A stretch of 64,000 bases of DNA from the NCBI RefSeq assembly GCF_020991365.1, contig NZ_JAJLRA010000003.1, positions 372,001 to 436,000 of the forward strand, in the 5' to 3' direction. A program made the translations under genes and the position numbers. This stretch comes from Streptacidiphilus sp. ASG 303 (GTDB lineage Bacteria; Actinomycetota; Actinomycetes; Streptomycetales; Streptomycetaceae). Below, piece by piece: positions 1-64,000 of the stretch (its first letter is position 1; every line of letters begins with the position of its first letter). Under the pieces are notes generated by a model, which was not told the DNA's origin, searched no databases, and worked only from the letters and a program-made list of their open reading frames with translations.

Positions 1-49
1 CGGCAGCGGGTCCACGACGGCGCCGCGCCGTAGGCCGGCGGCCCGGCGC

Positions 50-2857
50 TCAGCGCTCGTACGGGCTCGGCACCGGGAAGTAGGCGCGGAGGAACGCCCG
101 GACGACCCGGTCCTGCTCCTCCGCCGGGACCTCCGCGTCGAGGGACTCGTTGAGGCAGAACACGTCGTGGCCGCGGTTGGTCAGCAGCCGGGTGAGCTGC
201 AGGTGCTGGTCGTAGGAGCCGACGTCCACGTACGCCGCCCGGATCGACCCCGGGACCGCGCGGCCGGTCAGGTAGGCGTAGTGGTGGTGCAGGGACGAGG
301 GGATGGCGATGTCCCCGGTCCCGCGCAGCCGGGAGTGCGCGGTGCGCTCCCACTCCTCGGGGAACCGGCCCGCGATCTCCTCGAGCACGCTGCGGCGCAG
401 CGCGTACGGGCTGTGAAGGAAGCCGTGGGTGGTCACCCTGCCGAACTCCCGCTGGATGAGTGCCCGGTTGTTCTTCCCCGCGGCGAAGTACCCCTCGTCG
501 TCCTCCGCGACCGGGGTCATCGGAATCGCGGTGGGCGACCGGAAGTACTTCGCCGTGCCGTTGCTGAGGAAGAACTGCCGGGGCCGCACGGCCCGCCCCA
601 GGAACATGTCGTCGTTGAAGTAGAGGAAGTGCTCGGACAGGCCCTCGATGCGGTGCAGCTGGCTCTCGATGGCGTGCGAGTTGAAGGTCGGCAGCGCGTC
701 CGGGTCCGCGAAGATCTCGCGGTGGGAGACCACGCGGACGTCGGGGTGGGCGGTGTCGAGCCAGTCGGGGACCTGGTCGTCGGTGACCAGGTGGATGGTG
801 CGGATCCAGGGGGCGAACATCGCCGCCGAGCGCAGCGAGTAGCGGAGCTCGTCGCGGTTGCGGAAGCGGGCGGCCTCCGCGCCGTCGGAGACGGGTTCGG
901 CACCGGCCGCGGCGCGCGCCTCGGCCATCCGCGCCCGCCACCGCGGGTCGCCGTCGTCCACCCAGGTCCACACGGCGTCGACGGGGAAGTCGAGGTCGTC
1001 GGTCAGCGGGCGGGTGAACTGCTCGAGGGTGGGGTAGGTCCGGCCCGCCCTGGACGCGCGGGCGGTGGGCTCCAGCGACTCCAGGCGCTTGCCGACGGAG
1101 GTGGCGCCCCGGGGCGCCACGCGGAGTCCGTCCTCGGGGTCGGTGTCCCAGAACTCGACGTCGCAGCCGTAGCCGGGCCCGTACCGCAGGGTGCGGCTGG
1201 TGCTCGCCACGGGCCGGAACACGCGGACGCCCTTGACCTCGCCGACGTCCGCGAGCAGCTCCGCGAGGACCGCGCCGGGGGCGGCGGAGGACGGCTCCAG
1301 CAGTTCGGCGTAGACGGCCTCGCCCTGGAGGCTGCGGGCGAGGGCGAGCAGCGCCTTCTCCCGCTGCTCGGCGGGGACCGCCAGCCGGGCCTGGGCGCCG
1401 GGGTGCTTGAGGAGGACGTGGTCGACGGCGTGCGCCTCCAGGGCGTCGGCCGCGGTCCGCAGGTTCTCCTCCTGCATCTGCCAGGCGAGCAGGTCGTCGC
1501 GGACCTCGGCGATCCGGCCCGCCGAGCGGACGAGGCCGGGCCGCGCGGCCAGCAGCTCGTCCTCGCGGGCCCGCTGCTCGCCCTGGGAGGGCGCCATGCG
1601 GTCGGCGGGGACCGCCGGCTGGAACCGTCCCGCTCCCATGGCGGAGCGGAGGGCCGTGCGGTCCGCCTTCTCCCGGGCGCGCTCCGGGCTGTCCCGGCGG
1701 GCCACCAGCTCCTCGAAGAGCTCCTCCCACTGCGCAACGACCTTCTCCGCGGCGAACCGGGAGGTCCCCTCGAGGGCGGCCTGCCCGTAGGCGGCGCGCA
1801 GGCCGTCGTCGGCGAGGAGGCGGTCCATGGCCGCCGCGAGCAGCTCGACGTCGCCCGCGGGCACGAGCAGCCCGTCGACCTCGTGCCGGATGATCTCGGC
1901 GGGCCCCGAGACGATGTCGTAGGCCACTGCGGGGACCCCGGCGGCGAAGGCCTCCAGCAGCACGAGGGGGAAGGCCTCACCGTCCGCCGACGGCAGCAGG
2001 CACAGGCCGGCCTTGGCCCACTCCTCGGTCATGTGCGGAGTGCTTCCGGGCATCGTCACCTGGTCGTGGAGGCCATACTCCTCGATCATGCGCCGCAGGC
2101 GGCTGGTCTCCGGCCCCTCGCCGTAGATGCGCATCGACCAGTCCGGGTGGTCGGCGGCGATCAGGGCGAAGGCGCGGATCGCGTGGTCGACCTGCTTGTC
2201 CTTCACCAGGCGGCGCGGCAGGACGATACTGCGGTTGGCCAGCCCGGACCGGGGGCGGTAGCCGGCGGGTACGGCGTTGGGGATCGCGGCGAGGCGGGGG
2301 GCGGCGGCGCCGAGCGACTCCTCGAACCACTCGCGGGTGCGCTCGGTGAGGACGACGACCGCGTCGGTCTGCGGGGCGAAGAGCAGGAGCGGCTCGCCCG
2401 TGCCGCCGCGCAGCTGGGAGGGGCGGTGCTCCTGCTGGACGGTGACGACGCGGGGCGGCGCCAGGCGGACGGCCGCCGCCATGAGGGCGGGCGAGGTGGT
2501 GACCAGGACGTCGGTGTCGAGGTCGCCCAGGGCGAGCTGCAGCTCGACGTCGGAGAGGCGGTTGAACGCCTTCTCCCAGGACCGCCTGATGAGTTCGCTG
2601 CCCTGGAGGGCGAGGACGCGGCAGTCCTCCTCGGAGAGCCCGTGCTCGCGGAGAGGACGCTGGTACGGCCCGGTGGCGTCGACGAGGTAGCGGACGGGCA
2701 CCCGCTCGTCGAGGGCGAAGAACGGTTCCTCGCGGGTCCGGAAGACGCTCAGCACGCGCACGTCGTGCCGCGGTGCCAGATGGGCGGCCTGGGTGAACAC
2801 CGCGAGCTCGGTGCCGCCCATCTCGTCCGCCCAGGTGAGCAGGAAAGTGATCTTCAT
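50..2857 (-). CDS. GT4 glycosyltransferase fused to Stealth sugar-phosphate transferase
   Basis: A 935-aa two-part enzyme. Residues 1-375 are a GT-B glycosyltransferase of family GT4: an N-terminal EMGGTE nucleotide-sugar loop, a Rossmann C-domain from about residue 205, and an acidic GEAFPLVLLEA motif. The C-terminal third has the four Stealth regions: CR1 near 622-640 (DFPVDAVWTWVDDGDPRW), CR2 about 670-755 (DELRYSLRS to FNSHAIESQ to YFNDDMFLG), CR3 near 811 and CR4 near 849 (SSLHHHYAY). Stealth proteins transfer hexose-1-phosphate to build phosphodiester-linked capsular or wall polymers. The start is ATG 2857, because an upstream extension would run through the neighbouring gene. It lies 8 nt after gene 2866-3843, so the two are probably one transcript. 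Expected at the cytoplasmic membrane face. The family call is firm; donor and acceptor are unknown. Confidence 0.9.
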   Translation of the reverse strand: MKITFLLTWADEMGGTELAVFTQAAHLAPRHDVRVLSVFRTREEPFFALDERVPVRYLVDATGPYQRPLREHGLSEEDCRVLALQGSELIRRSWEKAFNRLSDVELQLALGDLDTDVLVTTSPALMAAAVRLAPPRVVTVQQEHRPSQLRGGTGEPLLLFAPQTDAVVVLTERTREWFEESLGAAAPRLAAIPNAVPAGYRPRSGLANRSIVLPRRLVKDKQVDHAIRAFALIAADHPDWSMRIYGEGPETSRLRRMIEEYGLHDQVTMPGSTPHMTEEWAKAGLCLLPSADGEAFPLVLLEAFAAGVPAVAYDIVSGPAEIIRHEVDGLLVPAGDVELLAAAMDRLLADDGLRAAYGQAALEGTSRFAAEKVVAQWEELFEELVARRDSPERAREKADRTALRSAMGAGRFQPAVPADRMAPSQGEQRAREDELLAARPGLVRSAGRIAEVRDDLLAWQMQEENLRTAADALEAHAVDHVLLKHPGAQARLAVPAEQREKALLALARSLQGEAVYAELLEPSSAAPGAVLAELLADVGEVKGVRVFRPVASTSRTLRYGPGYGCDVEFWDTDPEDGLRVAPRGATSVGKRLESLEPTARASRAGRTYPTLEQFTRPLTDDLDFPVDAVWTWVDDGDPRWRARMAEARAAAGAEPVSDGAEAARFRNRDELRYSLRSAAMFAPWIRTIHLVTDDQVPDWLDTAHPDVRVVSHREIFADPDALPTFNSHAIESQLHRIEGLSEHFLYFNDDMFLGRAVRPRQFFLSNGTAKYFRSPTAIPMTPVAEDDEGYFAAGKNNRALIQREFGRVTTHGFLHSPYALRRSVLEEIAGRFPEEWERTAHSRLRGTGDIAIPSSLHHHYAYLTGRAVPGSIRAAYVDVGSYDQHLQLTRLLTNRGHDVFCLNESLDAEVPAEEQDRVVRAFLRAYFPVPSPYER

Positions 2858-2865
2858 GGGTGCGT

Positions 2866-3843
2866 CTATTCCGTTCCGAGGGCCACGCAGGACAGGCAGA
2901 GGCTGCCGCCCGCGGTGTAGTAGGCGTGCGCGCGGACCGTCCGGCCGTCCTCGGCGACGAGGAGGCGGTAGGGGGTCCGGAAGACCTGCTTGGGGTCCCG
3001 CACGTCGGTGAGGCGGCGGCCCAGCCTGAGCGGCCGCTCGCCGCAGCGCAGCCGGACGTCCCAGATCAGCTCCCGGCCGTCCGGGTCCGCCATCCGGTCG
3101 AGGGGCAGGGGGAAGGTGAAGCGGGCGCCGTCCCACAGCAGCGGGATCCGCTCGGATCCGCCCGTGTCGCGGCGGACGGCCTCCGCCTGGAGCAGGGGGA
3201 GGTCCCCCTCGGGCACCCCGACCGGGCGCCCGGAGACGGTGACGGCCGTCCATCCCAGGTCGACCCGGGTCACCTCGGCGCAGGGCGCCACTTCGCCGAT
3301 CCTGAGCAGGGCGCGACCGTCCTTGGTGGCGTCCACCCTGGCCTGGTGCGCGGTCTCGGGGGACGGCGGGTCGGGACGGGTCGGGCCGGTGCCGAGGAGT
3401 TCCGGGGCGGCCCCCACGTCGGCGTGCTCGACCTGTCCGACCGGCCCGGCCAGCGCGACGCGCAGCCGCCACCGGCCGGGTTCCAGCACCACGCGGCCCA
3501 GGGCCGCCGGGCCGCTTTCACCGGGGAGCGACAGCAGGGCCGCCGCCTCCGCCCGCGGGGGACCGTACGGCGAGGCGGTCACGGTCATGGGGACGGGGAC
3601 CACGGCCTGGTCCTGCACGAACTCCAGGACGACAGGGCGGCCGCGCCTGGCATCGGGGACCTCCACGCAGACGTTCAGCGTCCGGCCGTCGAGCACCGAG
3701 AGGTGGACGGTCCGCAGGCGGCGCCTGGGCGCGGCGGGTGCGGCCGCGGGTACCGGCTGCCCGTGACGGGGGCTGAGCCGCTGGGCCAGCGAGCGCAGCC
3801 GGGAGCCCGCCCGCAGGGCGCGGTCACTGGTGATTCCGTTCAT
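2866..3843 (-). CDS. Hypothetical protein between two Stealth genes
   Basis: A 325-aa protein that I do not recognise. It has no signal peptide or membrane segment. The first 40 residues are basic and Pro/Ala-rich; the rest reads as beta-rich segments, for example RTVHLSVLDGRTLNVCVEV and WRLRVALAGPVG. This resembles the accessory beta-sandwich regions that follow GT2 domains in teichoic-acid polymerases, including the two at 10868-15688. The start is ATG 3843, preceded by AGGAAG at a good distance. It lies 59 nt after the Stealth gene 3903-5675 and 8 nt before the GT4-Stealth gene, so it is probably co-transcribed with both. A role in binding or positioning the polymer or a partner transferase is inference only. 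Confidence 0.75.
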   Translation of the reverse strand: MNGITSDRALRAGSRLRSLAQRLSPRHGQPVPAAAPAAPRRRLRTVHLSVLDGRTLNVCVEVPDARRGRPVVLEFVQDQAVVPVPMTVTASPYGPPRAEAAALLSLPGESGPAALGRVVLEPGRWRLRVALAGPVGQVEHADVGAAPELLGTGPTRPDPPSPETAHQARVDATKDGRALLRIGEVAPCAEVTRVDLGWTAVTVSGRPVGVPEGDLPLLQAEAVRRDTGGSERIPLLWDGARFTFPLPLDRMADPDGRELIWDVRLRCGERPLRLGRRLTDVRDPKQVFRTPYRLLVAEDGRTVRAHAYYTAGGSLCLSCVALGTE

Positions 3844-3902
3844 CTGTCGACTTCCTGCTACGGGGCCGTGCCGGGGAGGACGGCAGGGAGCCCTTGGAAC
3901 GG

Positions 3903-5675
3903 TCAGCGCGTCTCGCGGCGGTCGGACTTCTCGAAGCGGCTGGGCAGCGGGAAGTACGCCTCCAGGAACGGTCCCAGGAGGGCGAGCTGCGCCTCCACGT
4001 CCCGCTCGGTGGAGACGGTGTCGTTGAGGCAGAAGGCGTGCCGGTTGCGGCGGGCCAGCAGCCGGGCGAGGCGGTCGGGGGTGTCCGGCAGGGCGAGGTC
4101 GACGTAGCTGTAGCGCAGGTTGCCCGGGACGGCGCGGCCGGTGTGGAAGGCGTAGTAGTGGTGGAGCGAGGAGGCGATGGAGAGGTCGTCCAGGCTGCGG
4201 AACCGGTTGCCCATGGTGGTGCGGTGCCGCTCGGCGAACTCCTCCTCGATCTCGTGCAGCACGCTGCGCCGCAGCGGGTAGGGCACGTGCTTCATCTTCT
4301 GGGTGAGGGTGGTGCCGAAGCGCTCCTCGATCAGCTCGCGGTTGTTCTTGCCCGCGACCGACACCGGCACGTCCAGCTCGGAGGGCTCGCCCTGCGGCAC
4401 GTTGGCGGGGCTGGGGAAGAACTTGGTGAGCCCGTTGGCGTGGAAGAAGTCCTGGGGCACGACCTCGCGGCCGAGGAACATGTCGTCGTTGAAGTAGAGG
4501 AAGTGCTCGGCCAGGCCGTCGATGTGGTGCAGCTGGCTCTCGATGGCGTGCGAGTTGAAGGTCGGCAGCACGCTCGGGTCGCTGAAGATCTCCTTGTGGC
4601 TCACCACCTTCAGCCCCGGCACGGAGGTGTCCAGCCACGCCGGCACCTGGTCGTCCGTCACCAGGTAGATGTTCCGGACCCACGGCGCGTGCATGCGCAG
4701 CGACCGCAGCGAGTACTTGAGCTCGTCGCGGCTGAGGTAGCGGGCGGCGTTGGCCGCCTCGGCGTGGTACGCCTGCCCGGCGGCCTGGGCGCGGCGGCGC
4801 AGCCACTCCGGGTCGGAGCCGTCGACCCAGGTGTAGACGACGTCGACGGGGAAGTCGACGTCGTCGGGGCGGGCCGCGGTGAACTCGGCGCGGGTGCGGA
4901 CCGGCGGCAGCGGGTCGCGGCCGGCCGGGGCGAGGCGGGTGAAGAGGCTGTCGGACGCCTCGACGGGGGCGCCGGAGGCGGGCACGACCTCGGTGACCCG
5001 GTTGCGGCGCGGCGCGGTGAGCACGCCCGGGGTCTCCTCGGTCCAGAACTCGACGTCGCAGCCGTAGGGGACGCCGAGGACGAGCCGTCCCTCGGGGTCG
5101 GTGTGGAACCAGGTGAGCCGCACGGCGCCCGCGGCGGCGGCCCGCTTCCACACGCCGGGCTGGTGGCCGGGTTCGCAGAAGCGCGGCTCGCGGCTCTCGC
5201 CGTGCGGGATGGGGGTCACGCAGCCCGGGGTCCGCTCGCAGAGGCGGGCGAGGGCGCGCAGCACGCGGGGGCGGTCCCGGTCCGCGACGGCGACGGTCGA
5301 GGAGCGGTCGAAGGCGCCGCGGACGCAGAAGTGGTCGATGCCCGCGCCCTCCAGGGCGTCGAGCACGGCGTCGAGGTTCTCCCGGCGGGCGAGCAGCGGG
5401 GTGAGGTCCTCGTGGACGAAGGCGGCGCGGGGCTGGTGGTCGACGGTGACGGGGATCCGGTCCGGTCCGGAGTAGAGGTCGGGGCGGCGGCGCACGGCGC
5501 GCTGGACGCGTATCCGGTCCACCTGCTGCGGGACCGCCGCGACCTCGGCGATGCGCTTCTTGACCTGGCTTCGGACCTCGGGGGTGATGTGCTGCGCTAT
5601 CCGGTACCGCGTGTACGCGGGGAGCACTCTCCGATAGGCGGAGACGACCCGCGAGGCTTCCGGACTGCCGCTCAT
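3903..5675 (-). CDS. Stealth-family capsular polysaccharide phosphotransferase
   Basis: A 590-aa stand-alone Stealth protein. CR1 is near residues 270-290 (DFPVDVVYTWVDGSDPEW). CR2 spans about 318-396 (ELKYSLRSLRMHAPW, TDDQVPAWLD, FNSHAIESQL, YFNDDMFLGR). CR3 is near 459 (YPLRRSVLHEIE) and CR4 near 501 (SSLHHYYAF). Known members move hexose-1-phosphate from a UDP-sugar to a growing glycan, giving phosphodiester links; the paired aspartates (NDDMF) belong to the active site. The N-terminal 260 residues are not conserved and may choose the acceptor. ATG 5675 was chosen over upstream starts because AGGGGAG sits just before it and the extension has poor codon bias. First gene of a probable three-gene operon running to position 50. 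Confidence 0.93.
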   Translation of the reverse strand: MSGSPEASRVVSAYRRVLPAYTRYRIAQHITPEVRSQVKKRIAEVAAVPQQVDRIRVQRAVRRRPDLYSGPDRIPVTVDHQPRAAFVHEDLTPLLARRENLDAVLDALEGAGIDHFCVRGAFDRSSTVAVADRDRPRVLRALARLCERTPGCVTPIPHGESREPRFCEPGHQPGVWKRAAAAGAVRLTWFHTDPEGRLVLGVPYGCDVEFWTEETPGVLTAPRRNRVTEVVPASGAPVEASDSLFTRLAPAGRDPLPPVRTRAEFTAARPDDVDFPVDVVYTWVDGSDPEWLRRRAQAAGQAYHAEAANAARYLSRDELKYSLRSLRMHAPWVRNIYLVTDDQVPAWLDTSVPGLKVVSHKEIFSDPSVLPTFNSHAIESQLHHIDGLAEHFLYFNDDMFLGREVVPQDFFHANGLTKFFPSPANVPQGEPSELDVPVSVAGKNNRELIEERFGTTLTQKMKHVPYPLRRSVLHEIEEEFAERHRTTMGNRFRSLDDLSIASSLHHYYAFHTGRAVPGNLRYSYVDLALPDTPDRLARLLARRNRHAFCLNDTVSTERDVEAQLALLGPFLEAYFPLPSRFEKSDRRETR

Positions 5676-5722
5676 GGTTTGGCTCCCCTGTACGTTCCGC
5701 CGTTCCTGCATGCCTACCGACG

Positions 5723-5773
5723 ACGGGGGCAGGGAAAAGGTTGTCTTTTCCGTGGTGCGGAAGCGTCCCCCGT
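5723..5773. promoter_or_regulatory. Nested dyad in the divergent region before the Stealth operon
   Basis: An inner perfect repeat (GGAAAAG at 5733-5739, CTTTTCC at 5745-5751, 5-nt loop) sits inside an outer pair (ACGGGGG 5723-5729, CCCCCGT 5767-5773). It lies 48 nt upstream of the Stealth start on the minus strand and 136 nt upstream of the acyltransferase on the plus strand. The AT-rich core stands out from its surroundings. It could be an operator, or an attenuator-like hairpin in the leader of the Stealth operon. The remainder of 5676-5908 shows no gene. Confidence 0.4.
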
Positions 5774-5908
5774 GACGGCTCCACGATTCGCTCATCGTAT
5801 CCAGGGGGGCAAGGGAGTTCGCAGACCACCCCTTTTGCCGCTCTTTGCCTTCCGCCGGGCCGGTGCCGCCCCGCGCCCCGCGGAGGACCGGGCGCGGACC
5901 GCCGCCGG

Positions 5909-7000
5909 ATGAGTAGCATCGCGCCGGTGGAGAACACCGTCGCCGTACCGGCACCCCCCGCGTCACCGGAGGCCCGGCAGCAGGACGGCGCGGCAGCGCC
6001 GGGCCCCCGCCCCCGCGACGCGTCCCTGGACAACGCCCGGTTCCTGCTGCTCGTGCTGGTGGTGGCCGGCCACACCTGGTCCGCCTCGCGCACGGTGCAG
6101 GACAGCACCGCGGTCAGGGCCGCCTACGCCTGGGTGTACCTGTTCCACATGCCGGCGTTCGTGCTGGTCTCCGGGTACCTCTCGCGCGGTTTCGCGGCCC
6201 GGCGCGACCAGACGGCCCGGCTGGTCGGCGGCGTCCTCGTGCCGTACGTGGTCTTCACCTGCCTGTACTGCCTCTTCCGCAGCGAGGTCCTCGGCCAGCG
6301 GCACGTCTCCCTCGACCTGCTGCGGCCCTGGTACGCGTCCTGGTTCCTGGTCGCGCTGTTCCTCTGGCGGCTGGGCACGCCGCTCTGGCGGTCCGTCAGG
6401 TACCCGTTCGCCGTCGCGGTGCTGGTCGCCCTGCTCTCCGGGACGACCGACAACGGCGACATCCTCTCCTTCGGCCGGGTGCTGCAGTTCCTCCCCTTCT
6501 TCGTGCTGGGCCTGCAGCTGCGGCCCGAGCACCTCGCGCGGCTGCGCACCCGCCGGGTGCGGGCGGCCTCGGCCGCCGTGCTGGCGGCGCTCGCGGCGGG
6601 GGCGTACGCGCTCGTGCCGCACGTGCGCACCCTGGACTGGCTCAACCGCGACCGCGGGTACGGGCAGCTGCACACCACGCTCCCCCACTACCTGGCGGTG
6701 TCCGCGGCCCTGCTGGCCTGCACCCTGGCGGCCTGCGCCGCCTTCCTCTCGCTGGTGCCGGCCCGCACCGCCTGGTTCACCGCCCTGGGCACCCGCACCA
6801 TGTACGCGTACCTGCTGCACCCGATGCTGGTGAAGCTCGCCCAGTACCGGGGCTGGTACGACGGCCTGCACGGCCCGCTCGGCGAGCTGGCCCTGACCGC
6901 CGCGGCCGTGCTGACGGCCACCGTGCTGATGACGGCCCCGGTGCGCCGGGTGCTGCGGCCGCTGGTGGAGCCGCGGCTGCGGTGGCTGCTCCGCCCGTGA
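5909..7000 (+). CDS. Acyltransferase-3 family membrane protein
   Basis: A 363-aa polytopic protein of the acyltransferase-3 / fucose-4-O-acetylase-like group. The hallmark begins near residue 35: LDNARFLLLVLVVAGHTW, whose His is the conserved catalytic-type residue of the first membrane helix. About ten hydrophobic segments follow up to residue 350. These enzymes move acyl groups across the membrane onto extracytoplasmic sugars, so this one probably O-acylates the polymer built by the neighbouring transferases. ATG 5909 was chosen; GTG 5927 is an alternative. No strong Shine-Dalgarno precedes either. Divergent from the Stealth operon. Confidence 0.87.
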   Translation: MSSIAPVENTVAVPAPPASPEARQQDGAAAPGPRPRDASLDNARFLLLVLVVAGHTWSASRTVQDSTAVRAAYAWVYLFHMPAFVLVSGYLSRGFAARRDQTARLVGGVLVPYVVFTCLYCLFRSEVLGQRHVSLDLLRPWYASWFLVALFLWRLGTPLWRSVRYPFAVAVLVALLSGTTDNGDILSFGRVLQFLPFFVLGLQLRPEHLARLRTRRVRAASAAVLAALAAGAYALVPHVRTLDWLNRDRGYGQLHTTLPHYLAVSAALLACTLAACAAFLSLVPARTAWFTALGTRTMYAYLLHPMLVKLAQYRGWYDGLHGPLGELALTAAAVLTATVLMTAPVRRVLRPLVEPRLRWLLRP

Positions 7001-7128
7001 GGGGCGGGCCGCGCACCGGCGGGTAGCCTTCCTGGGGCGTCCCGGCCCCGCGCGGTCCCCGGGGCCCGCGAGGTCCCACGCCCACGACGCCCCCGCCCCC
7101 ACGCCCACGCCCACGACGGACGGAACAG

Positions 7129-8763
7129 ATGGCCCAGGACCCCTCCGCAGCCGCGCGCGCCGGCACGGGTGCCGTCACCGGCCGCGGCAGCGGCCCCGGC
7201 ACCGGCCCCGGCAGCGGCCCCGACGCCCCCTCGGGATCCGGCGGCGGCGCGTGGGCGCGCAGGCTGCGGCCGCACCTGCCCTACGCGGCCCTCGGCCTCC
7301 TCGCCCTGCTGGTGATGCTGCCGTTCTGCGTCGAGCTCCCCTGGGCGGGCGACCAGGGGCTGCACGCCGCCGTCGTGGAGCGGCTGCGCCACGACCTGGC
7401 GGACCCCGGCAACCCGCTGGTCGCCGAGGACACGCCCAGCCCCTACTACTCGCCGTGGATGCTGCTCCTCGGGGCGGTGGCGCGGCTCACGGGCTGGGAC
7501 ACCTTCACCGTCCTCTCCCTCGCGGCCGTGGCCGCGACCGCGGCGCTCGTCACGGGCGTGCACCGGTTCGTCCGCACCCTGACCGCCCGCCCCTGGGCGC
7601 CCGTGCTGGCCCTGCCGGCGGTCGTGCTGCTCTGGGGCTGGGAGCTCTTCGCCTGGAGCGGGTGGATCTCCTTCACCTCGCTCACCCTCACCGTGGCCTA
7701 CCCCAGCACCTTCGCGCTCGGCCTCACCCTCCACCTGTGGGCCTGGCTGCGGCGCGAGGGCGACGCCGGGTGGCGGTTCGCGCCCTGCGTGCTGCTGGGC
7801 CTGCTGGCGGGCGTCGTGGTGCTGGTGCACCAGTTCACCGGGGCCGTCGCGCTCGTCGGGGCGGCCGCGGTCGCGGTCTGCGCCCCCGCCACCCGCTCGC
7901 CGCGCGCCGTGCGGAACCTGGCGGCGGGCGCCGCCGCCCTGGCCGTCCTGCCGGCCCTGTGGCCGTACTACGACGTCTGGCGGCTGGCCGGCGCCGAGGG
8001 CGACCTCACCGCGATCCACCGCAACCTCTACCGGGACCTGCTCGCCCGCAACGGCCTCGCCCTGCTCGCGCTGCCCGCCCTGGCCGCGCGCGCCCGCCGC
8101 ACCCGGGGGCTGGACCCGCTGGTCCTGGTCTTCGCGGTGTGCGGCGCCCTCTTCGCCGCCGGGGGGCTGCTGGGCCACTGGTCGTGGGGCCGGGTCTGGC
8201 CCGGCGTGATGCTCTCCGCGCAGCTCGCCCTCGCCGTCGAGCTGGCGTCGATGCGGCCCGGGGCGCTGCGCCGCGCCGCGGGGGCGGCCACCGCCGCCGC
8301 ACTGGCCGTCGGCGCGTGGACCCAGGCCGGGGCGGCCGTGTTCGTCCTGCCGCAGGCCCGGCACGCGGCGGACCGCCTGGGGGTGCAGCAGGTCCCGCTC
8401 TTCGGCGACTACCGGTGGATCACGCCCTACGTCCGGTACGGGGACGTCGTCCTGACCAAGGACTACTACGCCCTGCGGATGGCGCCCGCCTACGGCGCCA
8501 CCACGGTGGCGCCGGCCTACCCGGACTTCTTCCTGCCCGACGAGCGGCAGCGGTGGAAGGACACCGCGGACTTCTTCGCCCGGGGCACCACCGCGGCCCG
8601 GGGGCGGGAGATCCTGCTCCGCCGTCACGTGCGGTGGATCGTCAAGTCGGCCTCGGAGGGGCCGGTGCCGAAGGGCCGCGTCTTCACGACCGTCGCCACC
8701 GGCCCGCGCGGCGAGCGCCTGGTCCGGGTCGACCTCGACGCGCTGCGCGCCGGGGCGCGCTGA
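7129..8763 (+). CDS. Polytopic membrane protein, possible membrane glycosyltransferase
   Basis: A 544-aa integral membrane protein. A Gly/Pro/Ser-rich cytoplasmic leader of about 40 residues is followed by roughly ten hydrophobic helices to about residue 415 and a soluble C-terminal domain of about 125 residues. An acidic motif in the first extracytoplasmic loop (WAGDQGLHAAVVERL) and the overall shape resemble GT-C (PMT/ArnT-like) glycosyltransferases, but no diagnostic motif is certain. It lies downstream of the acyltransferase on the same strand, so a role in polymer glycosylation or transport is contextual inference. ATG 7129 is preceded only by weak purine stretches. Confidence 0.75.
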   Translation: MAQDPSAAARAGTGAVTGRGSGPGTGPGSGPDAPSGSGGGAWARRLRPHLPYAALGLLALLVMLPFCVELPWAGDQGLHAAVVERLRHDLADPGNPLVAEDTPSPYYSPWMLLLGAVARLTGWDTFTVLSLAAVAATAALVTGVHRFVRTLTARPWAPVLALPAVVLLWGWELFAWSGWISFTSLTLTVAYPSTFALGLTLHLWAWLRREGDAGWRFAPCVLLGLLAGVVVLVHQFTGAVALVGAAAVAVCAPATRSPRAVRNLAAGAAALAVLPALWPYYDVWRLAGAEGDLTAIHRNLYRDLLARNGLALLALPALAARARRTRGLDPLVLVFAVCGALFAAGGLLGHWSWGRVWPGVMLSAQLALAVELASMRPGALRRAAGAATAAALAVGAWTQAGAAVFVLPQARHAADRLGVQQVPLFGDYRWITPYVRYGDVVLTKDYYALRMAPAYGATTVAPAYPDFFLPDERQRWKDTADFFARGTTAARGREILLRRHVRWIVKSASEGPVPKGRVFTTVATGPRGERLVRVDLDALRAGAR

Positions 8764-8834
8764 CCGGCGGCGGGACCCGGCCGGCGGGCCGGGCGGGCCG
8801 GACCACCGGGCCGGGCGGGGATACTGGGGTGGTT

Positions 8835-9593
8835 ATGCGCAGACGATCAGCCTTCCTCGCCGTGTCCGCGGTCGCCGCGACGGCGGCCATCACCGTGCCG
8901 TCGATCGCGACCAGCCCCTCGCACGGGGACACCGCGATCACGTCCGTGGTGGTCAACGACGGCCGGACCGTGGTGCTCGGGGCGGACCGGCGGGAGACCT
9001 TCCGGGTCTCCGTCACCGCCACCGACGACTCCGGCATCAGGTCGGTCTCGCCCGTCGGGGTGTGGGGGCCGAAGTACGGCATCCTCAAGGTCTCGCCGAT
9101 GCGCTGCGTGCGGCAGTCGGCCACGACCTCCACCTGCACCGGGACGGTGTCGGTGGACACCGGGCGGAAGCAGGTCTGGAACGACGAGGCGGGCACCTGG
9201 TTCGTGGACGCCCAGGCCAACGCCAACGACGGCGACGACGCCCGGTCGGGCGCGGCGGGCGGCTTCTCGCTCAAGCGCGCCTCGCGCCTGGGCGTCTACG
9301 GGCTGCCCGCCCGGGCCCCGGCCGGGTCCCGGGCGACCGCGCAGGGGTGGCTCTCCCGCGTGTGGTGGGACAGCGGGGACTACCACGGCAGCCCGGACGA
9401 CCACCTGCAGCTGCTGTTCCGCCCGGACGGCGGCGACACCTGGACGCCGGTGGCCGACGAGGTCACCAATCCCCTGGGGCAGGTGTCGGCCGGGGTCCGC
9501 CTCACGCGGTCCGGCTGGTACCGGTGGGTGTTCGCCGGCAGCAAGTGGACCGGGCCCGCCCGGTCGAAGGCCGTCCACGTCGCCGTGCGCTGA
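8835..9593 (+). CDS. Secreted hypothetical protein
   Basis: A 252-aa protein with a classical signal peptide: MRRRSAF, a hydrophobic core to about residue 24, then SIATSPSHG. The mature part is beta-rich, with spaced Cys residues (MRCVRQSATTSTCTGTV) and a second half (about 150-250) that looks like an immunoglobulin-like or calcium-binding beta-sandwich (DDHLQLLFRPDGGDTWTP). I do not recognise a named family. ATG 8835 was chosen because it begins the signal peptide. It follows the membrane protein by 71 nt in the same direction and ends facing the GT4 gene, so it may be a surface protein of the polymer locus. Confidence 0.8.
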   Translation: MRRRSAFLAVSAVAATAAITVPSIATSPSHGDTAITSVVVNDGRTVVLGADRRETFRVSVTATDDSGIRSVSPVGVWGPKYGILKVSPMRCVRQSATTSTCTGTVSVDTGRKQVWNDEAGTWFVDAQANANDGDDARSGAAGGFSLKRASRLGVYGLPARAPAGSRATAQGWLSRVWWDSGDYHGSPDDHLQLLFRPDGGDTWTPVADEVTNPLGQVSAGVRLTRSGWYRWVFAGSKWTGPARSKAVHVAVR

Positions 9594-9613
9594 GACCCGG
9601 CCCCGTGCGGGCG

Positions 9614-9640
9614 GCCGGGCCCCGCACCGGGGGGCCCGGC
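9614..9640. terminator. Hairpin between convergent genes
   Basis: Perfect 10-bp arms (GCCGGGCCCC at 9614-9623, GGGGCCCGGC at 9631-9640) with a 7-nt loop. It sits between the stop of the secreted-protein gene and the stop of the convergent GT4 gene. There is no T-tract, as is usual for actinobacterial I-shaped terminators. It probably works in both directions. Confidence 0.6.
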
Positions 9641-9668
9641 GCCCGGCGCTCCCGCGCCGGACGGTCCC

Positions 9669-10871
9669 TCACCGTTCCAGCAGGTCGAACAGCTCCTCCC
9701 AGCGGCGGACGACCGCCTCCGGCGCGTACCGGGCGATGTTGGCCCGCGCCCGGTCGCCCATGGCGTCCCGCAGCTCCCGGTCGTCCATCAGGCGGCCGAG
9801 CCGGTGCGCCAGCCCGGTGGTGTGGCCCATCGGCACGAGCAGGCCGTCCTCGCCGTCGCGCACGATCTCCCGCACGCCCGGGGCGCAGTCGAAGGCCACG
9901 CACGGCACGCCGCACTCCATGGCCTCCATCAGGGAGAGCGGGAAGCCCTCGCCGCGCGAGGAGAGCGCGAAGACCGACGCGCGGGCGAGCGCCCCGGGCA
10001 CGTCGCCGGTGCGGCCGGCGAACTCCACCGAGCCGTCGAGCCCCAGCGCGGTGCACTGCCGCCGCAGGCGCTCCTCCTCCGGCCCGCTGCCGTGGATCCG
10101 CAGCCGCCAGCCCTCCCGGCCCCGGACCGCCTCGGCCCAGGCGTCGAGGAGCATGTCGTAGCCCTTCTCCTCGGAGAGCCGGCCGATGGAGAGGACGGTC
10201 CGCTCCTCGCGGGGCGACGGCGCGGGGGTCTCGAAGGGGAGCGGGTTGGGGATGCCGCAGGTGCTGTTCATGCCCTCACGGATCCACCGGTCGGCGTCCT
10301 CCGGGGTGAGGACCACGAGCCGGTCGACGTCCCGGTACCAGCGCTTGACGCGGGCGAAGCGGGACGAGGCGCGGCAGGTGTCGAAGGACTCGTGGCTCAT
10401 CCCGATCACGGTCAGGCCGGAGAGGTCGGCCCTGGCCACCCACTCCATCGCCCACACCTGGGTGACGATCACCACGGCGCCGGGGCCTGCCTGGCGGAGG
10501 ACCGCGGACAGCCGGGCGGCGGCGGCGTCCATCCCGGCCTCCCGGGCCGCGTTCCGGCGGCGGGCGGCCAGGTCGAGCCGTCCGCGGACGCCGCGCGGCG
10601 ACCAGGCCGGCGGCGGGTGCTCGGTGTAGAGCGTCGTCATCGGGTACGGCGGCTCGGCGGAGAACACCTGCCGGCGGTCCTCCGGGACGGGCACGACCCC
10701 GACGAGGTGCAGGCGGTGGCCGCGGTCGGTGAGGAGGCCCGCCATCCGGTGGGCCCAGCTGCACACGCCCCCCATCTCGTCCACGCTGTTGGAGACGATG
10801 AAGACGTCGCGGGTGCGCGCGGCGGACGGCGCGGCCCCGGCGGGGGCGGTGTCTGCGGCGGTGCTGGTCAC
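9669..10871 (-). CDS. GT4-family glycosyltransferase
   Basis: A 400-aa GT-B enzyme. The N-domain opens with SNSVDEMGGVCSWAHRMAGLL, a typical GT4 donor/acceptor loop. The C-domain from about residue 205 has TVLSIGRLSEEKGYDMLLDA, and SSRGEGFPLSLMEAMECG near 285-300 holds the conserved glutamates that bind nucleotide-sugar. The start is GTG 10871, overlapping the stop of gene 10868-13831 by 4 nt (GTGA), with GGAGG about 8 nt upstream. This indicates translational coupling. It probably adds a sugar to the polymer or its linkage unit at the inner membrane face. The sugar is unknown. Confidence 0.92.
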   Translation of the reverse strand: MTSTAADTAPAGAAPSAARTRDVFIVSNSVDEMGGVCSWAHRMAGLLTDRGHRLHLVGVVPVPEDRRQVFSAEPPYPMTTLYTEHPPPAWSPRGVRGRLDLAARRRNAAREAGMDAAAARLSAVLRQAGPGAVVIVTQVWAMEWVARADLSGLTVIGMSHESFDTCRASSRFARVKRWYRDVDRLVVLTPEDADRWIREGMNSTCGIPNPLPFETPAPSPREERTVLSIGRLSEEKGYDMLLDAWAEAVRGREGWRLRIHGSGPEEERLRRQCTALGLDGSVEFAGRTGDVPGALARASVFALSSRGEGFPLSLMEAMECGVPCVAFDCAPGVREIVRDGEDGLLVPMGHTTGLAHRLGRLMDDRELRDAMGDRARANIARYAPEAVVRRWEELFDLLER

Positions 10872-13831
10872 TTTCCGTCCCTCCTCGCGCCGGGGGCGGC
10901 GTCCCCGGGCGGGGTGCTGCCCGGGCGTGCTCCGTCCCGGGCCGTTCCGGTGAAGAACAGGTCGGCGATCCGGGCGGCGGCGTCCCCCTGGTCGTACTCG
11001 CCGTACTCCTTGACGAACCGCCGGCGGGCGTCGGCGTGGCGCTCCCCGGAGGCCTGCAGGTCCTCCAGCGCCGCGTACAGCGCCTCCGTGTCCCGCACCA
11101 CCGGCCCGGGGGCCTTCTCGACCAGGTCGAAGTAGGTGCCGCGGGTGTCCTCGCTGTACTCCTCCAGGTCGTACGCGAAGAAGACCATCGGCCGGTCCAG
11201 CAGCGCGTAGTCGAACATCACGGACGAGTAGTCGGTGACCAGCGCGTCCGCCATGAGCAGGAGCGGGGTGACGTCGGGCACCCGGGAGACGTCGACGACC
11301 CTGCCCCGCACCGAGGGCGGCAGCACCACGGAGTTGAGGTAGTGGCAGCGGACCAGCAGGGTCAGCCGGTCGCCGAAGCGGTCGGCGAAGTCGTCCGGGT
11401 CGAAGGGGAGGGTGAACCCGCGCACCTGGCCCGCGGCGTTGGCCCGGAAGGTCGGCGCGTAGAGCACGACCGGCTTGTCCGGGTCGATGCCGAGGCTTTC
11501 CATCAGCGCGGTGTCCCGGGGCCTGCGCTGCGCCAGGACGTCGTTGCGCGGGTAGCCGGTGCGCAGCAGGCGCTCCTCGCCGATGCGGTAGGCGCGGGCG
11601 AGGGTCCGCACGTCGTGCTCGCTGCGGACCAGGAAGTGGTCGAAGCGGTCGAGCGCCCGCTGGTACTCCTCCTGCTCGGCGTAGGGCATCCGCTTGAAGG
11701 CGGGCATGTCGAAGCCCATCTTCTTCAGGGCCGAGCCGTGCCAGGTCTGGATGTAGGTCGTCCCGGGGCGCTTGGCCAGCTTCAGCGGGAAGCCCTGGTT
11801 GTCGACCCAGAACTCCGCCTGGGCCAGGGCCCGCAGGTAGGGCCAGGACCAGCGCCTGACCAGCCGGGCGTCCTCGGGGAAGCCCTCCGGGCTGCCGGAG
11901 TGGGCCCACACCGGCCTGATCGGGGCGCCGCGGCGGCGCAGCTCCTCGTAGAGGGCCCGCGGGGAGTCGCTGTACTGCTTGCCGAGGTGGCTCTCGAAGA
12001 CCACCTGCCCCTTGACCACGGGCAGCCGGAGCAGGACCTCGTGGTAGACGCGGAGCTTGGTGGAGCCGTCGTTGAGGCTGCGCTTGAGCTTCCGGGCGCC
12101 GCGCACCGCGGACTTGGCCCCGTCGACGGCGCGGCGGGCGCCGGCCCCGGCCTCGCCGCGCAGGGTGCGCCGGATGAGGTCGGTGGTGCGGCGGGCGGCG
12201 GCGCCCTCGGCGGCGAGGTGGAAGGCGAGGTGCCCGCGGGCGGTCACGGACGGCTCCAGCCGGTCGCCGACGAGCCGGGTGAGGCGCGGGCGGACGGGCA
12301 TGCCGGCCGCGTCCTCCAGGCCGTGGTCGCCGACCGTGATGCGGGTGGTGGTGCGGCGTCCGTCCGCCTCCAGGACCAGCCGGACGTCCCACACGGCGTC
12401 GACGACGCCGAGCGGGCGCAGGCGCCGGGCGAGGTCGGCGACGGCCTCCCAGGCGATCCCGTCGCCCTCGTGCCGGAGCTCCCGGACGGGGAAGGCGAAG
12501 GACTGCAGGGAGCGCCGGCGGGCGGTGAACTCCAGGCGGCCCGCCAGCCGGGCGCCGGGGGCCACCTTCCCGAGCGGGTTGACGATGCGCCCGGTGAGGT
12601 GCAGGCCCGCGGGCCCGACCCGGTACCCCGTCAGGCGGTTGCGGAGGAAGAGCTTCTCCAGGGGCCTGGTGTGGTAGCCGGCCTCGGTGACGTCGAGGAT
12701 CCGGCGGCCCTCCTCGTCGTCCAGGTGCTCGGCGCACCAGTAGACGCGCCCGTCGCGCTCGACCAGCGGCTCGGAGAGCTTGTCGCGGTTGAGCAGGGTG
12801 TCGATGGCGGGGAGGAGGTTGGCCCAGTCGTCGCGGACCAGGAGGTAGGCGCAGATCCGCTGGATGTGGGGCACCTGCTCCCACGCCTCGGCGGAGAGGG
12901 TGGCGAGGTAGTCGCGGGCGTGCTCGGAGAACTCGTGCCGGAACTCGGCCGGGAGGAAGGGCAGGTCCCTCAGGTGCAGCACGAGGTCGTGCTTGAGGAA
13001 CTTGACGTCCTTGTGGGCCTTGAGGGCGGTCATGCCCCGGTCGGCGAGCATCCGGTCGATGCGGCGGTGGATCTCCAGGCGGTCGGTGAAGTTGGAGATC
13101 TCGTGGCGGCGGTTGCTGAGCGACTTGGCCGCCGTCCGCTCCACGACGTCCCACCAGTAGACGCGGTTGGGGATGAGGGCGATGCGGTCGGCGGCCAGGT
13201 AGGCCTGCGCCGAGAAGAGCAGGTCCTCGTAGAGGATGCCGACGGGGAACTCCAGGCCGGCGCGGAGCAGGAAGTCGCGCCGGTAGCACTTGTTGGTGGA
13301 GAGGGTGTCCCACACCAGCAGGTCGGGCAGCTCGTCGACGGAGTCCAGCTGCCGGGTGCGGCTGTAGAGCCACGGGTACCACTCGACGGTCTTGCCGTGC
13401 CGGCTGTCCAGGTGGCGGCGCACGCTGAGGCCGGAGACCAGGTCGGCCCCGGTGCGCTCGCCGGCCTCCAGCATGTTGCGGCAGGCGTGCAGGTCGAGCT
13501 CGTCGTCGCTGTCGAGGAACATGACGTACCGGCCGCGGGCGGCGGCCACCCCGTGGTTGCGCGGCGCGCCGCAGCCGCCGCTGTTGGCGGGGAGCTGCAG
13601 CGCCCGGACGCGTCCGGGGTGCTCGGCCTGGAGGCGGAGGGCGACGTCGTGGCTGCCGTCGGTGCTGCAGTCGTCGACGATCAGCACCTCGGTGCTGCGC
13701 AGCGACTGGCCGAGGACGGAGCGCACGGCGCGCGGCAGGCGGTCGGCGTCGTTGTAGACGATGACGACGACGCTGACGTCGGGAGCCGCGGGCTCCACGG
13801 CGGCCTCCGGGGCCGCCTGGGTGGAAGGCAT
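10868..13831 (-). CDS. Bifunctional GT2 glycosyltransferase / CDP-glycerol glycerophosphotransferase
   Basis: A 987-aa fusion. Residues 18-250 are a GT2 domain (SVVVIVYNDADRLPRAV; DDCSTDGS; FLDSDDE near 100-106 as the metal-binding acidic motif). A beta-rich linker (about 360-600) leads to a TagB/TagF-like glycerophosphotransferase domain from about 610 to 960 (VFESHLGKQYSDSPRALYEE, TWHGSALKKMGF, LYAPTFRAN, VTDYSSVMFDYALLDRP). The last motif is the H/D-S-S signature of poly(glycerol-phosphate) polymerases. The protein could add both a sugar and a polyol-phosphate repeat to a teichoic-acid-like chain. ATG 13831; the next gene starts within its stop codon. The domain call is firm; which polyol-phosphate it uses is unknown. 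Confidence 0.92.
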   Translation of the reverse strand: MPSTQAAPEAAVEPAAPDVSVVVIVYNDADRLPRAVRSVLGQSLRSTEVLIVDDCSTDGSHDVALRLQAEHPGRVRALQLPANSGGCGAPRNHGVAAARGRYVMFLDSDDELDLHACRNMLEAGERTGADLVSGLSVRRHLDSRHGKTVEWYPWLYSRTRQLDSVDELPDLLVWDTLSTNKCYRRDFLLRAGLEFPVGILYEDLLFSAQAYLAADRIALIPNRVYWWDVVERTAAKSLSNRRHEISNFTDRLEIHRRIDRMLADRGMTALKAHKDVKFLKHDLVLHLRDLPFLPAEFRHEFSEHARDYLATLSAEAWEQVPHIQRICAYLLVRDDWANLLPAIDTLLNRDKLSEPLVERDGRVYWCAEHLDDEEGRRILDVTEAGYHTRPLEKLFLRNRLTGYRVGPAGLHLTGRIVNPLGKVAPGARLAGRLEFTARRRSLQSFAFPVRELRHEGDGIAWEAVADLARRLRPLGVVDAVWDVRLVLEADGRRTTTRITVGDHGLEDAAGMPVRPRLTRLVGDRLEPSVTARGHLAFHLAAEGAAARRTTDLIRRTLRGEAGAGARRAVDGAKSAVRGARKLKRSLNDGSTKLRVYHEVLLRLPVVKGQVVFESHLGKQYSDSPRALYEELRRRGAPIRPVWAHSGSPEGFPEDARLVRRWSWPYLRALAQAEFWVDNQGFPLKLAKRPGTTYIQTWHGSALKKMGFDMPAFKRMPYAEQEEYQRALDRFDHFLVRSEHDVRTLARAYRIGEERLLRTGYPRNDVLAQRRPRDTALMESLGIDPDKPVVLYAPTFRANAAGQVRGFTLPFDPDDFADRFGDRLTLLVRCHYLNSVVLPPSVRGRVVDVSRVPDVTPLLLMADALVTDYSSVMFDYALLDRPMVFFAYDLEEYSEDTRGTYFDLVEKAPGPVVRDTEALYAALEDLQASGERHADARRRFVKEYGEYDQGDAAARIADLFFTGTARDGARPGSTPPGDAAPGARRDGK

Positions 13832-13978
13832 CGAGGAGTTCCTTATCAGCAGGTCGGCGGGACGGCAGCCACGCTCTGCGGGTCCCTGTGGTCTCGGCGA
13901 CCGCCCTCCGGTTCATCCTGCCATGCGGCCGGAGGGGCCGCGGGCGCCTGCCGCGGCCCGGGGACGGGGCCGGACGGG

Positions 13979-15688
13979 TCAGTGCTGCAACCGGGCCAGC
14001 AGCCGGGCGAGGCGGGCGCCGGCCACCTCGCGGACGCCGGAGAGGCCGCCCGCGATCCGCAGGCCGAGGCCGCCGGAGGCGGTGGTGTGGGCCTGGACCA
14101 GCGCGAAGGCCGCGGGCGGCCGGTAGGCGAAGGAGCGGCGCGAGACGCCGCCGGGTGCGCGGACGGCGGTGGTGAGGGTGCGGCCGTCGGCGAAGCGGAC
14201 GTCCGCCCAGAGCGTCCAGGCGGTCATCGGGGCGGCCGCCCGGCCGGCGCGGACCAGTTCGAAGACGTCCACCGGCAGGGCGGCGGTCCAGGTGTCGCCG
14301 GAGTTGACGGCGGCGCCGGGGCGGCCGGTGCCGCCCGCGCGGGCGGGGCCGTCGGAGGGGCCGGCGGCGGGGCCGGCCGAGCGGACGAGGGGCGCCGCGT
14401 GGCTCAGGGCGACCGGCGGGGCGCCCGAGCGGGAGCGCAGCTCCAGCGCGACCGACTCGGGCGCGGCGGGCGCCAGCCTCCCGTACAGCTCGTGGAGGCG
14501 CAGCCGCACCTCGCAGCGGCGGCCGATGCGGACCGCGCCGTCCACCGCGACCGGCAGCCTGGTCAGCGGGAGCCGGTCCAGGCCGTCCAGGGGGACGGCC
14601 GCGTCCCCGGCGCCGAGCACCGGGGAGCCGTCCGCGGCGGTGAGGTACGGCGGCACCAGGCGGGCGGGCCCGGCGGCGAGCTCGATGAGGCGGCCCACCT
14701 CGACGGGCCGGTCCGAGGCGAGGACCGCGGCGGTGATCCAGCGGGCCGCCGGGTGCGCTGCGGCGGCCGCGGAGGGGTCGAAGCCCTTGAGGTACTCCCG
14801 GGTGATCGTCCACCACTCGGCCAGGTAGGCGTCGGAGCGGCCGCCGAGCTCGCGGACGTACATCCGCAGGTCGTAGTCGAGGAACTTGGTGGCGGCGGCG
14901 TCGGCGAGGGACTTCTCCCCGGCCTCGCCCAGGGCCCGGACCGCCCCGGCGTGGGCGTCGACCCGGTCCCGCCAGTTGCGGATCTCGTCGCGGCGCAGCG
15001 AGATGGACTGGCGTCCGGCGCCGCGGCGGACGTGCCAGTGGTAGACGGGGTCGGGGATGGCCACCAGGCGGGGCCGGGCCGCGTAGACCATGGCGGTGAA
15101 GAGGAAGTCCTCGTAGTGCACGTCGCCGTCGGCGAACCGCACGCCGTGCCGCTCCAGGAAGGAGCGGTCGTAGAGCTTGCCGGCGGAGAGGGTGTCGCGC
15201 AGGAAGCCGGGCCGGGTGCCGATGCCGTCGGGGAGCAGCAGGGGCGCGGCGCCGTCGGGCGGGTAGAGGTCGCGCTGCCAGGGGGTGTCGGGGCCGCCGG
15301 GCAGTTCGCGGCGGACCGCGACGCCGGCGGCGACGTCGGCGCGGTGCGCGGTGGCGGCGTCCAGCAGGGTGCGGGCGGCGCCGGGCGGCAGCACGTCGTC
15401 GCTGTCGAGGAGCATGACGTACGGCTCGCGGGCGGCGGCGATCCCCTCGTTGCGGGGCGTCCCGCAGCCGCCGCTGTTGGCGGGGCGGGTGAGGACGCGC
15501 ACCCGGGGGTTCCCGGCGGCGAGGCGGGCGAGGACCTCGGGGGTGGCGTCGGTGGAGCCGTCGTCGACGACGAGGACCTCGCCGACCGCGTCGCCCTGGT
15601 CGAGGGCGGAGTGCACGGCTTCGGCGATGCGGTCCGCGTCGTCGAAAACGATCACGACGACGCTGACCCGCGGCTCGCCAACCGACAT
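13979..15688 (-). CDS. GT2-family glycosyltransferase
   Basis: A 569-aa protein. The GT2 catalytic domain covers about residues 8-230 (RVSVVVIVFDDADRIAEAV, DDGSTDATPE, the NSGGCGTPRNEGI loop, MLLDSDD near 92-97). It closely parallels the N-terminal half of the 987-aa neighbour, including the HYEDFLF segment, so the two are probably paralogues. The rest (about 330-569) is beta-rich and lacks the glycerophosphotransferase domain. The start is ATG 15688, with GAGGGAG upstream, rather than the Pro/Arg-rich extension to 15829. Same strand and 147 nt ahead of the fusion gene. Probably builds the polymer backbone or side chain. Confidence 0.9.
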   Translation of the reverse strand: MSVGEPRVSVVVIVFDDADRIAEAVHSALDQGDAVGEVLVVDDGSTDATPEVLARLAAGNPRVRVLTRPANSGGCGTPRNEGIAAAREPYVMLLDSDDVLPPGAARTLLDAATAHRADVAAGVAVRRELPGGPDTPWQRDLYPPDGAAPLLLPDGIGTRPGFLRDTLSAGKLYDRSFLERHGVRFADGDVHYEDFLFTAMVYAARPRLVAIPDPVYHWHVRRGAGRQSISLRRDEIRNWRDRVDAHAGAVRALGEAGEKSLADAAATKFLDYDLRMYVRELGGRSDAYLAEWWTITREYLKGFDPSAAAAAHPAARWITAAVLASDRPVEVGRLIELAAGPARLVPPYLTAADGSPVLGAGDAAVPLDGLDRLPLTRLPVAVDGAVRIGRRCEVRLRLHELYGRLAPAAPESVALELRSRSGAPPVALSHAAPLVRSAGPAAGPSDGPARAGGTGRPGAAVNSGDTWTAALPVDVFELVRAGRAAAPMTAWTLWADVRFADGRTLTTAVRAPGGVSRRSFAYRPPAAFALVQAHTTASGGLGLRIAGGLSGVREVAGARLARLLARLQH

Positions 15689-15911
15689 GCGTGCCTGCTC
15701 CCTCGTGCGCGGCTCGGCAGGGCCGCCGTCCGGCCCTCCGCAGTCCCCCCGCGGCCGCCGTGCGTCCTGCCCGGATCCCTGACCGGTCCCCGGACCGGCC
15801 GGGCGGCGGTGGCCGGGCACGCTCCTCATGAGCGTACTGGTCCTCGCCCCACCATACCGGACAGCCGGGGAGGGGCTTCCGGGACCGCGGAGGGCGGCCG
15901 CCGACCCGTCC

Positions 15912-15917
15912 TATGAT
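15912..15917 (+). promoter_or_regulatory. -10 hexamer of a leaderless galE promoter
   Basis: TATGAT lies exactly 6 nt before the galE ATG at 15924, so the predicted transcription start falls on or next to the start codon. No Shine-Dalgarno is present in the intervening bases. No clear -35 hexamer is visible at the usual distance. Confidence 0.55.
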
Positions 15918-15923
15918 CCGAGT

Positions 15924-16910
15924 ATGACCTGGTTGATCACCGGCGGAGCCGGCTACATCGGCGGACACGTGGTACACGCGATGCGCGCGGCGGGGCAGCC
16001 GGTCGCCGTGCTCGACGACCTGAGCACCGGCGACGCGGCGCGCCTGCCCGCGGACGTGCCGCTGGTCCGCGGCTCGGTCCTGGACCGCGGCGCGGTCGAC
16101 CGTGCGCTGCGGGAGCACGGGGTCACGGGGGTGCTGCACATCGCCGCGAAGAAGCAGGTCGGCGAGTCCGTGGAGCGGCCCCTCCACTACTACCGCGAGA
16201 ACGTGGAGGGCCTGCGGACGGTGCTGGACGCCGTCGTGGACGCGGGCGTGCGCCGCTTCCTCTTCTCCTCCTCCGCGGCCGTCTACGGCATGCCCGACGT
16301 GGACCTGGTGACCGAGGCCACGCCGTGCGCCCCCATGAGCCCCTACGGCGAGACGAAGCTCACGGGCGAGTGGCTGGTGCGGGCGGCGGGCCGGGCCCAC
16401 GGGATCTCCACCGCGGCGCTGCGCTACTTCAACGTGGCGGGCGCGGCCTCCCCCGCGCTCTCCGACGACGGCGTCCTCAACCTGGTGCCGATGGTCTTCG
16501 AGCGGCTGACGGCCGGCGAGGCGCCGCGGATCTTCGGCGCCGACTACGCGACGCCCGACGGCACCTGCATCCGCGACTACATCCACGTCTCGGACGTGGC
16601 CTCCGCCCACGTCGCGGCCGCCGGGCGGCTGGCCGCCGACCCGGCGGGCGCGACCTCGCTGGTCCTCAACATCGGCCGCGGCGAGGGCGTCTCGGTCCGG
16701 GAGATGCTCGACGTGGTCGGGCGGGTGACCGGGTACGACGCCACCGGCGAGGTGACGCCCCGGCGCCCCGGCGACCCGGCGCGGGTCGTGGCCTCGGCCG
16801 ACCTGATCCGCCGGGAGCTGGGCTGGACCGCCCGCCACGGGGTGGAGGAGATGGTCTCCTCCGCGTGGGAGGGCTGGCGCCTCCGCCACCCGGAGGCCCG
16901 GCGGGGCTGA
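15924..16910 (+). CDS. galE: UDP-glucose 4-epimerase
   Basis: A 328-aa short-chain dehydrogenase/reductase of the extended GalE type, the usual length for the family. It has the NAD-binding GGAGYIG motif at residues 7-13, the SSSAAVYG serine near 116, and the catalytic pair Y141xxxK145 in SPYGETK. The RYFNVAGA segment and IRDYIHVSD are standard GalE sequences. It interconverts UDP-glucose and UDP-galactose in the cytosol and would supply UDP-hexose to the transferases next door. ATG 15924 was chosen because upstream in-frame codons are non-coding and a -10 element sits 6 nt away. Divergent from the GT2 gene at 15688. Confidence 0.93.
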   Translation: MTWLITGGAGYIGGHVVHAMRAAGQPVAVLDDLSTGDAARLPADVPLVRGSVLDRGAVDRALREHGVTGVLHIAAKKQVGESVERPLHYYRENVEGLRTVLDAVVDAGVRRFLFSSSAAVYGMPDVDLVTEATPCAPMSPYGETKLTGEWLVRAAGRAHGISTAALRYFNVAGAASPALSDDGVLNLVPMVFERLTAGEAPRIFGADYATPDGTCIRDYIHVSDVASAHVAAAGRLAADPAGATSLVLNIGRGEGVSVREMLDVVGRVTGYDATGEVTPRRPGDPARVVASADLIRRELGWTARHGVEEMVSSAWEGWRLRHPEARRG

Positions 16911-16953
16911 CGGCCCGTACCGCCTCCCGCCCCGCCCCGGGCACCCCTCACGC

Positions 16954-16993
16954 GCCCGGCCATCCGGCGGAACCGTCCGCCGGCGGGCCGGGC
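16954..16993. terminator. Hairpin after galE
   Basis: Outer arms GCCCGGCC (16954-16961) and GGCCGGGC (16986-16993) enclose inner arms CCGGCGGA (16964-16971) and TCCGCCGG (16976-16983), with a 2x2 internal loop and a 4-nt apical loop. It lies between convergent galE and the kinase gene. Confidence 0.6.
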
Positions 16994-17017
16994 GCGGTGC
17001 CGTCCGGGGGTGCGTCA

Positions 17018-17082
17018 GAGGGTGCGTCCGGGGGCGCGGCAGAGGGTGCGTCCGGGGGCGCGGCAGAGGGAGCGTCCGGGGA
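17018..17082. repeat. 24-bp tandem repeat, 2.7 copies
   Basis: Two identical 24-bp units (17018-17041 and 17042-17065, beginning GAGGGTGCGTCC) and a partial third with one change. They lie in the non-coding gap between convergent galE and the kinase gene. The period is a multiple of three, so an in-frame Gly/Ala/Ser-rich reading exists, but there is no start site to support a gene. Confidence 0.85.
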
Positions 17083-17110
17083 CGGACCCGCCGTCACCGC
17101 CGCCCCGCGG

Positions 17111-19627
17111 TCACCGCTGCTCGTCGGGGATGGCCGTGCCGTACACCGAGTCCAGGGCGTAGACGCAGCGGTCCTTGCTGCCGACGAAGACCCGGCCGCC
17201 GGCCGCCACCGGCGAGCCGGTGATCTCGCCCTTGGTGCCCAGCTCCCAGCGCAGCCGCCCGGTGGCGAGGTCGACGGTGTGCAGCGACCGGTCGCGGCTG
17301 CCGATGTGCACCAGCCCGCCGGAGACCGCCGGGGAGCCCACCACCTCGCCGCGCGCGGCGTACCGCCACAGCTCGCGGCCGCCGGCCGTGTCGAAGGCGA
17401 AGACCGTGTCGCCGCTCGCGAGCAGCACCGAGCCGTCCGCCACCACGACCGGCTCGGCGCCCTGCCGGCTGGCGGTGCGGCCGCGCCAGCGGGGGCGGCC
17501 GCTGGTGGCGTCCAGCGCGTAGAGGGTGCCGAGGTAGTCGGCGACGTACACGCCGGGGGCGGTGCGGGTGCCGCCCGCCGGGCCCGCCGCGGGCGGGTCG
17601 AGCGCCGGCGGGGTGAAGAGCACCACCGGCGCCTCGAAGCGCCAGTGCTCCCGGCCGGTGGCGGCGTCCAGCGCCAGCACCCGGGTGCCCGCGGTCACGT
17701 ACAGGGTGCCCTCGCGCTCCACCGGCCGCGCCGGCACGTCCTCGCCGACCGGGACGGTCCAGCGGATCCGGCCGGTCCGCAGGTCGGCGGCGCGCAGCAG
17801 GCCGCCGCCGTAGTAGTGGACGGAGCCGCCGACCAGGGCCGGGCCGGACTGCGGGGTCTCGTAGTCCTGCTGGGCGTCGCCGGCCCGCCACAGCTCGGTG
17901 CCGTCCGCCGCCGAGAGGACCTGCACGCCGCCGCCGCGGGTGCCCGCGCAGACGACGCCGTCGGCCGCGTCCAGGGAGTAGATCCAGCCGTCGAGGGCGG
18001 AGCGCCACCGCTCGGCGCCGCCGGCGGCGTCCAGGGTGTGGAGGTTCGGGCCGTCGGCGGCGTGGACCCGGCCGTCGGCCACGGCCGTCGCCCAGGCCAC
18101 GTCGCGGGTCTTGAAACGGCGCTGGCCGGTGGCGATGTCCAGGGCGTGCACCTCGAAGCTGGACACGAAGAGGACGCCGTCGGCGACGACCGGGGTGCCC
18201 CACACGTCGTTGGACATCCGGAACCGCCAGGGCCGCCACGGGCCGGCGGGCACCGGCTGCCGGGGGGCGCCGGACCCGGCGGCCCGCGGCCCGGGCGCGA
18301 AGGGACCCGGGGCGGCCGGGCCCTGCGCGGACGGGGCGGAGGCGGCCGGGGCGGCCGGGAGCCGGCCCGGGGGGCGCACCCACCCGGTGGCCGGGGAGGC
18401 GGGGGGAACCGCCACGAGGCCGGTCTCGGCCCTGGGACCGGGCCCTATCGGGACCGAGGCGCCGGCGAGGCGCACCTCGCCGCCGCCGTCCTCGGGGGCG
18501 GGGCCGCCGCGGTGCCGCGCGCCGCCGTGCGGCCCGGCCGACCGCGGGTCGGGCAGGTCCGGCGGGGCCGCGCCGTGGCGTGCCGGAGAGGCCGGGGCCG
18601 GGAAGGCGCGGTCGGGGTGTGCGGGCGCGGGGGACGGGGGCTCGGTCGGCGCGGGGGGAACGGGGGGCACGGCGGGCGGCTGCGCCCGCGGTGCCTGCGG
18701 CTGCGGCAGGGCCCGGGGCGGGGCGGTGGCGCGCCGGGACCGCTTGCGCTCGATCAGCTCGATGGCCGGCTGCGGCAGCCACTCCCCCGCGTCCCCGTCG
18801 CCGCCGCCGTCGCCCCGGGCGAAGAGGTGCGGGGCCAGTTCGGCCTGGATCTCCGCCGGGGTGAGCCGCCGCTCCGGCGCCGGGCGCATGCAGGACCGCA
18901 CCAGCGGCACCAGGTCCTCCGGCAGGCCGGAGAGGTCCGGCTCCTCCCGGAGCAGCATGAAGACGGTCTCCACCGGGTTGGCCCCCCGGTAGGGCGGGTG
19001 GCCGGTGGCTGCGTACACCAGCAGCGAGCCCAGGGAGAAGACGTCGCTGGCGCCGGTGACGCTGCGGCTGTCCCGGGCCTGCTCGGGCGACATGTAGGCG
19101 GGCGTGCCGACGGCGACGTTGGTCATGGTGAGCCGGGTGTGCGAGACGCCGGCGGCGATGCCGAAGTCGATGACCCGGGGGCCGTCCTCGACGACCAGGA
19201 CGTTCGACGGCTTGAGGTCGCGGTGGACCAGTCCGGCGGCGTGGATCGACTGCAGCGCCTCCGCGATGCCCGCCGCCAGCCAGCGGACCGCCTCGACCGG
19301 CAGCGGGCCGCACTCGCCCACCAGGTCCTCCAGCGACGGCGCCGGGACGTAGGCCGTGGCCAGCCACGGCACGGGGGCGTCGGCGTCGGCGTCGACCACG
19401 GCGGCGGTGTAGAACCCGCTGACCGTCTTGGCCGCCGAGATCTCGCGGCTGAAGCGGACCCGGAAGAGCTCGTCCTCGGCGAGTTCGGCGCGCACGGTCT
19501 TGATGGCCACCCGCCGCCCCGACGCGGACCGCGCCAGGTACACGAGCCCCATCCCGCCCGCGCCGAGGCGTCCCAGCACCTCGAAGGGCCCGATCCGCCT
19601 CGGATCGTGCGCCGTCAGCTGGTCCAC
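17111..19627 (-). CDS. Serine/threonine protein kinase with PQQ-type beta-propeller
   Basis: An 838-aa protein. The Hanks-type kinase domain (about 12-270) has the Gly loop GRLGAGGMGLVYLA (18-31), the AIKTV lysine, HRDLKPSNVLV near 133, and DFG near 153. A Pro/Ala-rich linker (about 280-460) leads to a C-terminal propeller (about 470-838) of repeated W-x-P-V-V-A-D-G and ALDAATG blades of the PQQ-binding-like class. No membrane helix is visible, so it is probably cytoplasmic or peripheral. GTG 19627 is preferred over ATG 19696: GGAGGTGGCGGAGGA stands directly before it, and the longer N-terminus has A/T-rich third positions. The propeller may sense a ligand or bind a partner. The substrate is unknown. 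Confidence 0.92.
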   Translation of the reverse strand: MDQLTAHDPRRIGPFEVLGRLGAGGMGLVYLARSASGRRVAIKTVRAELAEDELFRVRFSREISAAKTVSGFYTAAVVDADADAPVPWLATAYVPAPSLEDLVGECGPLPVEAVRWLAAGIAEALQSIHAAGLVHRDLKPSNVLVVEDGPRVIDFGIAAGVSHTRLTMTNVAVGTPAYMSPEQARDSRSVTGASDVFSLGSLLVYAATGHPPYRGANPVETVFMLLREEPDLSGLPEDLVPLVRSCMRPAPERRLTPAEIQAELAPHLFARGDGGGDGDAGEWLPQPAIELIERKRSRRATAPPRALPQPQAPRAQPPAVPPVPPAPTEPPSPAPAHPDRAFPAPASPARHGAAPPDLPDPRSAGPHGGARHRGGPAPEDGGGEVRLAGASVPIGPGPRAETGLVAVPPASPATGWVRPPGRLPAAPAASAPSAQGPAAPGPFAPGPRAAGSGAPRQPVPAGPWRPWRFRMSNDVWGTPVVADGVLFVSSFEVHALDIATGQRRFKTRDVAWATAVADGRVHAADGPNLHTLDAAGGAERWRSALDGWIYSLDAADGVVCAGTRGGGVQVLSAADGTELWRAGDAQQDYETPQSGPALVGGSVHYYGGGLLRAADLRTGRIRWTVPVGEDVPARPVEREGTLYVTAGTRVLALDAATGREHWRFEAPVVLFTPPALDPPAAGPAGGTRTAPGVYVADYLGTLYALDATSGRPRWRGRTASRQGAEPVVVADGSVLLASGDTVFAFDTAGGRELWRYAARGEVVGSPAVSGGLVHIGSRDRSLHTVDLATGRLRWELGTKGEITGSPVAAGGRVFVGSKDRCVYALDSVYGTAIPDEQR

Positions 19628-20142
19628 TCCTCCGCCACCTCCCCGCTCTGCCGCCCCGCGGCGCGTCGCCGCGAGGGGGGTCGTCCGATTCTCCATGGCC
19701 GACCCGCCGAACGGCCAACCAGGTACGGCGGGCCGGTCCGCCGCCGCGGGCGGACCGGGCTCCCGCGGTCCCTGCTCAGAGGACTGACGTGCAGGACGCC
19801 GCCGCGGTTCGCCCGGTCCGGCGGCGGGACCGCGCGGCGGGGCCGGCGGACCCGGAAAGCCCGATTGCCCCTAACGGAGCAGTCACAACTCCATTACGGC
19901 CGGGAGACCGGATTCGAAGCCGCGGGCGAATGCATACCGGACCGCGGTATCCGACTGCCGCCGAATTGTCCGTCAGCGCCCGGCCGCGAAGTCCTGACCT
20001 GGCCGAGAAACGGTCCGTAACGAAACTCCCGGGCCACTCCGGCAGGGCATCCGGTCATTCTCCGCGCCTCCCCGGCGACACTGCGCCACCCCCGGTCGGA
20101 GTATTCGTCACATTGCCGAATCGCGCTCTGATCTTGCGCGGG
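19628..20142. other. Gene-free divergent region
   Basis: About 515 nt between the kinase and the tetR gene. From about 19850 to 20140 it is less GC-rich than its surroundings (for example CTAACGGAGCAGTCACAACT), as expected of a promoter or operator zone. I see no tRNA, no perfect long dyad and no supported ORF. Confidence 0.5.
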
Positions 20143-20148
20143 TAAGCT
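20143..20148 (+). promoter_or_regulatory. -10 hexamer of a leaderless tetR promoter
   Basis: TAAGCT ends 6 nt before ATG 20155, the same spacing as galE, serC and marR in this window. No Shine-Dalgarno precedes the ATG. TTGCCG at 20113 is too far upstream (24 nt) to be a good -35. Confidence 0.45.
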
Positions 20149-20154
20149 GACGGC

Positions 20155-20802
20155 ATGACAGGACAAGTTCGCACCGTCGACGGCCGCGTCGCCGGGCGAC
20201 GCGGACAGGCCACTCGGCAGAAGCTGCTCGACTGCCTCCGCGAGATGCTCAGCACGTCGCCGTACCGGGACGTCAAGGTCATCGACGTCGCCCGGATGGC
20301 GGGTACCTCCCCCGCAACGTTCTACCAGTACTTCCCCGACGTCGAGGGCGCCGTCCTCGAGATCGCGGAGGAAATGGCCAAGGACAGCCTCGGGCTCAAG
20401 GAGCTCGTGGCCGACAAATCCTGGGCGGGAAAAACCGGTCTGACCACCGCCGAGGGGCTGGTTGACGGCTTCCTCGGGTTCTGGCGCAAGAACGACGCCA
20501 TCCTCCGTGTGGTCACCCTCGGGGCGGCGGAAGGGGACAAGCGGTTCTTCAAGATCCGCATGAAGGTCCTCAACGCCGTGGCCGGCCCGCTCACCGACAC
20601 CCTCAAGGACATGCAGGCGAAGAACCGGTTCGACAAGTCGGCGAATGCCGGGGCGGTCGCCGGTTCGCTCATCACCCTGCTGGCCGCCGCGGCCGAGCAC
20701 CAGAAGGCATTCGACTCCTGGGGCGCCAAGGCCAAGGACCTCAAGCCCAACCTGGTGTCGCTGGTCTACCTCGGGGTGACCGGCAAGAAGCCGCCGAAGT
20801 AG
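20155..20802 (+). CDS. TetR-family transcriptional regulator
   Basis: A 215-aa repressor-type protein. The N-terminal HTH lies at residues 20-65 (ATRQKLLDCLREML, VIDVARMAGTSPATFYQYFPDVEGAVLEI), the TetR signature. The C-terminal ligand/dimer domain is all-helical. Unlike its neighbours it has a fairly Lys-rich C-terminus (GAKAKDLKP, TGKKPPK). ATG 20155 is the only sensible start and appears leaderless. It converges on a KAS III-like gene, and may control that gene or itself; no operator could be assigned. The family is certain; the ligand and targets are unknown. Confidence 0.93.
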   Translation: MTGQVRTVDGRVAGRRGQATRQKLLDCLREMLSTSPYRDVKVIDVARMAGTSPATFYQYFPDVEGAVLEIAEEMAKDSLGLKELVADKSWAGKTGLTTAEGLVDGFLGFWRKNDAILRVVTLGAAEGDKRFFKIRMKVLNAVAGPLTDTLKDMQAKNRFDKSANAGAVAGSLITLLAAAAEHQKAFDSWGAKAKDLKPNLVSLVYLGVTGKKPPK

Positions 20803-20953
20803 GGCTGCACCCGCATCACCGCACCGCAGCAGTACCCGCACCGCATCCACCGTGCGCGCACCCTCCCGGTCTCCTGTCCGGACCGGGGGCGGACGGAGGA
20901 CGCCGGCCGTGCCTCGGGGGAGGTGGGCCGGACGTCCGAAGCGCGCCCGCACC

Positions 20954-20986
20954 GGGGCGGTCCCGGCACACCGCCGGGGCCGCCCC
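20954..20986. terminator. Hairpin between convergent tetR and KAS III genes
   Basis: Outer arms GGGGCGG (20954-20960) and CCGCCCC (20980-20986) and inner arms CCCGGC (20962-20967) and GCCGGG (20973-20978) with a 5-nt loop. A one-base mismatch separates the two stem parts. Confidence 0.55.
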
Positions 20987-21078
20987 GTGGCGCGGCGGGG
21001 CCGCGCACCGGCCCGCACCCGACGCCCCGCCGGGGCCGGCCGGGGCCGGCGGAATCGCCGGGGCGGACCGGCGGCCCG

Positions 21079-22023
21079 TCAGGGGCAGCGCACGACCTGG
21101 CCCGCGTACGCCAGTCCGCCGCCGAAGCCGAAGAGCAGCACCGGCGCGCCGGAGGGCAGCTCGCCCCGCTCGACCAGCTTGCTGAGCGCCAGCGGGATGG
21201 AGGCGGCCGAGGTGTTGCCCGAGTCGACCACGTCCCGGGCCACCACGGCGTCCCGCACGCCCAGCCGGGCCGCGATCGCGTCGATGATCCGCAGGTTGGC
21301 CTGGTGCGGGACGAAGCCCGCCAGCTCCGAGGGGTCCACCCCGGCCCGCTCGCAGGCCTCACGGGCGATCGGGGCCAGCTGCGTGGTCGCCCAGCGGAAG
21401 ACCGTCTGGCCCTGCTGGCTGATGCGGGGCTCCCAGCCGGTGATGGCCACCGCGTCGCCCTTGTCCGGCGCCGAGCCCCACACCACCGGCCCGACGCCGG
21501 GCTCCACGCCCTCGGGCACGGCCTCCAGCACGGCGGCGCCCGCCCCGTCCCCGAAGATCACGCAGGTGGTCCGGTCGGTCCAGTCCACCGTGTCGGACAT
21601 CCGCTCGGCCCCGATCACCAGGGCGCGGCGGGCCGCGCCGGCCCGCAGCGCGTGGTCGGCGGTGGCCAGGGCGTAGGAGAAGCCGGAGCACGCCGTGTTG
21701 ATGTCGTACGCCGCCGGGGCGGGGATGCCCAACCGGGCCGCGACCGCGGCGGCGGTGCTGGGACTGCGCTCGACGGCGGTGCAGGTGGCCACGGCGACCA
21801 GGTCGATCTCGGCGGGCTGCAGGCCGCTGCCGGCGACGGCCTTCCAGGCGGCCTGCTCGGCGAGGTCGACCAGGGTCTCGTCCTCGGCGACGTGCCGGGT
21901 GCGGATGCCCACCCGGCTGCGGATCCACTCGTCGTCGGTGTCGACCATGCGCGCCAGGTCGTCGTTGGTGAGGACCCTGGGCGGCTGGTGGTGGCCGAGT
22001 GCCACGATGCGCGATCCGGTCAT
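21079..22023 (-). CDS. Beta-ketoacyl-ACP synthase III-like (FabH family) enzyme
   Basis: A 314-aa thiolase-fold condensing enzyme of KAS III size. The catalytic triad is visible: Cys near 112 in NTACSGFSYAL, His near 240 in PHQANLRI, and Asn near 270 in SGNTSAASIP. The C-terminal GFGGGLAYAG loop is typical. FabH enzymes condense an acyl-CoA starter with malonyl-ACP; paralogues outside fab operons often make special starters or act in secondary metabolism. ATG 22023 was chosen rather than an upstream TTG. No other fatty-acid gene is nearby. Faces the TetR gene across a terminator hairpin. Function beyond the family is unknown. Confidence 0.93.
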   Translation of the reverse strand: MTGSRIVALGHHQPPRVLTNDDLARMVDTDDEWIRSRVGIRTRHVAEDETLVDLAEQAAWKAVAGSGLQPAEIDLVAVATCTAVERSPSTAAAVAARLGIPAPAAYDINTACSGFSYALATADHALRAGAARRALVIGAERMSDTVDWTDRTTCVIFGDGAGAAVLEAVPEGVEPGVGPVVWGSAPDKGDAVAITGWEPRISQQGQTVFRWATTQLAPIAREACERAGVDPSELAGFVPHQANLRIIDAIAARLGVRDAVVARDVVDSGNTSAASIPLALSKLVERGELPSGAPVLLFGFGGGLAYAGQVVRCP

Positions 22024-22139
22024 GCCACCACTCAACCCGTTACCGGCGGGTCACTCGGTGGCGCCCCGGGACAGGATCGGGCGGCGGATGCTGTAGCTCC
22101 CTGACAAGGGTCGGCCGGGCCTCCGGGGCGGACACCGGG

Positions 22140-23051
22140 TCAGGCGGCGAGGGAGCCGCGGTCGCCCATCACGATCACCGGGTGGGCCGCCGGGTCCAGG
22201 GCCCGCAGCAGCGCCACCATGTCGCCCTCCGCCAGGGAGACGCAGGCGTGGGTCGGACCGCCGTGGTCGACGTGCACCCAGATGCCGCCGCCCCGGGCGG
22301 CCCCGAGCGGCTTGGTGCCGTCCAGGGGCGAGGTGCCGGCCTTCCGGTTGTAGTCGATGGCCACGACGTAGTCGAAGGAGCCCTCGAGGTTCTCGCCCTC
22401 GAAGCCCTTGCCGCTGATGGTGAAGCTGGGGTCCCGGTGGTACGGGAGCCTGGACCCCGGATCGGCCTTCAGTCCGCCGGCGTCGCTGAGCGGGTAGACG
22501 CCGATCGGGCTGCGCAGGTCGTCCAGGTGGTGGTCGTCCGTCCAGCCCTTGAGCGCGTTGTGGGCCCGCCAGGAGGCGCCGGCCTTCCAGCGTCCGTCGG
22601 CGGTGCGGGTCCAGAGGGTGGCGGTGGAGTCGGAGGAGTCGCGGCCCTCGCCGGAGACCAGCAGCACCTGCGCGGTGCGGGCGGGGATCCGCGCCCGGAA
22701 GCGCGGTCCGACGCCGGGCAGTTCGTCGGCCATGCCGTCGGAGCGGTCGGAGCGGTCGGCGGCGGGCGAGGAGGTGTGGCCCTCGTCCAGCGGGCCGCTC
22801 TGGGCGCGGGCCGCGGTGGTGGCGTCGCCGGCGTGCTCGGGGGAGAGCGAGGCCGCCACGCTCGTGAGCGCGCCCTGCGGGCCGAAGGCCATCCAGCCGC
22901 CGGCCGCCGCGAGGAGCAGCGCCGTGGTGCCCGCCGCGGCCGCGGCCGCGCGGCCGCGCGCGGGCCTGCGGCGCTCCCCGCGGTGGCGGGGACGCCGGCC
23001 GGGCTCGGGCCGGGACTCGGGCAGATCGGCGGTGCGCTCGGTGCGGGACAT
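22140..23051 (-). CDS. L,D-transpeptidase (YkuD-type) membrane protein
   Basis: A 303-aa protein. A basic cytoplasmic stretch, one membrane helix near residues 38-58 and a Ser/Asp-rich stalk precede a YkuD catalytic domain (about 150-303). The active-site segment is WVHVDHGGPTHACVSL, with the nucleophilic Cys near residue 270. The usual S-H-G-C-x-R is here T-H-A-C-V-S, a variant I associate with actinobacterial members. Such enzymes make 3-3 peptidoglycan cross-links or attach proteins outside the membrane. ATG 23051 has GGGAGGAT upstream. A promoter is predicted at 23114-23143. Confidence 0.85.
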   Translation of the reverse strand: MSRTERTADLPESRPEPGRRPRHRGERRRPARGRAAAAAAGTTALLLAAAGGWMAFGPQGALTSVAASLSPEHAGDATTAARAQSGPLDEGHTSSPAADRSDRSDGMADELPGVGPRFRARIPARTAQVLLVSGEGRDSSDSTATLWTRTADGRWKAGASWRAHNALKGWTDDHHLDDLRSPIGVYPLSDAGGLKADPGSRLPYHRDPSFTISGKGFEGENLEGSFDYVVAIDYNRKAGTSPLDGTKPLGAARGGGIWVHVDHGGPTHACVSLAEGDMVALLRALDPAAHPVIVMGDRGSLAA

Positions 23052-23113
23052 GGGTGCGATCCTCCCAAAAGCCCGGGTCGCTCCCGGTACCGGGGTGCGT
23101 GTTGCAGTGTGTG

Positions 23114-23143
23114 AGCCTACGCACAGCAGGCCCCCCTGGTTCA
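23114..23143 (-). promoter_or_regulatory. Candidate promoter of the L,D-transpeptidase gene
   Basis: Reading the minus strand, TGAACC (23143-23138), an 18-nt spacer and TAGGCT (23119-23114), giving a leader of about 55 nt before ATG 23051. The -35 match is moderate. Confidence 0.4.
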
Positions 23144-23831
23144 GCGCGCACGTACCCCCGGAACTCCGGTGCAAGCGGGCGGGCGCGGCATCGCCGGTCC
23201 CGGTCGGCCCCTCCCACCAGCACCGACGGGCGGGGCGCGGTAAACCCGGCCGTGCGGCGCGTTCACCCCGTCGGCGGGCGTGCACGCAGGGCTCCACGCC
23301 GGTCGGCGGCTCCCGGATTCCCGGCCCGGGCGCGCGGGGAGACGGTCCGTCGGATCCGTCACGGGTGCGGCGGCCCGCCCGGACCGGCCGGGGACGGCCG
23401 TGGCGGCAGGCGCGCCGCGGCCGCGGGCGGCGGGTACGGGACGGGTTCCGGCCGGGCCGGCGGCGGTCGTCCGGCCGACCGCGACGAGGCCGGCGGGCAG
23501 CCGGCACGGGCGGCGGGGGCGGGTAGCGGCGCGGGCAGGTCGCGGCGGGCGACGACCGGGTGGCGGGGCGCCCTGCGCGCCCGCAGGGGCACGGCGCTCC
23601 GCCACCCGACCGCGACGCCCGGGCCCTGTCCGGCGCCGCGTGATCCGCACTCGCCGAGGAGGCTCCTCCCGGTGGCCACCGGGGGCTTCCGCCTCGACGT
23701 CCCCTCGCAACGGACCGCTGCACCCAAGGGTGATCAGACAGACACGCGCCGTCAATGCCTTGTCCGAAACTCGGAAGGGTTGCCGTGCATTTCAGCCGTC
23801 CTCGACCCCCGGACCGTCCGGAAACCGACGG
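23144..23831. other. Gene-free region
   Basis: About 690 nt with no convincing gene. Long open frames here on both strands are Arg/Pro/Gly-rich, lack start signals and have no G/C third-position bias. The stretch 23720-23800 is less GC-rich and could hold a promoter or a small RNA, but I cannot support either. Confidence 0.45.
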
Positions 23832-25007
23832 TCACCCGGCCGTCGCGCGCTCCGCCCAGCGCTCGCCCATCAACCGTTGACCTGCGGCGTCGGGGTGCAG
23901 CCCGTCGGGCATGCGTCCCGCGGCGGCGTCCTCGGCGCCGAACAGTTCCCGCCCGTCCAGATATGCCAGCCGCCCGTCCCCGCGGCGGCGGCGCACCGCG
24001 ACCACGTCCTCGAGCACCCCCCTGATGTGACGGAGCGTCATGTCCCCGCTGATGCGCCGTCGCACGCCGTCGGGCGTCTCGTACCAGCTGTCGGGCGTGT
24101 CCTCGCGCAGCTCCCCGCCGTACACGGGCGAGACCACCGTGACCGGCACGTCCGGCCGCCGGTCGCGGACGGCGGCGAGGAAGCCGTGCAGGGCCGGGCC
24201 CAGCGTGCGGTCGCGCAGCGCCGCCGAGTTGTGGACGTTGATGCCCACCTCGAGGGTGATGCGGTCGGCGGGCAGCGCCGCGACCACGCGGGCCACCAGC
24301 GGGTCCAGGAGGCAGGAGCCCCCATAGCCGAGGTTGGTGAGCCGCAGGCCGAGGCGCCGGGCGGCGACCGCGGGCCAGCTGCCGGTCGCGGCGACGCCGT
24401 GGCCCTGGGTGATGCTGCTGCCGTACACGGTCCAGCGGGGACGGCGGTCCGGAGCCGGAGGGCGCAGCGGGCGGCCGTCGACGGCCCGCAGGGCGCGGAT
24501 CCGCACGCCCGGCAGCACGGGGAGCCAGACCTCGACCTGCTTCTCCCCCGGCGGCAGGCCGGGCAGGTCGACGACGGCGTCGGCGAGGGGCTCGGCGGGG
24601 GCGGGCACCTCCCGCAGCGGCTCGCCGTCGACCACCAGCGCGTAGGGCGCGGGCACGGCGGGCGGCGGGGCGCCGGGCAGTGCCACCGGCTGGACGTGGA
24701 GCGCCAGGTGGCGCGCGTCGGTGGTGCAGCGCAGCCGCACGCCGCTGGGGCCCATGGCGGCGACGGCGAGCAGCGGGTGGTGGAGCTCCAGGTCCGCGTA
24801 CGGCAGGCGCCAGGGCTGCACCCAGCCGTCCCCGCGCTCCAGGTCGACGGCGCCGTCGACGGCGGTCGCACCGTCGGCCAGGACGAACCCGCCGGGCGGG
24901 GCGTCGGGGCCGGGCGGGGCGGACGCATCGGGCGGGGCGGACGCGTCAATCGGCGCGGCGGGGCCGGGTGGGGAGGACGCCACGGAGGGCAGGGGGGCGC
25001 CGGTCAC
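23832..25007 (-). CDS. SGNH/GDSL-type hydrolase
   Basis: A 391-aa esterase/lipase-like protein. An Ala/Pro-rich N-terminus and a beta-sandwich domain (about 45-185) are followed by the SGNH fold: nucleophile block GSSITQG near 194, the GYGGSC glycine block, GINVHN asparagine near 245, and DGLHPDAAG near 364 with the Asp/His pair. These enzymes cut ester bonds such as acetyl groups on sugars. No clear signal peptide is present. The start is GTG 25007, overlapping the stop of the ATPase gene 25004-25459 by 4 nt (GTGA), so the two genes are coupled. The substrate is unknown. Confidence 0.88.
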   Translation of the reverse strand: MTGAPLPSVASSPPGPAAPIDASAPPDASAPPGPDAPPGGFVLADGATAVDGAVDLERGDGWVQPWRLPYADLELHHPLLAVAAMGPSGVRLRCTTDARHLALHVQPVALPGAPPPAVPAPYALVVDGEPLREVPAPAEPLADAVVDLPGLPPGEKQVEVWLPVLPGVRIRALRAVDGRPLRPPAPDRRPRWTVYGSSITQGHGVAATGSWPAVAARRLGLRLTNLGYGGSCLLDPLVARVVAALPADRITLEVGINVHNSAALRDRTLGPALHGFLAAVRDRRPDVPVTVVSPVYGGELREDTPDSWYETPDGVRRRISGDMTLRHIRGVLEDVVAVRRRRGDGRLAYLDGRELFGAEDAAAGRMPDGLHPDAAGQRLMGERWAERATAG

Positions 25008-25459
25008 ACCGCCAGGGCCCGCGGCCCGACGGCGGGCGCGGACTGCAGGGGCGGCTGCCGCCGGTCGATCTCGCACCAGACACGCTTCCCCGATCCGTCG
25101 GGGGCCCAACCCCACCGGTCGCAGAGGCAGTCGACCAGCTCCAGGCCGCGTCCGCCCACCGCGTCGTCCTCCGCGCGGCGGGGCTGCGGCGGCGCACCGC
25201 TGGCGTCGGCGACCTCGACGCGCACGGCGGGGGCCCCGGACTCGTCGCCGAGCGGGAAGAGCAGCCGCAGCACCGCGGGCGAACCGGTGTGCACGACCGC
25301 GTTGGTGACGAGTTCGGAGACGACGAGCACGAGGGTCTCGGCGAGCGCGGCGTCGGGGTCGAGGCCGCTGCCGCGCAGCCGTCCGCGGGCCCAGGCGCGC
25401 GCCCGGCCGACCTCCGCCGGATCCGGCTGCACCGCCGTCTGCAACTGAAGCACCTGCAC
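25004..25459 (-). CDS. RsbW-like ATP-binding regulatory protein
   Basis: A 151-aa protein with a GHKL (HATPase_c) fold like anti-sigma factor kinases. The N-box is ELVTNAVVHT near residues 48-57; G-boxes are VEVADASGAPP and GGRGLELVDCL. Streptomycetes hold dozens of such small ATPases, which bind sigma or STAS partners or phosphorylate STAS serines. The start is GTG 25459; GTG 25453 is also possible and the Shine-Dalgarno is weak. It overlaps the SGNH hydrolase gene by 4 nt. The STAS protein 350 nt away on the same strand is an obvious candidate partner (inference). Confidence 0.9.
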   Translation of the reverse strand: MQVLQLQTAVQPDPAEVGRARAWARGRLRGSGLDPDAALAETLVLVVSELVTNAVVHTGSPAVLRLLFPLGDESGAPAVRVEVADASGAPPQPRRAEDDAVGGRGLELVDCLCDRWGWAPDGSGKRVWCEIDRRQPPLQSAPAVGPRALAV

Positions 25460-25812
25460 CGCTCACACCACCCGTAGTCGCGGGCCGTCACGCCGTCCTC
25501 GGCACGGTTCGCCCAAGAATGATCCGCCGAGACAGGGGCAGCAAGCGCTTCGGGCATATTCCGGCGGCCAGGGTGCAGGACGGTGCATACTGTCCCCCGC
25601 CGCTTCCCCGGGGACGGCCCCGGCCGCACGTGGGACGAGCGTAACGAAGCGGGGTGCGCCGCCCGGGCCGCGGCGGCGCGGCGGCGGCGGGAACCACCCT
25701 TCCTACATATGTCCAGCCGCGGTCGAACGGCGGCGCCGCGCCGCGGGAGGCGCGGGGCGGCCGGCGGCCGCTGCGGGCCGCAGCGCGGGACCGGACGCCG
25801 GCGGACGCCCCG

Positions 25813-26223
25813 TCAGGCGGAGAGCGGCACCGCGCCCTGCCCGGCCCGGCCGCCGCCGCTCCCGGGCGGCGCGGCCACCGCGGAGTCCGCGTCCGGGTGG
25901 ATGTCGAAGAGCCGCCGCACGCCGAGGGCGTTGAAGACCCGCTGGACCCGGCTCTCGCGGCCGTCCTCGTACCGGCCGGGGATGGCCAGCCGCAGCTCGC
26001 CCGCGCAGGAGCGCATCAGGCGGCGGGCCGCGATCAGCACCCCCACCCCGCTGGAGTCGCAGAACTGCACCTCGGAGAGGTCCAGGACCAGCCGGCGGCG
26101 CCCCTCGGCGACCGCCTCGTGGACCCGCGTCCGCACGGTGGCCGCGGAGACGAGGTCGATCTCCCCCGCGACCCGCAGCACGGTCCAGCCGTCACGCTCC
26201 TCCGAGGTCACTGCCAGCACCAC
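25813..26223 (-). CDS. STAS-domain anti-sigma factor antagonist
   Basis: A 136-aa protein whose first 105 residues form a SpoIIAA-like STAS domain (GWTVLRVAGEIDLVSAATV; LVLDLSEVQFCDSSGVGVLI). The DSSG serine near residue 59 is the usual phosphorylation site that turns binding to anti-sigma factors on or off. The C-terminal 25 residues are a Gly/Pro-rich tail. The start is GTG 26223 or the adjacent GTG 26220, after AGGGG. It lies upstream of the ATPase gene on the same strand and diverges from an ECF sigma gene. The three could form a partner-switching module, but such modules normally act on sigma-B-type factors, not ECF. Confidence 0.9.
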   Translation of the reverse strand: MVLAVTSEERDGWTVLRVAGEIDLVSAATVRTRVHEAVAEGRRRLVLDLSEVQFCDSSGVGVLIAARRLMRSCAGELRLAIPGRYEDGRESRVQRVFNALGVRRLFDIHPDADSAVAAPPGSGGGRAGQGAVPLSA

Positions 26224-26701
26224 GGGCCCCTGTCCCTTCCGTGCCGGGCGAGAGCGGTCCGGGCGGCTCCCGGGCGGCGCACCGGCCGCCGACGACCCTA
26301 TGCCGTCTTTGCGCCGGTTGGACAGGGCAGGGGCGCCGCGGCCGCGGTCCTGCACGGGAAGCGCCGCTTTCGTCCCGTCCCGGGGCGCCCGGTCCCCGGC
26401 GGCCGGCGCGTCCGGGCCGGGGCCGGACCGGGCCCGGGCGTGCGGGGGCGCGGCCGGGGGCGTGCGTCGCCGCGGGCGCGCCCTCACCGCCGGACCGGAC
26501 CGGCCCCCCGGGGGCGGGGCGGCCGACCCGCCGCTCTTCGGACAATCCTGCGCACCGCGCCCCCGTCGCCGGATACCTTGGGATCTATCCGAGCGCAGCG
26601 GCCGCCCTCCCCCCGGGGCGGACGGGGCGTCAGGACGGTGCGTCGGACCCGCCAGGGGGAGCTCGGCCCGGGTCCGGCGGTGTGCAGGAAGGGTGGTGCG
26701 C
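26224..26701. other. Divergent regulatory region without a gene
   Basis: 478 nt between the STAS gene (minus) and the ECF sigma gene (plus). An inverted repeat, CGGATA (26570-26575) and TATCCG (26586-26591) with a 10-nt spacer, lies about 110 nt before the sigma start and is the best operator/promoter candidate. I see no other gene or repeat. Confidence 0.4.
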
Positions 26702-27253
26702 ATGGCGACCCCCACCCCGGGCCGATGGGACCGGCAGATCCAGCAGCGCCTCGCCCGCGGCGAGGAGGCGGCCCTGGGCGAGCTGTACGACCAGTTCTCG
26801 CCGCTGGTCCACGGCCTCGCCAACCGGGTGCTCGACAGCCAGGAGGCGGCCGAGCACATCACCCGTGAGGTCTTCGCCCACGTCTGGGAGCACCCCGGCG
26901 AGTTCGACCCCGACCGGGGCTCCATGCGCTCCTGGATCGGCACCCTCACCCACCGCCGCGCCGTGGAGCGCCTGCGCCGCCGCACCGGCCCGGCCGCCGG
27001 CGGTCCGGCCGGGGCGGGGTCCGCGGGGCTGGAGGAGGAGCTGCTGGCCGCGGCCACGGCCGCCCGGGTCCAGTACGTCGTCACCTCACTGCCGCCCGCG
27101 CTGCGCGAGACGCTCACCCTCACCTACTTCAACGGGCGGACCTACCAGGAGGCCGCCCGCGAGCTGGGGATAGCGGAGGCCACCGCCAAGCACCGGATGC
27201 GGCTCGGCCTCCAGCTGCTCGCGTCCGCCCTCGCCGCGGAGGACGGCCGGTGA
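26702..27253 (+). CDS. ECF-type RNA polymerase sigma factor
   Basis: A 183-aa sigma-70-family factor. Region 2 covers about residues 20-90 (ALGELYDQFSPLVHGLANRV, FAHVWEHPGEFDPDRGSMRSW), and region 4 about 125-178 (LPPALRETLTLTYFNGRTYQEAA, ELGIAEATAKHRMRLGL). It would direct core RNA polymerase to a small regulon when released by its anti-sigma factor. ATG 26702 was chosen because AGGAAG lies about 12 nt before it; in-frame GTGs just upstream are too near that site. The downstream anti-sigma gene starts within its stop codon (GTGA), as usual for sigma/anti-sigma pairs. Confidence 0.93.
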   Translation: MATPTPGRWDRQIQQRLARGEEAALGELYDQFSPLVHGLANRVLDSQEAAEHITREVFAHVWEHPGEFDPDRGSMRSWIGTLTHRRAVERLRRRTGPAAGGPAGAGSAGLEEELLAAATAARVQYVVTSLPPALRETLTLTYFNGRTYQEAARELGIAEATAKHRMRLGLQLLASALAAEDGR

Positions 27254-28365
27254 CCGGCGCGGACGCGGCCGTCCTGCCGCCCGCCGAGCACGAGTCGGTG
27301 CGCCTGCTGCTCGGCGCCTGGGCCCTGGACGCCTGCCCGGACGACGAGACCGCCCTGCTGGAGGAGCACCTGCACGGCTGCGGGCCCTGCGCGGCCGAGG
27401 CCGCCCGGCTGCGCGACGCCGCGGGCTGGCTCTCCGCCGACGAGCCCCTGGACCCCGCGCCCGACCTGCGCGGCCAGGTGCTGGAGAGCTGCCTGGGGCG
27501 GCGGGCGCCCGAGATCCGCGTGCCCGACTGGGCCGTGCCGTACTCGGCCGAGACGGCCAGGCTGGACGCCCTGCTGCGCGACCTCGGCGCCGGGGAGTGG
27601 CTGGAGTACGCCGAGCTGCCCTGGCACGGCGGCGTCGAGCGCCTGCGCCCCGCCGGGGTGCTCTGCCACCTCGCGGCGGTGGACGGCTTCGTGGCCCTGG
27701 CCCACGGGCTGGCCGACCCCGTGCCGGGCCGCACCGGCGGGCGCACGCCGGACGGCCCCTGGGCCGCCGTGGCGGACCGCACCGCCCGGATGGCCGGCGC
27801 CCACGCGGGCAGCGGGCCCGACGAGGTCCGCGCCCTGTGGCGCGAGCAGACCCGCGCCCTGGTCCGGGCGGCCTCGCTGGCCGGCCCCGCGGGCGGGGAC
27901 CTGGAGGTCGACTACGGGGACGCCCGCCTCCCGGCGCGGGACGCCTTCGTGGACCGCGCCTTCGAGTGCTGGATCCACGCCGACGACGTGGCGCGCGCCG
28001 TGGACTACCCCTACGAGCCGCCGTCCGGGCCGCACCTGCGGCGGATGGTCGACCTGGCCGCCCGGATGCTGCCCGCCGCCCTCGGCGGGCTGCGCGGCAC
28101 CGCCCCGGCGCCGGACGGGCCGACCCGCGTCCTGCGGCTGGTGATCGAGGGGGCGGCCGCCGGGGAGTGGCTGGTCCCGCTCGACACGGCCGGACCGCCG
28201 GGTGTGGAGGCGGAGCCGGTGGCCTCGCTCGTGGTGGACGGCCTGGAGTTCTGCTACCTCGCCGCGGCCCACCGCGACCCGGCCCGGATGCCCGTCGGCC
28301 AGCACGGCGACGGGGAGGCCGTCCGGGAGGTCCTGCGGGCCGTCCCGCTGCTGTCCCGGCCCTGA
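27250..28365 (+). CDS. Zinc-finger anti-sigma factor fused to a mycothiol-dependent maleylpyruvate isomerase-like domain
   Basis: A 371-aa two-domain protein. Residues 10-70 are a zf-HC2/ZAS anti-sigma domain (EEHLHGCGPCAAEAARL, with H-x3-C-x2-C near 39-47). Residues about 100-370 look like the MDMPI/DinB-like domain of mycothiol-dependent maleylpyruvate isomerase-type proteins (WHGGVERLRPAGVLCHLAAVDGFVALA; ECWIHADDVARAVD). No membrane helix is present, so it is soluble, unlike most RskA-type factors. The start is GTG 27250 inside the sigma stop codon. Mycothiol or redox binding by the second domain controlling sigma release is an attractive inference but unproven. Confidence 0.88.
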   Translation: MTGADAAVLPPAEHESVRLLLGAWALDACPDDETALLEEHLHGCGPCAAEAARLRDAAGWLSADEPLDPAPDLRGQVLESCLGRRAPEIRVPDWAVPYSAETARLDALLRDLGAGEWLEYAELPWHGGVERLRPAGVLCHLAAVDGFVALAHGLADPVPGRTGGRTPDGPWAAVADRTARMAGAHAGSGPDEVRALWREQTRALVRAASLAGPAGGDLEVDYGDARLPARDAFVDRAFECWIHADDVARAVDYPYEPPSGPHLRRMVDLAARMLPAALGGLRGTAPAPDGPTRVLRLVIEGAAAGEWLVPLDTAGPPGVEAEPVASLVVDGLEFCYLAAAHRDPARMPVGQHGDGEAVREVLRAVPLLSRP

Positions 28366-28379
28366 GCGCGCCCCGCACC

Positions 28380-28407
28380 CGGGCCCCCGCGCCGCGGGAC
28401 GGGCCCG
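28380..28407. terminator. Hairpin between convergent anti-sigma and purU genes
   Basis: Arms CGGGCCC (28380-28386) and GGGCCCG (28401-28407), with a further 4-bp inner pairing (CCGC / GCGG). Confidence 0.5.
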
Positions 28408-28416
28408 CAGGCGGGC

Positions 28417-29310
28417 TCAGGCGAAGACGACGGTCCGGGTGCCGTTCAGCAGGACGCGGTGCTCGCTGTGCCACTTCACGGCGCGCGCCAGGGCCTGGCA
28501 CTCCACGTCGCGCCCGATCGCGACGAGCTGGTCGGGGGTGACGTCGTGGGTCACCCGCTCGACCTCCTGCTCGATGATCGGGCCCTCGTCGAGGTCGGCG
28601 GTGACGTAGTGGGCGGTGGCGCCGATGAGCTTGACGCCGCGGGCGTGCGCCTGGTGGTAGGGCTTGGCGCCCTTGAAGCTCGGCAGGAAGGAGTGGTGGA
28701 TGTTGATGATCCGTCCGGACAGCGCCTTGCACAGGTCGTCGGAGAGGACCTGCATGTACCGGGCGAGCACCACCAGGTCCACCCGCTCCTCCTCCACCAG
28801 CGCCAGCAGCCGGGCCTCGGCCTCGGCCTTGGTGTCGCGGGTGACGGGGATGTGGTGGAAGGGGACGCCGTAGGAGTCCGCGAGGCGCTCGAAGTCGGTG
28901 TGGTTGGAGACCACGCCCGCCACCTCGACCGGCACCGCGCCGATGCTCGTGCGGAAGAGCAGGTCGTTGAGGCAGTGGCCGAACCTGCTGACCATCAGCA
29001 GCACGCGCATCCGCTCGTCGGACGGGTGGATCCTCCAGTCCATGCGGAACGAGGCGCCGACGGCGGCGAAGCTGGCCCGCAGCTTCTCGGCGGTGACCGG
29101 CGCCTCGGCGGAGAAGTGCACCCGCATGAAGAAGAGGCCGGTGTCCTGGTCGCCGAACTGCTGGCTGTCGAGGATGTTGCAGCCGGTCATGAAGAGGTAG
29201 CTGGAGACGGCGTGCACGATCCCCTGCCGGTCGGGGCAGGACAGGGTGAGGACGTACTGGCGGGGGCGGCCGGCCGCGTCCGCTGCCGCCGCGTCGTTCT
29301 GCTCTGCCAC
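28417..29310 (-). CDS. purU: Formyltetrahydrofolate deformylase
   Basis: A 297-aa protein of typical PurU length. An N-terminal ACT domain (about 18-95: LTLSCPDRQGIVHAVSSYLF) precedes a formyltransferase-like hydrolase domain (about 100-280). Catalytic residues appear as N-I-H-H-S-F near 198-203 and D-L-D-E-G-P near 236-241. It splits 10-formyl-tetrahydrofolate to formate and tetrahydrofolate in the cytosol, balancing one-carbon pools. The ACT domain normally senses glycine and methionine. The start is GTG 29310 with a GGAGAGG stretch upstream. Monocistronic, with a terminator hairpin behind it. Confidence 0.96.
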   Translation of the reverse strand: MAEQNDAAAADAAGRPRQYVLTLSCPDRQGIVHAVSSYLFMTGCNILDSQQFGDQDTGLFFMRVHFSAEAPVTAEKLRASFAAVGASFRMDWRIHPSDERMRVLLMVSRFGHCLNDLLFRTSIGAVPVEVAGVVSNHTDFERLADSYGVPFHHIPVTRDTKAEAEARLLALVEEERVDLVVLARYMQVLSDDLCKALSGRIINIHHSFLPSFKGAKPYHQAHARGVKLIGATAHYVTADLDEGPIIEQEVERVTHDVTPDQLVAIGRDVECQALARAVKWHSEHRVLLNGTRTVVFA

Positions 29311-29434
29311 GGTCGTCGCCGTCCTCTCCTCGCCGGTGCGGGCCGCGCGGGGCCCTCGCAGACCAAGCGTGGCACAGACCGCGGGCCCGCCCCGGCGCTG
29401 CCCGCACTGCGGGACGGGCGGGTCGCGGCGGAGC

Positions 29435-29492
29435 GGGCGGTCCGGAGGCGCGGGCGGGCGGCCCCGGGCGGTCCGGAGGCGCGGGCGGGCGG
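29435..29492. repeat. 27-bp direct repeat
   Basis: Two identical 27-bp copies (29435-29461 and 29466-29492, each beginning GGGCGGTCCGGAGG) separated by CCCC, just after the stop of the conserved hypothetical gene 29504-29998 and upstream of purU. Confidence 0.8.
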
Positions 29493-29503
29493 GGACAGGC
29501 GGG

Positions 29504-29998
29504 TCAGGCGGCGCGGGTGAGGATGGCCAGCACGCCCAGCGAGCGCGGCGGGACGTCCGGGTCGTCGCCGTCGTTGGCGGCGAGGCGCACGTGGGCCTCG
29601 CGGGCGGCGCGGACCGCCTCCGGCCACCCGTGGTGGCCCAGGTAGGCGGTGGCGGGGGCGTCGGCGCCCACCTGGTGCAGGATGCGCAGCACCCGGAGCA
29701 CGGCCACGTCCACCAGGGCGGCCTCGCCGGAGTCGCGGAAGATGGTCCCGACGTACTTCTCCGCGGACCAGCGGTCCAGCCAGGTGTCCTCGACCAGCCG
29801 GTACACGGCGTCGGTGACGTCTCCGAAGCCTTCGCGGCCGGCCACCCAGCACTCCTGCTGGAAGGCGGGGTCGGAGAGCATGTGCAGCGCGGAGCGGACG
29901 CGGGCCCTCCAGCGCCACCAGGGCATGTCGTTGAGCGGCATGCCGCCCATGGTGGTGGAGCGGGGGCGCGTGCGGAAAGAGTTCGAGGAGACCGGCAT
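29504..29998 (-). CDS. Conserved actinobacterial hypothetical protein
   Basis: A 164-aa soluble protein rich in Trp and Arg (MPWWRWRARVRSALHML, VYRLVEDTWLDRWSAEKY, YLGHHGWPEAVRAAREAHV). I believe it is widely conserved in Streptomyces but know of no function. The start is uncertain: ATG 29998, 29950 and 29941 are all in frame. I chose 29998 because codons from there to 29950 have almost all G/C third positions, no later ATG has a Shine-Dalgarno, and a -10-like TACGAT stands 9 nt before it. Helical prediction by eye; no signal peptide. Confidence 0.8.
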   Translation of the reverse strand: MPVSSNSFRTRPRSTTMGGMPLNDMPWWRWRARVRSALHMLSDPAFQQECWVAGREGFGDVTDAVYRLVEDTWLDRWSAEKYVGTIFRDSGEAALVDVAVLRVLRILHQVGADAPATAYLGHHGWPEAVRAAREAHVRLAANDGDDPDVPPRSLGVLAILTRAA

Positions 29999-30007
29999 AA
30001 GAATCCG

Positions 30008-30013
30008 ATCGTA
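30008..30013 (-). promoter_or_regulatory. -10 hexamer before the conserved hypothetical gene
   Basis: TACGAT on the minus strand, 9 nt before ATG 29998, predicting a leaderless or nearly leaderless transcript. No good -35 match at 17-18 nt. Confidence 0.35.
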
Positions 30014-30235
30014 CGTTCTTCGCGAGGGGGACATTACGGCGCCCCCGCACGGGCCGCGCCCCCGGAAAGGTCGTACACCCTCACATGCGCCCCACCCGGT
30101 GTTCACATCCGGTTGACCGCCCGTTTCCTTGCCGTCCCTCCGGCTGTGTGCTGCTGCGGACACGCTGGGTCGCCGGAACGACGCGTACCGCGGGTCCCCC
30201 GCGACCCGCGGTTCTCGCAGGGAGGGACGCGACCC

Positions 30236-31561
30236 ATGAGGCGGCTCGGAAGCACCGGCAGCAGCACCACCACCGGCACCGCCGGCAGGCAGCGGGGCTC
30301 CGGGGTCCCGGGGAGAGGGCGCCGGCTGGCCGGGGCGCTCGCCACCGGCGCGCTCGCCCTGCCCGCGGCCCTCGGCGCCGCCGGCTGCGGCGGCCCGGCC
30401 GACGCCGCCACCTCCTCCGACATCACCGTCATGACCTGGGCCCCGTCCGGCACCGGCGGTGCGGACCGGCCCGGGATGACCGCGCTCGCCGAGGCGATAG
30501 GACGCCAGGTGAACGCCTCGGGCGGCGTCGCCGGCCGCAGGCTGCGGGTCCTCACCTGCAACGAGCACGACACCTCCGCCGGCGCGGACGCCTGCACCCA
30601 GCAGGCGGTGCGGGAGGGGGCCGTCGCGGTCGTGGGCTCCTACAGCCAGTACGGCGCCGCCATCCTCCCCACGCTGGAGAGCCACGGCATCCCCTACATC
30701 GGCGGCTACGGCCTGTCCTCGGCCGAGTTCCAGAGCCCCGACTCCTACCCGGTGAACGGCGGCACCCCCGCCCTGCTCGCCGGCAGCGGGCGGCAGCTGC
30801 TCACCGAGGGGTGCCGCAGCGTCTCCGTCGTGCGTCCGGACACCCAGGCCGGCGACGTGATGTTCACCTACCTCTCCCGGGCGCTCACCCCCGCCGGCAT
30901 CACCCCCGTCGACATCCCGGCGCCCGAGCAGTCCACCGACTACGGCACCGTCGCCGAGCGCGCCGTCGGCGACGACCGGTCGGGGCACTGCGTCACCGTC
31001 GCCCTGGCCGCCGTCCCCACCCAGAACTTCCTGGACGCCTACCGGCAGCAGCGGCACCGCCGCACCCGGCTCTCCTCGGTCATCGGCAGCTTCCAGCAGT
31101 CGGTGGTCGACGCGACGGGCGGCGCCGGGGGCCCGCTGGGCTCCGCGTACGCGGCCAGCTGGTACCCCGCGGAGTCCTCCCGCGTCTGGGACCCGCTGCG
31201 GAGGACGGCCGCCGCGTACGGCTCCGGCGACAGCGGGATCGACGCGTCCGACCCGGGCGTGCAGACGACCTGGGTGGCCTACCAGGTGTTCCTGGAGACG
31301 GTGCGCCGCCTGGGGCCGCAGGTCGGCGCCCGCGCCCTGGGCACGGCCCTGAGCACCCAGGCCCCCGTCGCGACCGGCGGCGCCACCCCGCCGCTGGCCT
31401 GGCGGCTGACGGACATGCTGGCGAGCATGGACACCCCGCGGCTGGTCAACACCGCGGTGACCTTCCAGGCGGTGCGCGACGGGCAGTTCACCGACCAGCG
31501 GCACGGCTTCGTCGACGTGGGGTGGGTGCTGACCGGCAGCGGCCGGGCGGGCGGGAGCTGA
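30236..31561 (+). CDS. ABC-type solute-binding lipoprotein
   Basis: A 441-aa secreted lipoprotein. A long signal peptide ends in the lipobox LGAAGC, with the lipidated Cys at residue 51. The mature part is a type-I periplasmic binding fold like branched-chain amino-acid or urea receptors (RPGMTALAEAIGRQVNASGG, VVGSYSQYGAAILPTLESHG, YIGGYGLSS). ATG 30236 has a strong GGGAGGGACG site. No permease or ATPase gene is next to it, so it is an orphan receptor that either serves a distant transporter or acts as a sensor. The ligand is unknown. Confidence 0.88.
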   Translation: MRRLGSTGSSTTTGTAGRQRGSGVPGRGRRLAGALATGALALPAALGAAGCGGPADAATSSDITVMTWAPSGTGGADRPGMTALAEAIGRQVNASGGVAGRRLRVLTCNEHDTSAGADACTQQAVREGAVAVVGSYSQYGAAILPTLESHGIPYIGGYGLSSAEFQSPDSYPVNGGTPALLAGSGRQLLTEGCRSVSVVRPDTQAGDVMFTYLSRALTPAGITPVDIPAPEQSTDYGTVAERAVGDDRSGHCVTVALAAVPTQNFLDAYRQQRHRRTRLSSVIGSFQQSVVDATGGAGGPLGSAYAASWYPAESSRVWDPLRRTAAAYGSGDSGIDASDPGVQTTWVAYQVFLETVRRLGPQVGARALGTALSTQAPVATGGATPPLAWRLTDMLASMDTPRLVNTAVTFQAVRDGQFTDQRHGFVDVGWVLTGSGRAGGS

Positions 31562-31577
31562 CCGCCGCACCGGCCGC

Positions 31578-31613
31578 CCGGGGACCGGGAGGCCGCCCGC
31601 GGCGGTCCCCCGG
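31578..31613. terminator. Hairpin between convergent lipoprotein and hemD genes
   Basis: CCGGGGACCG (31578-31587) pairs with CGGTCCCCCGG (31603-31613) with one bulged C and a 15-nt loop. The match is less perfect than other hairpins in the window. Confidence 0.4.
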
Positions 31614-32552
31614 TCACCCCCGGCGGGCCCCGAGCTCCTGCTCCAGGGTGCGCACCAGGGAGGACAGCCGGCCGCGCTCCGGGTGCACCGACGGCACCCC
31701 GGCGGCCTGCAGCGGCCGCGCGCAGACCTCCCCGACGGCCGCGGCCAGCACCCGGCCGTCCCGCAGCGCCGCCACCACCTCGTCGTAGCGGCCCAGCTCC
31801 CGGGCCTGCGCGAAGAGCCCCTCCACGGCGGGCTGGCTGGTGAACGCCACCGCGTCCACCCTGCCCGCCGCCACAGCCGCCACCAGCTCCCGCGCCGGCC
31901 GCGGGTCGGCGGGCGGCCCCCACCGGTACACCGGCACCGGCAGCACCTCGGCCCCGGCGGCCCGCAGCGCCGCGGAGAACTCCGGCATGGGCGCCCCGTG
32001 CTCCTGGAGCGCGACCCTGCGGCCCGCCGGACCGCGGGCCAGCAGCCAGGCGAGAAGGTCGTCGTTGGACTCCTCCGGCGCCGCGTACGCCTCCCGCAGC
32101 CCGCAGCCGCGCACCGCGCCGGTGGCCTTCGGGCCCCGGCACGCCACCGCGGAGCGGCCCAGGGCGTCCCTCAGGGCGGCGCCGAGGCCCCAGGAGGCCG
32201 CCGCCTCCAGCCAGCCGCGGAAGCCCACGCCGGTGGTGACCGCCGTGTAGTCGGGCGGCGCCGCGACGCACGCCTCGACGGCGGCCCGCAGCTCCCGGTC
32301 GTCCTCCAGCGGCAGGGTGGACATGGTCGGCGCCTCCACCACCCGGGCGCCGCGGCGGCGCAGCAGGGCGGCCAGGTCCCCGCGCCGCCGGTCGGCGGTG
32401 ACGGCGACGGTGCGGCCCGCGAGCGGACCCGGGCCCGGCTCGGGCGGGGGCCCGGACGGCGCCTCGGAGGGCGGCCCGGGCGGAGGCGCGGACGGCGGCC
32501 CCGGCGGGGGCGCGGCGTCGGCGGCGGTGCGGGGGGTGCGGGGGTCCGGCAT
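31614..32552 (-). CDS. hemD: Uroporphyrinogen-III synthase
   Basis: A 312-aa HemD-family protein. After a Pro-rich 45-residue leader come two interleaved alpha/beta domains (LAGRTVAVTADRRRGDLAALL; YTAVTTGVGFRGWLEAA; VDAVAFTSQPAVEGLFA; VLAAAVGEVCARPLQAAGV). The enzyme cyclises hydroxymethylbilane to uroporphyrinogen III in tetrapyrrole synthesis. Many Streptomyces relatives, as I remember them, carry a C-terminal winged-helix domain after the SLVRTL segment. Here the protein ends there, so this is a short form. ATG 32552. No other haem gene is nearby, so it may be a paralogue of the main hemD. Confidence 0.85.
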   Translation of the reverse strand: MPDPRTPRTAADAAPPPGPPSAPPPGPPSEAPSGPPPEPGPGPLAGRTVAVTADRRRGDLAALLRRRGARVVEAPTMSTLPLEDDRELRAAVEACVAAPPDYTAVTTGVGFRGWLEAAASWGLGAALRDALGRSAVACRGPKATGAVRGCGLREAYAAPEESNDDLLAWLLARGPAGRRVALQEHGAPMPEFSAALRAAGAEVLPVPVYRWGPPADPRPARELVAAVAAGRVDAVAFTSQPAVEGLFAQARELGRYDEVVAALRDGRVLAAAVGEVCARPLQAAGVPSVHPERGRLSSLVRTLEQELGARRG

Positions 32553-32949
32553 GCGCCCAGGATGCCAAAACCGGCCCGGCACGCCACCGCGCCGCCCGCT
32601 CCTCGGGACGCGGCCCGGACCACGGCGGACGCGGTGCGCGGCGCAGCGGACGCGGTGCACGGCGGACGGCGCAGCGGACGCGGTGCACGGCGGACGGCGC
32701 AGCGGACGCGGTGCACGGCGGACGGCGGACGGCGGACGGCGGACAGTGGGGGACGGGGCACGGGGACGGGGCACGGGGACGGGGACGGGGCGGACGCCGT
32801 GCCGCCGTCCGAGGCCCGGTCCGGGCCTTCGGCGGCCCTGCCGGCGGAGGCCCCCCGGGCACCCGGCCGCGGACGGCGGCCCCGGCGCCCGCCCGCGGGC
32901 GGCGGTGCGGGCGGTCCGCGACGCGGACCGCCCGCACCGCCCGGCGGCC
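32553..32949. repeat. Repeat-rich intergenic region (28-bp tandem repeat and short G-rich repeats)
   Basis: Three perfect 28-bp copies at 32643-32670, 32671-32698 and 32699-32726 (unit begins GCAGCGGACGCGG). These are followed by 7-mers of GGACGGC to about 32745 and then 12-bp GGGGACGGGGCA-type repeats to about 32790. No gene is supported. It separates hemD from the convergent end of the proline-rich membrane protein gene on the same strand. Confidence 0.85.
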
Positions 32950-34152
32950 TCAGAGGTCGGTGTAGGCGCGGGTGGGCTGGCCGGTGCGGCGGGCGATCGG
33001 GTTCCACAGGGCGGCCGCCTGCTTCTTGGCCGCGGTCGCCACCCCGCTGGCGGTGTTGCCCTCGGCCCGGTGGCCGCCCGCGGCCGGGGTGTGGCGCTTG
33101 CGGCAGGACTTGGCCGAGTCCGCCGCCCAGGCGGCGTACTCCCGGTCGGCGCGGGCCGAGGCCTCCCAGGCGGTGCGCAGCCGCTCGACGAGGCGGGGGC
33201 CCTGCGGGAGCTTGTCGACCTGGAGCCCCGCCAGGCCGGCGACGAGCTGCTGCCGCTGCCCGGAGGCCTGGATCAGCCGCTGCCGGGCGCCCGCCAGGTC
33301 CTCGCAGCGGCCGACGGACTGCACGGCCGCGACGACCGCGCCGCGGCTGCCGCTCGCCGTGCCCAGCAGCCCGGCCAGGGCCTGGGCCTGGGCCTGCATC
33401 GCGGGGTCCGCGCCGGCCGGGGGGACGTTCGTGGAGGCGGGGGCGGCGGGGGCCGACGCCGCCGAGCCGCCGGTGGCCGGGGCCGAGGAGGCCGCGGTGG
33501 CCTTCCCGTCGCTGCCGTCGCCGCCGCCGAAGAGCGCGCCGGCGAGGATGCCGACCAGCGCACAGGCGCCGACCACCACGCCGGCGATCACCTTGGCGGA
33601 GGGCCTGCGGCCCCCGCCCCCGGGTCCGCCGTCCGGCTCGTCCTCCAGGTGCTGCTGGAGGTAGCCGCCGGGCGCGCCGCCGTAGGGGGCGGCGGGCTGC
33701 TGCGGCGGCAGGGCGAAGCCCGGCTGCGTCGGTGCGGAGTGCTGCGCGAACGCCGGGCCGCCGGCGCCGCCCGGGCCGCCCGGGCCGCCCGCCGGGTAGG
33801 GCGGCAGGTACTGCGTGGCCGCCGCCCCCTCCTCCGGCCCGCCGGGGGCGGGGGATCCCGGGTAGGGCGGCAGGTACTGGGTGGCCGCCGCCTGGTCGGG
33901 CGACCCGCCGGGCCCGCCGGGGGCTGGCGACGCCGGGTACGGCGGGAGGTACTGCGTGGCCGCGGCCGCCTCGTCCGGGGCACCGGTCTGCGGGGGCGCG
34001 CCCCAGGCGGCCCCCTGCGCGGGCTGCGGCCCGCCGGCCGGCCCGGGGTAGCCGTACCCGTCCCCGCCCTGCGGGTGCGTCGGCTGGTCCGGGTCGGGCC
34101 GGAACAGGTCCTCGGGATTGAGTTCTCGGGAGTGCGGGCGGCGCTGGTTCAA
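32950..34152 (-). CDS. Proline-rich single-pass membrane protein
   Basis: A 400-aa protein with a disordered Pro/Gly/Gln-rich N-terminus, one membrane helix near residues 188-210 (VIAGVVVGACALVGILAGAL) and an Ala-rich extracellular helical domain with two Cys. The cytoplasmic part repeats AAATQYLPPYP three times (near 62, 88 and 110), perhaps a docking motif for a protein partner. The start is TTG 34152, supported by GAGGAATCGCG just upstream; no better start exists. I do not recognise a function. It follows the HTH/TPR gene on the same strand, with two hairpins between. Confidence 0.8.
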   Translation of the reverse strand: MNQRRPHSRELNPEDLFRPDPDQPTHPQGGDGYGYPGPAGGPQPAQGAAWGAPPQTGAPDEAAAATQYLPPYPASPAPGGPGGSPDQAAATQYLPPYPGSPAPGGPEEGAAATQYLPPYPAGGPGGPGGAGGPAFAQHSAPTQPGFALPPQQPAAPYGGAPGGYLQQHLEDEPDGGPGGGGRRPSAKVIAGVVVGACALVGILAGALFGGGDGSDGKATAASSAPATGGSAASAPAAPASTNVPPAGADPAMQAQAQALAGLLGTASGSRGAVVAAVQSVGRCEDLAGARQRLIQASGQRQQLVAGLAGLQVDKLPQGPRLVERLRTAWEASARADREYAAWAADSAKSCRKRHTPAAGGHRAEGNTASGVATAAKKQAAALWNPIARRTGQPTRAYTDL

Positions 34153-34240
34153 CGCGATTCCTCAACTGTGCGCGGGGTGCCGGGCTGCAGCAGGCGGCCT
34201 GGCCCCCACGGTCCACCTCTTCAGAACGTCGACCCACGCT

Positions 34241-34304
34241 ACCCGTTCACCGCAACGGGTGACTACGCGCACGGGGTTTCGTCCGGTATGACGGAACCCC
34301 GTGC
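34241..34304 (-). terminator. Two hairpins after the HTH/TPR regulator gene
   Basis: A 15-bp stem (34269-34283 with 34290-34304, one G-T wobble, 6-nt loop) followed by a 7-bp stem ACCCGTT/AACGGGT (34241-34247 with 34254-34260). They are positioned to end the transcript coming from 35751. Confidence 0.55.
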
Positions 34305-34368
34305 GACGGGAGGGCGGCAGGGGGGCGACGGGAGGGCGACCGGCCGGTGGCCGGGCGGCCGCCCCCGG

Positions 34369-35751
34369 TCACGCGGCCGCGGCCTCCGTCCGCGCGCGCT
34401 CGTGGAACTCCCGTACCGCCCGCTGCTCCCGGAACGGCTCCAGCCGCCGCCGGAAGTCCTCCAGGTACTCCTCGCCCCGGCCGGAGCGCAGGCCGGAGAG
34501 CAGCTCCACGGCGCGGGCGCCGGTGTCGCAGGCCTCCTCCAGCTCCCGCTGCTGGAGCTGGGCCGTCGCCAGCAGCACCAGGTCGACGGCGCGGCGCCGC
34601 ACCCGGGTCTCGGGGTGCAGCTCCAGCGCGGTCCGCGCCTGGCGCTCGGCCTGCCGGCCCTGGCCCAGGTCCCGGTGGCAGTGCGCCAGTTCGTCGGCGA
34701 GGTAGGCCTCGTCGAAGTGCGCGATCCAGTCCGGGTCCTCCTCCGGGCGGCGGCGCTCCATCGCGTCCACCGCCCGGGCGGCGAGCAGCCGGCAGGCGCG
34801 CTCGTCGCCCAGCAGGGCGTGGCCGCGCGCCTCGGCGGCGTGGAAGAGGGCCGTCACGGTGGCGGTGGCCGCGCCCCGCGCGCCCTCCTGGGCCGCCCGC
34901 GCCAGCTGGGCGATCTCCCGGGGGTTGCCGAGGCCGGCCGCCAGGTGGCTCATGGAGGAGGCGAGGACGTACCCGCCGTAGGCGCGGTCGCCCGCCGCCT
35001 GGGCGAGGCGCAGCGCCTGGATGTAGTAGCGCTGGGCGAGGCCCGGCTGCCCGGTGTCCACGGCCATGTAGCCGGCCAGCTCGGTGAGGCGCGCCACCGC
35101 GGAGAACAGCCGCCGCCCGGTCTCCTCCCGGTACGAGCCGCCCAGCAGGCCGGAGACCACGCTGTTGAGATAGTGCACCACCAGGGGCCGCACGTGGCCG
35201 CTGCCGAAGCGGTGGTCGAGGTCGACCAGCATCCCGGTGGCGGCCCGCACGGCGGCCACGTCGGAGTCGCCCACGCGCGGGCCGCCGGCGCGGGCGACCG
35301 CGTGGTCGGGCGGGGTGATCAGCCAGTCGCGGCTGGGCTCCACCAGCGCCGAGGAGGCCACCGGGGCACCGGTGAGGAAGTCGCGGCGGCCCACGTCGCT
35401 GCGCCACAGCTCGCAGGCCTGGTCGACCGCCCCGGCGAGCACCGGGGCGAACTGCAGCCCGACCCCGCTGGAGAGGTTCTTCCCGTCGGCCATGCCGATC
35501 TCGTCGACGCTCACCGGGCGGCCGAGCTTGCGGCCCAGGGCCTCGGCGATCACCGCCGGGGCCTGCCCGCGCGGCTGCTGGCCGCGCAGCCACCGCGCGA
35601 CGGACGTCTTGTCGTACCTCAGGTCGAGCCCGTGCTCCGCGCCGCAGAGGTTGACCCTGCGGGCGAGGCCGGCGTTGGAGCAGCCGGCCTCCTGGATCAG
35701 GGACTGCAGCCGTTCGTTGGGCTGCCGTGCGACGAGCGGTCTGGCGGCCAT
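34369..35751 (-). CDS. HTH- and TPR-containing developmental-type regulator
   Basis: A 460-aa cytoplasmic protein. The N-terminus (about 10-90) is helix-turn-helix-like (QPNERLQSLIQEAGCSNAGL, YDKTSVARWLRGQQPRG, VIAEALGRKLGRPVS). The rest is TPR-like helical repeats (LVDLDHRFGSGHVRPLVVHY, LAELAHCHRDLGQGRQAERQ). It is strongly reminiscent of the Streptomyces NsdA/NsdB class that restrains sporulation and antibiotic production; I cannot tell which member. ATG 35751 has GGAGGCGATAAGGCC before it. The following gene on the same strand is separated by two terminator-like hairpins. Confidence 0.82.
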   Translation of the reverse strand: MAARPLVARQPNERLQSLIQEAGCSNAGLARRVNLCGAEHGLDLRYDKTSVARWLRGQQPRGQAPAVIAEALGRKLGRPVSVDEIGMADGKNLSSGVGLQFAPVLAGAVDQACELWRSDVGRRDFLTGAPVASSALVEPSRDWLITPPDHAVARAGGPRVGDSDVAAVRAATGMLVDLDHRFGSGHVRPLVVHYLNSVVSGLLGGSYREETGRRLFSAVARLTELAGYMAVDTGQPGLAQRYYIQALRLAQAAGDRAYGGYVLASSMSHLAAGLGNPREIAQLARAAQEGARGAATATVTALFHAAEARGHALLGDERACRLLAARAVDAMERRRPEEDPDWIAHFDEAYLADELAHCHRDLGQGRQAERQARTALELHPETRVRRRAVDLVLLATAQLQQRELEEACDTGARAVELLSGLRSGRGEEYLEDFRRRLEPFREQRAVREFHERARTEAAAA

Positions 35752-36327
35752 GGCCTTATCGCCTCCCCAATGCCCCCGGCACACCCGGTGGGCGACCTGT
35801 CCTCTCCGGCCCGGCGGGCCCCTGCACCGGCACCGGTCCCGCGCGCCGGCCCCCCTTCGCGGAGGGGGCCCGCGCGCCCGGCCGCGGCCCCTCCACCCGC
35901 CGTGCCGCCGCCGGACCGGCCGGCGCAGCGCCGACCGTCGACGCGGGCGCGCGGCGTCCGGACCGCGACCTGCGTCACCCCCGGTGTACCCACCGCGGAC
36001 CGGTCGACTCCCCGCGCGCCCCGGGGGCTGCACCCGTGCGCCCCGCCGCGCGCCGCCCCTGACCTGCGGCGCTCCGCTGCGGGACGGGCCGCGCGGCACG
36101 GGCGGGGCTCACCGGGACGGGTGATGCCGCGTCGGACCCCTGCCGGCAGAGCCTCCTGACACCGTCACAGCCCAGCAACCCCCGGTCCCCGGACCGCCGG
36201 ATCACCGGCCCTCCGGCCCTCCGGACGGGGAGGGCCGCCCCCACAGCGCGGGCCGGGCTCCGCACCGTCGGCGGACACCGGCCCGCGCAGGCCGTAACCC
36301 CGCGGGCCGCGGGGAGTTGAGCAGCAC
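35752..36327. other. Divergent region without a gene
   Basis: 576 nt between the HTH/TPR regulator and the primase-polymerase gene. It contains an imperfect hairpin at 35848-35870 (GGCCCCCC / GGGGGCC type), about 100 nt before ATG 35751, which may lie in that gene's leader. No ORF has a start signal. Confidence 0.4.
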
Positions 36328-37026
36328 GTGGAAGAGACCCTGGGAGCGGCCGCGCCGGGGCGCGCCGCCGCCTCCTCCGTACGCGGCCCGGCCGCGGAAG
36401 CCGTGGGATACGTCGAGGACCGCCACTGGGACGTCTGTCCGGGCACCTGGCTGATCGAGGGGGACGGCCGCACCCGCTGCTCGTGCGGCGACCGGACCTG
36501 TCCGGCGCCGGGGGCGCACCCCGACGGACCGGACTGGCGGTCCCTGGCCGGATCCTCGCCGGCCGCGGTGCGGCGCTGGTGGGCCGAGCGGCCCCAGGCG
36601 TCGGTGATCCTGCCCACCGGGCGGAGCTTCGACGTCCTCGACGTGCCGGAGACCGCCGGGTGCCTCGCGCTGGCGCGGATGGAGCGGACCGGGGTCCGGC
36701 TGGGCCCGGTGGTGGCGATGCCGGCCAGCGGGGGACGCGGCCGGCGGCTGCTCTTCCTGGTGCTGCCCGGGGTGCCGCCGAAGCTGCCCGACCTGCTGCG
36801 GCGGCTCGGCTGGGCGCCCGGCCGCCTCGACCTGACGGCCCACGGCGAGGACGGGTGGATCGTCGCCCCGCCGTCGCGGGTGGGGGCGCACGGGTTCGCC
36901 CAGTGGGCCCGGCAGCCGTCCGAGGCCAACCGGTGGCTGCCGGAGGCCTCCGAGCTGATCGACCCGCTGGCGTACGCGTGCGGCCGGGAGGCGCCGCCCC
37001 CGGCGTACGCGCTCACCGCGCCGTAG
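36328..37026 (+). CDS. Bifunctional DNA primase/polymerase N-terminal domain protein
   Basis: A 232-aa protein resembling the prim-pol N-terminal domain of archaeo-eukaryotic-type primases found in plasmids and phages, and as a short stand-alone protein in Streptomyces. It has a Cys-rich segment (CSCGDRTCPAPGAHPDG, 43-70), WRSLAGSSPAAVRRWWAERP, and VAPPSRVG near 185. The classic D-x-D of active primases is not obvious (FDVLDVPE is the nearest), so it may be catalytically weak or regulatory. The start is GTG 36328, with GGGGAG upstream. It ends at a very strong bidirectional terminator. Confidence 0.8.
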   Translation: MEETLGAAAPGRAAASSVRGPAAEAVGYVEDRHWDVCPGTWLIEGDGRTRCSCGDRTCPAPGAHPDGPDWRSLAGSSPAAVRRWWAERPQASVILPTGRSFDVLDVPETAGCLALARMERTGVRLGPVVAMPASGGRGRRLLFLVLPGVPPKLPDLLRRLGWAPGRLDLTAHGEDGWIVAPPSRVGAHGFAQWARQPSEANRWLPEASELIDPLAYACGREAPPPAYALTAP

Positions 37027-37079
37027 CCGCCGGGCGCGCCGTCGCGCCGCCTGCGGCCGAGCCGCCGAGCCGCCGTTCC

Positions 37080-37118
37080 GCCTGCAGCCCCGCCTCCGCC
37101 GGAGGCGGGGCTGCAGGC
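37080..37118. terminator. Strong bidirectional hairpin terminator
   Basis: Perfect 18-bp stem (37080-37097 with 37101-37118) and a 3-nt loop, midway between the convergent primase-polymerase and BrkB genes. No T-tract. The best terminator in the window. Confidence 0.85.
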
Positions 37119-37178
37119 GCTCCCGCCGGGCGCGCCCACGGCCGGTCCGGCCCCGGGACGCGGGATGCGGGGACGGCG

Positions 37179-38060
37179 TCAGCCGCGTGGGGCGTCCGCC
37201 GGACCTGACCGGCGCCGGGCGCGGCGCTCGGTGTACAGGCGCCCGGCGGCCGAGCCGAGGTGGACGACCACGCCCACCGCGATGAGCCAGGACAGGACGA
37301 CCATGACGACGCCGATCGGGCCGTACTGCTGCTCGTTGGAGACGATCGCGTCGGAGAAGAACCGCGCGGAGAAGAGCCCCAGGCCCGCCCAGCAGACGGC
37401 GGTGGCCAGCGCCGGAGGGATCAGCTCGCGCCACCCGGCGGTGCCCGCGAGGAGCACGTGCATGCTCCACCACCAGAAGAGCGCCGCCAGGACGAGGCCG
37501 GCCAGGACCTGCGCCACGGGCCCGCCGCCCGCGCCGAGCGCCCTGCCGCCGGCGGCCTGCGCGGCGCCGTACGCCAGCAGGCCCGCGAGCCAGCAGAGCT
37601 GGGCGGCGGCGTTGCGCCGCCACCCCCGGTCCCGGGCGTCGAACACCCTGCGGTACCAGCCCTGGAGGGTGCCGGCGACGGCCATGGCCCCGAGGACGAG
37701 CAGGCCGGCGCTGACCGCGGTGGGCACGACCGGGACCGGGCCCGGCTTGAAGAGGGTCGCCACGGCCTCGGCCGCCCGCCGGTCCAGGCCCAGCCAGCCG
37801 GCGAGGACCTCGGCCGCGTCCTGCCCCACCGCGGCGGTGACGACGATGAGGAACGGGAAGAAGCACAGGATCGCGAGGGCGGCCAGTTGGAAGGAGTTGC
37901 CGAAGAAGTCGACCGCCGACAGGCGGTCCCAGAGCCGGCCCGGTCCGGCCGCCCGCAGCCGCCGGGCGGCCCCCCTGCCCCTCGCGGTCGGCGGCTCGTG
38001 CGGCGTGCCCCCGCGCCCGCGCCCGGGGCGCGGTCCGTCCGGCTTCCTGCGGCCTCTCAT
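37179..38060 (-). CDS. YihY/BrkB-family membrane protein
   Basis: A 293-aa integral membrane protein of the YihY (formerly RNase BN) family. A basic cytoplasmic N-terminus of about 45 residues is followed by about six hydrophobic helices (NSFQLAALAILCFFPFLIVV, VSAGLLVLGAMAVAGTLQGW, VAQVLAGLVLAALFWWWSMH, IGVVMVVLSWLIAVGVVVHL). The signature QQYGPIGVVMVVLSW near 250 is typical. No biochemical role is established for the family; nuclease activity has been disproved for it. ATG 38060. A sigma-B-like promoter may precede it at 38134-38159. Confidence 0.9.
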   Translation of the reverse strand: MRGRRKPDGPRPGRGRGGTPHEPPTARGRGAARRLRAAGPGRLWDRLSAVDFFGNSFQLAALAILCFFPFLIVVTAAVGQDAAEVLAGWLGLDRRAAEAVATLFKPGPVPVVPTAVSAGLLVLGAMAVAGTLQGWYRRVFDARDRGWRRNAAAQLCWLAGLLAYGAAQAAGGRALGAGGGPVAQVLAGLVLAALFWWWSMHVLLAGTAGWRELIPPALATAVCWAGLGLFSARFFSDAIVSNEQQYGPIGVVMVVLSWLIAVGVVVHLGSAAGRLYTERRARRRSGPADAPRG

Positions 38061-38579
38061 GCCCGCCAGTCAACCGCCGGGCGCGCCCTGGGGACGGCCG
38101 ACCGGGCCCGGCGAATCGCCCTGACGTTCTCTCATACCCGTTCGGCAGCGGGGAAAGCCCCTCGCACGGGGGACAGGGCTCAAGGATTGCCGGGCGCTGC
38201 CGAGGGGAGAAATCCTGTCAGGAGGGAGCAGCACCGGACGGAACGGAAGGAGTGGGAGAAGTCGGTCGGAGGTTCGGCGCCGGACGGGGAAGCCGGTGCG
38301 GTACCTCGGGGAGGGGCCCCAGGAAGGACGTCCCGGGGAGGACGTCACGAAAGGGGCCTCCGGGGAGGGAGCCGGGGGAGGGTGCCTCGGGGAGAGGTGC
38401 AGGAAAGGGAAGAGGAAGGGTCGGGGAGGGACCGCCACCCGGTGCGCTCGGGGTTCCGGGAGGCGGCTGTGGGCGGAGGGACTCGGCGCGCGGGGAGCGC
38501 CGGGGCCCTCCGCCCCCGGCGTCGTGCCGGGCGGGGAGCCCGCACCGGATCCGGGCCGCGCGGTGTGCGGTGCCGTCCG
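38061..38579. other. Gene-free, purine-rich region with degenerate repeats
   Basis: 519 nt between the dmdR1 stop and the BrkB start. From about 38290 to 38440 the plus strand is almost pure purine with degenerate units around CGGGGAGG, spaced about 25 nt. CGGCAGCG near 38143 and CGCTGCCG near 38194 can pair. No gene is supported. Confidence 0.5.
38134..38159 (-). promoter_or_regulatory. Sigma-B-like promoter before the BrkB gene
   Basis: On the minus strand GGCTTT (38159-38154), a 14-nt spacer and GGGTAT (38139-38134). This matches the streptomycete stress-sigma pattern (-35 GNNTNN, 14-16 nt, GGGTAT). The predicted leader is about 65 nt. Confidence 0.4.
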
Positions 38580-39272
38580 TCAGGGACCCGCGACGAAGAC
38601 GTGGGAGGCGATCTCCCGGTCCAGCTCGGCGGCCTCGCCGCCGCTGCCGACCATCACCCCGCCCGCCGCCTGGGTGACGTGCACCACCGCGCCCGGCTGC
38701 ACCCCGGCCCGGCGGAGCGTCTGCATCAGCTGGGCGTCGGTCTGGATGGGCTCGCCGATCCGGCGGACCACCACGTTCTTGCCGTCCGCCCCCGGCGCCA
38801 GCGCGTCCAGGGTGATCAGGCCAGCATCGAAGCCCTCGTCGGCCGCCGGGGCGTCGCCCAGCTCCTCCAGGCCCGGGATCGGGTTGCCGTACGGCGACTC
38901 GGTGGGGTGGCCCAGCATCTCCAGCACCCGCCGCTCCACCGCCTCGCTCATCACGTGCTCCCAGCGGCAGGCCTCGGCGTGCACCTGCTCCCACTCCAGG
39001 CCGATGACGTCGACCAGCAGGCACTCGGCCAGCCGGTGCTTGCGCATCACGCGGACCGCGAGCCTGCGGCCCTCCTCCGTGAGCTCGAGGTGGCGGTCGC
39101 CCGCCACCCGCAGCAGCCCGTCGCGCTCCATCCGGGCGACGGTCTGGCTGACCGTGGGGCCGCTCTGCTCCAGGCGCTCGGCGATGCGGGCGCGCATCGG
39201 GACGACGCCCTCCTCCTCCAGTTCCAGGATGGTCCGGAGGTACATCTCCGTCGTGTCGATCAGTCCACTCAC
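38580..39272 (-). CDS. dmdR1: DtxR/IdeR-family iron-dependent repressor
   Basis: A 230-aa regulator, the length of streptomycete DmdR1. The winged HTH is at 1-72 (IDTTEMYLRTILELEEEGVV, RIAERLEQSGPTVSQTVARM). The metal-binding/dimer domain (75-140) includes HRLAECLLVDVIGLEWEQVH and the CRWEHVMSEAVERR segment, with the Cys/His/Glu ligands of the family. An SH3-like C-terminus follows. Fe2+-loaded DmdR1 represses siderophore and iron-uptake genes. The start is GTG 39272. It diverges from a SIS-domain gene, an arrangement I remember around S. coelicolor dmdR1. In that species an antisense gene (adm) was described on the other strand. Confidence 0.93.
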   Translation of the reverse strand: MSGLIDTTEMYLRTILELEEEGVVPMRARIAERLEQSGPTVSQTVARMERDGLLRVAGDRHLELTEEGRRLAVRVMRKHRLAECLLVDVIGLEWEQVHAEACRWEHVMSEAVERRVLEMLGHPTESPYGNPIPGLEELGDAPAADEGFDAGLITLDALAPGADGKNVVVRRIGEPIQTDAQLMQTLRRAGVQPGAVVHVTQAAGGVMVGSGGEAAELDREIASHVFVAGP

Positions 39273-39503
39273 GGCCGCCGGCTCCGTTCCTCGAATTCCT
39301 CCCCCAATTCTGGCCCATCGGCGCGGCATGGGTACGCCGCTGTTGACAGCGGGCCCCGCCAGGCCGCACCGTGCTCGCCGGGACGGGCGCGGTCCAGACC
39401 ACTGCGGGCCGCCGGGGCGACCGCCGCGGCGACTGCGGCCGCCCCGGCGCCGGCCGCCGACGGCGGCACCGACGGACCCAGAGCACAGGAGAGCGGACAG
39501 CCC

Positions 39504-40271
39504 ATGACCGACCTGGCCGGACAGTACTTCGACGCCGCCCTCACGCTGCTGCGGCGGGTCCGCGACGAGGAGGCCGCCAACGTGGAGCGGGCCGCCGAGG
39601 CGCTGGCCGACGCGGTGGCCGGGGGCCGCCGGGTCTTCGCGTTCGGGGCCGGCCACTCCTCGCTGCCGGCGCAGGACGTGGTCTACCGGGCCGGCGGCCT
39701 GGTGCCGATGAACCTCCTGTGCGTCCCGGGCGTCACCGGCGTCGACGTGGTGCCCGCCCCGCTGGGCAGCGCCCTGGAGCGGGTGTCGGGGCTGGCGACC
39801 GCCACCCTGGACGCCGGACCGGCCCGCAGCGGCGACCTGCTCTTCGTCGTCTCCCTCTCCGGCCGGAACACGATGCCGGTGGAGCTGGCCGCCCACGCCC
39901 GGGCGCGCGGGCTCACCGTCGTCGGGCTGACCTCGCTGGCGTACCCCGGGGCGGTGTCCTCCCGGCACGCCTCGGGGACGTACCTGAAGGACCACTGCGA
40001 CATCGTGCTGGACACCAAGGTCGCGGTGGGCGACGGCGAACTGGCCCTGGAGGGCGTGCCGACCACGTTCGGCCCGGCGTCCACCGTGGTCACCGCGGCC
40101 CTGATGCAGGCCGTGGTCGCCTCGGCGGTCGGGCGGCTCGCCGACCGGGGGGCGGAGCCGCCGCTCTTCCGCTCCGGCAACGTCGACGGCGGGACGGCGT
40201 GGAACGCGCGCCTGCTGGAGCAGGAGGCCCACCGGGTCTTCTACGCCTTCCCGGCCGGCCAGGACCGCTGA
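39504..40271 (+). CDS. SIS-domain sugar-phosphate-binding protein
   Basis: A 255-aa protein with a sugar isomerase (SIS) fold (RRVFAFGAGHSSLPAQDVVY near 40-60; DLLFVVSLSGRNTMPVELA near 108-126; VVGLTSLAYPG). It matches the group of uncharacterised SIS proteins that may bind amino-sugar phosphates. The GAGHSS and SLSGRN loops are the phosphate-binding elements. ATG 39504 is preceded by GGAGAGCGG. Divergent from dmdR1 with 231 nt between. Enzyme activity is not established. Confidence 0.9.
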   Translation: MTDLAGQYFDAALTLLRRVRDEEAANVERAAEALADAVAGGRRVFAFGAGHSSLPAQDVVYRAGGLVPMNLLCVPGVTGVDVVPAPLGSALERVSGLATATLDAGPARSGDLLFVVSLSGRNTMPVELAAHARARGLTVVGLTSLAYPGAVSSRHASGTYLKDHCDIVLDTKVAVGDGELALEGVPTTFGPASTVVTAALMQAVVASAVGRLADRGAEPPLFRSGNVDGGTAWNARLLEQEAHRVFYAFPAGQDR

Positions 40272-40290
40272 GACCCCGGAGGTCCGGTGC

Positions 40291-40311
40291 GGCCCGGGCG
40301 GCACCCGGGCC
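40291..40311. terminator. Hairpin between convergent SIS and PAS genes
   Basis: Perfect 8-bp arms GGCCCGGG (40291-40298) and CCCGGGCC (40304-40311) with a 5-nt loop; a second copy of the CCCGGGCC arm follows. Confidence 0.55.
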
Positions 40312-40369
40312 GACGGCACCCGGGCCGGGCCGGCGGCGCCGACGGGCCCGTCGGGCGGAACCGGCGGGC

Positions 40370-41797
40370 TCAGCGGGCGGCGCCGCCCGCGCGGCCCGAC
40401 AGGTCGACCGCCGCGGCCACCCGGGAGCCGATGTCCTCGGCGTAGGCGAGGTCGGCCCGGTCGAAGCGGTGGCGCCCCGGGCCGCGCAGGAAGGTCAGCA
40501 CGCCGACCGTGCGGCCCCGGCTGCGCAGCGCCGTGCACAGGCCGTGGACGGTGGTGGACGGCCAGCGCCGCTCCACCGCCCAGGCCGCGTCGCCGCCGCC
40601 GGTGACGCAGACCGTGCCGCCGCGCTCCAGCGCCCGCAGCGCCGGGTGCAGCTCGCCGTAGCGGACGGGGATGCCCGACGGCTCCGGACCCGGCTCCTGC
40701 GCCGCCGTGCCGACCGGGGAGGCGGCGGCCCGCACCAGGCCGCCGGTGTCGCCGTCGGCCGCCAGGTCGAGGTAGGCGTGGTCGGCGAAGCCCGCGAGGA
40801 CGAAGTCCAGGTAGCCGACCGCCCCCTCCATCGGGTCCTCGCACTCGGCGGCGGCGATCCCGGCGCGGCGCAGCTGGGTGGCGCGGAAGCGGAGCACCGC
40901 CCCGCCCTGCTCGGTCTGCTCCCGCTCGGTGACGTCCTCGAAGAGCCACGCCACGCCGAGCGGCACCGGCTCCTCGCCGAGGGGCGAGCCCAGCCGGACG
41001 AACTGGCTGCGCCAGCAGCGGCGGCGGCGCTCCTCGTCGCCGCGCAGGGCGCCCCACAGCTTGACGCCGCCGAGCGGCTCCCCGGTGGCCAGGACGTGCT
41101 GGAGCGCCGACTCCAGCTCCTCCACGCCGTCGCGCAGCACCTCGCCCAGGGGGTGGCCGAGCAGGTCGGCGCGCCGGACGCCGAGGGTGCGGGCGGCGGA
41201 GGCGCCGACCGCGGCGGGCCGCAGGTCGGCGTCGACCAGGACCACGGAGAGCGGGGCCTCCTCGAAGAGGGCCTCGGACAGCCCGAGCGAGCGCTCCAGG
41301 TCGATCTGGGAGCGGGCCTCGGAGAAGGCGAAGTAGAGGCCGTCCGGCGCGTCCCCGCCGTCCTCGGCGGCGACGGGGCTGACCTGGGCGCGGACCAGGA
41401 CGCGGCGGCCGTCACGGGTGAGCAGGGCGAACTCCTGCACCCGGCGGCGGCCCTCGGCGGCTGCGTCCCGCAGCAGCGCCCCGACCGTGTCGGCGTCGGC
41501 CTCGCGGACCGCCCACCCGGCCAGGCCCGGCCTGCCGACCGCCTCCGCGGCGGGCCAGCCGAGGAGGCGCTCGGCCTCGCGGTTCCAGTGGGTGACGGTG
41601 CCGTCGCCGGCCAGGGCGCAGAGCCCGACCTCCATGGCCTGCATGAGGGCGGAGAGCAGGTCGCGGTCGGCCGGACGGGCGGGGCCGGCCCCGTCGGGGC
41701 CTGCCTCCTCCGGGCCGGGCGGCGGCGCGGTTCCGGCCTTGCGGAGCCGCGAGCCGGGGCCCGTCGGTCCGGGTGCCGTCGGTCGCTGTGCGGTCAT
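40370..41797 (-). CDS. PAS/GAF-domain sensory protein
   Basis: A 475-aa soluble protein. Two PAS domains are visible: about 48-165 (LMQAMEVGLCALAGDGTVTHWN and LLGWPAAEAVGRP) and about 175-300 (EEAPLSVVLVDADLRPAAVG to VAWLFEDVTERE). A GAF-like C-terminal region follows (about 310-465; LCTALRSRGRTVGVLTFLRG). There is no kinase, phosphatase or cyclase domain, so it is a sensor without output, or works through a partner. Relatives with a C-terminal PP2C phosphatase are common in Streptomyces. ATG 41797 has a perfect GGAGGTGG site; the upstream ATG is less likely. Divergent from the SLATT-like gene. Confidence 0.88.
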   Translation of the reverse strand: MTAQRPTAPGPTGPGSRLRKAGTAPPPGPEEAGPDGAGPARPADRDLLSALMQAMEVGLCALAGDGTVTHWNREAERLLGWPAAEAVGRPGLAGWAVREADADTVGALLRDAAAEGRRRVQEFALLTRDGRRVLVRAQVSPVAAEDGGDAPDGLYFAFSEARSQIDLERSLGLSEALFEEAPLSVVLVDADLRPAAVGASAARTLGVRRADLLGHPLGEVLRDGVEELESALQHVLATGEPLGGVKLWGALRGDEERRRRCWRSQFVRLGSPLGEEPVPLGVAWLFEDVTEREQTEQGGAVLRFRATQLRRAGIAAAECEDPMEGAVGYLDFVLAGFADHAYLDLAADGDTGGLVRAAASPVGTAAQEPGPEPSGIPVRYGELHPALRALERGGTVCVTGGGDAAWAVERRWPSTTVHGLCTALRSRGRTVGVLTFLRGPGRHRFDRADLAYAEDIGSRVAAAVDLSGRAGGAAR

Positions 41798-41964
41798 GGT
41801 GCCCACCTCCCCCACACGCACGCCCATTCAACCTGCGGAATCCCGGCCGCACACCCGGTTCCGCGGATTCCCCGGCCGAATCGGCCCGTCCGTGTGCTGT
41901 GCGGCCGGCCCCGCGGCCCCCATACTGGCCGCGGTGGAGGGCCGGCGACGGGGGGTTGGGTTCC

Positions 41965-42870
41965 ATGGCGGCGGAGTCGCGTCGGACGGTTCAGGAGTAC
42001 GAGCTGCTCCCGGAGCTCTTCTGGGTGGCGGACGGGGTGTCCCTGCAGGGGCAGCAGAAGACCGTCGTGATGTCGCGCCTGCAACTGGCGCTGCTGACCG
42101 CGGCGGCGGTGGCGGGGTCCGCCGACCAGCCGTGGATCGCGGGCGTGTCGGCGGGGCTCTTCTTCCTCGCGATGTGCGCCTCGGGGCTGGCGAACCTGCA
42201 CAACCCGCAGGGCCTGTGGTACGAGGGCCGGGCGGTCGCGGAGTCGGTGAAGACCCTGGCGTGGAAGTACGCCGTCCGGGCGGACACGTACACGCCGCCG
42301 CCGACCGCCGTGGAGGACGCCGAGTCGCTGTACCGGCTGCAGCTGACCGGGGTGCTGCACGCCTTCCGGCGCAGCCGGGCGGTGCCGCCGGGCGTCCGGA
42401 CGGACGTCACCGAGGGGATGCAGCGGCTGCGCGGCGCCCCGCTGGCCGTCCGCCGGGACGTCTACCTGCGCGAACGGGTGCAGCAGCAGCACGACTGGTA
42501 CGCGTCGCGGGCGCACCGCTGCGAGCGGGCGGCGCGGTTCACCGGCTTCCTGTCGGTGGCCCTGCCGCTGCTGGGCGTCCTGCTGTCGGTGCCGCGGATC
42601 GAGGGCGACTTCAGCTACGACATCCTCGGGGCGGTCGCCGCGCTGGCGGCGTCGTCGACGGCGTGGGCGCAGCTGCGGCAGTACCGGCCGCTGGCCTCCG
42701 CCTACCGGGTGGCCGCCGACGAGCTGGAGCTGATCCGGGCGCAGCTGGCCGCGATGGACCTGTCGGCGCCGGACGCGGAGGAGCGGTGGGCGCGGCTGGC
42801 CCGCGACGCGGAGGAGGCGGTGTCGCGGGAGCACACGACCTGGCAGGCGCGGCGCGAGGTGCGCGGCTGA
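41965..42870 (+). CDS. SLATT-like (DUF4231) membrane protein
   Basis: A 301-aa protein. Two close hydrophobic segments near residues 34-75, the motif LWYEGRAVAESVKTLAWKY near 88-106, and a second hydrophobic pair near 190-235 fit the DUF4231/SLATT group. SLATT proteins are proposed membrane pore-type effectors in nucleotide-second-messenger conflict systems. Here there is no nucleotidyltransferase (SMODS/CD-NTase) or SLOG gene beside it, so a lone or housekeeping role is equally possible. ATG 41965 lies after GGGGGTTGGG. A PAS gene diverges from it and an alpha/beta hydrolase follows 240 nt later on the same strand. Confidence 0.72.
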   Translation: MAAESRRTVQEYELLPELFWVADGVSLQGQQKTVVMSRLQLALLTAAAVAGSADQPWIAGVSAGLFFLAMCASGLANLHNPQGLWYEGRAVAESVKTLAWKYAVRADTYTPPPTAVEDAESLYRLQLTGVLHAFRRSRAVPPGVRTDVTEGMQRLRGAPLAVRRDVYLRERVQQQHDWYASRAHRCERAARFTGFLSVALPLLGVLLSVPRIEGDFSYDILGAVAALAASSTAWAQLRQYRPLASAYRVAADELELIRAQLAAMDLSAPDAEERWARLARDAEEAVSREHTTWQARREVRG

Positions 42871-42894
42871 GCCGGTCCGGGGACGCCCGGCGAC

Positions 42895-43010
42895 GGGCCG
42901 GGGCGCGGCCGGGGCACGGCGGGACGCGGCGGGACGCGGCCGGGCACCGCTGGGCACGGCAGGACACGGCCGGGCACGGCCGAGGGACGGCCGCGGCACG
43001 GCCGGGACGC
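42895..43010. repeat. Imperfect CACGGCCGGG-type repeats
   Basis: About ten imperfect 10- to 15-nt units built on GGGCACGGC / GGGACGCGGC between the SLATT-like and hydrolase genes. No ORF with a start signal. Confidence 0.6.
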
Positions 43011-43110
43011 ACGCACGGCAGGCCGGATTCCGCACGGCTGGACGGGGACGGTTCGGGGAAGAACGGCTACGGGCGGCGCGCCCCGGGCGCGCCGCCGCGG
43101 GGAGGCTCGG

Positions 43111-44004
43111 GTGCTGGTACTGGTACGGACCCCCGACGGCAGGGCGCTGGCGGCGGAGAGCCGGGGCGATCCGGAGGGCAGTCCGGTGTTCCTGCTGCAC
43201 GGCACGCCGGGCAGCAGGATGGGCCCGGCACCGCGCGGCGCCGTCCTGCACCGGCTGGGCGTGCGGCTGGTCGTCTTCGACCGGCCGGGGTACGGCGACT
43301 CGGACCGGCTGCCCGGACGGCGGGTGGCCGACGCCGCGGCGGACGTGGCCGCCGTCGCCGACGCCCTGGGGCTGGAGCGCTTCTCGGTCGTGGGCCGCTC
43401 GGGCGGGGGCCCCCACGCCCTGGCCTGCGCGGCGCTGCTGCCCGACCGGGTGACCCGGGCGGGGGTGCTGGTGAGCCTGGCGCCGCGGGTGGCGCCGGGC
43501 CTCGACTGGTTCGCGGGGATGGCCGAGTCCAACGTCCGGGAGTACAGCGCGGCAGCGGAGAGCGCCGTGCGGCTGGCGAGCAGCCTGGAGCAGCGCTCCC
43601 GGCTGATCCGCGCCGACCCGACGGTGCTGGTCGCCGCCCTGCGCACCGAGCTGCCCGAGTCCGACCTGCGGGTCGTCGCGGACGCCGGCATCCGGGCGAT
43701 GCTGGTGCGCAACTACGCGGAGGCGCTGCGGGAGTCCGCGGACGGCTGGATCGACGACGCGCTGGCCTTCAGCGGCGACTGGGGGTTCGACCCGGGGGCG
43801 ATCCGGGTGCCGGTGCTGCTCTGGCACGGCCAGGACGACGTCTTCTCGCCGGCGGCGCACACCCGCTGGCTCGCGGAGCGCATCCCGGGCTCGACCGTGG
43901 AGATCGAGCCCGGCGCGGCCCACTTCGGCGCCCTGCCGGTCCTGCCGCGGATCCTGGGCTGGGCGACCGGCCAGGGCGCCGCCCGCCCGGAGGCGGCCCG
44001 CTGA
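43111..44004 (+). CDS. Alpha/beta hydrolase
   Basis: A 297-aa alpha/beta-hydrolase-fold protein. The oxyanion HG block is LLHGTPGSRMGP. The nucleophile elbow is GRSGGGPHAL (G-x-S-x-G, Ser near residue 103), the acid is probably the first Asp of WHGQDDVF near 236, and the catalytic His is in GAAHFG near 272. The GTPGSR loop and RPGYGDSD are frequent in this subgroup of small esterases and epoxide hydrolase-like proteins. The start is GTG 43111, with GGGGAGG upstream. Substrate unknown. It faces the FxSxx locus across a terminator. Confidence 0.9.
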   Translation: MLVLVRTPDGRALAAESRGDPEGSPVFLLHGTPGSRMGPAPRGAVLHRLGVRLVVFDRPGYGDSDRLPGRRVADAAADVAAVADALGLERFSVVGRSGGGPHALACAALLPDRVTRAGVLVSLAPRVAPGLDWFAGMAESNVREYSAAAESAVRLASSLEQRSRLIRADPTVLVAALRTELPESDLRVVADAGIRAMLVRNYAEALRESADGWIDDALAFSGDWGFDPGAIRVPVLLWHGQDDVFSPAAHTRWLAERIPGSTVEIEPGAAHFGALPVLPRILGWATGQGAARPEAAR

Positions 44005-44011
44005 GGGGCGG

Positions 44012-44040
44012 CCGGCCGGTCCCCGCAGCGGACCGGCCGG
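44012..44040. terminator. Hairpin ending both the hydrolase gene and the FxSxx locus
   Basis: Perfect 10-bp arms CCGGCCGGTC (44012-44021) and GACCGGCCGG (44031-44040) with a 9-nt loop, between two convergent stop codons. Confidence 0.65.
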
Positions 44041-44046
44041 GGGCGG

Positions 44047-47000
44047 CTACATCGGCTGGGGCTCCAGGTCGCTCCAGGTCCGCTGCCAGGTGCGGACGGC
44101 CAGCACCAGCGGGTGGTCCTCGTCCAGGAGGGAGAGGAACTCCTGCAGCGCACGGGAGCGCAGCTCCTGCGCCTCGGCCTGGCGCCCGGCGGCGCGCAGG
44201 GTGACGGCGAGGTTGGCGCGGCAGGCCACGGTGCCGGGGTGGGCGGGGCCGTGCAGGGCCTCCAGGCCCGCCAGCGCGGTCCGTTCCAGCTGCTCGGCCT
44301 CCTGCAGCCGGCCGGCCTCGGCCCGGAAGCCTCCCAGGTTCGCCATCGCCCGGAGGGTGAACGGGTGCTCGTCGTCGAGCACCGCCCGCAGCCCTTCCAG
44401 AGCCTCCTCGGCGAGCCGGACGGCGCGGTCCTGGACCCCGGCGCCCCGCAGGTGGACGGCCAGTCCGGCGGAGCAGGCCAGGGTGAAGGGGTGCCGTTCG
44501 CCCATGGTCCGCCGGTACCCCTGGAGGGCCTCGGCGGCCAGGTCCCGGCCGCGTGCCGCGTCGCCGGCCGCGGCGAGGTCGGCGGCGAGGGTGAGGGCGC
44601 AGGCGAGGGCGTCGGGCGTGTCGGCGCCGTACCGCTTGAGGTACAGGTCGTAGGTCTCGCTGCTGAGGCGCAGGGCCTCCTCGGTGCGGCCCATGCGGCG
44701 CAGCGAGACGGCGAGGCTGGTGGCGGCGCGCAGCGTCTCGGGGTAGTCCTCCCCCAGGACCTCCCGGCACCGGGGCACGGTCTCCTGCAGCAGGTCCAGC
44801 GCGCCGCCCCAGTCGCCGGTGTCGCGCAGGTCCCGCGCCAGGTGGGACATGGAGTTGAAGGTGTAGTGGTGGTCCGGGCCCAGCACCTCGCGGCGGCCGT
44901 CGAGGGTGTCCCGGTCGATGTCGGTGGCCTCGGCGGACAGGCCTGCCAGCCGGAGGTCGACCGCGAGGTTGTTGGCGGCTGCGAGGGTGCGGTGGTGGCG
45001 GTCGCCGAGCAGGTCCTTGAACTGCCGGTGGATGTCCCGGTCGCGCTCCAGGGCGTCGTCGAAGCGGCCCAGCGCCCGCAGGTCGGCCGCGAGGCTGCCG
45101 GCGGTGGTGAGGGCGTCGGCGTTCTTCGGCGAGAGCACCGCCTGCTGGCGCTCCAGGGTGGCCTGGTCGAGGTCGAGGGCCGCCTGGTAGTCGCCGCGGC
45201 TGCGGAGCACGTTGGCGATGTGGAAGCGCAGGCCGAGGGTCTGCACGTCCTCGACGCCGAGCTTCTCGGTCCAGACCTCGTCGAGGCGGGTGCCCAGGGC
45301 GAGGGCGGGCTCGTACTCGCCGCGCTTCCACAGGTACCGCACCCGGTCGATCAGCAGCTGGCGGGTGGCCGGCTCGTCGCAGATCTCGGCGCCGGAGGGC
45401 CGCAGGTGGGGCCAGATCTCCTCGAAGCGCTCCCAGTTGCGCGGGTCGTCGGTCTCGCCGCGCTCGGGGCGGGCGTCGACGAGGATGCGGTGCACCTCGT
45501 GCATCGCCTGCTCCTGCTCGGCGGGGGTCATCTTCGACCGGATGACGGCCTGCACCAGGCGGTGGATCTGGATGCCCTTGCCCTGGCCGCCCTTGGCCAG
45601 CGCGTAGCGGTTGATGGCCTGGATGGAGCGGCCCAGCAGGTAGCCGGCCTGGGGGTCGTGGTCGTAGGGGACGAGCGCCTCGCGCATCCTGCGGCTGTGG
45701 ACGAGGTTGAGCGCGATGGGCTCCGGGGCGAAGAAGGCGCAGAGCTGGAGGAGCCGCACCGCTGCGGGGTTCTCGTCCTGCAGGCGGGCGATGGAGACGT
45801 TCCAGGTGGCCGCGACCGGCTCGGGGTAGTGGGGGGAGGTGGCGACGCCCAGGGCCTCCTGCGGCTCCTGCCGGAGCTGGGCGACGTAGCTCTCCACCGG
45901 GGTTCCGGTCTCGGCCAGCCAGGCGCCCGCGACCTCGACGGCCAGCGGCAGGTCGCCGACGGCGGCCGCCACCTCGTCGGCCTCGTCCTCGGTGAGGGAG
46001 GGCGAGCGGCGGCGCAGGTGCTCGACGGACTCCCGGCGGTCGAAGACGTCCACCGGCAGCGCCTCCGCGTGGGCGGACCAGGCGTGGTTGCGGGAGGTGA
46101 CCAGGACGTGGCCGGAGCCGCCGGGGAAGAACCGCTTGACCTCGACGGGGTCGTCGGCGTTGTCGAAGACCAGCAGCCACCGGTCGGTGACCGTGCCGCG
46201 CCGCAGCGCCTGCCGGGCGGCCTCGGCGGCCTCCGAGACGTTGTCCCCGATCCGCAGCTTCAGCTCGGCGGCCAGGTCGGCCACGGCCGGGGAGGTCCGG
46301 GCCAGCTCGGCCGCCAGGTCGGCGAGGGCGGTGACGACCTGGTCGCCCTGCTCGGCGTTGATCCACCAGACCAGGTCGTAGTCGGCCATGAAGCGGTGCG
46401 CGTACTCCTGGACGACCTGGGTCTTGCCGACGCCGCCGAGGCCGTAGAGGGTCTGCGGGGTGGGGAGGACGGCGGTCATGCCCGCCCCCAGCTGGTTGCG
46501 GAGCCGCTCCAGCACCTGGGCGCGGCCGGTGAAGGCCGGGTTGCGCGGCGGGACGTTCCACACCGCGGGCCTGGTGCCCGGGAAGCGGGGCCCGCCCTCG
46601 GCCGCGGGGGCCACCGCGGTCTCGGGGCGGCCGAGGGCGCGCAGCACGGCCGACCGGGCCGGGCCCTCGGCGAGGTGCAGCAGGTCCACGGCCACGGGCA
46701 GGCGCAGGCCGGCGGCGTGCCGGACGTCGCCGACGCGCACGGGCACCAGCTGGCGGCGGATGCCGGACGGGTCGCGGCCCACGACCGTGCTCATCAGGTC
46801 GCGGGCCTGCGGGTTGCGCAGGTAGGCGGCGGAGAGCAGCACGACGGTGCGGCGGGCTGCCTCGGCGCCGGTCTCGGGCTGCCGTCCGGCCGCGGGCTCG
46901 GCGCCGATGTCCCGCACCAGCACCTGGAACCCGGCGGCGGTGAGCACGGACTCGATCCAGTCCGCCCACATGCGGTCCTCGGCGGCGTAGGAGAGGACGA

Positions 47001-48003
47001 GTTCGCTGGGCCCGGCCGGGCGGCGGCGGGTGTAGAGGTCCACGGTGCGCAGCCGCTCCGCCTCGGGCACCGGCGGCAGCGCCGTCACCCGGCCCTCGGT
47101 GACCACCGAGGTGAGGCGCTCGCAGGAGGCGAGCATGGAGGAGGACAGGCCCGGGGTGTCGCCGAAGGTCGCGAGGATCTCCTCGTACGCGTAGAAGGGC
47201 CGGTACGGCACCTCGACCGCGCCCCAGTAGGACGCCAGCTCCTCCTCGCGCAGGCCGGCGGGGAGCCCGTCGAAGCGCAGCCGGGCCAGGGCGCGGCCGG
47301 CGTCGGCCTTCTCCTTCTCCCCCTCGTCGACGCGCATGGGGACCGGCAGGATGCGGATGCTGCGGTTGCGGTAGCGCTCGTGGATGTGCTGGGCGACGGA
47401 GGCGGCGCCGTCGATGGACTGGTCGCTGAGGGTGAAGCAGACGACCAGGACGTCCGGCATCTCCACGGTGCAGATGTCGGCGATGTCGCTGAGGCCGGTG
47501 CGGCTGTCGATCAGGATCCAGTCGTAGTGCTGCCGCATGTCCTCGCGCAGCGCCGCGAAGAACCGGCCGCCGGCGAAGCGGTCGTAGAAGTCGTCCCAGT
47601 AGAGGCTGCCCAGCGTGGCGGAGTAGTCGCGGTTCTGACGGCCCGCCGAGAGGAAGTCGAGGCTGCCGCCGCCGGGGAACTCCCACTGCAGGGAGAGGGC
47701 GTGCCGGCGGGCCCGGGCGTACTGGCGGTGCCAGTCCGGCGCCCGGGGGACGTTGCGCAGCGCCTGCTCCCGGTACTCGGTGATCAGGTCGATCATGCCG
47801 GGGCTGGTGCCCAGCAGGGCCGGGTCGAGGAAGGGGTGGAAGAAGCGGTGCAGGCCTGGGGCCTCCAGGTCCCAGTCGACGGTCAGCACGCGCATGCCGT
47901 TGGCGGCCAGGATCCAGGCGGTGTTGGCGAGGGTCATGGTGCGCCCGGTGCCGCCCTTGTACGAGTAGAACGTGACCACGCGCCCGTCGCGGCTCTCGGT
48001 CAT
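44047..48003 (-). CDS. fxsT: FxSxx-COOH system ParA/TIR/NB-ARC/TPR protein
   Basis: A 1318-aa multidomain protein. Residues 8-300 are a ParA/MinD-like ATPase with deviant Walker A KGGTGRT (16-22) and DWDLEAPGLHRFF. A TIR-like domain follows near 333-460 (SELVLSYAAEDRMWADWIES). The NB-ARC/STAND ATPase lies near 500-800, with Walker A YGLGGVGKTQ near 519 and Walker B LLVFDNADD. From about 900 to the end there are tandem TPR units of 42 residues (LGPDHHYTF, LGEDYPETL, LDDEHPFTL). The TPR array type is the one found in FxSxx-COOH loci. ATG 48003 overlaps the stop of fxsC by 4 nt (ATGA). It could sense the peptide or a signal and oligomerise like an NLR; this is inference. Confidence 0.9.
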   Translation of the reverse strand: MTESRDGRVVTFYSYKGGTGRTMTLANTAWILAANGMRVLTVDWDLEAPGLHRFFHPFLDPALLGTSPGMIDLITEYREQALRNVPRAPDWHRQYARARRHALSLQWEFPGGGSLDFLSAGRQNRDYSATLGSLYWDDFYDRFAGGRFFAALREDMRQHYDWILIDSRTGLSDIADICTVEMPDVLVVCFTLSDQSIDGAASVAQHIHERYRNRSIRILPVPMRVDEGEKEKADAGRALARLRFDGLPAGLREEELASYWGAVEVPYRPFYAYEEILATFGDTPGLSSSMLASCERLTSVVTEGRVTALPPVPEAERLRTVDLYTRRRPAGPSELVLSYAAEDRMWADWIESVLTAAGFQVLVRDIGAEPAAGRQPETGAEAARRTVVLLSAAYLRNPQARDLMSTVVGRDPSGIRRQLVPVRVGDVRHAAGLRLPVAVDLLHLAEGPARSAVLRALGRPETAVAPAAEGGPRFPGTRPAVWNVPPRNPAFTGRAQVLERLRNQLGAGMTAVLPTPQTLYGLGGVGKTQVVQEYAHRFMADYDLVWWINAEQGDQVVTALADLAAELARTSPAVADLAAELKLRIGDNVSEAAEAARQALRRGTVTDRWLLVFDNADDPVEVKRFFPGGSGHVLVTSRNHAWSAHAEALPVDVFDRRESVEHLRRRSPSLTEDEADEVAAAVGDLPLAVEVAGAWLAETGTPVESYVAQLRQEPQEALGVATSPHYPEPVAATWNVSIARLQDENPAAVRLLQLCAFFAPEPIALNLVHSRRMREALVPYDHDPQAGYLLGRSIQAINRYALAKGGQGKGIQIHRLVQAVIRSKMTPAEQEQAMHEVHRILVDARPERGETDDPRNWERFEEIWPHLRPSGAEICDEPATRQLLIDRVRYLWKRGEYEPALALGTRLDEVWTEKLGVEDVQTLGLRFHIANVLRSRGDYQAALDLDQATLERQQAVLSPKNADALTTAGSLAADLRALGRFDDALERDRDIHRQFKDLLGDRHHRTLAAANNLAVDLRLAGLSAEATDIDRDTLDGRREVLGPDHHYTFNSMSHLARDLRDTGDWGGALDLLQETVPRCREVLGEDYPETLRAATSLAVSLRRMGRTEEALRLSSETYDLYLKRYGADTPDALACALTLAADLAAAGDAARGRDLAAEALQGYRRTMGERHPFTLACSAGLAVHLRGAGVQDRAVRLAEEALEGLRAVLDDEHPFTLRAMANLGGFRAEAGRLQEAEQLERTALAGLEALHGPAHPGTVACRANLAVTLRAAGRQAEAQELRSRALQEFLSLLDEDHPLVLAVRTWQRTWSDLEPQPM

Positions 48004-49364
48004 GCTGCTCCTCCGCCAATGTCGGTGTAGTCGTCGTCGGGCCGGTGGCCGGGCTGGGGGTCGGACGGCCCGTCCGGTCTCCCGGGCCCGCGGCCGGGCG
48101 GGGGGTCGGGGACGCCGGGGGCGAGGGGCCCCATGAGCCGGGGCAGGCGCACGGGCTCCCCCTCCGGGGGATGGGTCACGGCGTGCCGCAGGTACTGCTG
48201 GGAGGCCCGGCGGACCGCGGTGGGCAGGTCGTCGTAGAAGACGTCCAGGTTGGGCAGCAGGGTGCGGGTGAGGCGGTAGGAGGTGGGGCCCTCGTGGAGC
48301 TTGCGGTGGAGCGCCTCCTCGGTGGCGGCCTGGAGCTCCTCCTCGCGCCGGGCGGCCCCGGCGTGGTCGCGGTTCCACGGCAGCATGATGCTGATCCAGG
48401 GGCGCGGCACGGCGTCGAGGCGCTGCAGCAGGCCGCGGTGGCGCGGGTCGGTGAGCGCCCAGCGGTCGACCAGGAGCAGCTCGGGGCCGGTCGGGGGGCC
48501 GGGGGCCAGCATCCGCTCGGCCTCGTCCTCGAAGGCGCCCACCCGCACCCGGTAGTCCAGGCTGCGCGCCAGGTCGGCGACGTGGTCGGCGAGGGCGCGC
48601 TTGGAGTGGGGGTGGTAGGGGTTCCAGTCGACGGGCGAGGGGCCGTAGCAGTCGGCGCAGCGGGCGCCGGTGCGGTCCCGGCGGCTGCCCGCGAGGACGA
48701 CCACGCGGAGCTCCTGCACGCCGTCGGCGGGTTCGAAGGCGCTGGGCACGTCGCGGTAGTCGGCGCGCCGGCCCGGCGGTATCCGGGTCTCGTGGGCGAC
48801 GGTGACGATCCGCTTGGCGAGGTGGTAGACCACCCGTTCGTAGTCGGAGTGCAGGTAGCCGAGGCGGCTGAGGCCGTACAGCCCCTCGGAGGCGTAGTCG
48901 GGGCCGAGGTCGGCCTGGCTGAACTGGAGGCTCTCGGCGGGCCCCGGCAGGGACTCGGGCGGCACCGGGACCCATAACGCCGGCACCATGCCCTCCATGC
49001 GGCGCGCCCCCGCCGCCCGGTGGTAGGCGGTCCGCCGGGAGAAGAAGAACCACTCCTTGCCGCACTGCTCGCTGCTGAAGTAGCGGGGCGAGTACAGGGG
49101 TACGAAGACCCGGCAGCGCGACAGCGCGTCGGACAGGCTCGCCGGCCAGCCCTCGCCGGGGGTGAGCCGGCGGTCCATGAACCCCGCCGCCGCCCCCCTG
49201 GGCAGGTCGGTCATCTGCATGACATCGGCGCACAGGTCCTCGAAGAAGCGGTCGACCAGGAGGTCGGGGTCCCCGGACCGGCTGTCGCTGGGCGGCGTGT
49301 GCGCGTAGCTGAGGAAGAAGTAGGGTTCGGAGCCGCCCCCGGAGGCTCCTCCTGGTCTCTGCAC
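48000..49364 (-). CDS. fxsC: FxsC-like protein with TIR-type N-terminus
   Basis: A 454-aa protein. The N-terminal 150 residues read as a TIR domain (EPYFFLSYAHTPPSD, GEGWPASLSDALSRCRVFV, YFSSEQCGKEWFFF), followed by a long domain of the FxsC type (LRVVVLAGSRRDR near 220; WNPYHPHSKRALADHVADLA; WISIMLPWNRDH near 325) and a Pro-rich tail. FxsC members occur with FxsA and FxsB in actinobacterial FxSxx-COOH loci; their role is unknown. The start is GTG 49364. A -10-like TACACT (49402-49397) lies about 33 nt upstream, so fxsC-fxsT may have its own promoter besides read-through from fxsB. Coupled to fxsT by overlap. Confidence 0.87.
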   Translation of the reverse strand: MQRPGGASGGGSEPYFFLSYAHTPPSDSRSGDPDLLVDRFFEDLCADVMQMTDLPRGAAAGFMDRRLTPGEGWPASLSDALSRCRVFVPLYSPRYFSSEQCGKEWFFFSRRTAYHRAAGARRMEGMVPALWVPVPPESLPGPAESLQFSQADLGPDYASEGLYGLSRLGYLHSDYERVVYHLAKRIVTVAHETRIPPGRRADYRDVPSAFEPADGVQELRVVVLAGSRRDRTGARCADCYGPSPVDWNPYHPHSKRALADHVADLARSLDYRVRVGAFEDEAERMLAPGPPTGPELLLVDRWALTDPRHRGLLQRLDAVPRPWISIMLPWNRDHAGAARREEELQAATEEALHRKLHEGPTSYRLTRTLLPNLDVFYDDLPTAVRRASQQYLRHAVTHPPEGEPVRLPRLMGPLAPGVPDPPPGRGPGRPDGPSDPQPGHRPDDDYTDIGGGAA

Positions 49365-49396
49365 GTGTGCCCCCGCCCCGCAGATGAAGGAGCATC

Positions 49397-49402
49397 AGTG
49401 TA
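49397..49402 (-). promoter_or_regulatory. -10-like hexamer before fxsC
   Basis: TACACT on the minus strand, with TTCCGC 18 nt further upstream as a weak -35. The predicted leader to GTG 49364 is about 25 nt. Confidence 0.35.
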
Positions 49403-49480
49403 GGAAGCGACGGACCGTCAGCGGAACACCGCGTGCGGACTCCGTCCGCTTTCCGCCGTCCGCCCTCCCCCGCCTGCTTT

Positions 49481-49541
49481 CCGCCGGTCGCCCTCCGCCG
49501 GTCGCCCTCCGCCGGCCGGGACGGCACCGGCCGGGACGGCA
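49481..49541. repeat. Short tandem repeats between AAC(3) and fxsC
   Basis: Two exact 14-bp copies (CCGCCGGTCGCCCT, 49481-49494 and 49495-49508) followed by two exact 15-bp copies (CCGGCCGGGACGGCA, 49512-49526 and 49527-49541). Confidence 0.8.
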
Positions 49542-49572
49542 CCCGCCCCGGCCCGCGGTCCGGTGCGGCCGG

Positions 49573-50367
49573 TCAGACCCCCGCGCGGCGCTGCACGGCC
49601 ACGGCGGCGTCCACCGCCTCCCGGACGGGGAGCAGCCGGCAGGGGGCGGACCCGAGGGTCCCGACGGGCACCCGGACCAGCCGCCGCACCTCGCGGTCGA
49701 GCGCGGCGAGGTGTCCGTCGTCCAGGGCGGGCGCCGCGAAGCGGCGCCACTCCCGGCCGCCGTCCGCGCCCCGCACCACGCACGCGTACTCCCGCGGCGG
49801 GAACCGGCCGGTCCGGTAGTCCGCCAGGTGGTACACGGTGCACCGCTCGATCGGGCCCACCACCAGGGCCTGCCCGCCGGCCCGGTACAGGGCGCCCAGC
49901 GGCGACTCCTCGCCGAGGTGGCTCTCCAGCGGGTGGCGGCGCACGAGGTCCGCGGCGGCCGGGCCGACGGCCGCGAAGGAGGTCTGCGGGTGGCGGCTGC
50001 GCAGCGCGCCCGGCGTGGTGCGGATCTGCTCGGCCAGGCGGCCCATGGTGGGGGACGCCGGGGTCGCGGCCGGGTCGAAGGGGGGCATGGCGGCGAGGTG
50101 GGCGGCCAGGCCGGCCTCGTCCATGCCGCGCACCCGCTCGCGGTGGAGCGGGGAGGTGGTGGAGTTCTCCGGGGTGGCGGTGTAGCCGACCAGCGTCCCG
50201 CCGGGGCCGAGGGCGGTGCGCAGCGCCGCCACCACCGCGGCGGCCCCGCCCGCCACCGGTCCGACGCTGCGCAGCGACGCCTGCACCAGCAGGACGCCTC
50301 CCGGCCGGACGCCGAGCGCCGCCAGGTCCCGGGCGAGTCCGGCCGCGGTGTGCGGCGGAGCCTGCAC
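49573..50367 (-). CDS. AAC(3)-type N-acetyltransferase of the FxSxx locus
   Basis: A 264-aa member of the aminoglycoside 3-N-acetyltransferase (antibiotic_NAT) fold. It has GGVLLVQASLRSVGPVAGG near 22-40, GTLVGYTATPENST, RSRHPQTSFAAVGPAA near 122-137, and HLGEESPLGALY with the CoA/His region TVYHLADYRTG. It starts at GTG 50367, 7 nt after fxsB, so it belongs to the RiPP operon. Within such a locus the likely substrate is the modified peptide amino terminus or a side-chain amine, using acetyl-CoA, rather than an antibiotic. This is inference from position. A gap of about 200 nt with short repeats separates it from fxsC. Confidence 0.88.
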   Translation of the reverse strand: MQAPPHTAAGLARDLAALGVRPGGVLLVQASLRSVGPVAGGAAAVVAALRTALGPGGTLVGYTATPENSTTSPLHRERVRGMDEAGLAAHLAAMPPFDPAATPASPTMGRLAEQIRTTPGALRSRHPQTSFAAVGPAAADLVRRHPLESHLGEESPLGALYRAGGQALVVGPIERCTVYHLADYRTGRFPPREYACVVRGADGGREWRRFAAPALDDGHLAALDREVRRLVRVPVGTLGSAPCRLLPVREAVDAAVAVQRRAGV

Positions 50368-50374
50368 GGCGGGC

Positions 50375-52795
50375 TCAGCTCCCGGCCGCGGCACGGGCCT
50401 GCCATGCCTCCCGGTGGCGCTGTGCGGCCAGCCGCGCGCCGCGGACGGCCTCGGGGGCGACCGGCTCCTCCAGCCAGGGGGCGACCGTCGCCCGCATGCC
50501 CTCGGCGAACCGCATGCCCAGCGGGGTGAGCGACCCGGACCCGGCCAGCACCTCCACGGCCTCCGCGGTGTGCCGGCGCCAGCGGGCGAAGTGCACCTCG
50601 GCCTCGGCGGCGGCCGCACCCCGCGCCGTGTGCCGCCGCACCCGCCAGAAGTCGGCCACCGCGATGTGGGCGTACGTCCCCTGCAGCAGGCCCTCCAGCG
50701 GGCGGGGGTCCTCCCGCCACGGCGCGTAGTGGAGCCGGGTGTCCTCCGGGTCGTGGAGGTCGGCGAGGTCCAGGACGGCGCCGAGCTTCACGTGCTGGAA
50801 CTCGTGGACCAGCAGCAGTGCCAGCACGTCCGCCCGGCCGGGCCGGGCGATGCCGACCGCGCCGAACGCCTGCCGCGCGGCGGCGCTGACGTCCTGCCCG
50901 GCGGGCGCCTCCAGCGGGGTGACGGTGGACAGGCCGGCGGACAGGCCCGGCGCGTACCGGGGCAGTTCACGGCCGATCAGCTCCCAGGCCTCGGCGAGTC
51001 CCGCGCGCCAGGCCTCGGCCTCGCCGTCCGGCAGCCGCCCGGCCACCGGCCACTGGTGGCCGTCGCGGTACGGGTCGGTGTCCTCCAGCGCCACCGTCCA
51101 CCCGGGGGCGGCCAGGCGCCGCACGGGGTGCCAGCGGTCGCCCGGCGGGTCGTCGCGGCCGATCCGCAGCACGGCGCCGCCCACCGCCACGGTGAAGCCG
51201 TCCGGGCCGCCGGACACCACGGCCTCGCCGCCGTCGCCGCCCACGAGCACCCTGCCCAGGGTGGGCAGCCGCACCGCGCCGCCGCGCACCGGCACCCGGA
51301 CCGGCTCGTCACGGCCCGCACGCAGGGCGGCCGCGGCCGCGACCTCCGCCAGGCCGCCCGCGTCGGCCCCGGCCGCGCCCTCCAGGCAGCGCACCGCCCA
51401 GGCCCGGGTGTAGGGGTGGGCCAGCACCGCGTCCAGCGCGTCCGGCGCGTCGGAGTCGAGGGCGGTGAGCAGCTCCCAGGCGGCCGCGGCGGGGGCGGAC
51501 CGGTCGGCGGACAGGTCCGCCGACCGCTGCCGGACGGCGGCGAGCAGCTCGCGCACGATGCCCAGCTGAGCCCGCGCCAGGGAGCGGACCGCCTCGGCGC
51601 CGCCGAAGCCGGCGGCCAGCTCGTCCAGGTGCGCCTCCGGCAGCACCGGCGGGCCGGGCTGCGGGGGCGGCGGGACGGGGGCGGCGGCGAGGCGGTCGCG
51701 GATTCCGGTGATCAGCTGCATGAGGTCCCCGCAGTAGACGGAGGGGTTGGCGAAGCCGCTGCCGGCGCGGTACCGGTGGGCGTACAGGCCGCCGCCGCAG
51801 GAGCGGACGACCGGGCAGGCCCGGCACTCCGCGGCCAGCCCGTCGAGGCCCTGCGTCCGGGCCAGCATGCCCGGGTGGCGGGAGGCCTCGTCGAAGGTGT
51901 GGGAGAAGACGTCGAGTCCGGTGGCGGGCGCGCCGTCGAAGGCGGTCTTGAGGGAGTCGGCCTGCTCCAGCGTGCCGTCGGTCTCGACCACGACCAGGTC
52001 GGAGGGTTCCAGGCCGAGGGACTCGGTGAGGCTGCTGCCGCCGCGCAGGGTGCGCTCCACGGAGTCGAAGACCCGCACGGGGAAGGGCCGCCCCTGCCCG
52101 TGCCAGCGGTCGAGGACCGCCAGCAGCCAGTCGGCGTAGGGGGTGCCGCCGCCGGGGCGCGGCGGGGGCTGCTCCCAGGTGGCGTGCGGCAGCAGGTAGT
52201 CCACGCGGGGCGGGTCGAGCTCCGCCAGCGCGTCGTGGACGGCGGCGGGGTCGTTGCGGACGTCGACGGTGCAGAGCAGGCCCGCGAAGAGGTGCCGGTA
52301 CCGGGGGCGGCGGAGCAGCCCGACGGCCCGCAGGACGTGGGGGTGGCTGCTGCGGCCGTCGGCGAAGCGGCGGTGGCGGTCGTTGGCCGCCCGGTCGCCG
52401 TCCAGCGAGATCCCGACCTTGACGCCGAACTCCGCGAACAGGTCGAGGAAGCGCTCGTCCAGCAGGACGCCGTTGGTGTGGATGCGCAGGTCGAGGGCGC
52501 AGACGCCGTCGAGGGCGCGGTGCAGCTCCTCGGCCGCCCGGCGCAGGCGGGCCGGGCCGGCGAGCAGCGGCTCGCCACCGTGCAGCACGACATGGACCGC
52601 CGCCGTCCCGTGCGCGGCGGCGTGCTCCGCGATGCGGTCGGCGGTGCGCACCAGCACCTCGTCGGGGACCGCCCGGGGGCGGCCCCGCCAGCTGGTGTCC
52701 GCGTGCTCGTACACGTAGCAGTGGTCGCACGCGAGGTCGCATCGGCTGTGCACCTTCAGCACGAACTGCCTGAGGGGCACGGGGGATCGGTCCAT
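50375..52795 (-). CDS. fxsB: FxsB radical SAM/SPASM cyclophane maturase fused to HExxH domain
   Basis: An 806-aa maturase. Radical SAM Cys residues are C19-x3-C23-x2-C26 in HSRCDLACDHCYVYEH, which binds the SAM-cleaving 4Fe-4S cluster. GGEPLLAGP and the GISLDGDRAANDRHR segment follow. SPASM-type Cys residues lie near 325-355 (CRACPVVRSCGGG, SVYCGDL) for auxiliary clusters. The C-terminal half (about 400-806) carries H664-E-F-Q-H668, the HExxH domain of proposed peptide-modifying (2-oxoglutarate-type beta-hydroxylase) enzymes. FxsB enzymes form cyclophane cross-links on aromatic residues near the FxSxx end. ATG 52795 is 21 nt after fxsA; GGAGG is about 17 nt away, which is longer than optimal and may keep enzyme levels below substrate. 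Confidence 0.93.
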   Translation of the reverse strand: MDRSPVPLRQFVLKVHSRCDLACDHCYVYEHADTSWRGRPRAVPDEVLVRTADRIAEHAAAHGTAAVHVVLHGGEPLLAGPARLRRAAEELHRALDGVCALDLRIHTNGVLLDERFLDLFAEFGVKVGISLDGDRAANDRHRRFADGRSSHPHVLRAVGLLRRPRYRHLFAGLLCTVDVRNDPAAVHDALAELDPPRVDYLLPHATWEQPPPRPGGGTPYADWLLAVLDRWHGQGRPFPVRVFDSVERTLRGGSSLTESLGLEPSDLVVVETDGTLEQADSLKTAFDGAPATGLDVFSHTFDEASRHPGMLARTQGLDGLAAECRACPVVRSCGGGLYAHRYRAGSGFANPSVYCGDLMQLITGIRDRLAAAPVPPPPQPGPPVLPEAHLDELAAGFGGAEAVRSLARAQLGIVRELLAAVRQRSADLSADRSAPAAAAWELLTALDSDAPDALDAVLAHPYTRAWAVRCLEGAAGADAGGLAEVAAAAALRAGRDEPVRVPVRGGAVRLPTLGRVLVGGDGGEAVVSGGPDGFTVAVGGAVLRIGRDDPPGDRWHPVRRLAAPGWTVALEDTDPYRDGHQWPVAGRLPDGEAEAWRAGLAEAWELIGRELPRYAPGLSAGLSTVTPLEAPAGQDVSAAARQAFGAVGIARPGRADVLALLLVHEFQHVKLGAVLDLADLHDPEDTRLHYAPWREDPRPLEGLLQGTYAHIAVADFWRVRRHTARGAAAAEAEVHFARWRRHTAEAVEVLAGSGSLTPLGMRFAEGMRATVAPWLEEPVAPEAVRGARLAAQRHREAWQARAAAGS

Positions 52796-52816
52796 GTCGG
52801 CTGGTCGGGCGCCTCC

Positions 52817-52999
52817 TCAGATCGAGGAGTTGAAGGCGGCCACGGCGACCGGGCGGGGGGCACCGCTGCCGGGGACGATCCGCTTCAGGGTCTCCGAGTC
52901 GGTCCGGTGGGCAAGAGAGGCGAGCGGGATGCGTGGGGACGGCGCGTCCCCACGGGGCGCGAGGGCGGGCGCAGGCGCGGGTGCGACGGAAGTGTTCAA
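52817..52999 (-). CDS. fxsA: FxSxx-COOH ribosomal peptide precursor
   Basis: A 60-aa precursor. A Pro/Ala-rich leader (1-22) is followed by IPLASLAHRTDSETLKRIVP, a recognition-type helix, and a C-terminal core ending VAAFNSSI. The last five residues F-N-S-S-I fit F-x-S-x-x-COOH exactly; the Phe is the expected site of radical cross-linking by FxsB. The start is TTG 52999, strongly supported by AAGGGGAT 4-5 nt before it. It is the first gene of the system and too short for many gene finders. A 12-bp palindrome and a -10 element lie about 120-150 nt upstream. Confidence 0.93.
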   Translation of the reverse strand: MNTSVAPAPAPALAPRGDAPSPRIPLASLAHRTDSETLKRIVPGSGAPRPVAVAAFNSSI

Positions 53000-53121
53000 C
53001 GCGATCCCCTTGGGTAATGGGCACGGAGAGGAGGAGACGCGCCGGTTCGTCGGGCCACCTGTGTACGATCCTTCGGACAGCCATCCCGGTCATGGACCAG
53101 GGGTGGCCTTTCGGCGTGCGC

Positions 53122-53149
53122 GCATTGCAATGCCTGTGCGCGAAGTCTA
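53122..53149 (-). promoter_or_regulatory. Candidate fxsA promoter and operator palindrome
   Basis: On the minus strand a -10-like TAGACT (53149-53144) is followed by the perfect 12-bp palindrome GCATTGCAATGC (53133-53122). That places the palindrome at about +4 to +15 of the predicted transcript, a typical repressor site. No good -35 hexamer is seen. The leader to TTG 52999 would be about 137 nt. Confidence 0.45.
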
Positions 53150-53464
53150 GGGCCAGGAGCGCGGCGACGCCCGCGATCCGGGGATGTCCCGGGCGCCCCG
53201 GGCGGCGCGCCGCCGCCGGGAGTTGACGCACAGGGCGCTGATCGCGGCTTTCCCGCCGTCCGCCCCTCCGCGAACCACCCGTTCGGGCCTTCCACCGGTC
53301 GGCCCAACACCGTGCGCCGCCCGCCCCCGCCGCTGCGGCCCGTCCGGCCGCGGGACCGGTCGGAGGGCTGTCCGGTGCCCGGCGGAGGCCCGTCCGGTGC
53401 CCGCCCGGGGCGCGCACGGCGCGGCGGCGCGGACACGGCCGTGCCGGGGACCGGAAAAACACCG

Positions 53465-53494
53465 TTGCCTCCCGGCGGGGAGCGTGCCTATGGT
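53465..53494 (+). promoter_or_regulatory. Promoter of the 12-codon ORF
   Basis: TTGCCT (53465-53470), an 18-nt spacer and TATGGT (53489-53494), a good match to a housekeeping sigma promoter. The predicted transcript start near 53501 leaves just room for the Shine-Dalgarno sequence at 53508. Confidence 0.55.
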
Positions 53495-53524
53495 GGCGGG
53501 ACACGGGAAGGAGGTGATCCTGAG

Positions 53525-53563
53525 TTGAGTACTTTCAGGACGTGTGAGGTGGCTGCTTCCTAG
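53525..53563 (+). CDS. Tiny 12-aa ORF with a 13-nt perfect Shine-Dalgarno
   Basis: The reading frame gives M(TTG)STFRTCEVAAS and a TAG stop. It is preceded by AAGGAGGTGATCC (53508-53520), complementary over 13 nt to the 3' end of 16S rRNA, with 10 nt from GGAGG to TTG. A promoter precedes it at 53465-53494. The ORF has about half G+C against three quarters around it, so it looks constrained. TCCTGA (53518-53523) and TCAGGA (53535-53540) can pair, putting the start codon in a hairpin loop. No gene follows on the plus strand for 1.5 kb. It could be a functional micropeptide, a leader peptide, or a ribosome-binding RNA. I do not recognise it. Confidence 0.6.
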   Translation: MSTFRTCEVAAS

Positions 53564-53965
53564 CCGCCCCGCCCGGTTGCCGAAGCGCGGCGGCGGGCAA
53601 TCCACAGCAGACACCCGACCCGCGGGCCCACCGGGATCGTCCCCCGGTGCCCGGTCGAAGGCCGCACGGCGGCCACCGGCCGGGAGCAGCCCGCGGGTTG
53701 TCCGCTGTCCTGGGACGGCCGCGCCCCTGACGGTCCGGGGCGCCCCTCCGTCCGGTCCTCTCCCGGCACCGCACGTGCCCGTCGGCGCCCCCGGCCCGGC
53801 CCCCGCGCCCCGGGACGCACCCGCGGCGGCGCTCCCCCGCCGGACCCCTCGGACCCGTCGGCCGTCCCGTCGGTCCGCAGGCGCACCGGACGTCCCGGGC
53901 GCTCCCGGGCGCTCCCGGGCGCCCCTGTGGTGCGCGGGGCCCGCGGACCCCGCCGCACCGCGGCG
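53564..53965. other. Gene-free region between the tiny ORF and pdxH
   Basis: About 400 nt of very GC-rich sequence with no supported gene on either strand. GC-rich inverted segments near 53564-53600 could act as terminator of the tiny transcript, but no perfect stem was found. Confidence 0.4.
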
Positions 53966-54715
53966 CTAGGGGCAGAGCCGCTCGACGGTCCAGCCGGTGG
54001 GCGCCTCCGGGTCGGCGCGGTAGCGGAGCCGGTCGTGCAGCCGGTTCAGCCGCCCCTGCCAGAACTCGACGGTCTCCGGGTGCAGCCGGAAGCCGCCCCA
54101 GAACGGCGGCACCGGCACCCCCTCGCCCTCCGGGTAGCGGGCGGCCAGCTCGGCGTAGCGCTCCTCCAGCTCCTGCCGCGAGGCGACGGTCCGGGACTGC
54201 TCGCTGGCCCAGGCGCCCAGCTGGGAGCCGTGCGGGCGGGTGCGGAAGTAGGCGGCGGTCTCGTCGCGGCCGACCCGCTCGACGGAGCCGGTGACGATCA
54301 CCTGGCGGGCGACGGGGTGCCAGGGGAAGAGCAGCGACGCGTGCGGGTTGGCGTCCAGCTCGGCGGCCTTGCGGGAGCCGTAGTTGGTGAAGAAGACGAA
54401 CCCGCGGGCGTCGTAGCCCTTGAGCAGGACGGTCCGGGAGCTGGGCCGCCCGGCGGCGTCGGCGGTGGAGAGCACCATCGCGTTGGGCTCGTGGACCCCG
54501 GCCGCCCCGGCCTCGGCGAACCAGCGGCCGAACTGGGTGACCGGGTCGTGGGCCAGTTCGTGCTCGGCGAGGCCTGCGGCGCTGTACTGGCGGCGCATGG
54601 AGGCCGGGTCCGGCTCGGGGAGGCGTCCCGCCCCGCCGGGTTCGGGCGGGGAGGCCGGCGGCTCGGGGACGGGCGTACGACGGGCTGCGGGGCGGGCGCT
54701 GTCCGGGAGATGCAC
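53966..54715 (-). CDS. pdxH: Pyridoxamine 5'-phosphate oxidase
   Basis: A 249-aa FMN enzyme. The conserved core starts at residue 40 ([19 protein letters not shown]) and contains [24 protein letters not shown] (FMN-binding), [17 protein letters not shown], and the C-terminal [15 protein letters not shown]...WTVERLCP signature. It oxidises pyridoxine/pyridoxamine phosphate to pyridoxal phosphate, the cofactor of SerC two genes away. GTG 54715 was chosen because GGGAG stands 4-5 nt upstream; the Pro-rich first 39 residues may be dispensable and the ATG at residue 40 is an alternative start. Divergent from the citrate synthase gene. Confidence 0.93.
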
Positions 54716-54880
54716 GCTCCCATCATCGCGTACGGCGCCCCTCCGCGGGGCGTCCGCCGCCCGGGCGATGTGCCGTGGGTCACGCCGGACGGAGCGGTCC
54801 CGGGGGGCCTCCGGGGCGGTCGCGCCCCTGGTCGGGGCGGTCCGGGGGCGGCGCGACCAGCGGTGTCCCCCGCCGGTCCG

Positions 54881-54926
54881 GCGGGGAGGCCGGGGCGCGG
54901 CGGGCGTCGCGCCCCGGCCTCCCCGC
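54881..54926. promoter_or_regulatory. Long perfect hairpin between divergent pdxH and citrate synthase genes
   Basis: Perfect 19-bp arms (54881-54899 with 54908-54926) and an 8-nt loop. Because the flanking genes diverge, it is not an ordinary end-of-gene terminator; it may insulate the two promoters or be an operator. The rest of 54716-55105 shows only the citrate synthase promoter. Confidence 0.55.
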
Positions 54927-54969
54927 CACCGCGGCGGAGCACGGCGCGCTGCACGCGGTGCCCGGGAAT

Positions 54970-54999
54970 CTGGCACCGCGTGCCATGCGGGCGTACGCT
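54970..54999 (+). promoter_or_regulatory. Promoter of the citrate synthase gene
   Basis: CTGGCA (54970-54975), 18-nt spacer, TACGCT (54994-54999). The predicted start near 55006 gives a leader of about 100 nt before ATG 55106. Confidence 0.5.
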
Positions 55000-55105
55000 G
55001 CGCATCACCCCGCACAGCACGGACAGCACTGCCACCCCAGCCAGACCGCGAGGCGTACCAAGCCGTCAGGTCGTCCGGACCAACCAGATCAAGAGGAGCC
55101 GCCCG

Positions 55106-56206
55106 ATGTCCGATTTCGTACCCGGACTCGAAGGTGTCGTCGCGTTCGAGACCGAGATCGCCGAGCCCGACAAGGAAGGCGGCTCGCTGCGCTACCGCGG
55201 CGTGGACATCGAGGACCTGGTCGGACACGTCTCGTTCGGGCACGTCTGGGGCCTGCTGGTGGACGGCAAGTTCAACCCGGGCCTGCCGCCGGCGGAGCCG
55301 TTCCCGATCCCGGTCCACTCCGGCGACATCCGGGTCGACGTGCAGTCCGCGCTCGCCATGCTGGCCCCGGTGTGGGGCCTCAAACCGCTCCTGGACATCG
55401 ACGCCGAGGAGGCCCGCGACGACCTCGCGCGCGCCGCGGTGATGGCGCTGTCGTACGTCGCCCAGTCGGCGCGCGGCCAGGGCCTGCCGATGGTGCCGCA
55501 GCGGGAGATCGACAAGGCCGAGACGATCGTCGAGCGGTTCATGATCCGCTGGCGCGGCGAGCCCGACCCCAAGCACGTCAAGGCCGTCGACGCCTACTGG
55601 ACGTCGGCCGCCGAGCACGGCATGAACGCCTCCACCTTCACCGCCCGCGTCATCGCCTCCACCGGCGCCGACGTCGCCGCCGCGCTCTCCGGCGCGGTGG
55701 GCGCCATGTCCGGCCCGCTGCACGGCGGCGCGCCCTCCCGCGTCCTCGGCATGATCGAGGAGATCGAGCGGACCGGCGACGCGGTCGGCTACGTGAAGAA
55801 CGCCCTGGACAAGGGCGAGCGCCTGATGGGCTTCGGCCACCGCGTGTACCGCGCCGAGGACCCGCGCGCCGCCGTGCTCCGCCGCACCGCCAAGGAGCTG
55901 GACGCGCCCCGCTTCGAGGTCGCCGAGGCGCTGGAGAAGGCCGCCCTGGAGGAGCTGCACAACCGCCGCCCCGACCGGGTGCTCGCCACCAACGTCGAGT
56001 TCTGGGCCGCGATCATGCTGGACTTCGCCGAGGTCCCGGCGCACATGTTCACGTCGATGTTCACCTGCGCCCGCACCGCCGGCTGGTCGGCGCACATCCT
56101 GGAGCAGAAGCGCACCGGCCGCCTCGTGCGCCCCTCCGCCCGCTACGTGGGACCCGGCCCGCGCAGCCCGCGCGAGGTCGAGGGCTACGGCGACATCGCC
56201 CGCTGA
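55106..56206 (+). CDS. Citrate synthase (type II-like, citrate synthase 2)
   Basis: A 366-aa citrate synthase, the short Gram-positive type. Substrate/catalytic blocks are [14 protein letters not shown] (catalytic His, near 210), [14 protein letters not shown] (second His, near 245), and [17 protein letters not shown] with the acidic/Arg region after it. It condenses oxaloacetate with acetyl-CoA in the TCA cycle; 2-methylcitrate activity is possible in this group. ATG 55106 follows AAGAGGAGCC. Streptomycetes usually have further citrate synthases, so this may be a secondary one. Ends at a strong terminator before serC. Confidence 0.95.
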
Positions 56207-56212
56207 CGCCAG

Positions 56213-57531
<1,319 letters not shown>

Positions 57532-57562
57532 CCGCGCGGCGCCGCACCGGCGCCCGCGACGC

Positions 57563-57600
57563 GGCGGCCCCGTCCCGGAACCCTCCGGGACGGGGCCGCC
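57563..57600 (+). terminator. Hairpin terminator of serC
   Basis: Perfect 17-bp arms (57563-57579 with 57584-57600) with a 4-nt loop, 32 nt after the serC stop codon. Confidence 0.75.
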
Positions 57601-57726
57601 GTCGTTTCCCCCCGCCGCCGGCCGGGCGGGGCACCCCCGGGAGGCGCCCGGCCGGGGCCTCGCCTCGGCCGGGGGCCGCCGGGACTTCCGCCGAGGAGGC
57701 GTGGCCTCAACCGGGGGGGCGGGACC

Positions 57727-58530
57727 TCAGCCGAGGAGCGAGAGGCCGAGCGCCGCCGCCAGGAGGACGCCGTAGCCGGCCGAGGCCGCCGCCACGGCAC
57801 GGGTGCGGCGCGCCGTGTCCCATCCGGCGGCGGCGAGCAGCCGGGCGAGGGCGGGGAGCACGAGGACACCGTGCAGGGCGACCCCGTGGACCGGCTTGAG
57901 GAAGCCCACCGCGTGATACGCCTCCTGCTGGTGCCCGGCCCGGACGAGCACCACTCCGCGGGCGATCATGACCGCTCCGGACACGAGGCCGACGAGCAGG
58001 GAGGCGAACCCGGCCCGCAGGGCCAGGCGCATGTCCGGCGGGGCGTCCGCCCGGCCCCGGAGGGCCGGGACGGCCAGGGCACTCAGAACCCCGACGAGCA
58101 CGGCCCCTCCCACGGCGAGGGTCATCGAGACCGCCGAGTCGAACGGCGTCTCCATGTCGACGTGCGAGGAAACCCGCCGCCACGCCTGCAGCGTGATCCC
58201 GCCGACCTCCACGAGGCTGTCCGCCGCGAGGACGCCCAGCAGGACGGTGCGCAGGCGCACGCCCAGGCGGAGGGGGGCGGACACCCGGGCGACCGCTGCG
58301 AGCGTGAGGCCGAAGGAGAGGCCGAACGTGGCGGGCTTGCGCCAGGAGACCGGCCCCTCCCAGGGGCCGCCGTCGACGGCGAGGACCGCGAGGTGGAACA
58401 GGCCGGACGCGGCGAGCACGGCGGCGAGGACGAGGCAGGCGCGCTCGATGCGGCGCGCCTGCGCCCACGCCCGCCCCACCGCCCCGGAGGCGGCCGGACG
58501 CGCGGCGGGCGCGAGGAGCGGGCGGGTCAT
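57727..58530 (-). CDS. Polytopic membrane protein divergent from a MarR regulator
   Basis: A 267-aa protein with about seven hydrophobic segments (ACLVLAAVLAASGLFHLAVL, FGLSFGLTLAAVARV, MTLAVGGAVLVGVLSALAV, FASLLVGLVSGAVMIARGVV, AVAAASAGYGVLLAAALGLS). No known family is evident; a conserved SWRKPATFGLSFG motif near 70 and FLKPVHGVALHG near 208 could be informative. ATG 58530 is supported by GGGAGG 6 nt upstream; longer starts lack one. It diverges from a MarR gene with a dyad operator between, so it is probably repressed by that regulator (inference) and may be an efflux or stress-response protein. Confidence 0.82.
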   Translation of the reverse strand: MTRPLLAPAARPAASGAVGRAWAQARRIERACLVLAAVLAASGLFHLAVLAVDGGPWEGPVSWRKPATFGLSFGLTLAAVARVSAPLRLGVRLRTVLLGVLAADSLVEVGGITLQAWRRVSSHVDMETPFDSAVSMTLAVGGAVLVGVLSALAVPALRGRADAPPDMRLALRAGFASLLVGLVSGAVMIARGVVLVRAGHQQEAYHAVGFLKPVHGVALHGVLVLPALARLLAAAGWDTARRTRAVAAASAGYGVLLAAALGLSLLG

Positions 58531-58585
58531 CACGGCCTCCCGTCGGCGGGGCGCACGGTGCGCATCCGAATCGATTTCCATGCGT

Positions 58586-58611
58586 AAATGATTACACATG
58601 CTGAATCATTT
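58586..58611. promoter_or_regulatory. Inverted-repeat operator between MarR and membrane-protein genes
   Basis: AAATGATT (58586-58593) and AATCATTT (58604-58611) form a perfect 8-bp inverted repeat with a 10-nt spacer, in an AT-rich island of the divergent region. This is the size and shape of a MarR-dimer site. A minus-strand TTCAAA/TAATCA pair with a 16-nt spacer overlaps it. Confidence 0.6.
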
Positions 58612-58620
58612 TTGAAGCGG

Positions 58621-58626
58621 TAGCAT
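58621..58626 (+). promoter_or_regulatory. -10 hexamer of a leaderless marR promoter
   Basis: TAGCAT ends 6 nt before GTG 58633, again with no Shine-Dalgarno, immediately beside the operator dyad. Confidence 0.45.
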
Positions 58627-58632
58627 TCTGCC

Positions 58633-59115
58633 GTGAGTGCGGAGGAGGACGGGCCCCGAGGCCCGCAGAGGACCGGTGTGGCGTTCGCCCTGGCCCAGCT
58701 CGGGGCCCACGCGAGCGGCCTGTTCGCCCGGCGCCTGGAGGAGCTCGGCCTGACCCCCGCACAGGCCGGCCTGCTCCGCCTGCTGGCGGCGGCACCCGGG
58801 CGCAGCCAGAAGGAGATCGCCGCCGACCTGGGCATGCCGCCCAGCCGCTTCGTCCCCTTCGCCGACGAGCTCGACCGGCGCGGGCTCATCGAGCGGCGCC
58901 GGGACCCCGAGGACCGCCGACGGCACGCCGTGCACCTGACCCCGGACGGCCGGCACCTCCTCGACCGGCTGGCCCGGGCCGGCCGGGAGCACGAGCGGCA
59001 GCTCTGCCGGGGCCTGTCCGACGGCGAGCGGGAGCAGCTGCTCGGGCTCCTGGACCGCGTCGTGGCGGAGCAGGGCCTGACGCCGGGCGTGCACCCGGGG
59101 TACCGGACCGGCTGA
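58633..59115 (+). CDS. MarR-family transcriptional regulator
   Basis: A 160-aa winged-helix protein. The DNA-binding core is near residues 40-105 (LTPAQAGLLRLLAAAPGRSQ, KEIAADLGMPPSRFVPFADEL, RRRDPEDRRRHAVHLTPDG, the wing with its D-x-R-x3-R pattern), flanked by dimerisation helices. The start is GTG 58633, leaderless. It probably represses itself and the divergent membrane-protein gene through the dyad at 58586-58611. No Cys-based redox switch is obvious. The ligand is unknown. Confidence 0.93.
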   Translation: MSAEEDGPRGPQRTGVAFALAQLGAHASGLFARRLEELGLTPAQAGLLRLLAAAPGRSQKEIAADLGMPPSRFVPFADELDRRGLIERRRDPEDRRRHAVHLTPDGRHLLDRLARAGREHERQLCRGLSDGEREQLLGLLDRVVAEQGLTPGVHPGYRTG

Positions 59116-59186
59116 GCCCGCTCCCCCGGCGCAGGACCGGGACCGGGCGCGGCGGCGGGCACCGGGCGTCGCGGGCACGCGGGGCC

Positions 59187-59230
59187 CGGCCCGCCCAGGC
59201 TCGCGGCCGGGCGGCGGGCCGGGCGGGCCG
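59187..59230 (+). terminator. Possible terminator after marR
   Basis: Arms CGGCCCGCCC (59187-59196) and GGGCGGGCCG (59221-59230) are perfectly complementary but the loop is 24 nt, with more pairing possible inside. Confidence 0.4.
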
Positions 59231-59401
59231 CAGCACGGCCGGGACGGGGCCGCGAGCGGCGTGGGCCGTCGGGGTCGGGCCCGTAGGCCGACCGGCGGCT
59301 TTCCGCGCGGCGGCGGCCTGAGCGGGGCGTTCCCGGGCGAGACACCCCCTGTCGGCGCGTGGTCCCACCGCGCCGCGGCACCCGAGACAGGAAGCTCCCG
59401 C

Positions 59402-60706
59402 ATGGCCCTGACGCGCCCCCTCCCCCGTGCCCTGGCAGCCGCTCTGGCGTGCGCCGCAGCCGCCGCGGCGGCGCTGCCAGCGGCGCCGTCCGCCGCCGCC
59501 GGTCCCGCCCCGGCCGCGCCGGCCGCGCCGGTCCGGACGGCCGCGGACGGCACCACCGCCGCGGTCCCCGGGGAGCAGGTCTCCGCCCGGGCCCGCGCAG
59601 CGGCGGCCGGGAGCTGGATCGTCACGCTGAAGGCCGCGCTGCAGGCCGACTCCGCCCGGGGCACCCAGGCGGCCGGCCGGGCGGGGCGGGACCTGGTGGC
59701 CCGGTACGGCGGCACCGTCCGGCACGTCTACGGCGCCGCCCTCAACGGCTTCTCCGCCCGTCTCGACGACGACCAGGCGCGGCGCCTCGCCGCCGACCCC
59801 GCCGTCCGCTCGGTCCACCGGGACGCCGTGGTGCACGCCACCGCCGACCGCGCCGCGGGGACCGCCACCCAGGCGGCCCCGCCCTCGTGGGGCCTGGACC
59901 GGATCGACCAGCAGGCCCTGCCGCTGGACTCCGCCTACCGCTACCCCGACACCGCCGGGGCGGGCGTCACCGTGTACGTGGTCGACACCGGCGTGCGGAC
60001 CGGCCACCGGGACTTCGGCGGCCGCGCCTCCTCCGGCTACGACTTCGTCGACGGCGACGCCACCGCCCAGGACGGCAACGGCCACGGCACCCACGTCGCC
60101 GGGACGGCCGCCGGGACCGCCCACGGCGTCGCCAAGCGGGCCGCGGTGGTGGCCGTGCGGGTCCTGGACGACGCGGGCTCGGGCACCGCCTCCGACGTGG
60201 TGGCCGGGATCGACTGGGTGACGGCCCACGCCCGCAGGCCCGCCGTGGCCAACCTGAGCCTCGGCGGGGGCGCGAACGCCGACATCGACGCCGCCGTCCG
60301 CAACTCGGTCGCCGCGGGCATCACGTACACGGTCGCGGCGGGCAACGACGGCGCCGACGCGTCCGGCGGCTCACCGGCCCGGGTCCGCGAGGCCCTGACC
60401 GTCGGCGCGACGGCCAGGGACGACACCCGCGCCGACTACTCCGACTACGGCCCGGCGGTCGACCTCTTCGCCCCCGGGTCCGACATCACCTCGGACTGGG
60501 CCAGCGGCGACACCGCCACCCGGACCGTCTCGGGCACCTCGATGGCGGCGCCCCACGCGGCCGGCGCGGCGGCCCTCTACCTCGCCGGGCACACCGGTGC
60601 CTCCCCGGCGGAGGTGGCGGCCGCGCTCACCGGTGCGGCCACCGGTGGGAGGCTCGCCGGGGTGGGGAGCGGCAGCCCGGACCTGCTGCTGCGGGTCACC
60701 GGTTGA
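59402..60706 (+). CDS. Secreted subtilisin-like serine protease (S8, proteinase K type)
   Basis: A 434-aa pre-pro-enzyme. The signal peptide (about 1-33, LAAALACAAAAAAALPAAPS) is followed by an inhibitor I9 propeptide (about 70-147: GSWIVTLKAALQA, YGAALNGFSARL). The catalytic domain has D195 (YVVDTGV), H228 (GNGHGTHVAG) and S380 (SGTSMAAPHAAGA), with oxyanion-hole Asn in AAGNDGADA. It degrades proteins outside the cell. ATG 59402 has AGGAAG upstream. It ends just before a terminator hairpin. No C-terminal extension beyond the catalytic domain. Confidence 0.95.
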   Translation: MALTRPLPRALAAALACAAAAAAALPAAPSAAAGPAPAAPAAPVRTAADGTTAAVPGEQVSARARAAAAGSWIVTLKAALQADSARGTQAAGRAGRDLVARYGGTVRHVYGAALNGFSARLDDDQARRLAADPAVRSVHRDAVVHATADRAAGTATQAAPPSWGLDRIDQQALPLDSAYRYPDTAGAGVTVYVVDTGVRTGHRDFGGRASSGYDFVDGDATAQDGNGHGTHVAGTAAGTAHGVAKRAAVVAVRVLDDAGSGTASDVVAGIDWVTAHARRPAVANLSLGGGANADIDAAVRNSVAAGITYTVAAGNDGADASGGSPARVREALTVGATARDDTRADYSDYGPAVDLFAPGSDITSDWASGDTATRTVSGTSMAAPHAAGAAALYLAGHTGASPAEVAAALTGAATGGRLAGVGSGSPDLLLRVTG

Positions 60707-60708
60707 CC

Positions 60709-60747
60709 CCGCCGGGGCGGGCGGGGCAGGGCCGCCCGCCCCGGCGG
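60709..60747. terminator. Hairpin directly after the protease gene
   Basis: Perfect 16-bp arms (60709-60724 with 60732-60747) and a 7-nt loop, starting 3 nt after the stop codon; it also faces the convergent gene 60853-61986. Confidence 0.75.
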
Positions 60748-60852
60748 CATCCGCACGCCGCCCCGGGACGGCCCGGGCCGCGCCGGGACGGCCCGGAAGC
60801 CCCGCGCCGGGACGCGGCCCGGGGAGGTGCCCGCACGCCGCCCCGGCGGTCC

Positions 60853-61986
60853 TCAGCCCCGCCCCCGGCCCCGCCCCCGGGTGCGGGCGCGCCGGCGCAG
60901 TCCGGCCGCGGCCAGCGCGACCGCCCCGGCCCCGGCGAGGACCGCCGCCGTCCGCCCGGTGAGGGTCCCGGCGCCGGCGGGCGCACCGGACGGGCCGTCG
61001 GACGGGCCGGACCGCGGCCCGGCGGAGCCCGCCGGCGCGCCGCTCCGGGCGGGCGAGGGGGATCCGGCCGGGCGGGCCGAGTCCGGCAGCGCGGCGCCCG
61101 TCAGCGGCTGCCGCCACACGGAGGTGCCGCGGCCCTCGCTGCCGTACAGCAGCGCCCGGCCGTCCGGCGTGAAGGTGACGCCCTCCCCCTGCCGCTGGAG
61201 GGGCACGTCGACCGGGCCCAGCGGCTGCGGGGCGCCGTTCCGCCAGCGGTAGGCGTCGGCCGAGAAGTAGCCGCGCAGCACCAGCCGGGTGCCGTCCGGG
61301 GAGAAGGCGCCGTCGGTGACCGTCGACGGCACGTCGGCGATGCGGCGGAAGACGTTGACGCCGGACGTCGAGAGCCGCCGGGGGCCCGCGTAGAGGCCGC
61401 CGCCGGAGCCCTGCTTGGAGGCGATGTACACCCGGCCGGTGCGGGGGTGGACCATCAGCGCCTCGGCGTTGCGCGGGCCGTCGGCGTAGCGGACGGTGTA
61501 CCGGACGGCCCGGACGGTCGTGTCGTGCAGCGGGCCCGCGGGCTCGGCGAAGCGGTAGATCCACACCTCCGGCCACCGCCCGCCGAGGTTGTCGCCGATG
61601 TCGGCGAGGTACAGGGCGGGGCGGCCCCGGTCGTCGCGGCCGAGCGAGACCGCCTCGGCGTCGCGCGGGGCGACGCCGGCGAGGGTGACGGTGGCGAGGG
61701 TGCGGCCGGTGCGCCCGTCCACGGCGAAGACGCGGCCGCCGTCGTCGCTGTCGTTGTGGGTCCAGACCACGCCGGGGTGGAGGGCGCTGGCGGCCAGGCC
61801 GCTGGACTCGGTGATGCGGGGGTCGCGGAAGGCGAAGAGGTCCCCGGCGCCGTCCGCGGCCGGGGCCGTCCCGGCCGTGCCGGCCCACAGCGCCGCCGCG
61901 GCTGCCGCCACCGCCGCGGCCCTCGCCCCGGGCCGAGCCGCCCGCCGTTCCGCCCGCCGCTCCCCCGCCCCGCCCCGTCGCTCCAT
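60853..61986 (-). CDS. Surface-anchored propeller-like protein
   Basis: A 377-aa protein. An Arg-rich N-terminus and a hydrophobic signal segment (about 22-42) precede a beta-propeller-like domain (about 48-290; ITESSGLAASALHPGVVWTH, YLADIGDNLGGRW, DGPRNAEALMVHPRTGRVY, QGEGVTFTPDGRALLY). A Pro/Ser/Gly-rich stalk, a membrane helix (about 345-365) and an Arg-rich cytoplasmic tail follow. It is therefore exported and anchored by its C-terminus. The start is ATG 61986, with a weak upstream site. No enzymatic motif is certain. Confidence 0.85.
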   Translation of the reverse strand: MERRGGAGERRAERRAARPGARAAAVAAAAAALWAGTAGTAPAADGAGDLFAFRDPRITESSGLAASALHPGVVWTHNDSDDGGRVFAVDGRTGRTLATVTLAGVAPRDAEAVSLGRDDRGRPALYLADIGDNLGGRWPEVWIYRFAEPAGPLHDTTVRAVRYTVRYADGPRNAEALMVHPRTGRVYIASKQGSGGGLYAGPRRLSTSGVNVFRRIADVPSTVTDGAFSPDGTRLVLRGYFSADAYRWRNGAPQPLGPVDVPLQRQGEGVTFTPDGRALLYGSEGRGTSVWRQPLTGAALPDSARPAGSPSPARSGAPAGSAGPRSGPSDGPSGAPAGAGTLTGRTAAVLAGAGAVALAAAGLRRRARTRGRGRGRG

Positions 61987-62033
61987 GCGCCAAGCCTGGC
62001 ACGGCCCCGGCGCGCGCCGCAGCCGGGTACGGG

Positions 62034-62120
62034 TCAGCGCAGCAGGGCCCCCACCAGCACGGCGAGCAGGAGGAGCAGCAGCGCGGCGGTCACGACGCGG
62101 GTTCGGGTCTTCGGATCCAC
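62034..62120 (-). CDS. 28-aa single-helix membrane microprotein
   Basis: A short frame reading V(GTG)DPKTRTRVVTAALLLLL and on to a hydrophobic segment ending GALLR. The first ten residues are hydrophilic and basic, followed by about 17 hydrophobic ones, so one membrane helix with the N-terminus inside. It lies 10 nt downstream of the ThpR gene on the same strand, so it is probably co-transcribed. Third codon positions are nearly all G/C, supporting coding. A GGAGTAG stretch about 13 nt upstream is a modest Shine-Dalgarno. I think similar tiny proteins occur in Streptomyces but know no function. Confidence 0.6.
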   Translation of the reverse strand: MDPKTRTRVVTAALLLLLLAVLVGALLR

Positions 62121-62130
62121 GGGCCCGAGA

Positions 62131-62760
62131 CTACTCCGGGGTCCCGCCCTCCCCGGCCGGCGGGCGGCCGAGCGTCCAGCTGCGCAGGACGGTGTACCGG
62201 GCGGGCCCGGCGCCGAGGAGGCTCCGCACGAGCTGCACCTCGACGGCCTCCCACTCGGCGCCCCGGAAGCCGGCCAGCTCCGCCGCGAAGGCCCGCAGGT
62301 CGGGCCGGTCCCGGTCCGGGGTGCCGCGCGGGGGGCGGTGGGGGGCGCCGCGCGGGACGCTGCTGCGGGCCAGGGTGAGGTGGGCCCGGTACGGGCGGTC
62401 GTCGTCGGCGGCGGGCGCGCCCGCGCGTCGGGCGGCGGCCTGCACGGAGGCGGCGAGGCGGCGCAGGGCGGGGGTGTCGCCGCGGACCCCGGCCCACAGG
62501 GCCCGGTCGCCGAACCGTCCGCCGCCGGCGAGGCTCAGCCGGTGCGCCTCGTGCCGCCGCGCGGCCCGGGCGAGCCGCTCCTCCAGGTCGGGGAGCGACT
62601 CCTCCGGGACCTCGCCGAGGAAGGCGAGGGTGAGGTGCCAGCTGTCGGGCTCGGTCCAGCGCAGCGGCAGGCCGGCGGCGGCGGCGCGCAGCGCCCGCAC
62701 CTCGGCGTCGAGCTCGGCGAGCGCGGCCCGCGGGGGCGTCACCGCGACGAAGAGCCTCAT
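62131..62760 (-). CDS. thpR: RNA 2',3'-cyclic phosphodiesterase (2'-5' RNA ligase family)
   Basis: A 209-aa member of the 2H phosphoesterase superfamily. The two H-x-T-x motifs are HLTLAF near residue 42 and HLTLAR near residue 126, the catalytic histidines. It opens RNA 2',3'-cyclic phosphates and may ligate or hydrolyse 2'-5' links. MRLFVAVTPP is the typical start; ATG 62760 has GAGGAGGGACGG just before it. The cellular RNA substrate in bacteria is not established. Upstream of the 28-aa microprotein. Confidence 0.93.
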   Translation of the reverse strand: MRLFVAVTPPRAALAELDAEVRALRAAAAGLPLRWTEPDSWHLTLAFLGEVPEESLPDLEERLARAARRHEAHRLSLAGGGRFGDRALWAGVRGDTPALRRLAASVQAAARRAGAPAADDDRPYRAHLTLARSSVPRGAPHRPPRGTPDRDRPDLRAFAAELAGFRGAEWEAVEVQLVRSLLGAGPARYTVLRSWTLGRPPAGEGGTPE

Positions 62761-62916
62761 CCGTCCCTCCTCCCCGGACGTCACCGGGCGTGCTCGGACG
62801 TCCCCGGACGTGCTCGGGCCCTCCCGGGCGTGCCCGGCGGCCGTCCCGCCGGGGCGCCGTCCCGCCGCACCCGGGGGGCTGGCGCCGCCCGGCGGCGACC
62901 CGGTAGGAACAACTGT

Positions 62917-63435
62917 ATGAAGATCCGAACCGGCGGGCCCGACGACGCGCCCGCCCTCCTCGCCCTGCTCGACGACGCCGTCGCCTGGCTCGTCTCCCTC
63001 GGCCGCACCGGCCAGTGGGGCACCGAGCCCTGGTCGGCCCGCCCCGCCGCCGCGGACCGCGTCCGCCGCTACGCCCGCGACCACCTCGTCCGCGTCGCGG
63101 AGACCGGCGACGGCCGCCCGGCGGGCGTCTGCGTCCTCGCCGAGGAGCCGCCGGAGTACGCCCCGCCCGTGGCCGGGCGGGAGCTGTACGTGCGGCTGCT
63201 GGTGACCGACCGGGCCCTGTCCGGGAGCGGCGTCGGCCGGGCCCTGGTGGAGGACGCGGCCGCCGAGGCCCGCCGCCGGGGCATCGCCCTGCTGCGGGTG
63301 GACTGCTACGACGGCGACGACCACCGCCTGGTGCGGCAGTACGAGGCCCTGGGCTTCACCGCGGCCGACGGCTTCACCGTCGAGGTGCCCGGCCGGGAGC
63401 CCTGGCCGGGCCGGATCCTGGAGCGGCGTCCCTGA
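62917..63435 (+). CDS. GNAT-family N-acetyltransferase
   Basis: A 172-aa protein with the GNAT fold. Motif A (V-R-L-L-V-x-D-R-A-L-S-G-S-G-V-G-R-A-L, near 93-111) binds acetyl-CoA, and the VRQYEALGFTAADGF segment near 139-153 is the usual C-terminal motif. WLVSLGRTGQWGTEPWSAR near 24-42 resembles actinobacterial members of unknown substrate. ATG 62917 follows AGGAAC, which can act as Shine-Dalgarno; the same bases also look like a -10. The substrate is unknown. Confidence 0.9.
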   Translation: MKIRTGGPDDAPALLALLDDAVAWLVSLGRTGQWGTEPWSARPAAADRVRRYARDHLVRVAETGDGRPAGVCVLAEEPPEYAPPVAGRELYVRLLVTDRALSGSGVGRALVEDAAAEARRRGIALLRVDCYDGDDHRLVRQYEALGFTAADGFTVEVPGREPWPGRILERRP

Positions 63436-63465
63436 CGCGCCCCGCGCCGGCCCGGCCGGCCGCCC

Positions 63466-64000
63466 TCAGCAGGCGGTGGCCAGCTCCTCGCGCGACTCGC
63501 GGGCCTCGTCGCCGGCCGCGTCGCCGTCCGGGCGGCGCGGCACCAGGGCGACGATCCGCCCGCGGTGCCCGGCGTGCAGGTCCACCCGGACCCGCAGCCC
63601 GGCCGAGCGGGCCAGGACGGCGGCGACGGCGCCGGCCGCGGCGGCCGAGACCAGGCCGCAGGCCAGCAGGCCCACCCGGGGCCCGTACTGCTCGGTGACC
63701 CAGCCGACGACCGGGCTGCCGATCGGCGTGCCGCCCGCGAAGACCAGCATGAACAGGCCCATCACCCGGCCGCGCATCGCGGGGTCGGTCGCGAGCTGCA
63801 CGGTGGTGTTGGCCGTGGTGTTGAAGGTCAGGCCGAGCATGCCGACCAGGGTGAGCAGGGCGGCGAAGAGCCAGTAGCCGGGCGCGAAGGCGGTGACCGC
63901 CTCCAGCAGGCCGAAGCCCAGCGCCGCACCGACCAGCATCCGCAGCCGGGTGGAGCCGCGGCGCGCCGCCAGCAGCGCGCCCGCCAGCGAACCGACCGCC
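63466..64000 (-). CDS. MFS transporter, C-terminal part (runs off the window)
   Basis: The last 177 residues of a major facilitator protein; the gene continues beyond 64000. About four membrane helices are visible (LVGAALGFGLLEAVTAFAPG, WLFAALLTLVGMLGLTF, MGLFMLVFAGGTPIGSPVVG, GLLACGLVSAAAAGAVAAVL), with the conserved loop ATDPAMRGRVMGLFML typical of the enterobactin-exporter-like/DHA3 group. The cytoplasmic tail ends in a Cys. Substrate cannot be told from this part. Confidence 0.9.
   Translation of the reverse strand, partial: AVGSLAGALLAARRGSTRLRMLVGAALGFGLLEAVTAFAPGYWLFAALLTLVGMLGLTFNTTANTTVQLATDPAMRGRVMGLFMLVFAGGTPIGSPVVGWVTEQYGPRVGLLACGLVSAAAAGAVAAVLARSAGLRVRVDLHAGHRGRIVALVPRRPDGDAAGDEARESREELATAC

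Follow-up and report, generated by a model that had tools for sequence, protein, structure and literature searches.

The window, that is, the whole 64,000-nt stretch of DNA analysed, contains an Fxs locus (the FxSxx peptide gene set), an identification to which we assign a probability of about 0.97. The locus represents a known kind in its regular form, the standard actinomycete set in which a small cross-linked peptide is combined with immune-receptor-like proteins. Our comparison adds two points. The firmest is a convergent alpha/beta-hydrolase gene that appears to be a regular partner of the locus; the most useful for chemists is the prediction that Val-Ala-Ala, directly before the cross-linked end of the peptide, is the substrate of the oxygenase half of FxsB. 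Both are new relative to the literature searched, and the authors of PDB entries 22nu and 22ob may know the chemistry. The features, ordered from fxsA to the SLATT gene, are as follows.

52817 to 52999, minus strand: fxsA, open reading frame with a TTG start for a 60-aa precursor ending V-A-A-F-N-S-S-I (TIGR04268, 25.8 bits)
52835 to 52843, minus strand: codons of V53-A54-A55, which covary with HExxH integrity and are the predicted substrate of the FxsB HExxH half
52820 to 52834, minus strand: codons of F56-N57-S58-S59-I60, read from the sequence; predicted cyclophane end (F56 to S58), the cross-link being projected from MscB (PMC11002830)
50375 to 52795, minus strand: fxsB, 806-aa radical SAM/SPASM enzyme fused to an alphaKG-HExxH domain (TIGR04269, TIGR04267, PDB 9gm3 and 22nu)
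52718 to 52741, minus strand: codons of C19-x3-C23-x2-C26, radical SAM cluster motif, read from the sequence
50792 to 50806, minus strand: codons of H664-E-F-Q-H668, HExxH motif, read from the sequence with numbering from the structure alignment
49573 to 50394, minus strand: AAC(3)-fold acyltransferase gene, GTG start (PF02522, 208 bits; closest PDB entry FrbF, 3sma)
48000 to 49364, minus strand: fxsC, TIR domain (residues about 12-193) and C-terminal domain (NF040588, TIGR04276; model and structure match to TIR NADases)
49053 to 49055, minus strand: codon of FxsC Glu104, at the putative position of the TIR catalytic glutamate (invariant, 70/70; assigned from TIR motifs)
44047 to 48003, minus strand: fxsT, ParA-like ATPase/TIR-like/NB-ARC/TPR protein (NF040586, NF047398; Pfam TIR_2, NB-ARC, TPR)
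43111 to 44004, plus strand: alpha/beta-hydrolase gene, proposed partner by linkage, tail-to-tail with fxsT across a 42-nt gap; Ser97-Asp243-His271
41773 to 42870, plus strand: gene for a two-TM protein with SLATT_3 and SLATT_1 (Pfam, 132 and 120 bits) and a probable start at 41965; on weaker evidence, a further possible partner

The genes fxsA, fxsB, AAC(3)-fold, fxsC and fxsT form one operon-like run on the minus strand. A preliminary description of this DNA had listed these five genes on a single strand, and both the open reading frames and the family scores agree with it: FxsB, FxsC and FxsT exceed their NCBI cut-offs, the AAC fold is recognised by PF02522, and FxsA falls just below its threshold. 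Of the two 4-nt overlaps that it had reported, only one exists (ATGA, fxsC/fxsT); fxsA and fxsB are separated by 21 nt, fxsB and the AAC(3)-fold gene overlap by 20 nt, and a gap of about 200 nt precedes fxsC. The description did not mention the intact HExxH domain in FxsB, the convergent hydrolase or the adjoining SLATT gene, and its word "complete" was too strong because the hydrolase partner had been overlooked.

FxsA scores 25.8 bits (E 9e-6) against TIGR04268, 2.2 bits short of the curated cut-off of 28, which is an annotation threshold and not a trait. It ends in FNSSI, 21 nt upstream of fxsB. Relatives were collected in a scan of bacterial and archaeal genomes, and the best 80 of 377 were taken as loci; those designated L004-L083 were recovered partly through an HExxH-region pattern, which biases them towards intact forms. 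In 78 of these 80 loci (best 80 of 377) FxsB has an F-x-S-x-x reading frame upstream on its own strand, so the FxsA assignment is credible despite its score. The genome to which the window belongs encodes a single FxsB above the cut-off, and also a second FxsT-family match besides the FxsT of the locus.

By its domain content FxsB is bifunctional, combining a radical SAM/SPASM half with an alphaKG-HExxH half. It scores 580 bits (cut-off 370) against TIGR04269, which we take to be the InterPro entry of MscB, and this score together with the CxxxCxxC motif places it in the FxsB family of cyclophane maturases. The second half reaches 176 bits against TIGR04267, the alphaKG-HExxH beta-hydroxylase model (cut-off 40), with its HEFQH motif intact. 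NF040587, which describes FxsBH with an inactivated extension, gives 217 bits, below its cut-off of 225, and the intact motif likewise places the protein outside that class. The radical SAM domain of ChlB (PDB 9gm3) aligns to residues 8-370 with 250 bits, and the HExxH domain of PDB 22nu to residues 379-783 with 356 bits.

As MscB, an FxsB-type enzyme, forms Phe-Ser cyclophanes (PMC11002830), a Phe-Ser cross-link made by this FxsB is well founded by homology. The MscB triceptide systems described in that source resemble the present one in combining a radical SAM/SPASM enzyme with a precursor that carries a three-residue Phe-x-Ser motif; here, however, the enzyme has an intact HExxH domain fused to it, and the locus adds the AAC, FxsC, FxsT and the hydrolase. 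The two-domain plan is common to FxsB and ChlB, a fused radical SAM/alphaKG-HExxH enzyme, whereas the ChlB-type hydroxylation reported in PMC12636437 is on Asp and His and the predicted target here is V-A-A. The preliminary description had pictured an aromatic-bridged peptide, perhaps acetylated and hydroxylated. Its cross-link is grounded in published relatives, and the intact alphaKG-HExxH domain of FxsB makes hydroxylation plausible; acetylation has the linked AAC(3)-fold gene as its sole basis, with the substrate a guess. A literature search on FxsA with FxsB, FxSxx and related names returned no experimental paper in the collection searched. At a few loci (L170 and L171, also L040, L043, L050, L060 and L061) a short unfused FxsB and a separate HEFLH-type gene lie just upstream of the fused FxsB; an FxSxx precursor for the short copy was not found at these loci.

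The prediction for the HExxH half comes from a comparison of 251 distinct fused FxsB proteins, in 166 of which the motif is intact, in 84 lost and in one truncated. These gave 232 FxsB-precursor pairs (154 with intact and 78 with lost HExxH); left out were the FxsB proteins for which no precursor matched (12 intact, 6 lost), the truncated protein and all unfused FxsB. The constancy of Ser and Phe in these rows is by construction, since the search pattern required the Ser and limited the Phe position to F, Y or W. With Phe as position 0, Val at -3 is found in 140/154 pairs with intact HExxH vs 5/78 with lost HExxH, Ala at -2 in 136/154 vs 7/78, and Ala at -1 in 126/154 vs 1/78; the exact V-A-A occurs in 116/154 vs 0/78. 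Three further positions shift as well: Val at -5 (109/154 vs 16/78), Ser at X4 (110/154 vs 12/78) and Ile or Val at X5 (137/154 vs 13/78). Asn at X2 is independent of the HExxH state (86/154 vs 49/78), and X2 (N or Q) was rejected as the hydroxylation site on these counts. The AAC(3)-fold enzyme was also rejected as the driver of the motif, VAA being present both with and without AAC.

This covariation, which rests on about five independent losses, suggests that V-A-A is the substrate of the FxsB oxygenase half; it favours Val-Ala-Ala before Phe as the target, at the level of residues rather than of a particular atom. Because positions -5, X4 and X5 shift too, V-A-A may serve as an epitope for binding instead of being where the reaction takes place. 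One large clade could also have lost HExxH and the motif together by chance, so that shared ancestry would account for the pattern. In a tree built from the radical SAM half alone the HExxH state changes only five times, and none of the sign tests over the 4 supported independent pairs reaches 0.05. Same-way change over these 4 pairs amounts to 3.6 for Val(-3), 3.0 for Ala(-2), 3.0 for position -5 and 2.7 for Ala(-1), then 1.3 for X5 and 1.1 for X4, while X2, the control within the motif, does not follow (0.2 the same way, 0.8 the opposite way). Separate small losses behave alike. The clearest case is that of L188 and L196, which have lost HExxH in enzymes whose radical SAM domain is 87% identical to that of intact sisters; FNSSI is kept, and ..AVAA.. 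has become ..EVEKG.. and ..EVAGA.. in the precursors. Two further separate losses, L068 and L277, show the same behaviour, and we consider shared ancestry an unlikely explanation. The L277 locus (genome G584) also has a hydrolase fragment match nearby (residues 3-168) and is possibly decaying. A phylum-wide FxsB search yielded 11/396 genomes only and added no further HExxH losses, and HExxH-lost forms over the cut-off numbered 0/249 in the order of G396.

There are precedents for reading V53, A54 or A55 as concrete candidates for oxidation. In the pes clusters, Pro is present solely with the HExxH gene and is the residue hydroxylated (PMC13060819), and with PosC and PflC, as described in PMC12636437, Val is oxidised at the beta carbon and the backbone is broken at Ala. 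The 2020 survey reads the HExxH protein as a peptidase (PMC7159879), in which case the HExxH half would be a metallopeptidase that cuts at V-A-A and frees the C-terminal peptide. A zincin-like motif is there, the covariation fits a cleavage site equally well, and proteolysis without a leader is described for PflC (PMC12636437). On the other hand, TIGR04267, for alphaKG-HExxH beta-hydroxylases, is the best-matching curated model, and the relatives studied so far in the sources cited are oxygenases. We therefore regard a metallopeptidase as not likely and keep the oxygenase reading for the HExxH half.

The hydrolase gene converges on fxsT, the ends of the two genes being 42 nt apart. Among the best 80 of 377 relatives, 63 loci extend more than 1.2 kb beyond fxsT, and the hydrolase is convergent in 58 of them; where the distance between the hydrolase and fxsT stop codons was measured, it is below 190 nt in 47/54. 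In 200 genomes of the window's family the hydrolase (at least 300 bits) is found in 104/108 genomes with an FxsB of at least 500 bits vs 5/92 others, and in a second family in 28/29 genomes with fused FxsB, 14/53 with unfused FxsB alone and 1/68 without FxsB, tables from which no probability is claimed because related genomes are not independent. Two of the five hydrolase-positive others contain an FxsB broken by a contig end (G002) or split (G128). The window's family has 113 FxsB places, 2 of them with frames shorter than 640 aa. A hydrolase lies on the same contig within 60 kb at 103 of these places: downstream and convergent at 92, upstream on the same strand at 6, upstream on the opposite strand at 4 and downstream on the same strand at 1. 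In the second family, 45/51 hydrolase matches fall within 35 kb of an FxsB. Ser97, Asp243 and His271 of the hydrolase are invariant (60/60), and among solved structures the nearest to it is 9wlv, an entry labelled as an esterase (248 bits). In one region (L161, G004:C113) the hydrolase occurs in three copies, along with a second pair of FxsC and FxsT.

The AAC(3)-fold protein scores 208 bits against PF02522 (cut-off 25) and 161 bits against NF033082, the equivalog model for aminoglycoside 3-N-acetyltransferase, whose cut-off is 270; since that cut-off is missed, it is classed at the level of AAC(3)-fold, and the reading of the gene as aminoglycoside resistance was rejected on the same score. 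Its closest solved relative is FrbF (3sma, 241 bits), followed by YokD (222); AAC(3)-III gives 167. In the window's family the gene (at least 285 bits) occurs in 103/108 genomes with a high-scoring FxsB vs 5/92 others, and 105 of its 114 copies in the 200 genomes lie less than 20 kb from an FxsB. Among the best 80 of 377 relatives it stands between fxsB and fxsC in 37 loci and downstream on the other strand in 4; it was not found in 39 of the 80 loci as fetched, some of which end at contig ends. An Fxs-type copy is kept hundreds of kb or more from the fxs locus in G193, G187, G165, G143 and G075, and on another contig in G135 and G025.

In the window, a SLATT protein gene adjoins the hydrolase. 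A SLATT homologue is near 33 of the 80 loci (best 80 of 377), downstream of FxsB in 26 and upstream in 7, the latter in Streptosporangium-like genera with 30-34% identity. According to PMC7159879, SLATT proteins are predicted pores whose genes occur alongside those of TIR and other nucleotide effectors in conflict systems centred on GTPases. We treat the association as a lead because the downstream cases may reflect a chromosomal block. The AAC(3)-fold gene, the hydrolase and the SLATT gene could all be mere chromosomal neighbours, the first of them serving aminoglycoside resistance: Kitasatospora-type loci do have a common chromosomal block, and at L065 and L074 a SLATT gene is present where the hydrolase was not found. 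We judge this very unlikely, as the outer neighbours of the locus vary over at least five recurrent contexts and the hydrolase tracks the locus across them, in several arrangements and in the second family, while the AAC(3)-fold protein stays below the aminoglycoside cut-off and is nearer to FrbF and YokD than to AAC(3)-III.

On the receptor side, FxsC exceeds the cut-offs of NF040588 (227 bits, cut-off 130) and TIGR04276 (168 bits, cut-off 55), and FxsT that of NF040586 (1013 bits, cut-off 300), with 150 bits against NF047398. The FxsC model has a mean pLDDT of 79. Its TIR domain (residues about 12-193) gives best Z scores of 12.1 with SPARTA TIR-APAZ, 11.4 with AbTir and 10.7 with RUN1; with Foldseek alone, FxsC had no match that reached E 0.001. 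The C-terminal domain of FxsC matches response-regulator/flavodoxin-like structures at Z of about 8, which may be just a common arrangement. Glu104 of FxsC, which from the TIR motifs we take to be the known catalytic glutamate, is invariant (70/70). In the FxsT TIR domain the matching column, before the conserved Trp, contains Glu in 0/64 sequences, where an alignment shift is possible because the next column has Glu in 13/64; the NB-ARC P-loop GLGGVGK of FxsT is invariant (64/64). Since the glutamate is kept in FxsC and absent at the FxsT column, FxsC rather than FxsT looks like the TIR enzyme, as judged from alignments and a model; we know of no activity for FxsC. It resembles the TIR NADase effectors (SPARTA TIR-APAZ, AbTir, plant NLR TIRs) over model residues 13-192, at Z 10-12 and with the Glu position kept, and differs from them by a C-terminal domain of its own and by its STAND partner. 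PADLOC matches were limited to the PDC-M28B candidate model on the FxsT ParA region and a superfamily-level pVip match on FxsB.

Taken together, the evidence leans towards a role in intracellular conflict or signalling, as the 2020 survey proposed when it predicted that the FxSxx peptide works with the STAND protein (PMC7159879); FxsC and the SLATT gene give an immune-like role modest support. The standalone peptide-processing systems with an AP-ATPase that it describes comprise an FxSxx peptide, a radical SAM enzyme and a MinD/ParA-TIR-NB-ARC-TPR protein, as here, and section 24, on those systems, mentions neither a hydrolase nor an AAC(3)-fold enzyme nor a SLATT partner. At the present locus the genes, their domains, the catalytic motifs in intact form and the conservation of linkage are observations; the chemistry and the role built on them are predicted. 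The radical SAM half of FxsB would join the Phe56 ring to the Ser58 beta carbon, by analogy with its relatives, and the alphaKG-HExxH half would oxidise V53-A54-A55, either on a beta carbon or on an Ala alpha carbon with backbone cleavage; if the break falls at Ala, the ring peptide would be set free with no protease involved. Acylation of the peptide is the probable task of the AAC(3)-fold enzyme, and cutting or de-esterifying it that of the hydrolase, the substrate being a guess for both. The product could be kept inside the cell, where FxsT would read it as a ligand or status signal and control FxsC as a TIR NADase-like effector, perhaps together with a SLATT pore. For this whole chain, a modified peptide made and then coupled to an intracellular STAND/TIR device, we put the odds slightly below even. 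A more specific version seems improbable: fused FxsB would both close the Phe-Ser ring and, with no need of a protease, free a keto-acyl-capped cyclophane pentapeptide by Ala alpha-carbon oxidation in V-A-A, this would act as an intracellular licence or alarm ligand of FxsT, FxsT would gate the FxsC NADase, the nucleotide product would open the SLATT pore and the hydrolase would turn the ligand over. In that case the locus would be a bacterial NLR-like device with its own ribosomal, enzymatically made ligand.

The peptide could instead be exported as a RiPP antibiotic or signal, with FxsC and FxsT providing self-immunity. The precursor and maturases are of RiPP type, and an MFS transporter gene recurs in 22/81 loci. 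That gene, however, lies a median of about 10 kb upstream in a chromosomal block, and the fxs gene set itself has no transporter. The peptide end is also near-constant across genera, with FNSSI or FQSSV/I in 67/84 intact-HExxH rows of an early classification whose HExxH counts have since been superseded, unlike a diversifying bacteriocin. Export is thus doubtful, and we favour the intracellular STAND/TIR chain. The comparison recasts the purpose of the FxSxx peptide as concrete questions: which of V53, A54 and A55 is oxidised, whether that oxidation releases the peptide, how the hydrolase acts on it, and whether the STAND protein has FxsC as its enzyme arm. Should the immune-like reading be true, modified-peptide chemistry would be tied to TIR/STAND signalling in filamentous bacteria.

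Upstream of fxsA in the window, a minus-strand frame at 53969-56353 has a pdxH (pyridoxamine phosphate oxidase) domain, and many Kitasatospora-type fxs loci are flanked by pdxH, citrate synthase and aminotransferase genes.
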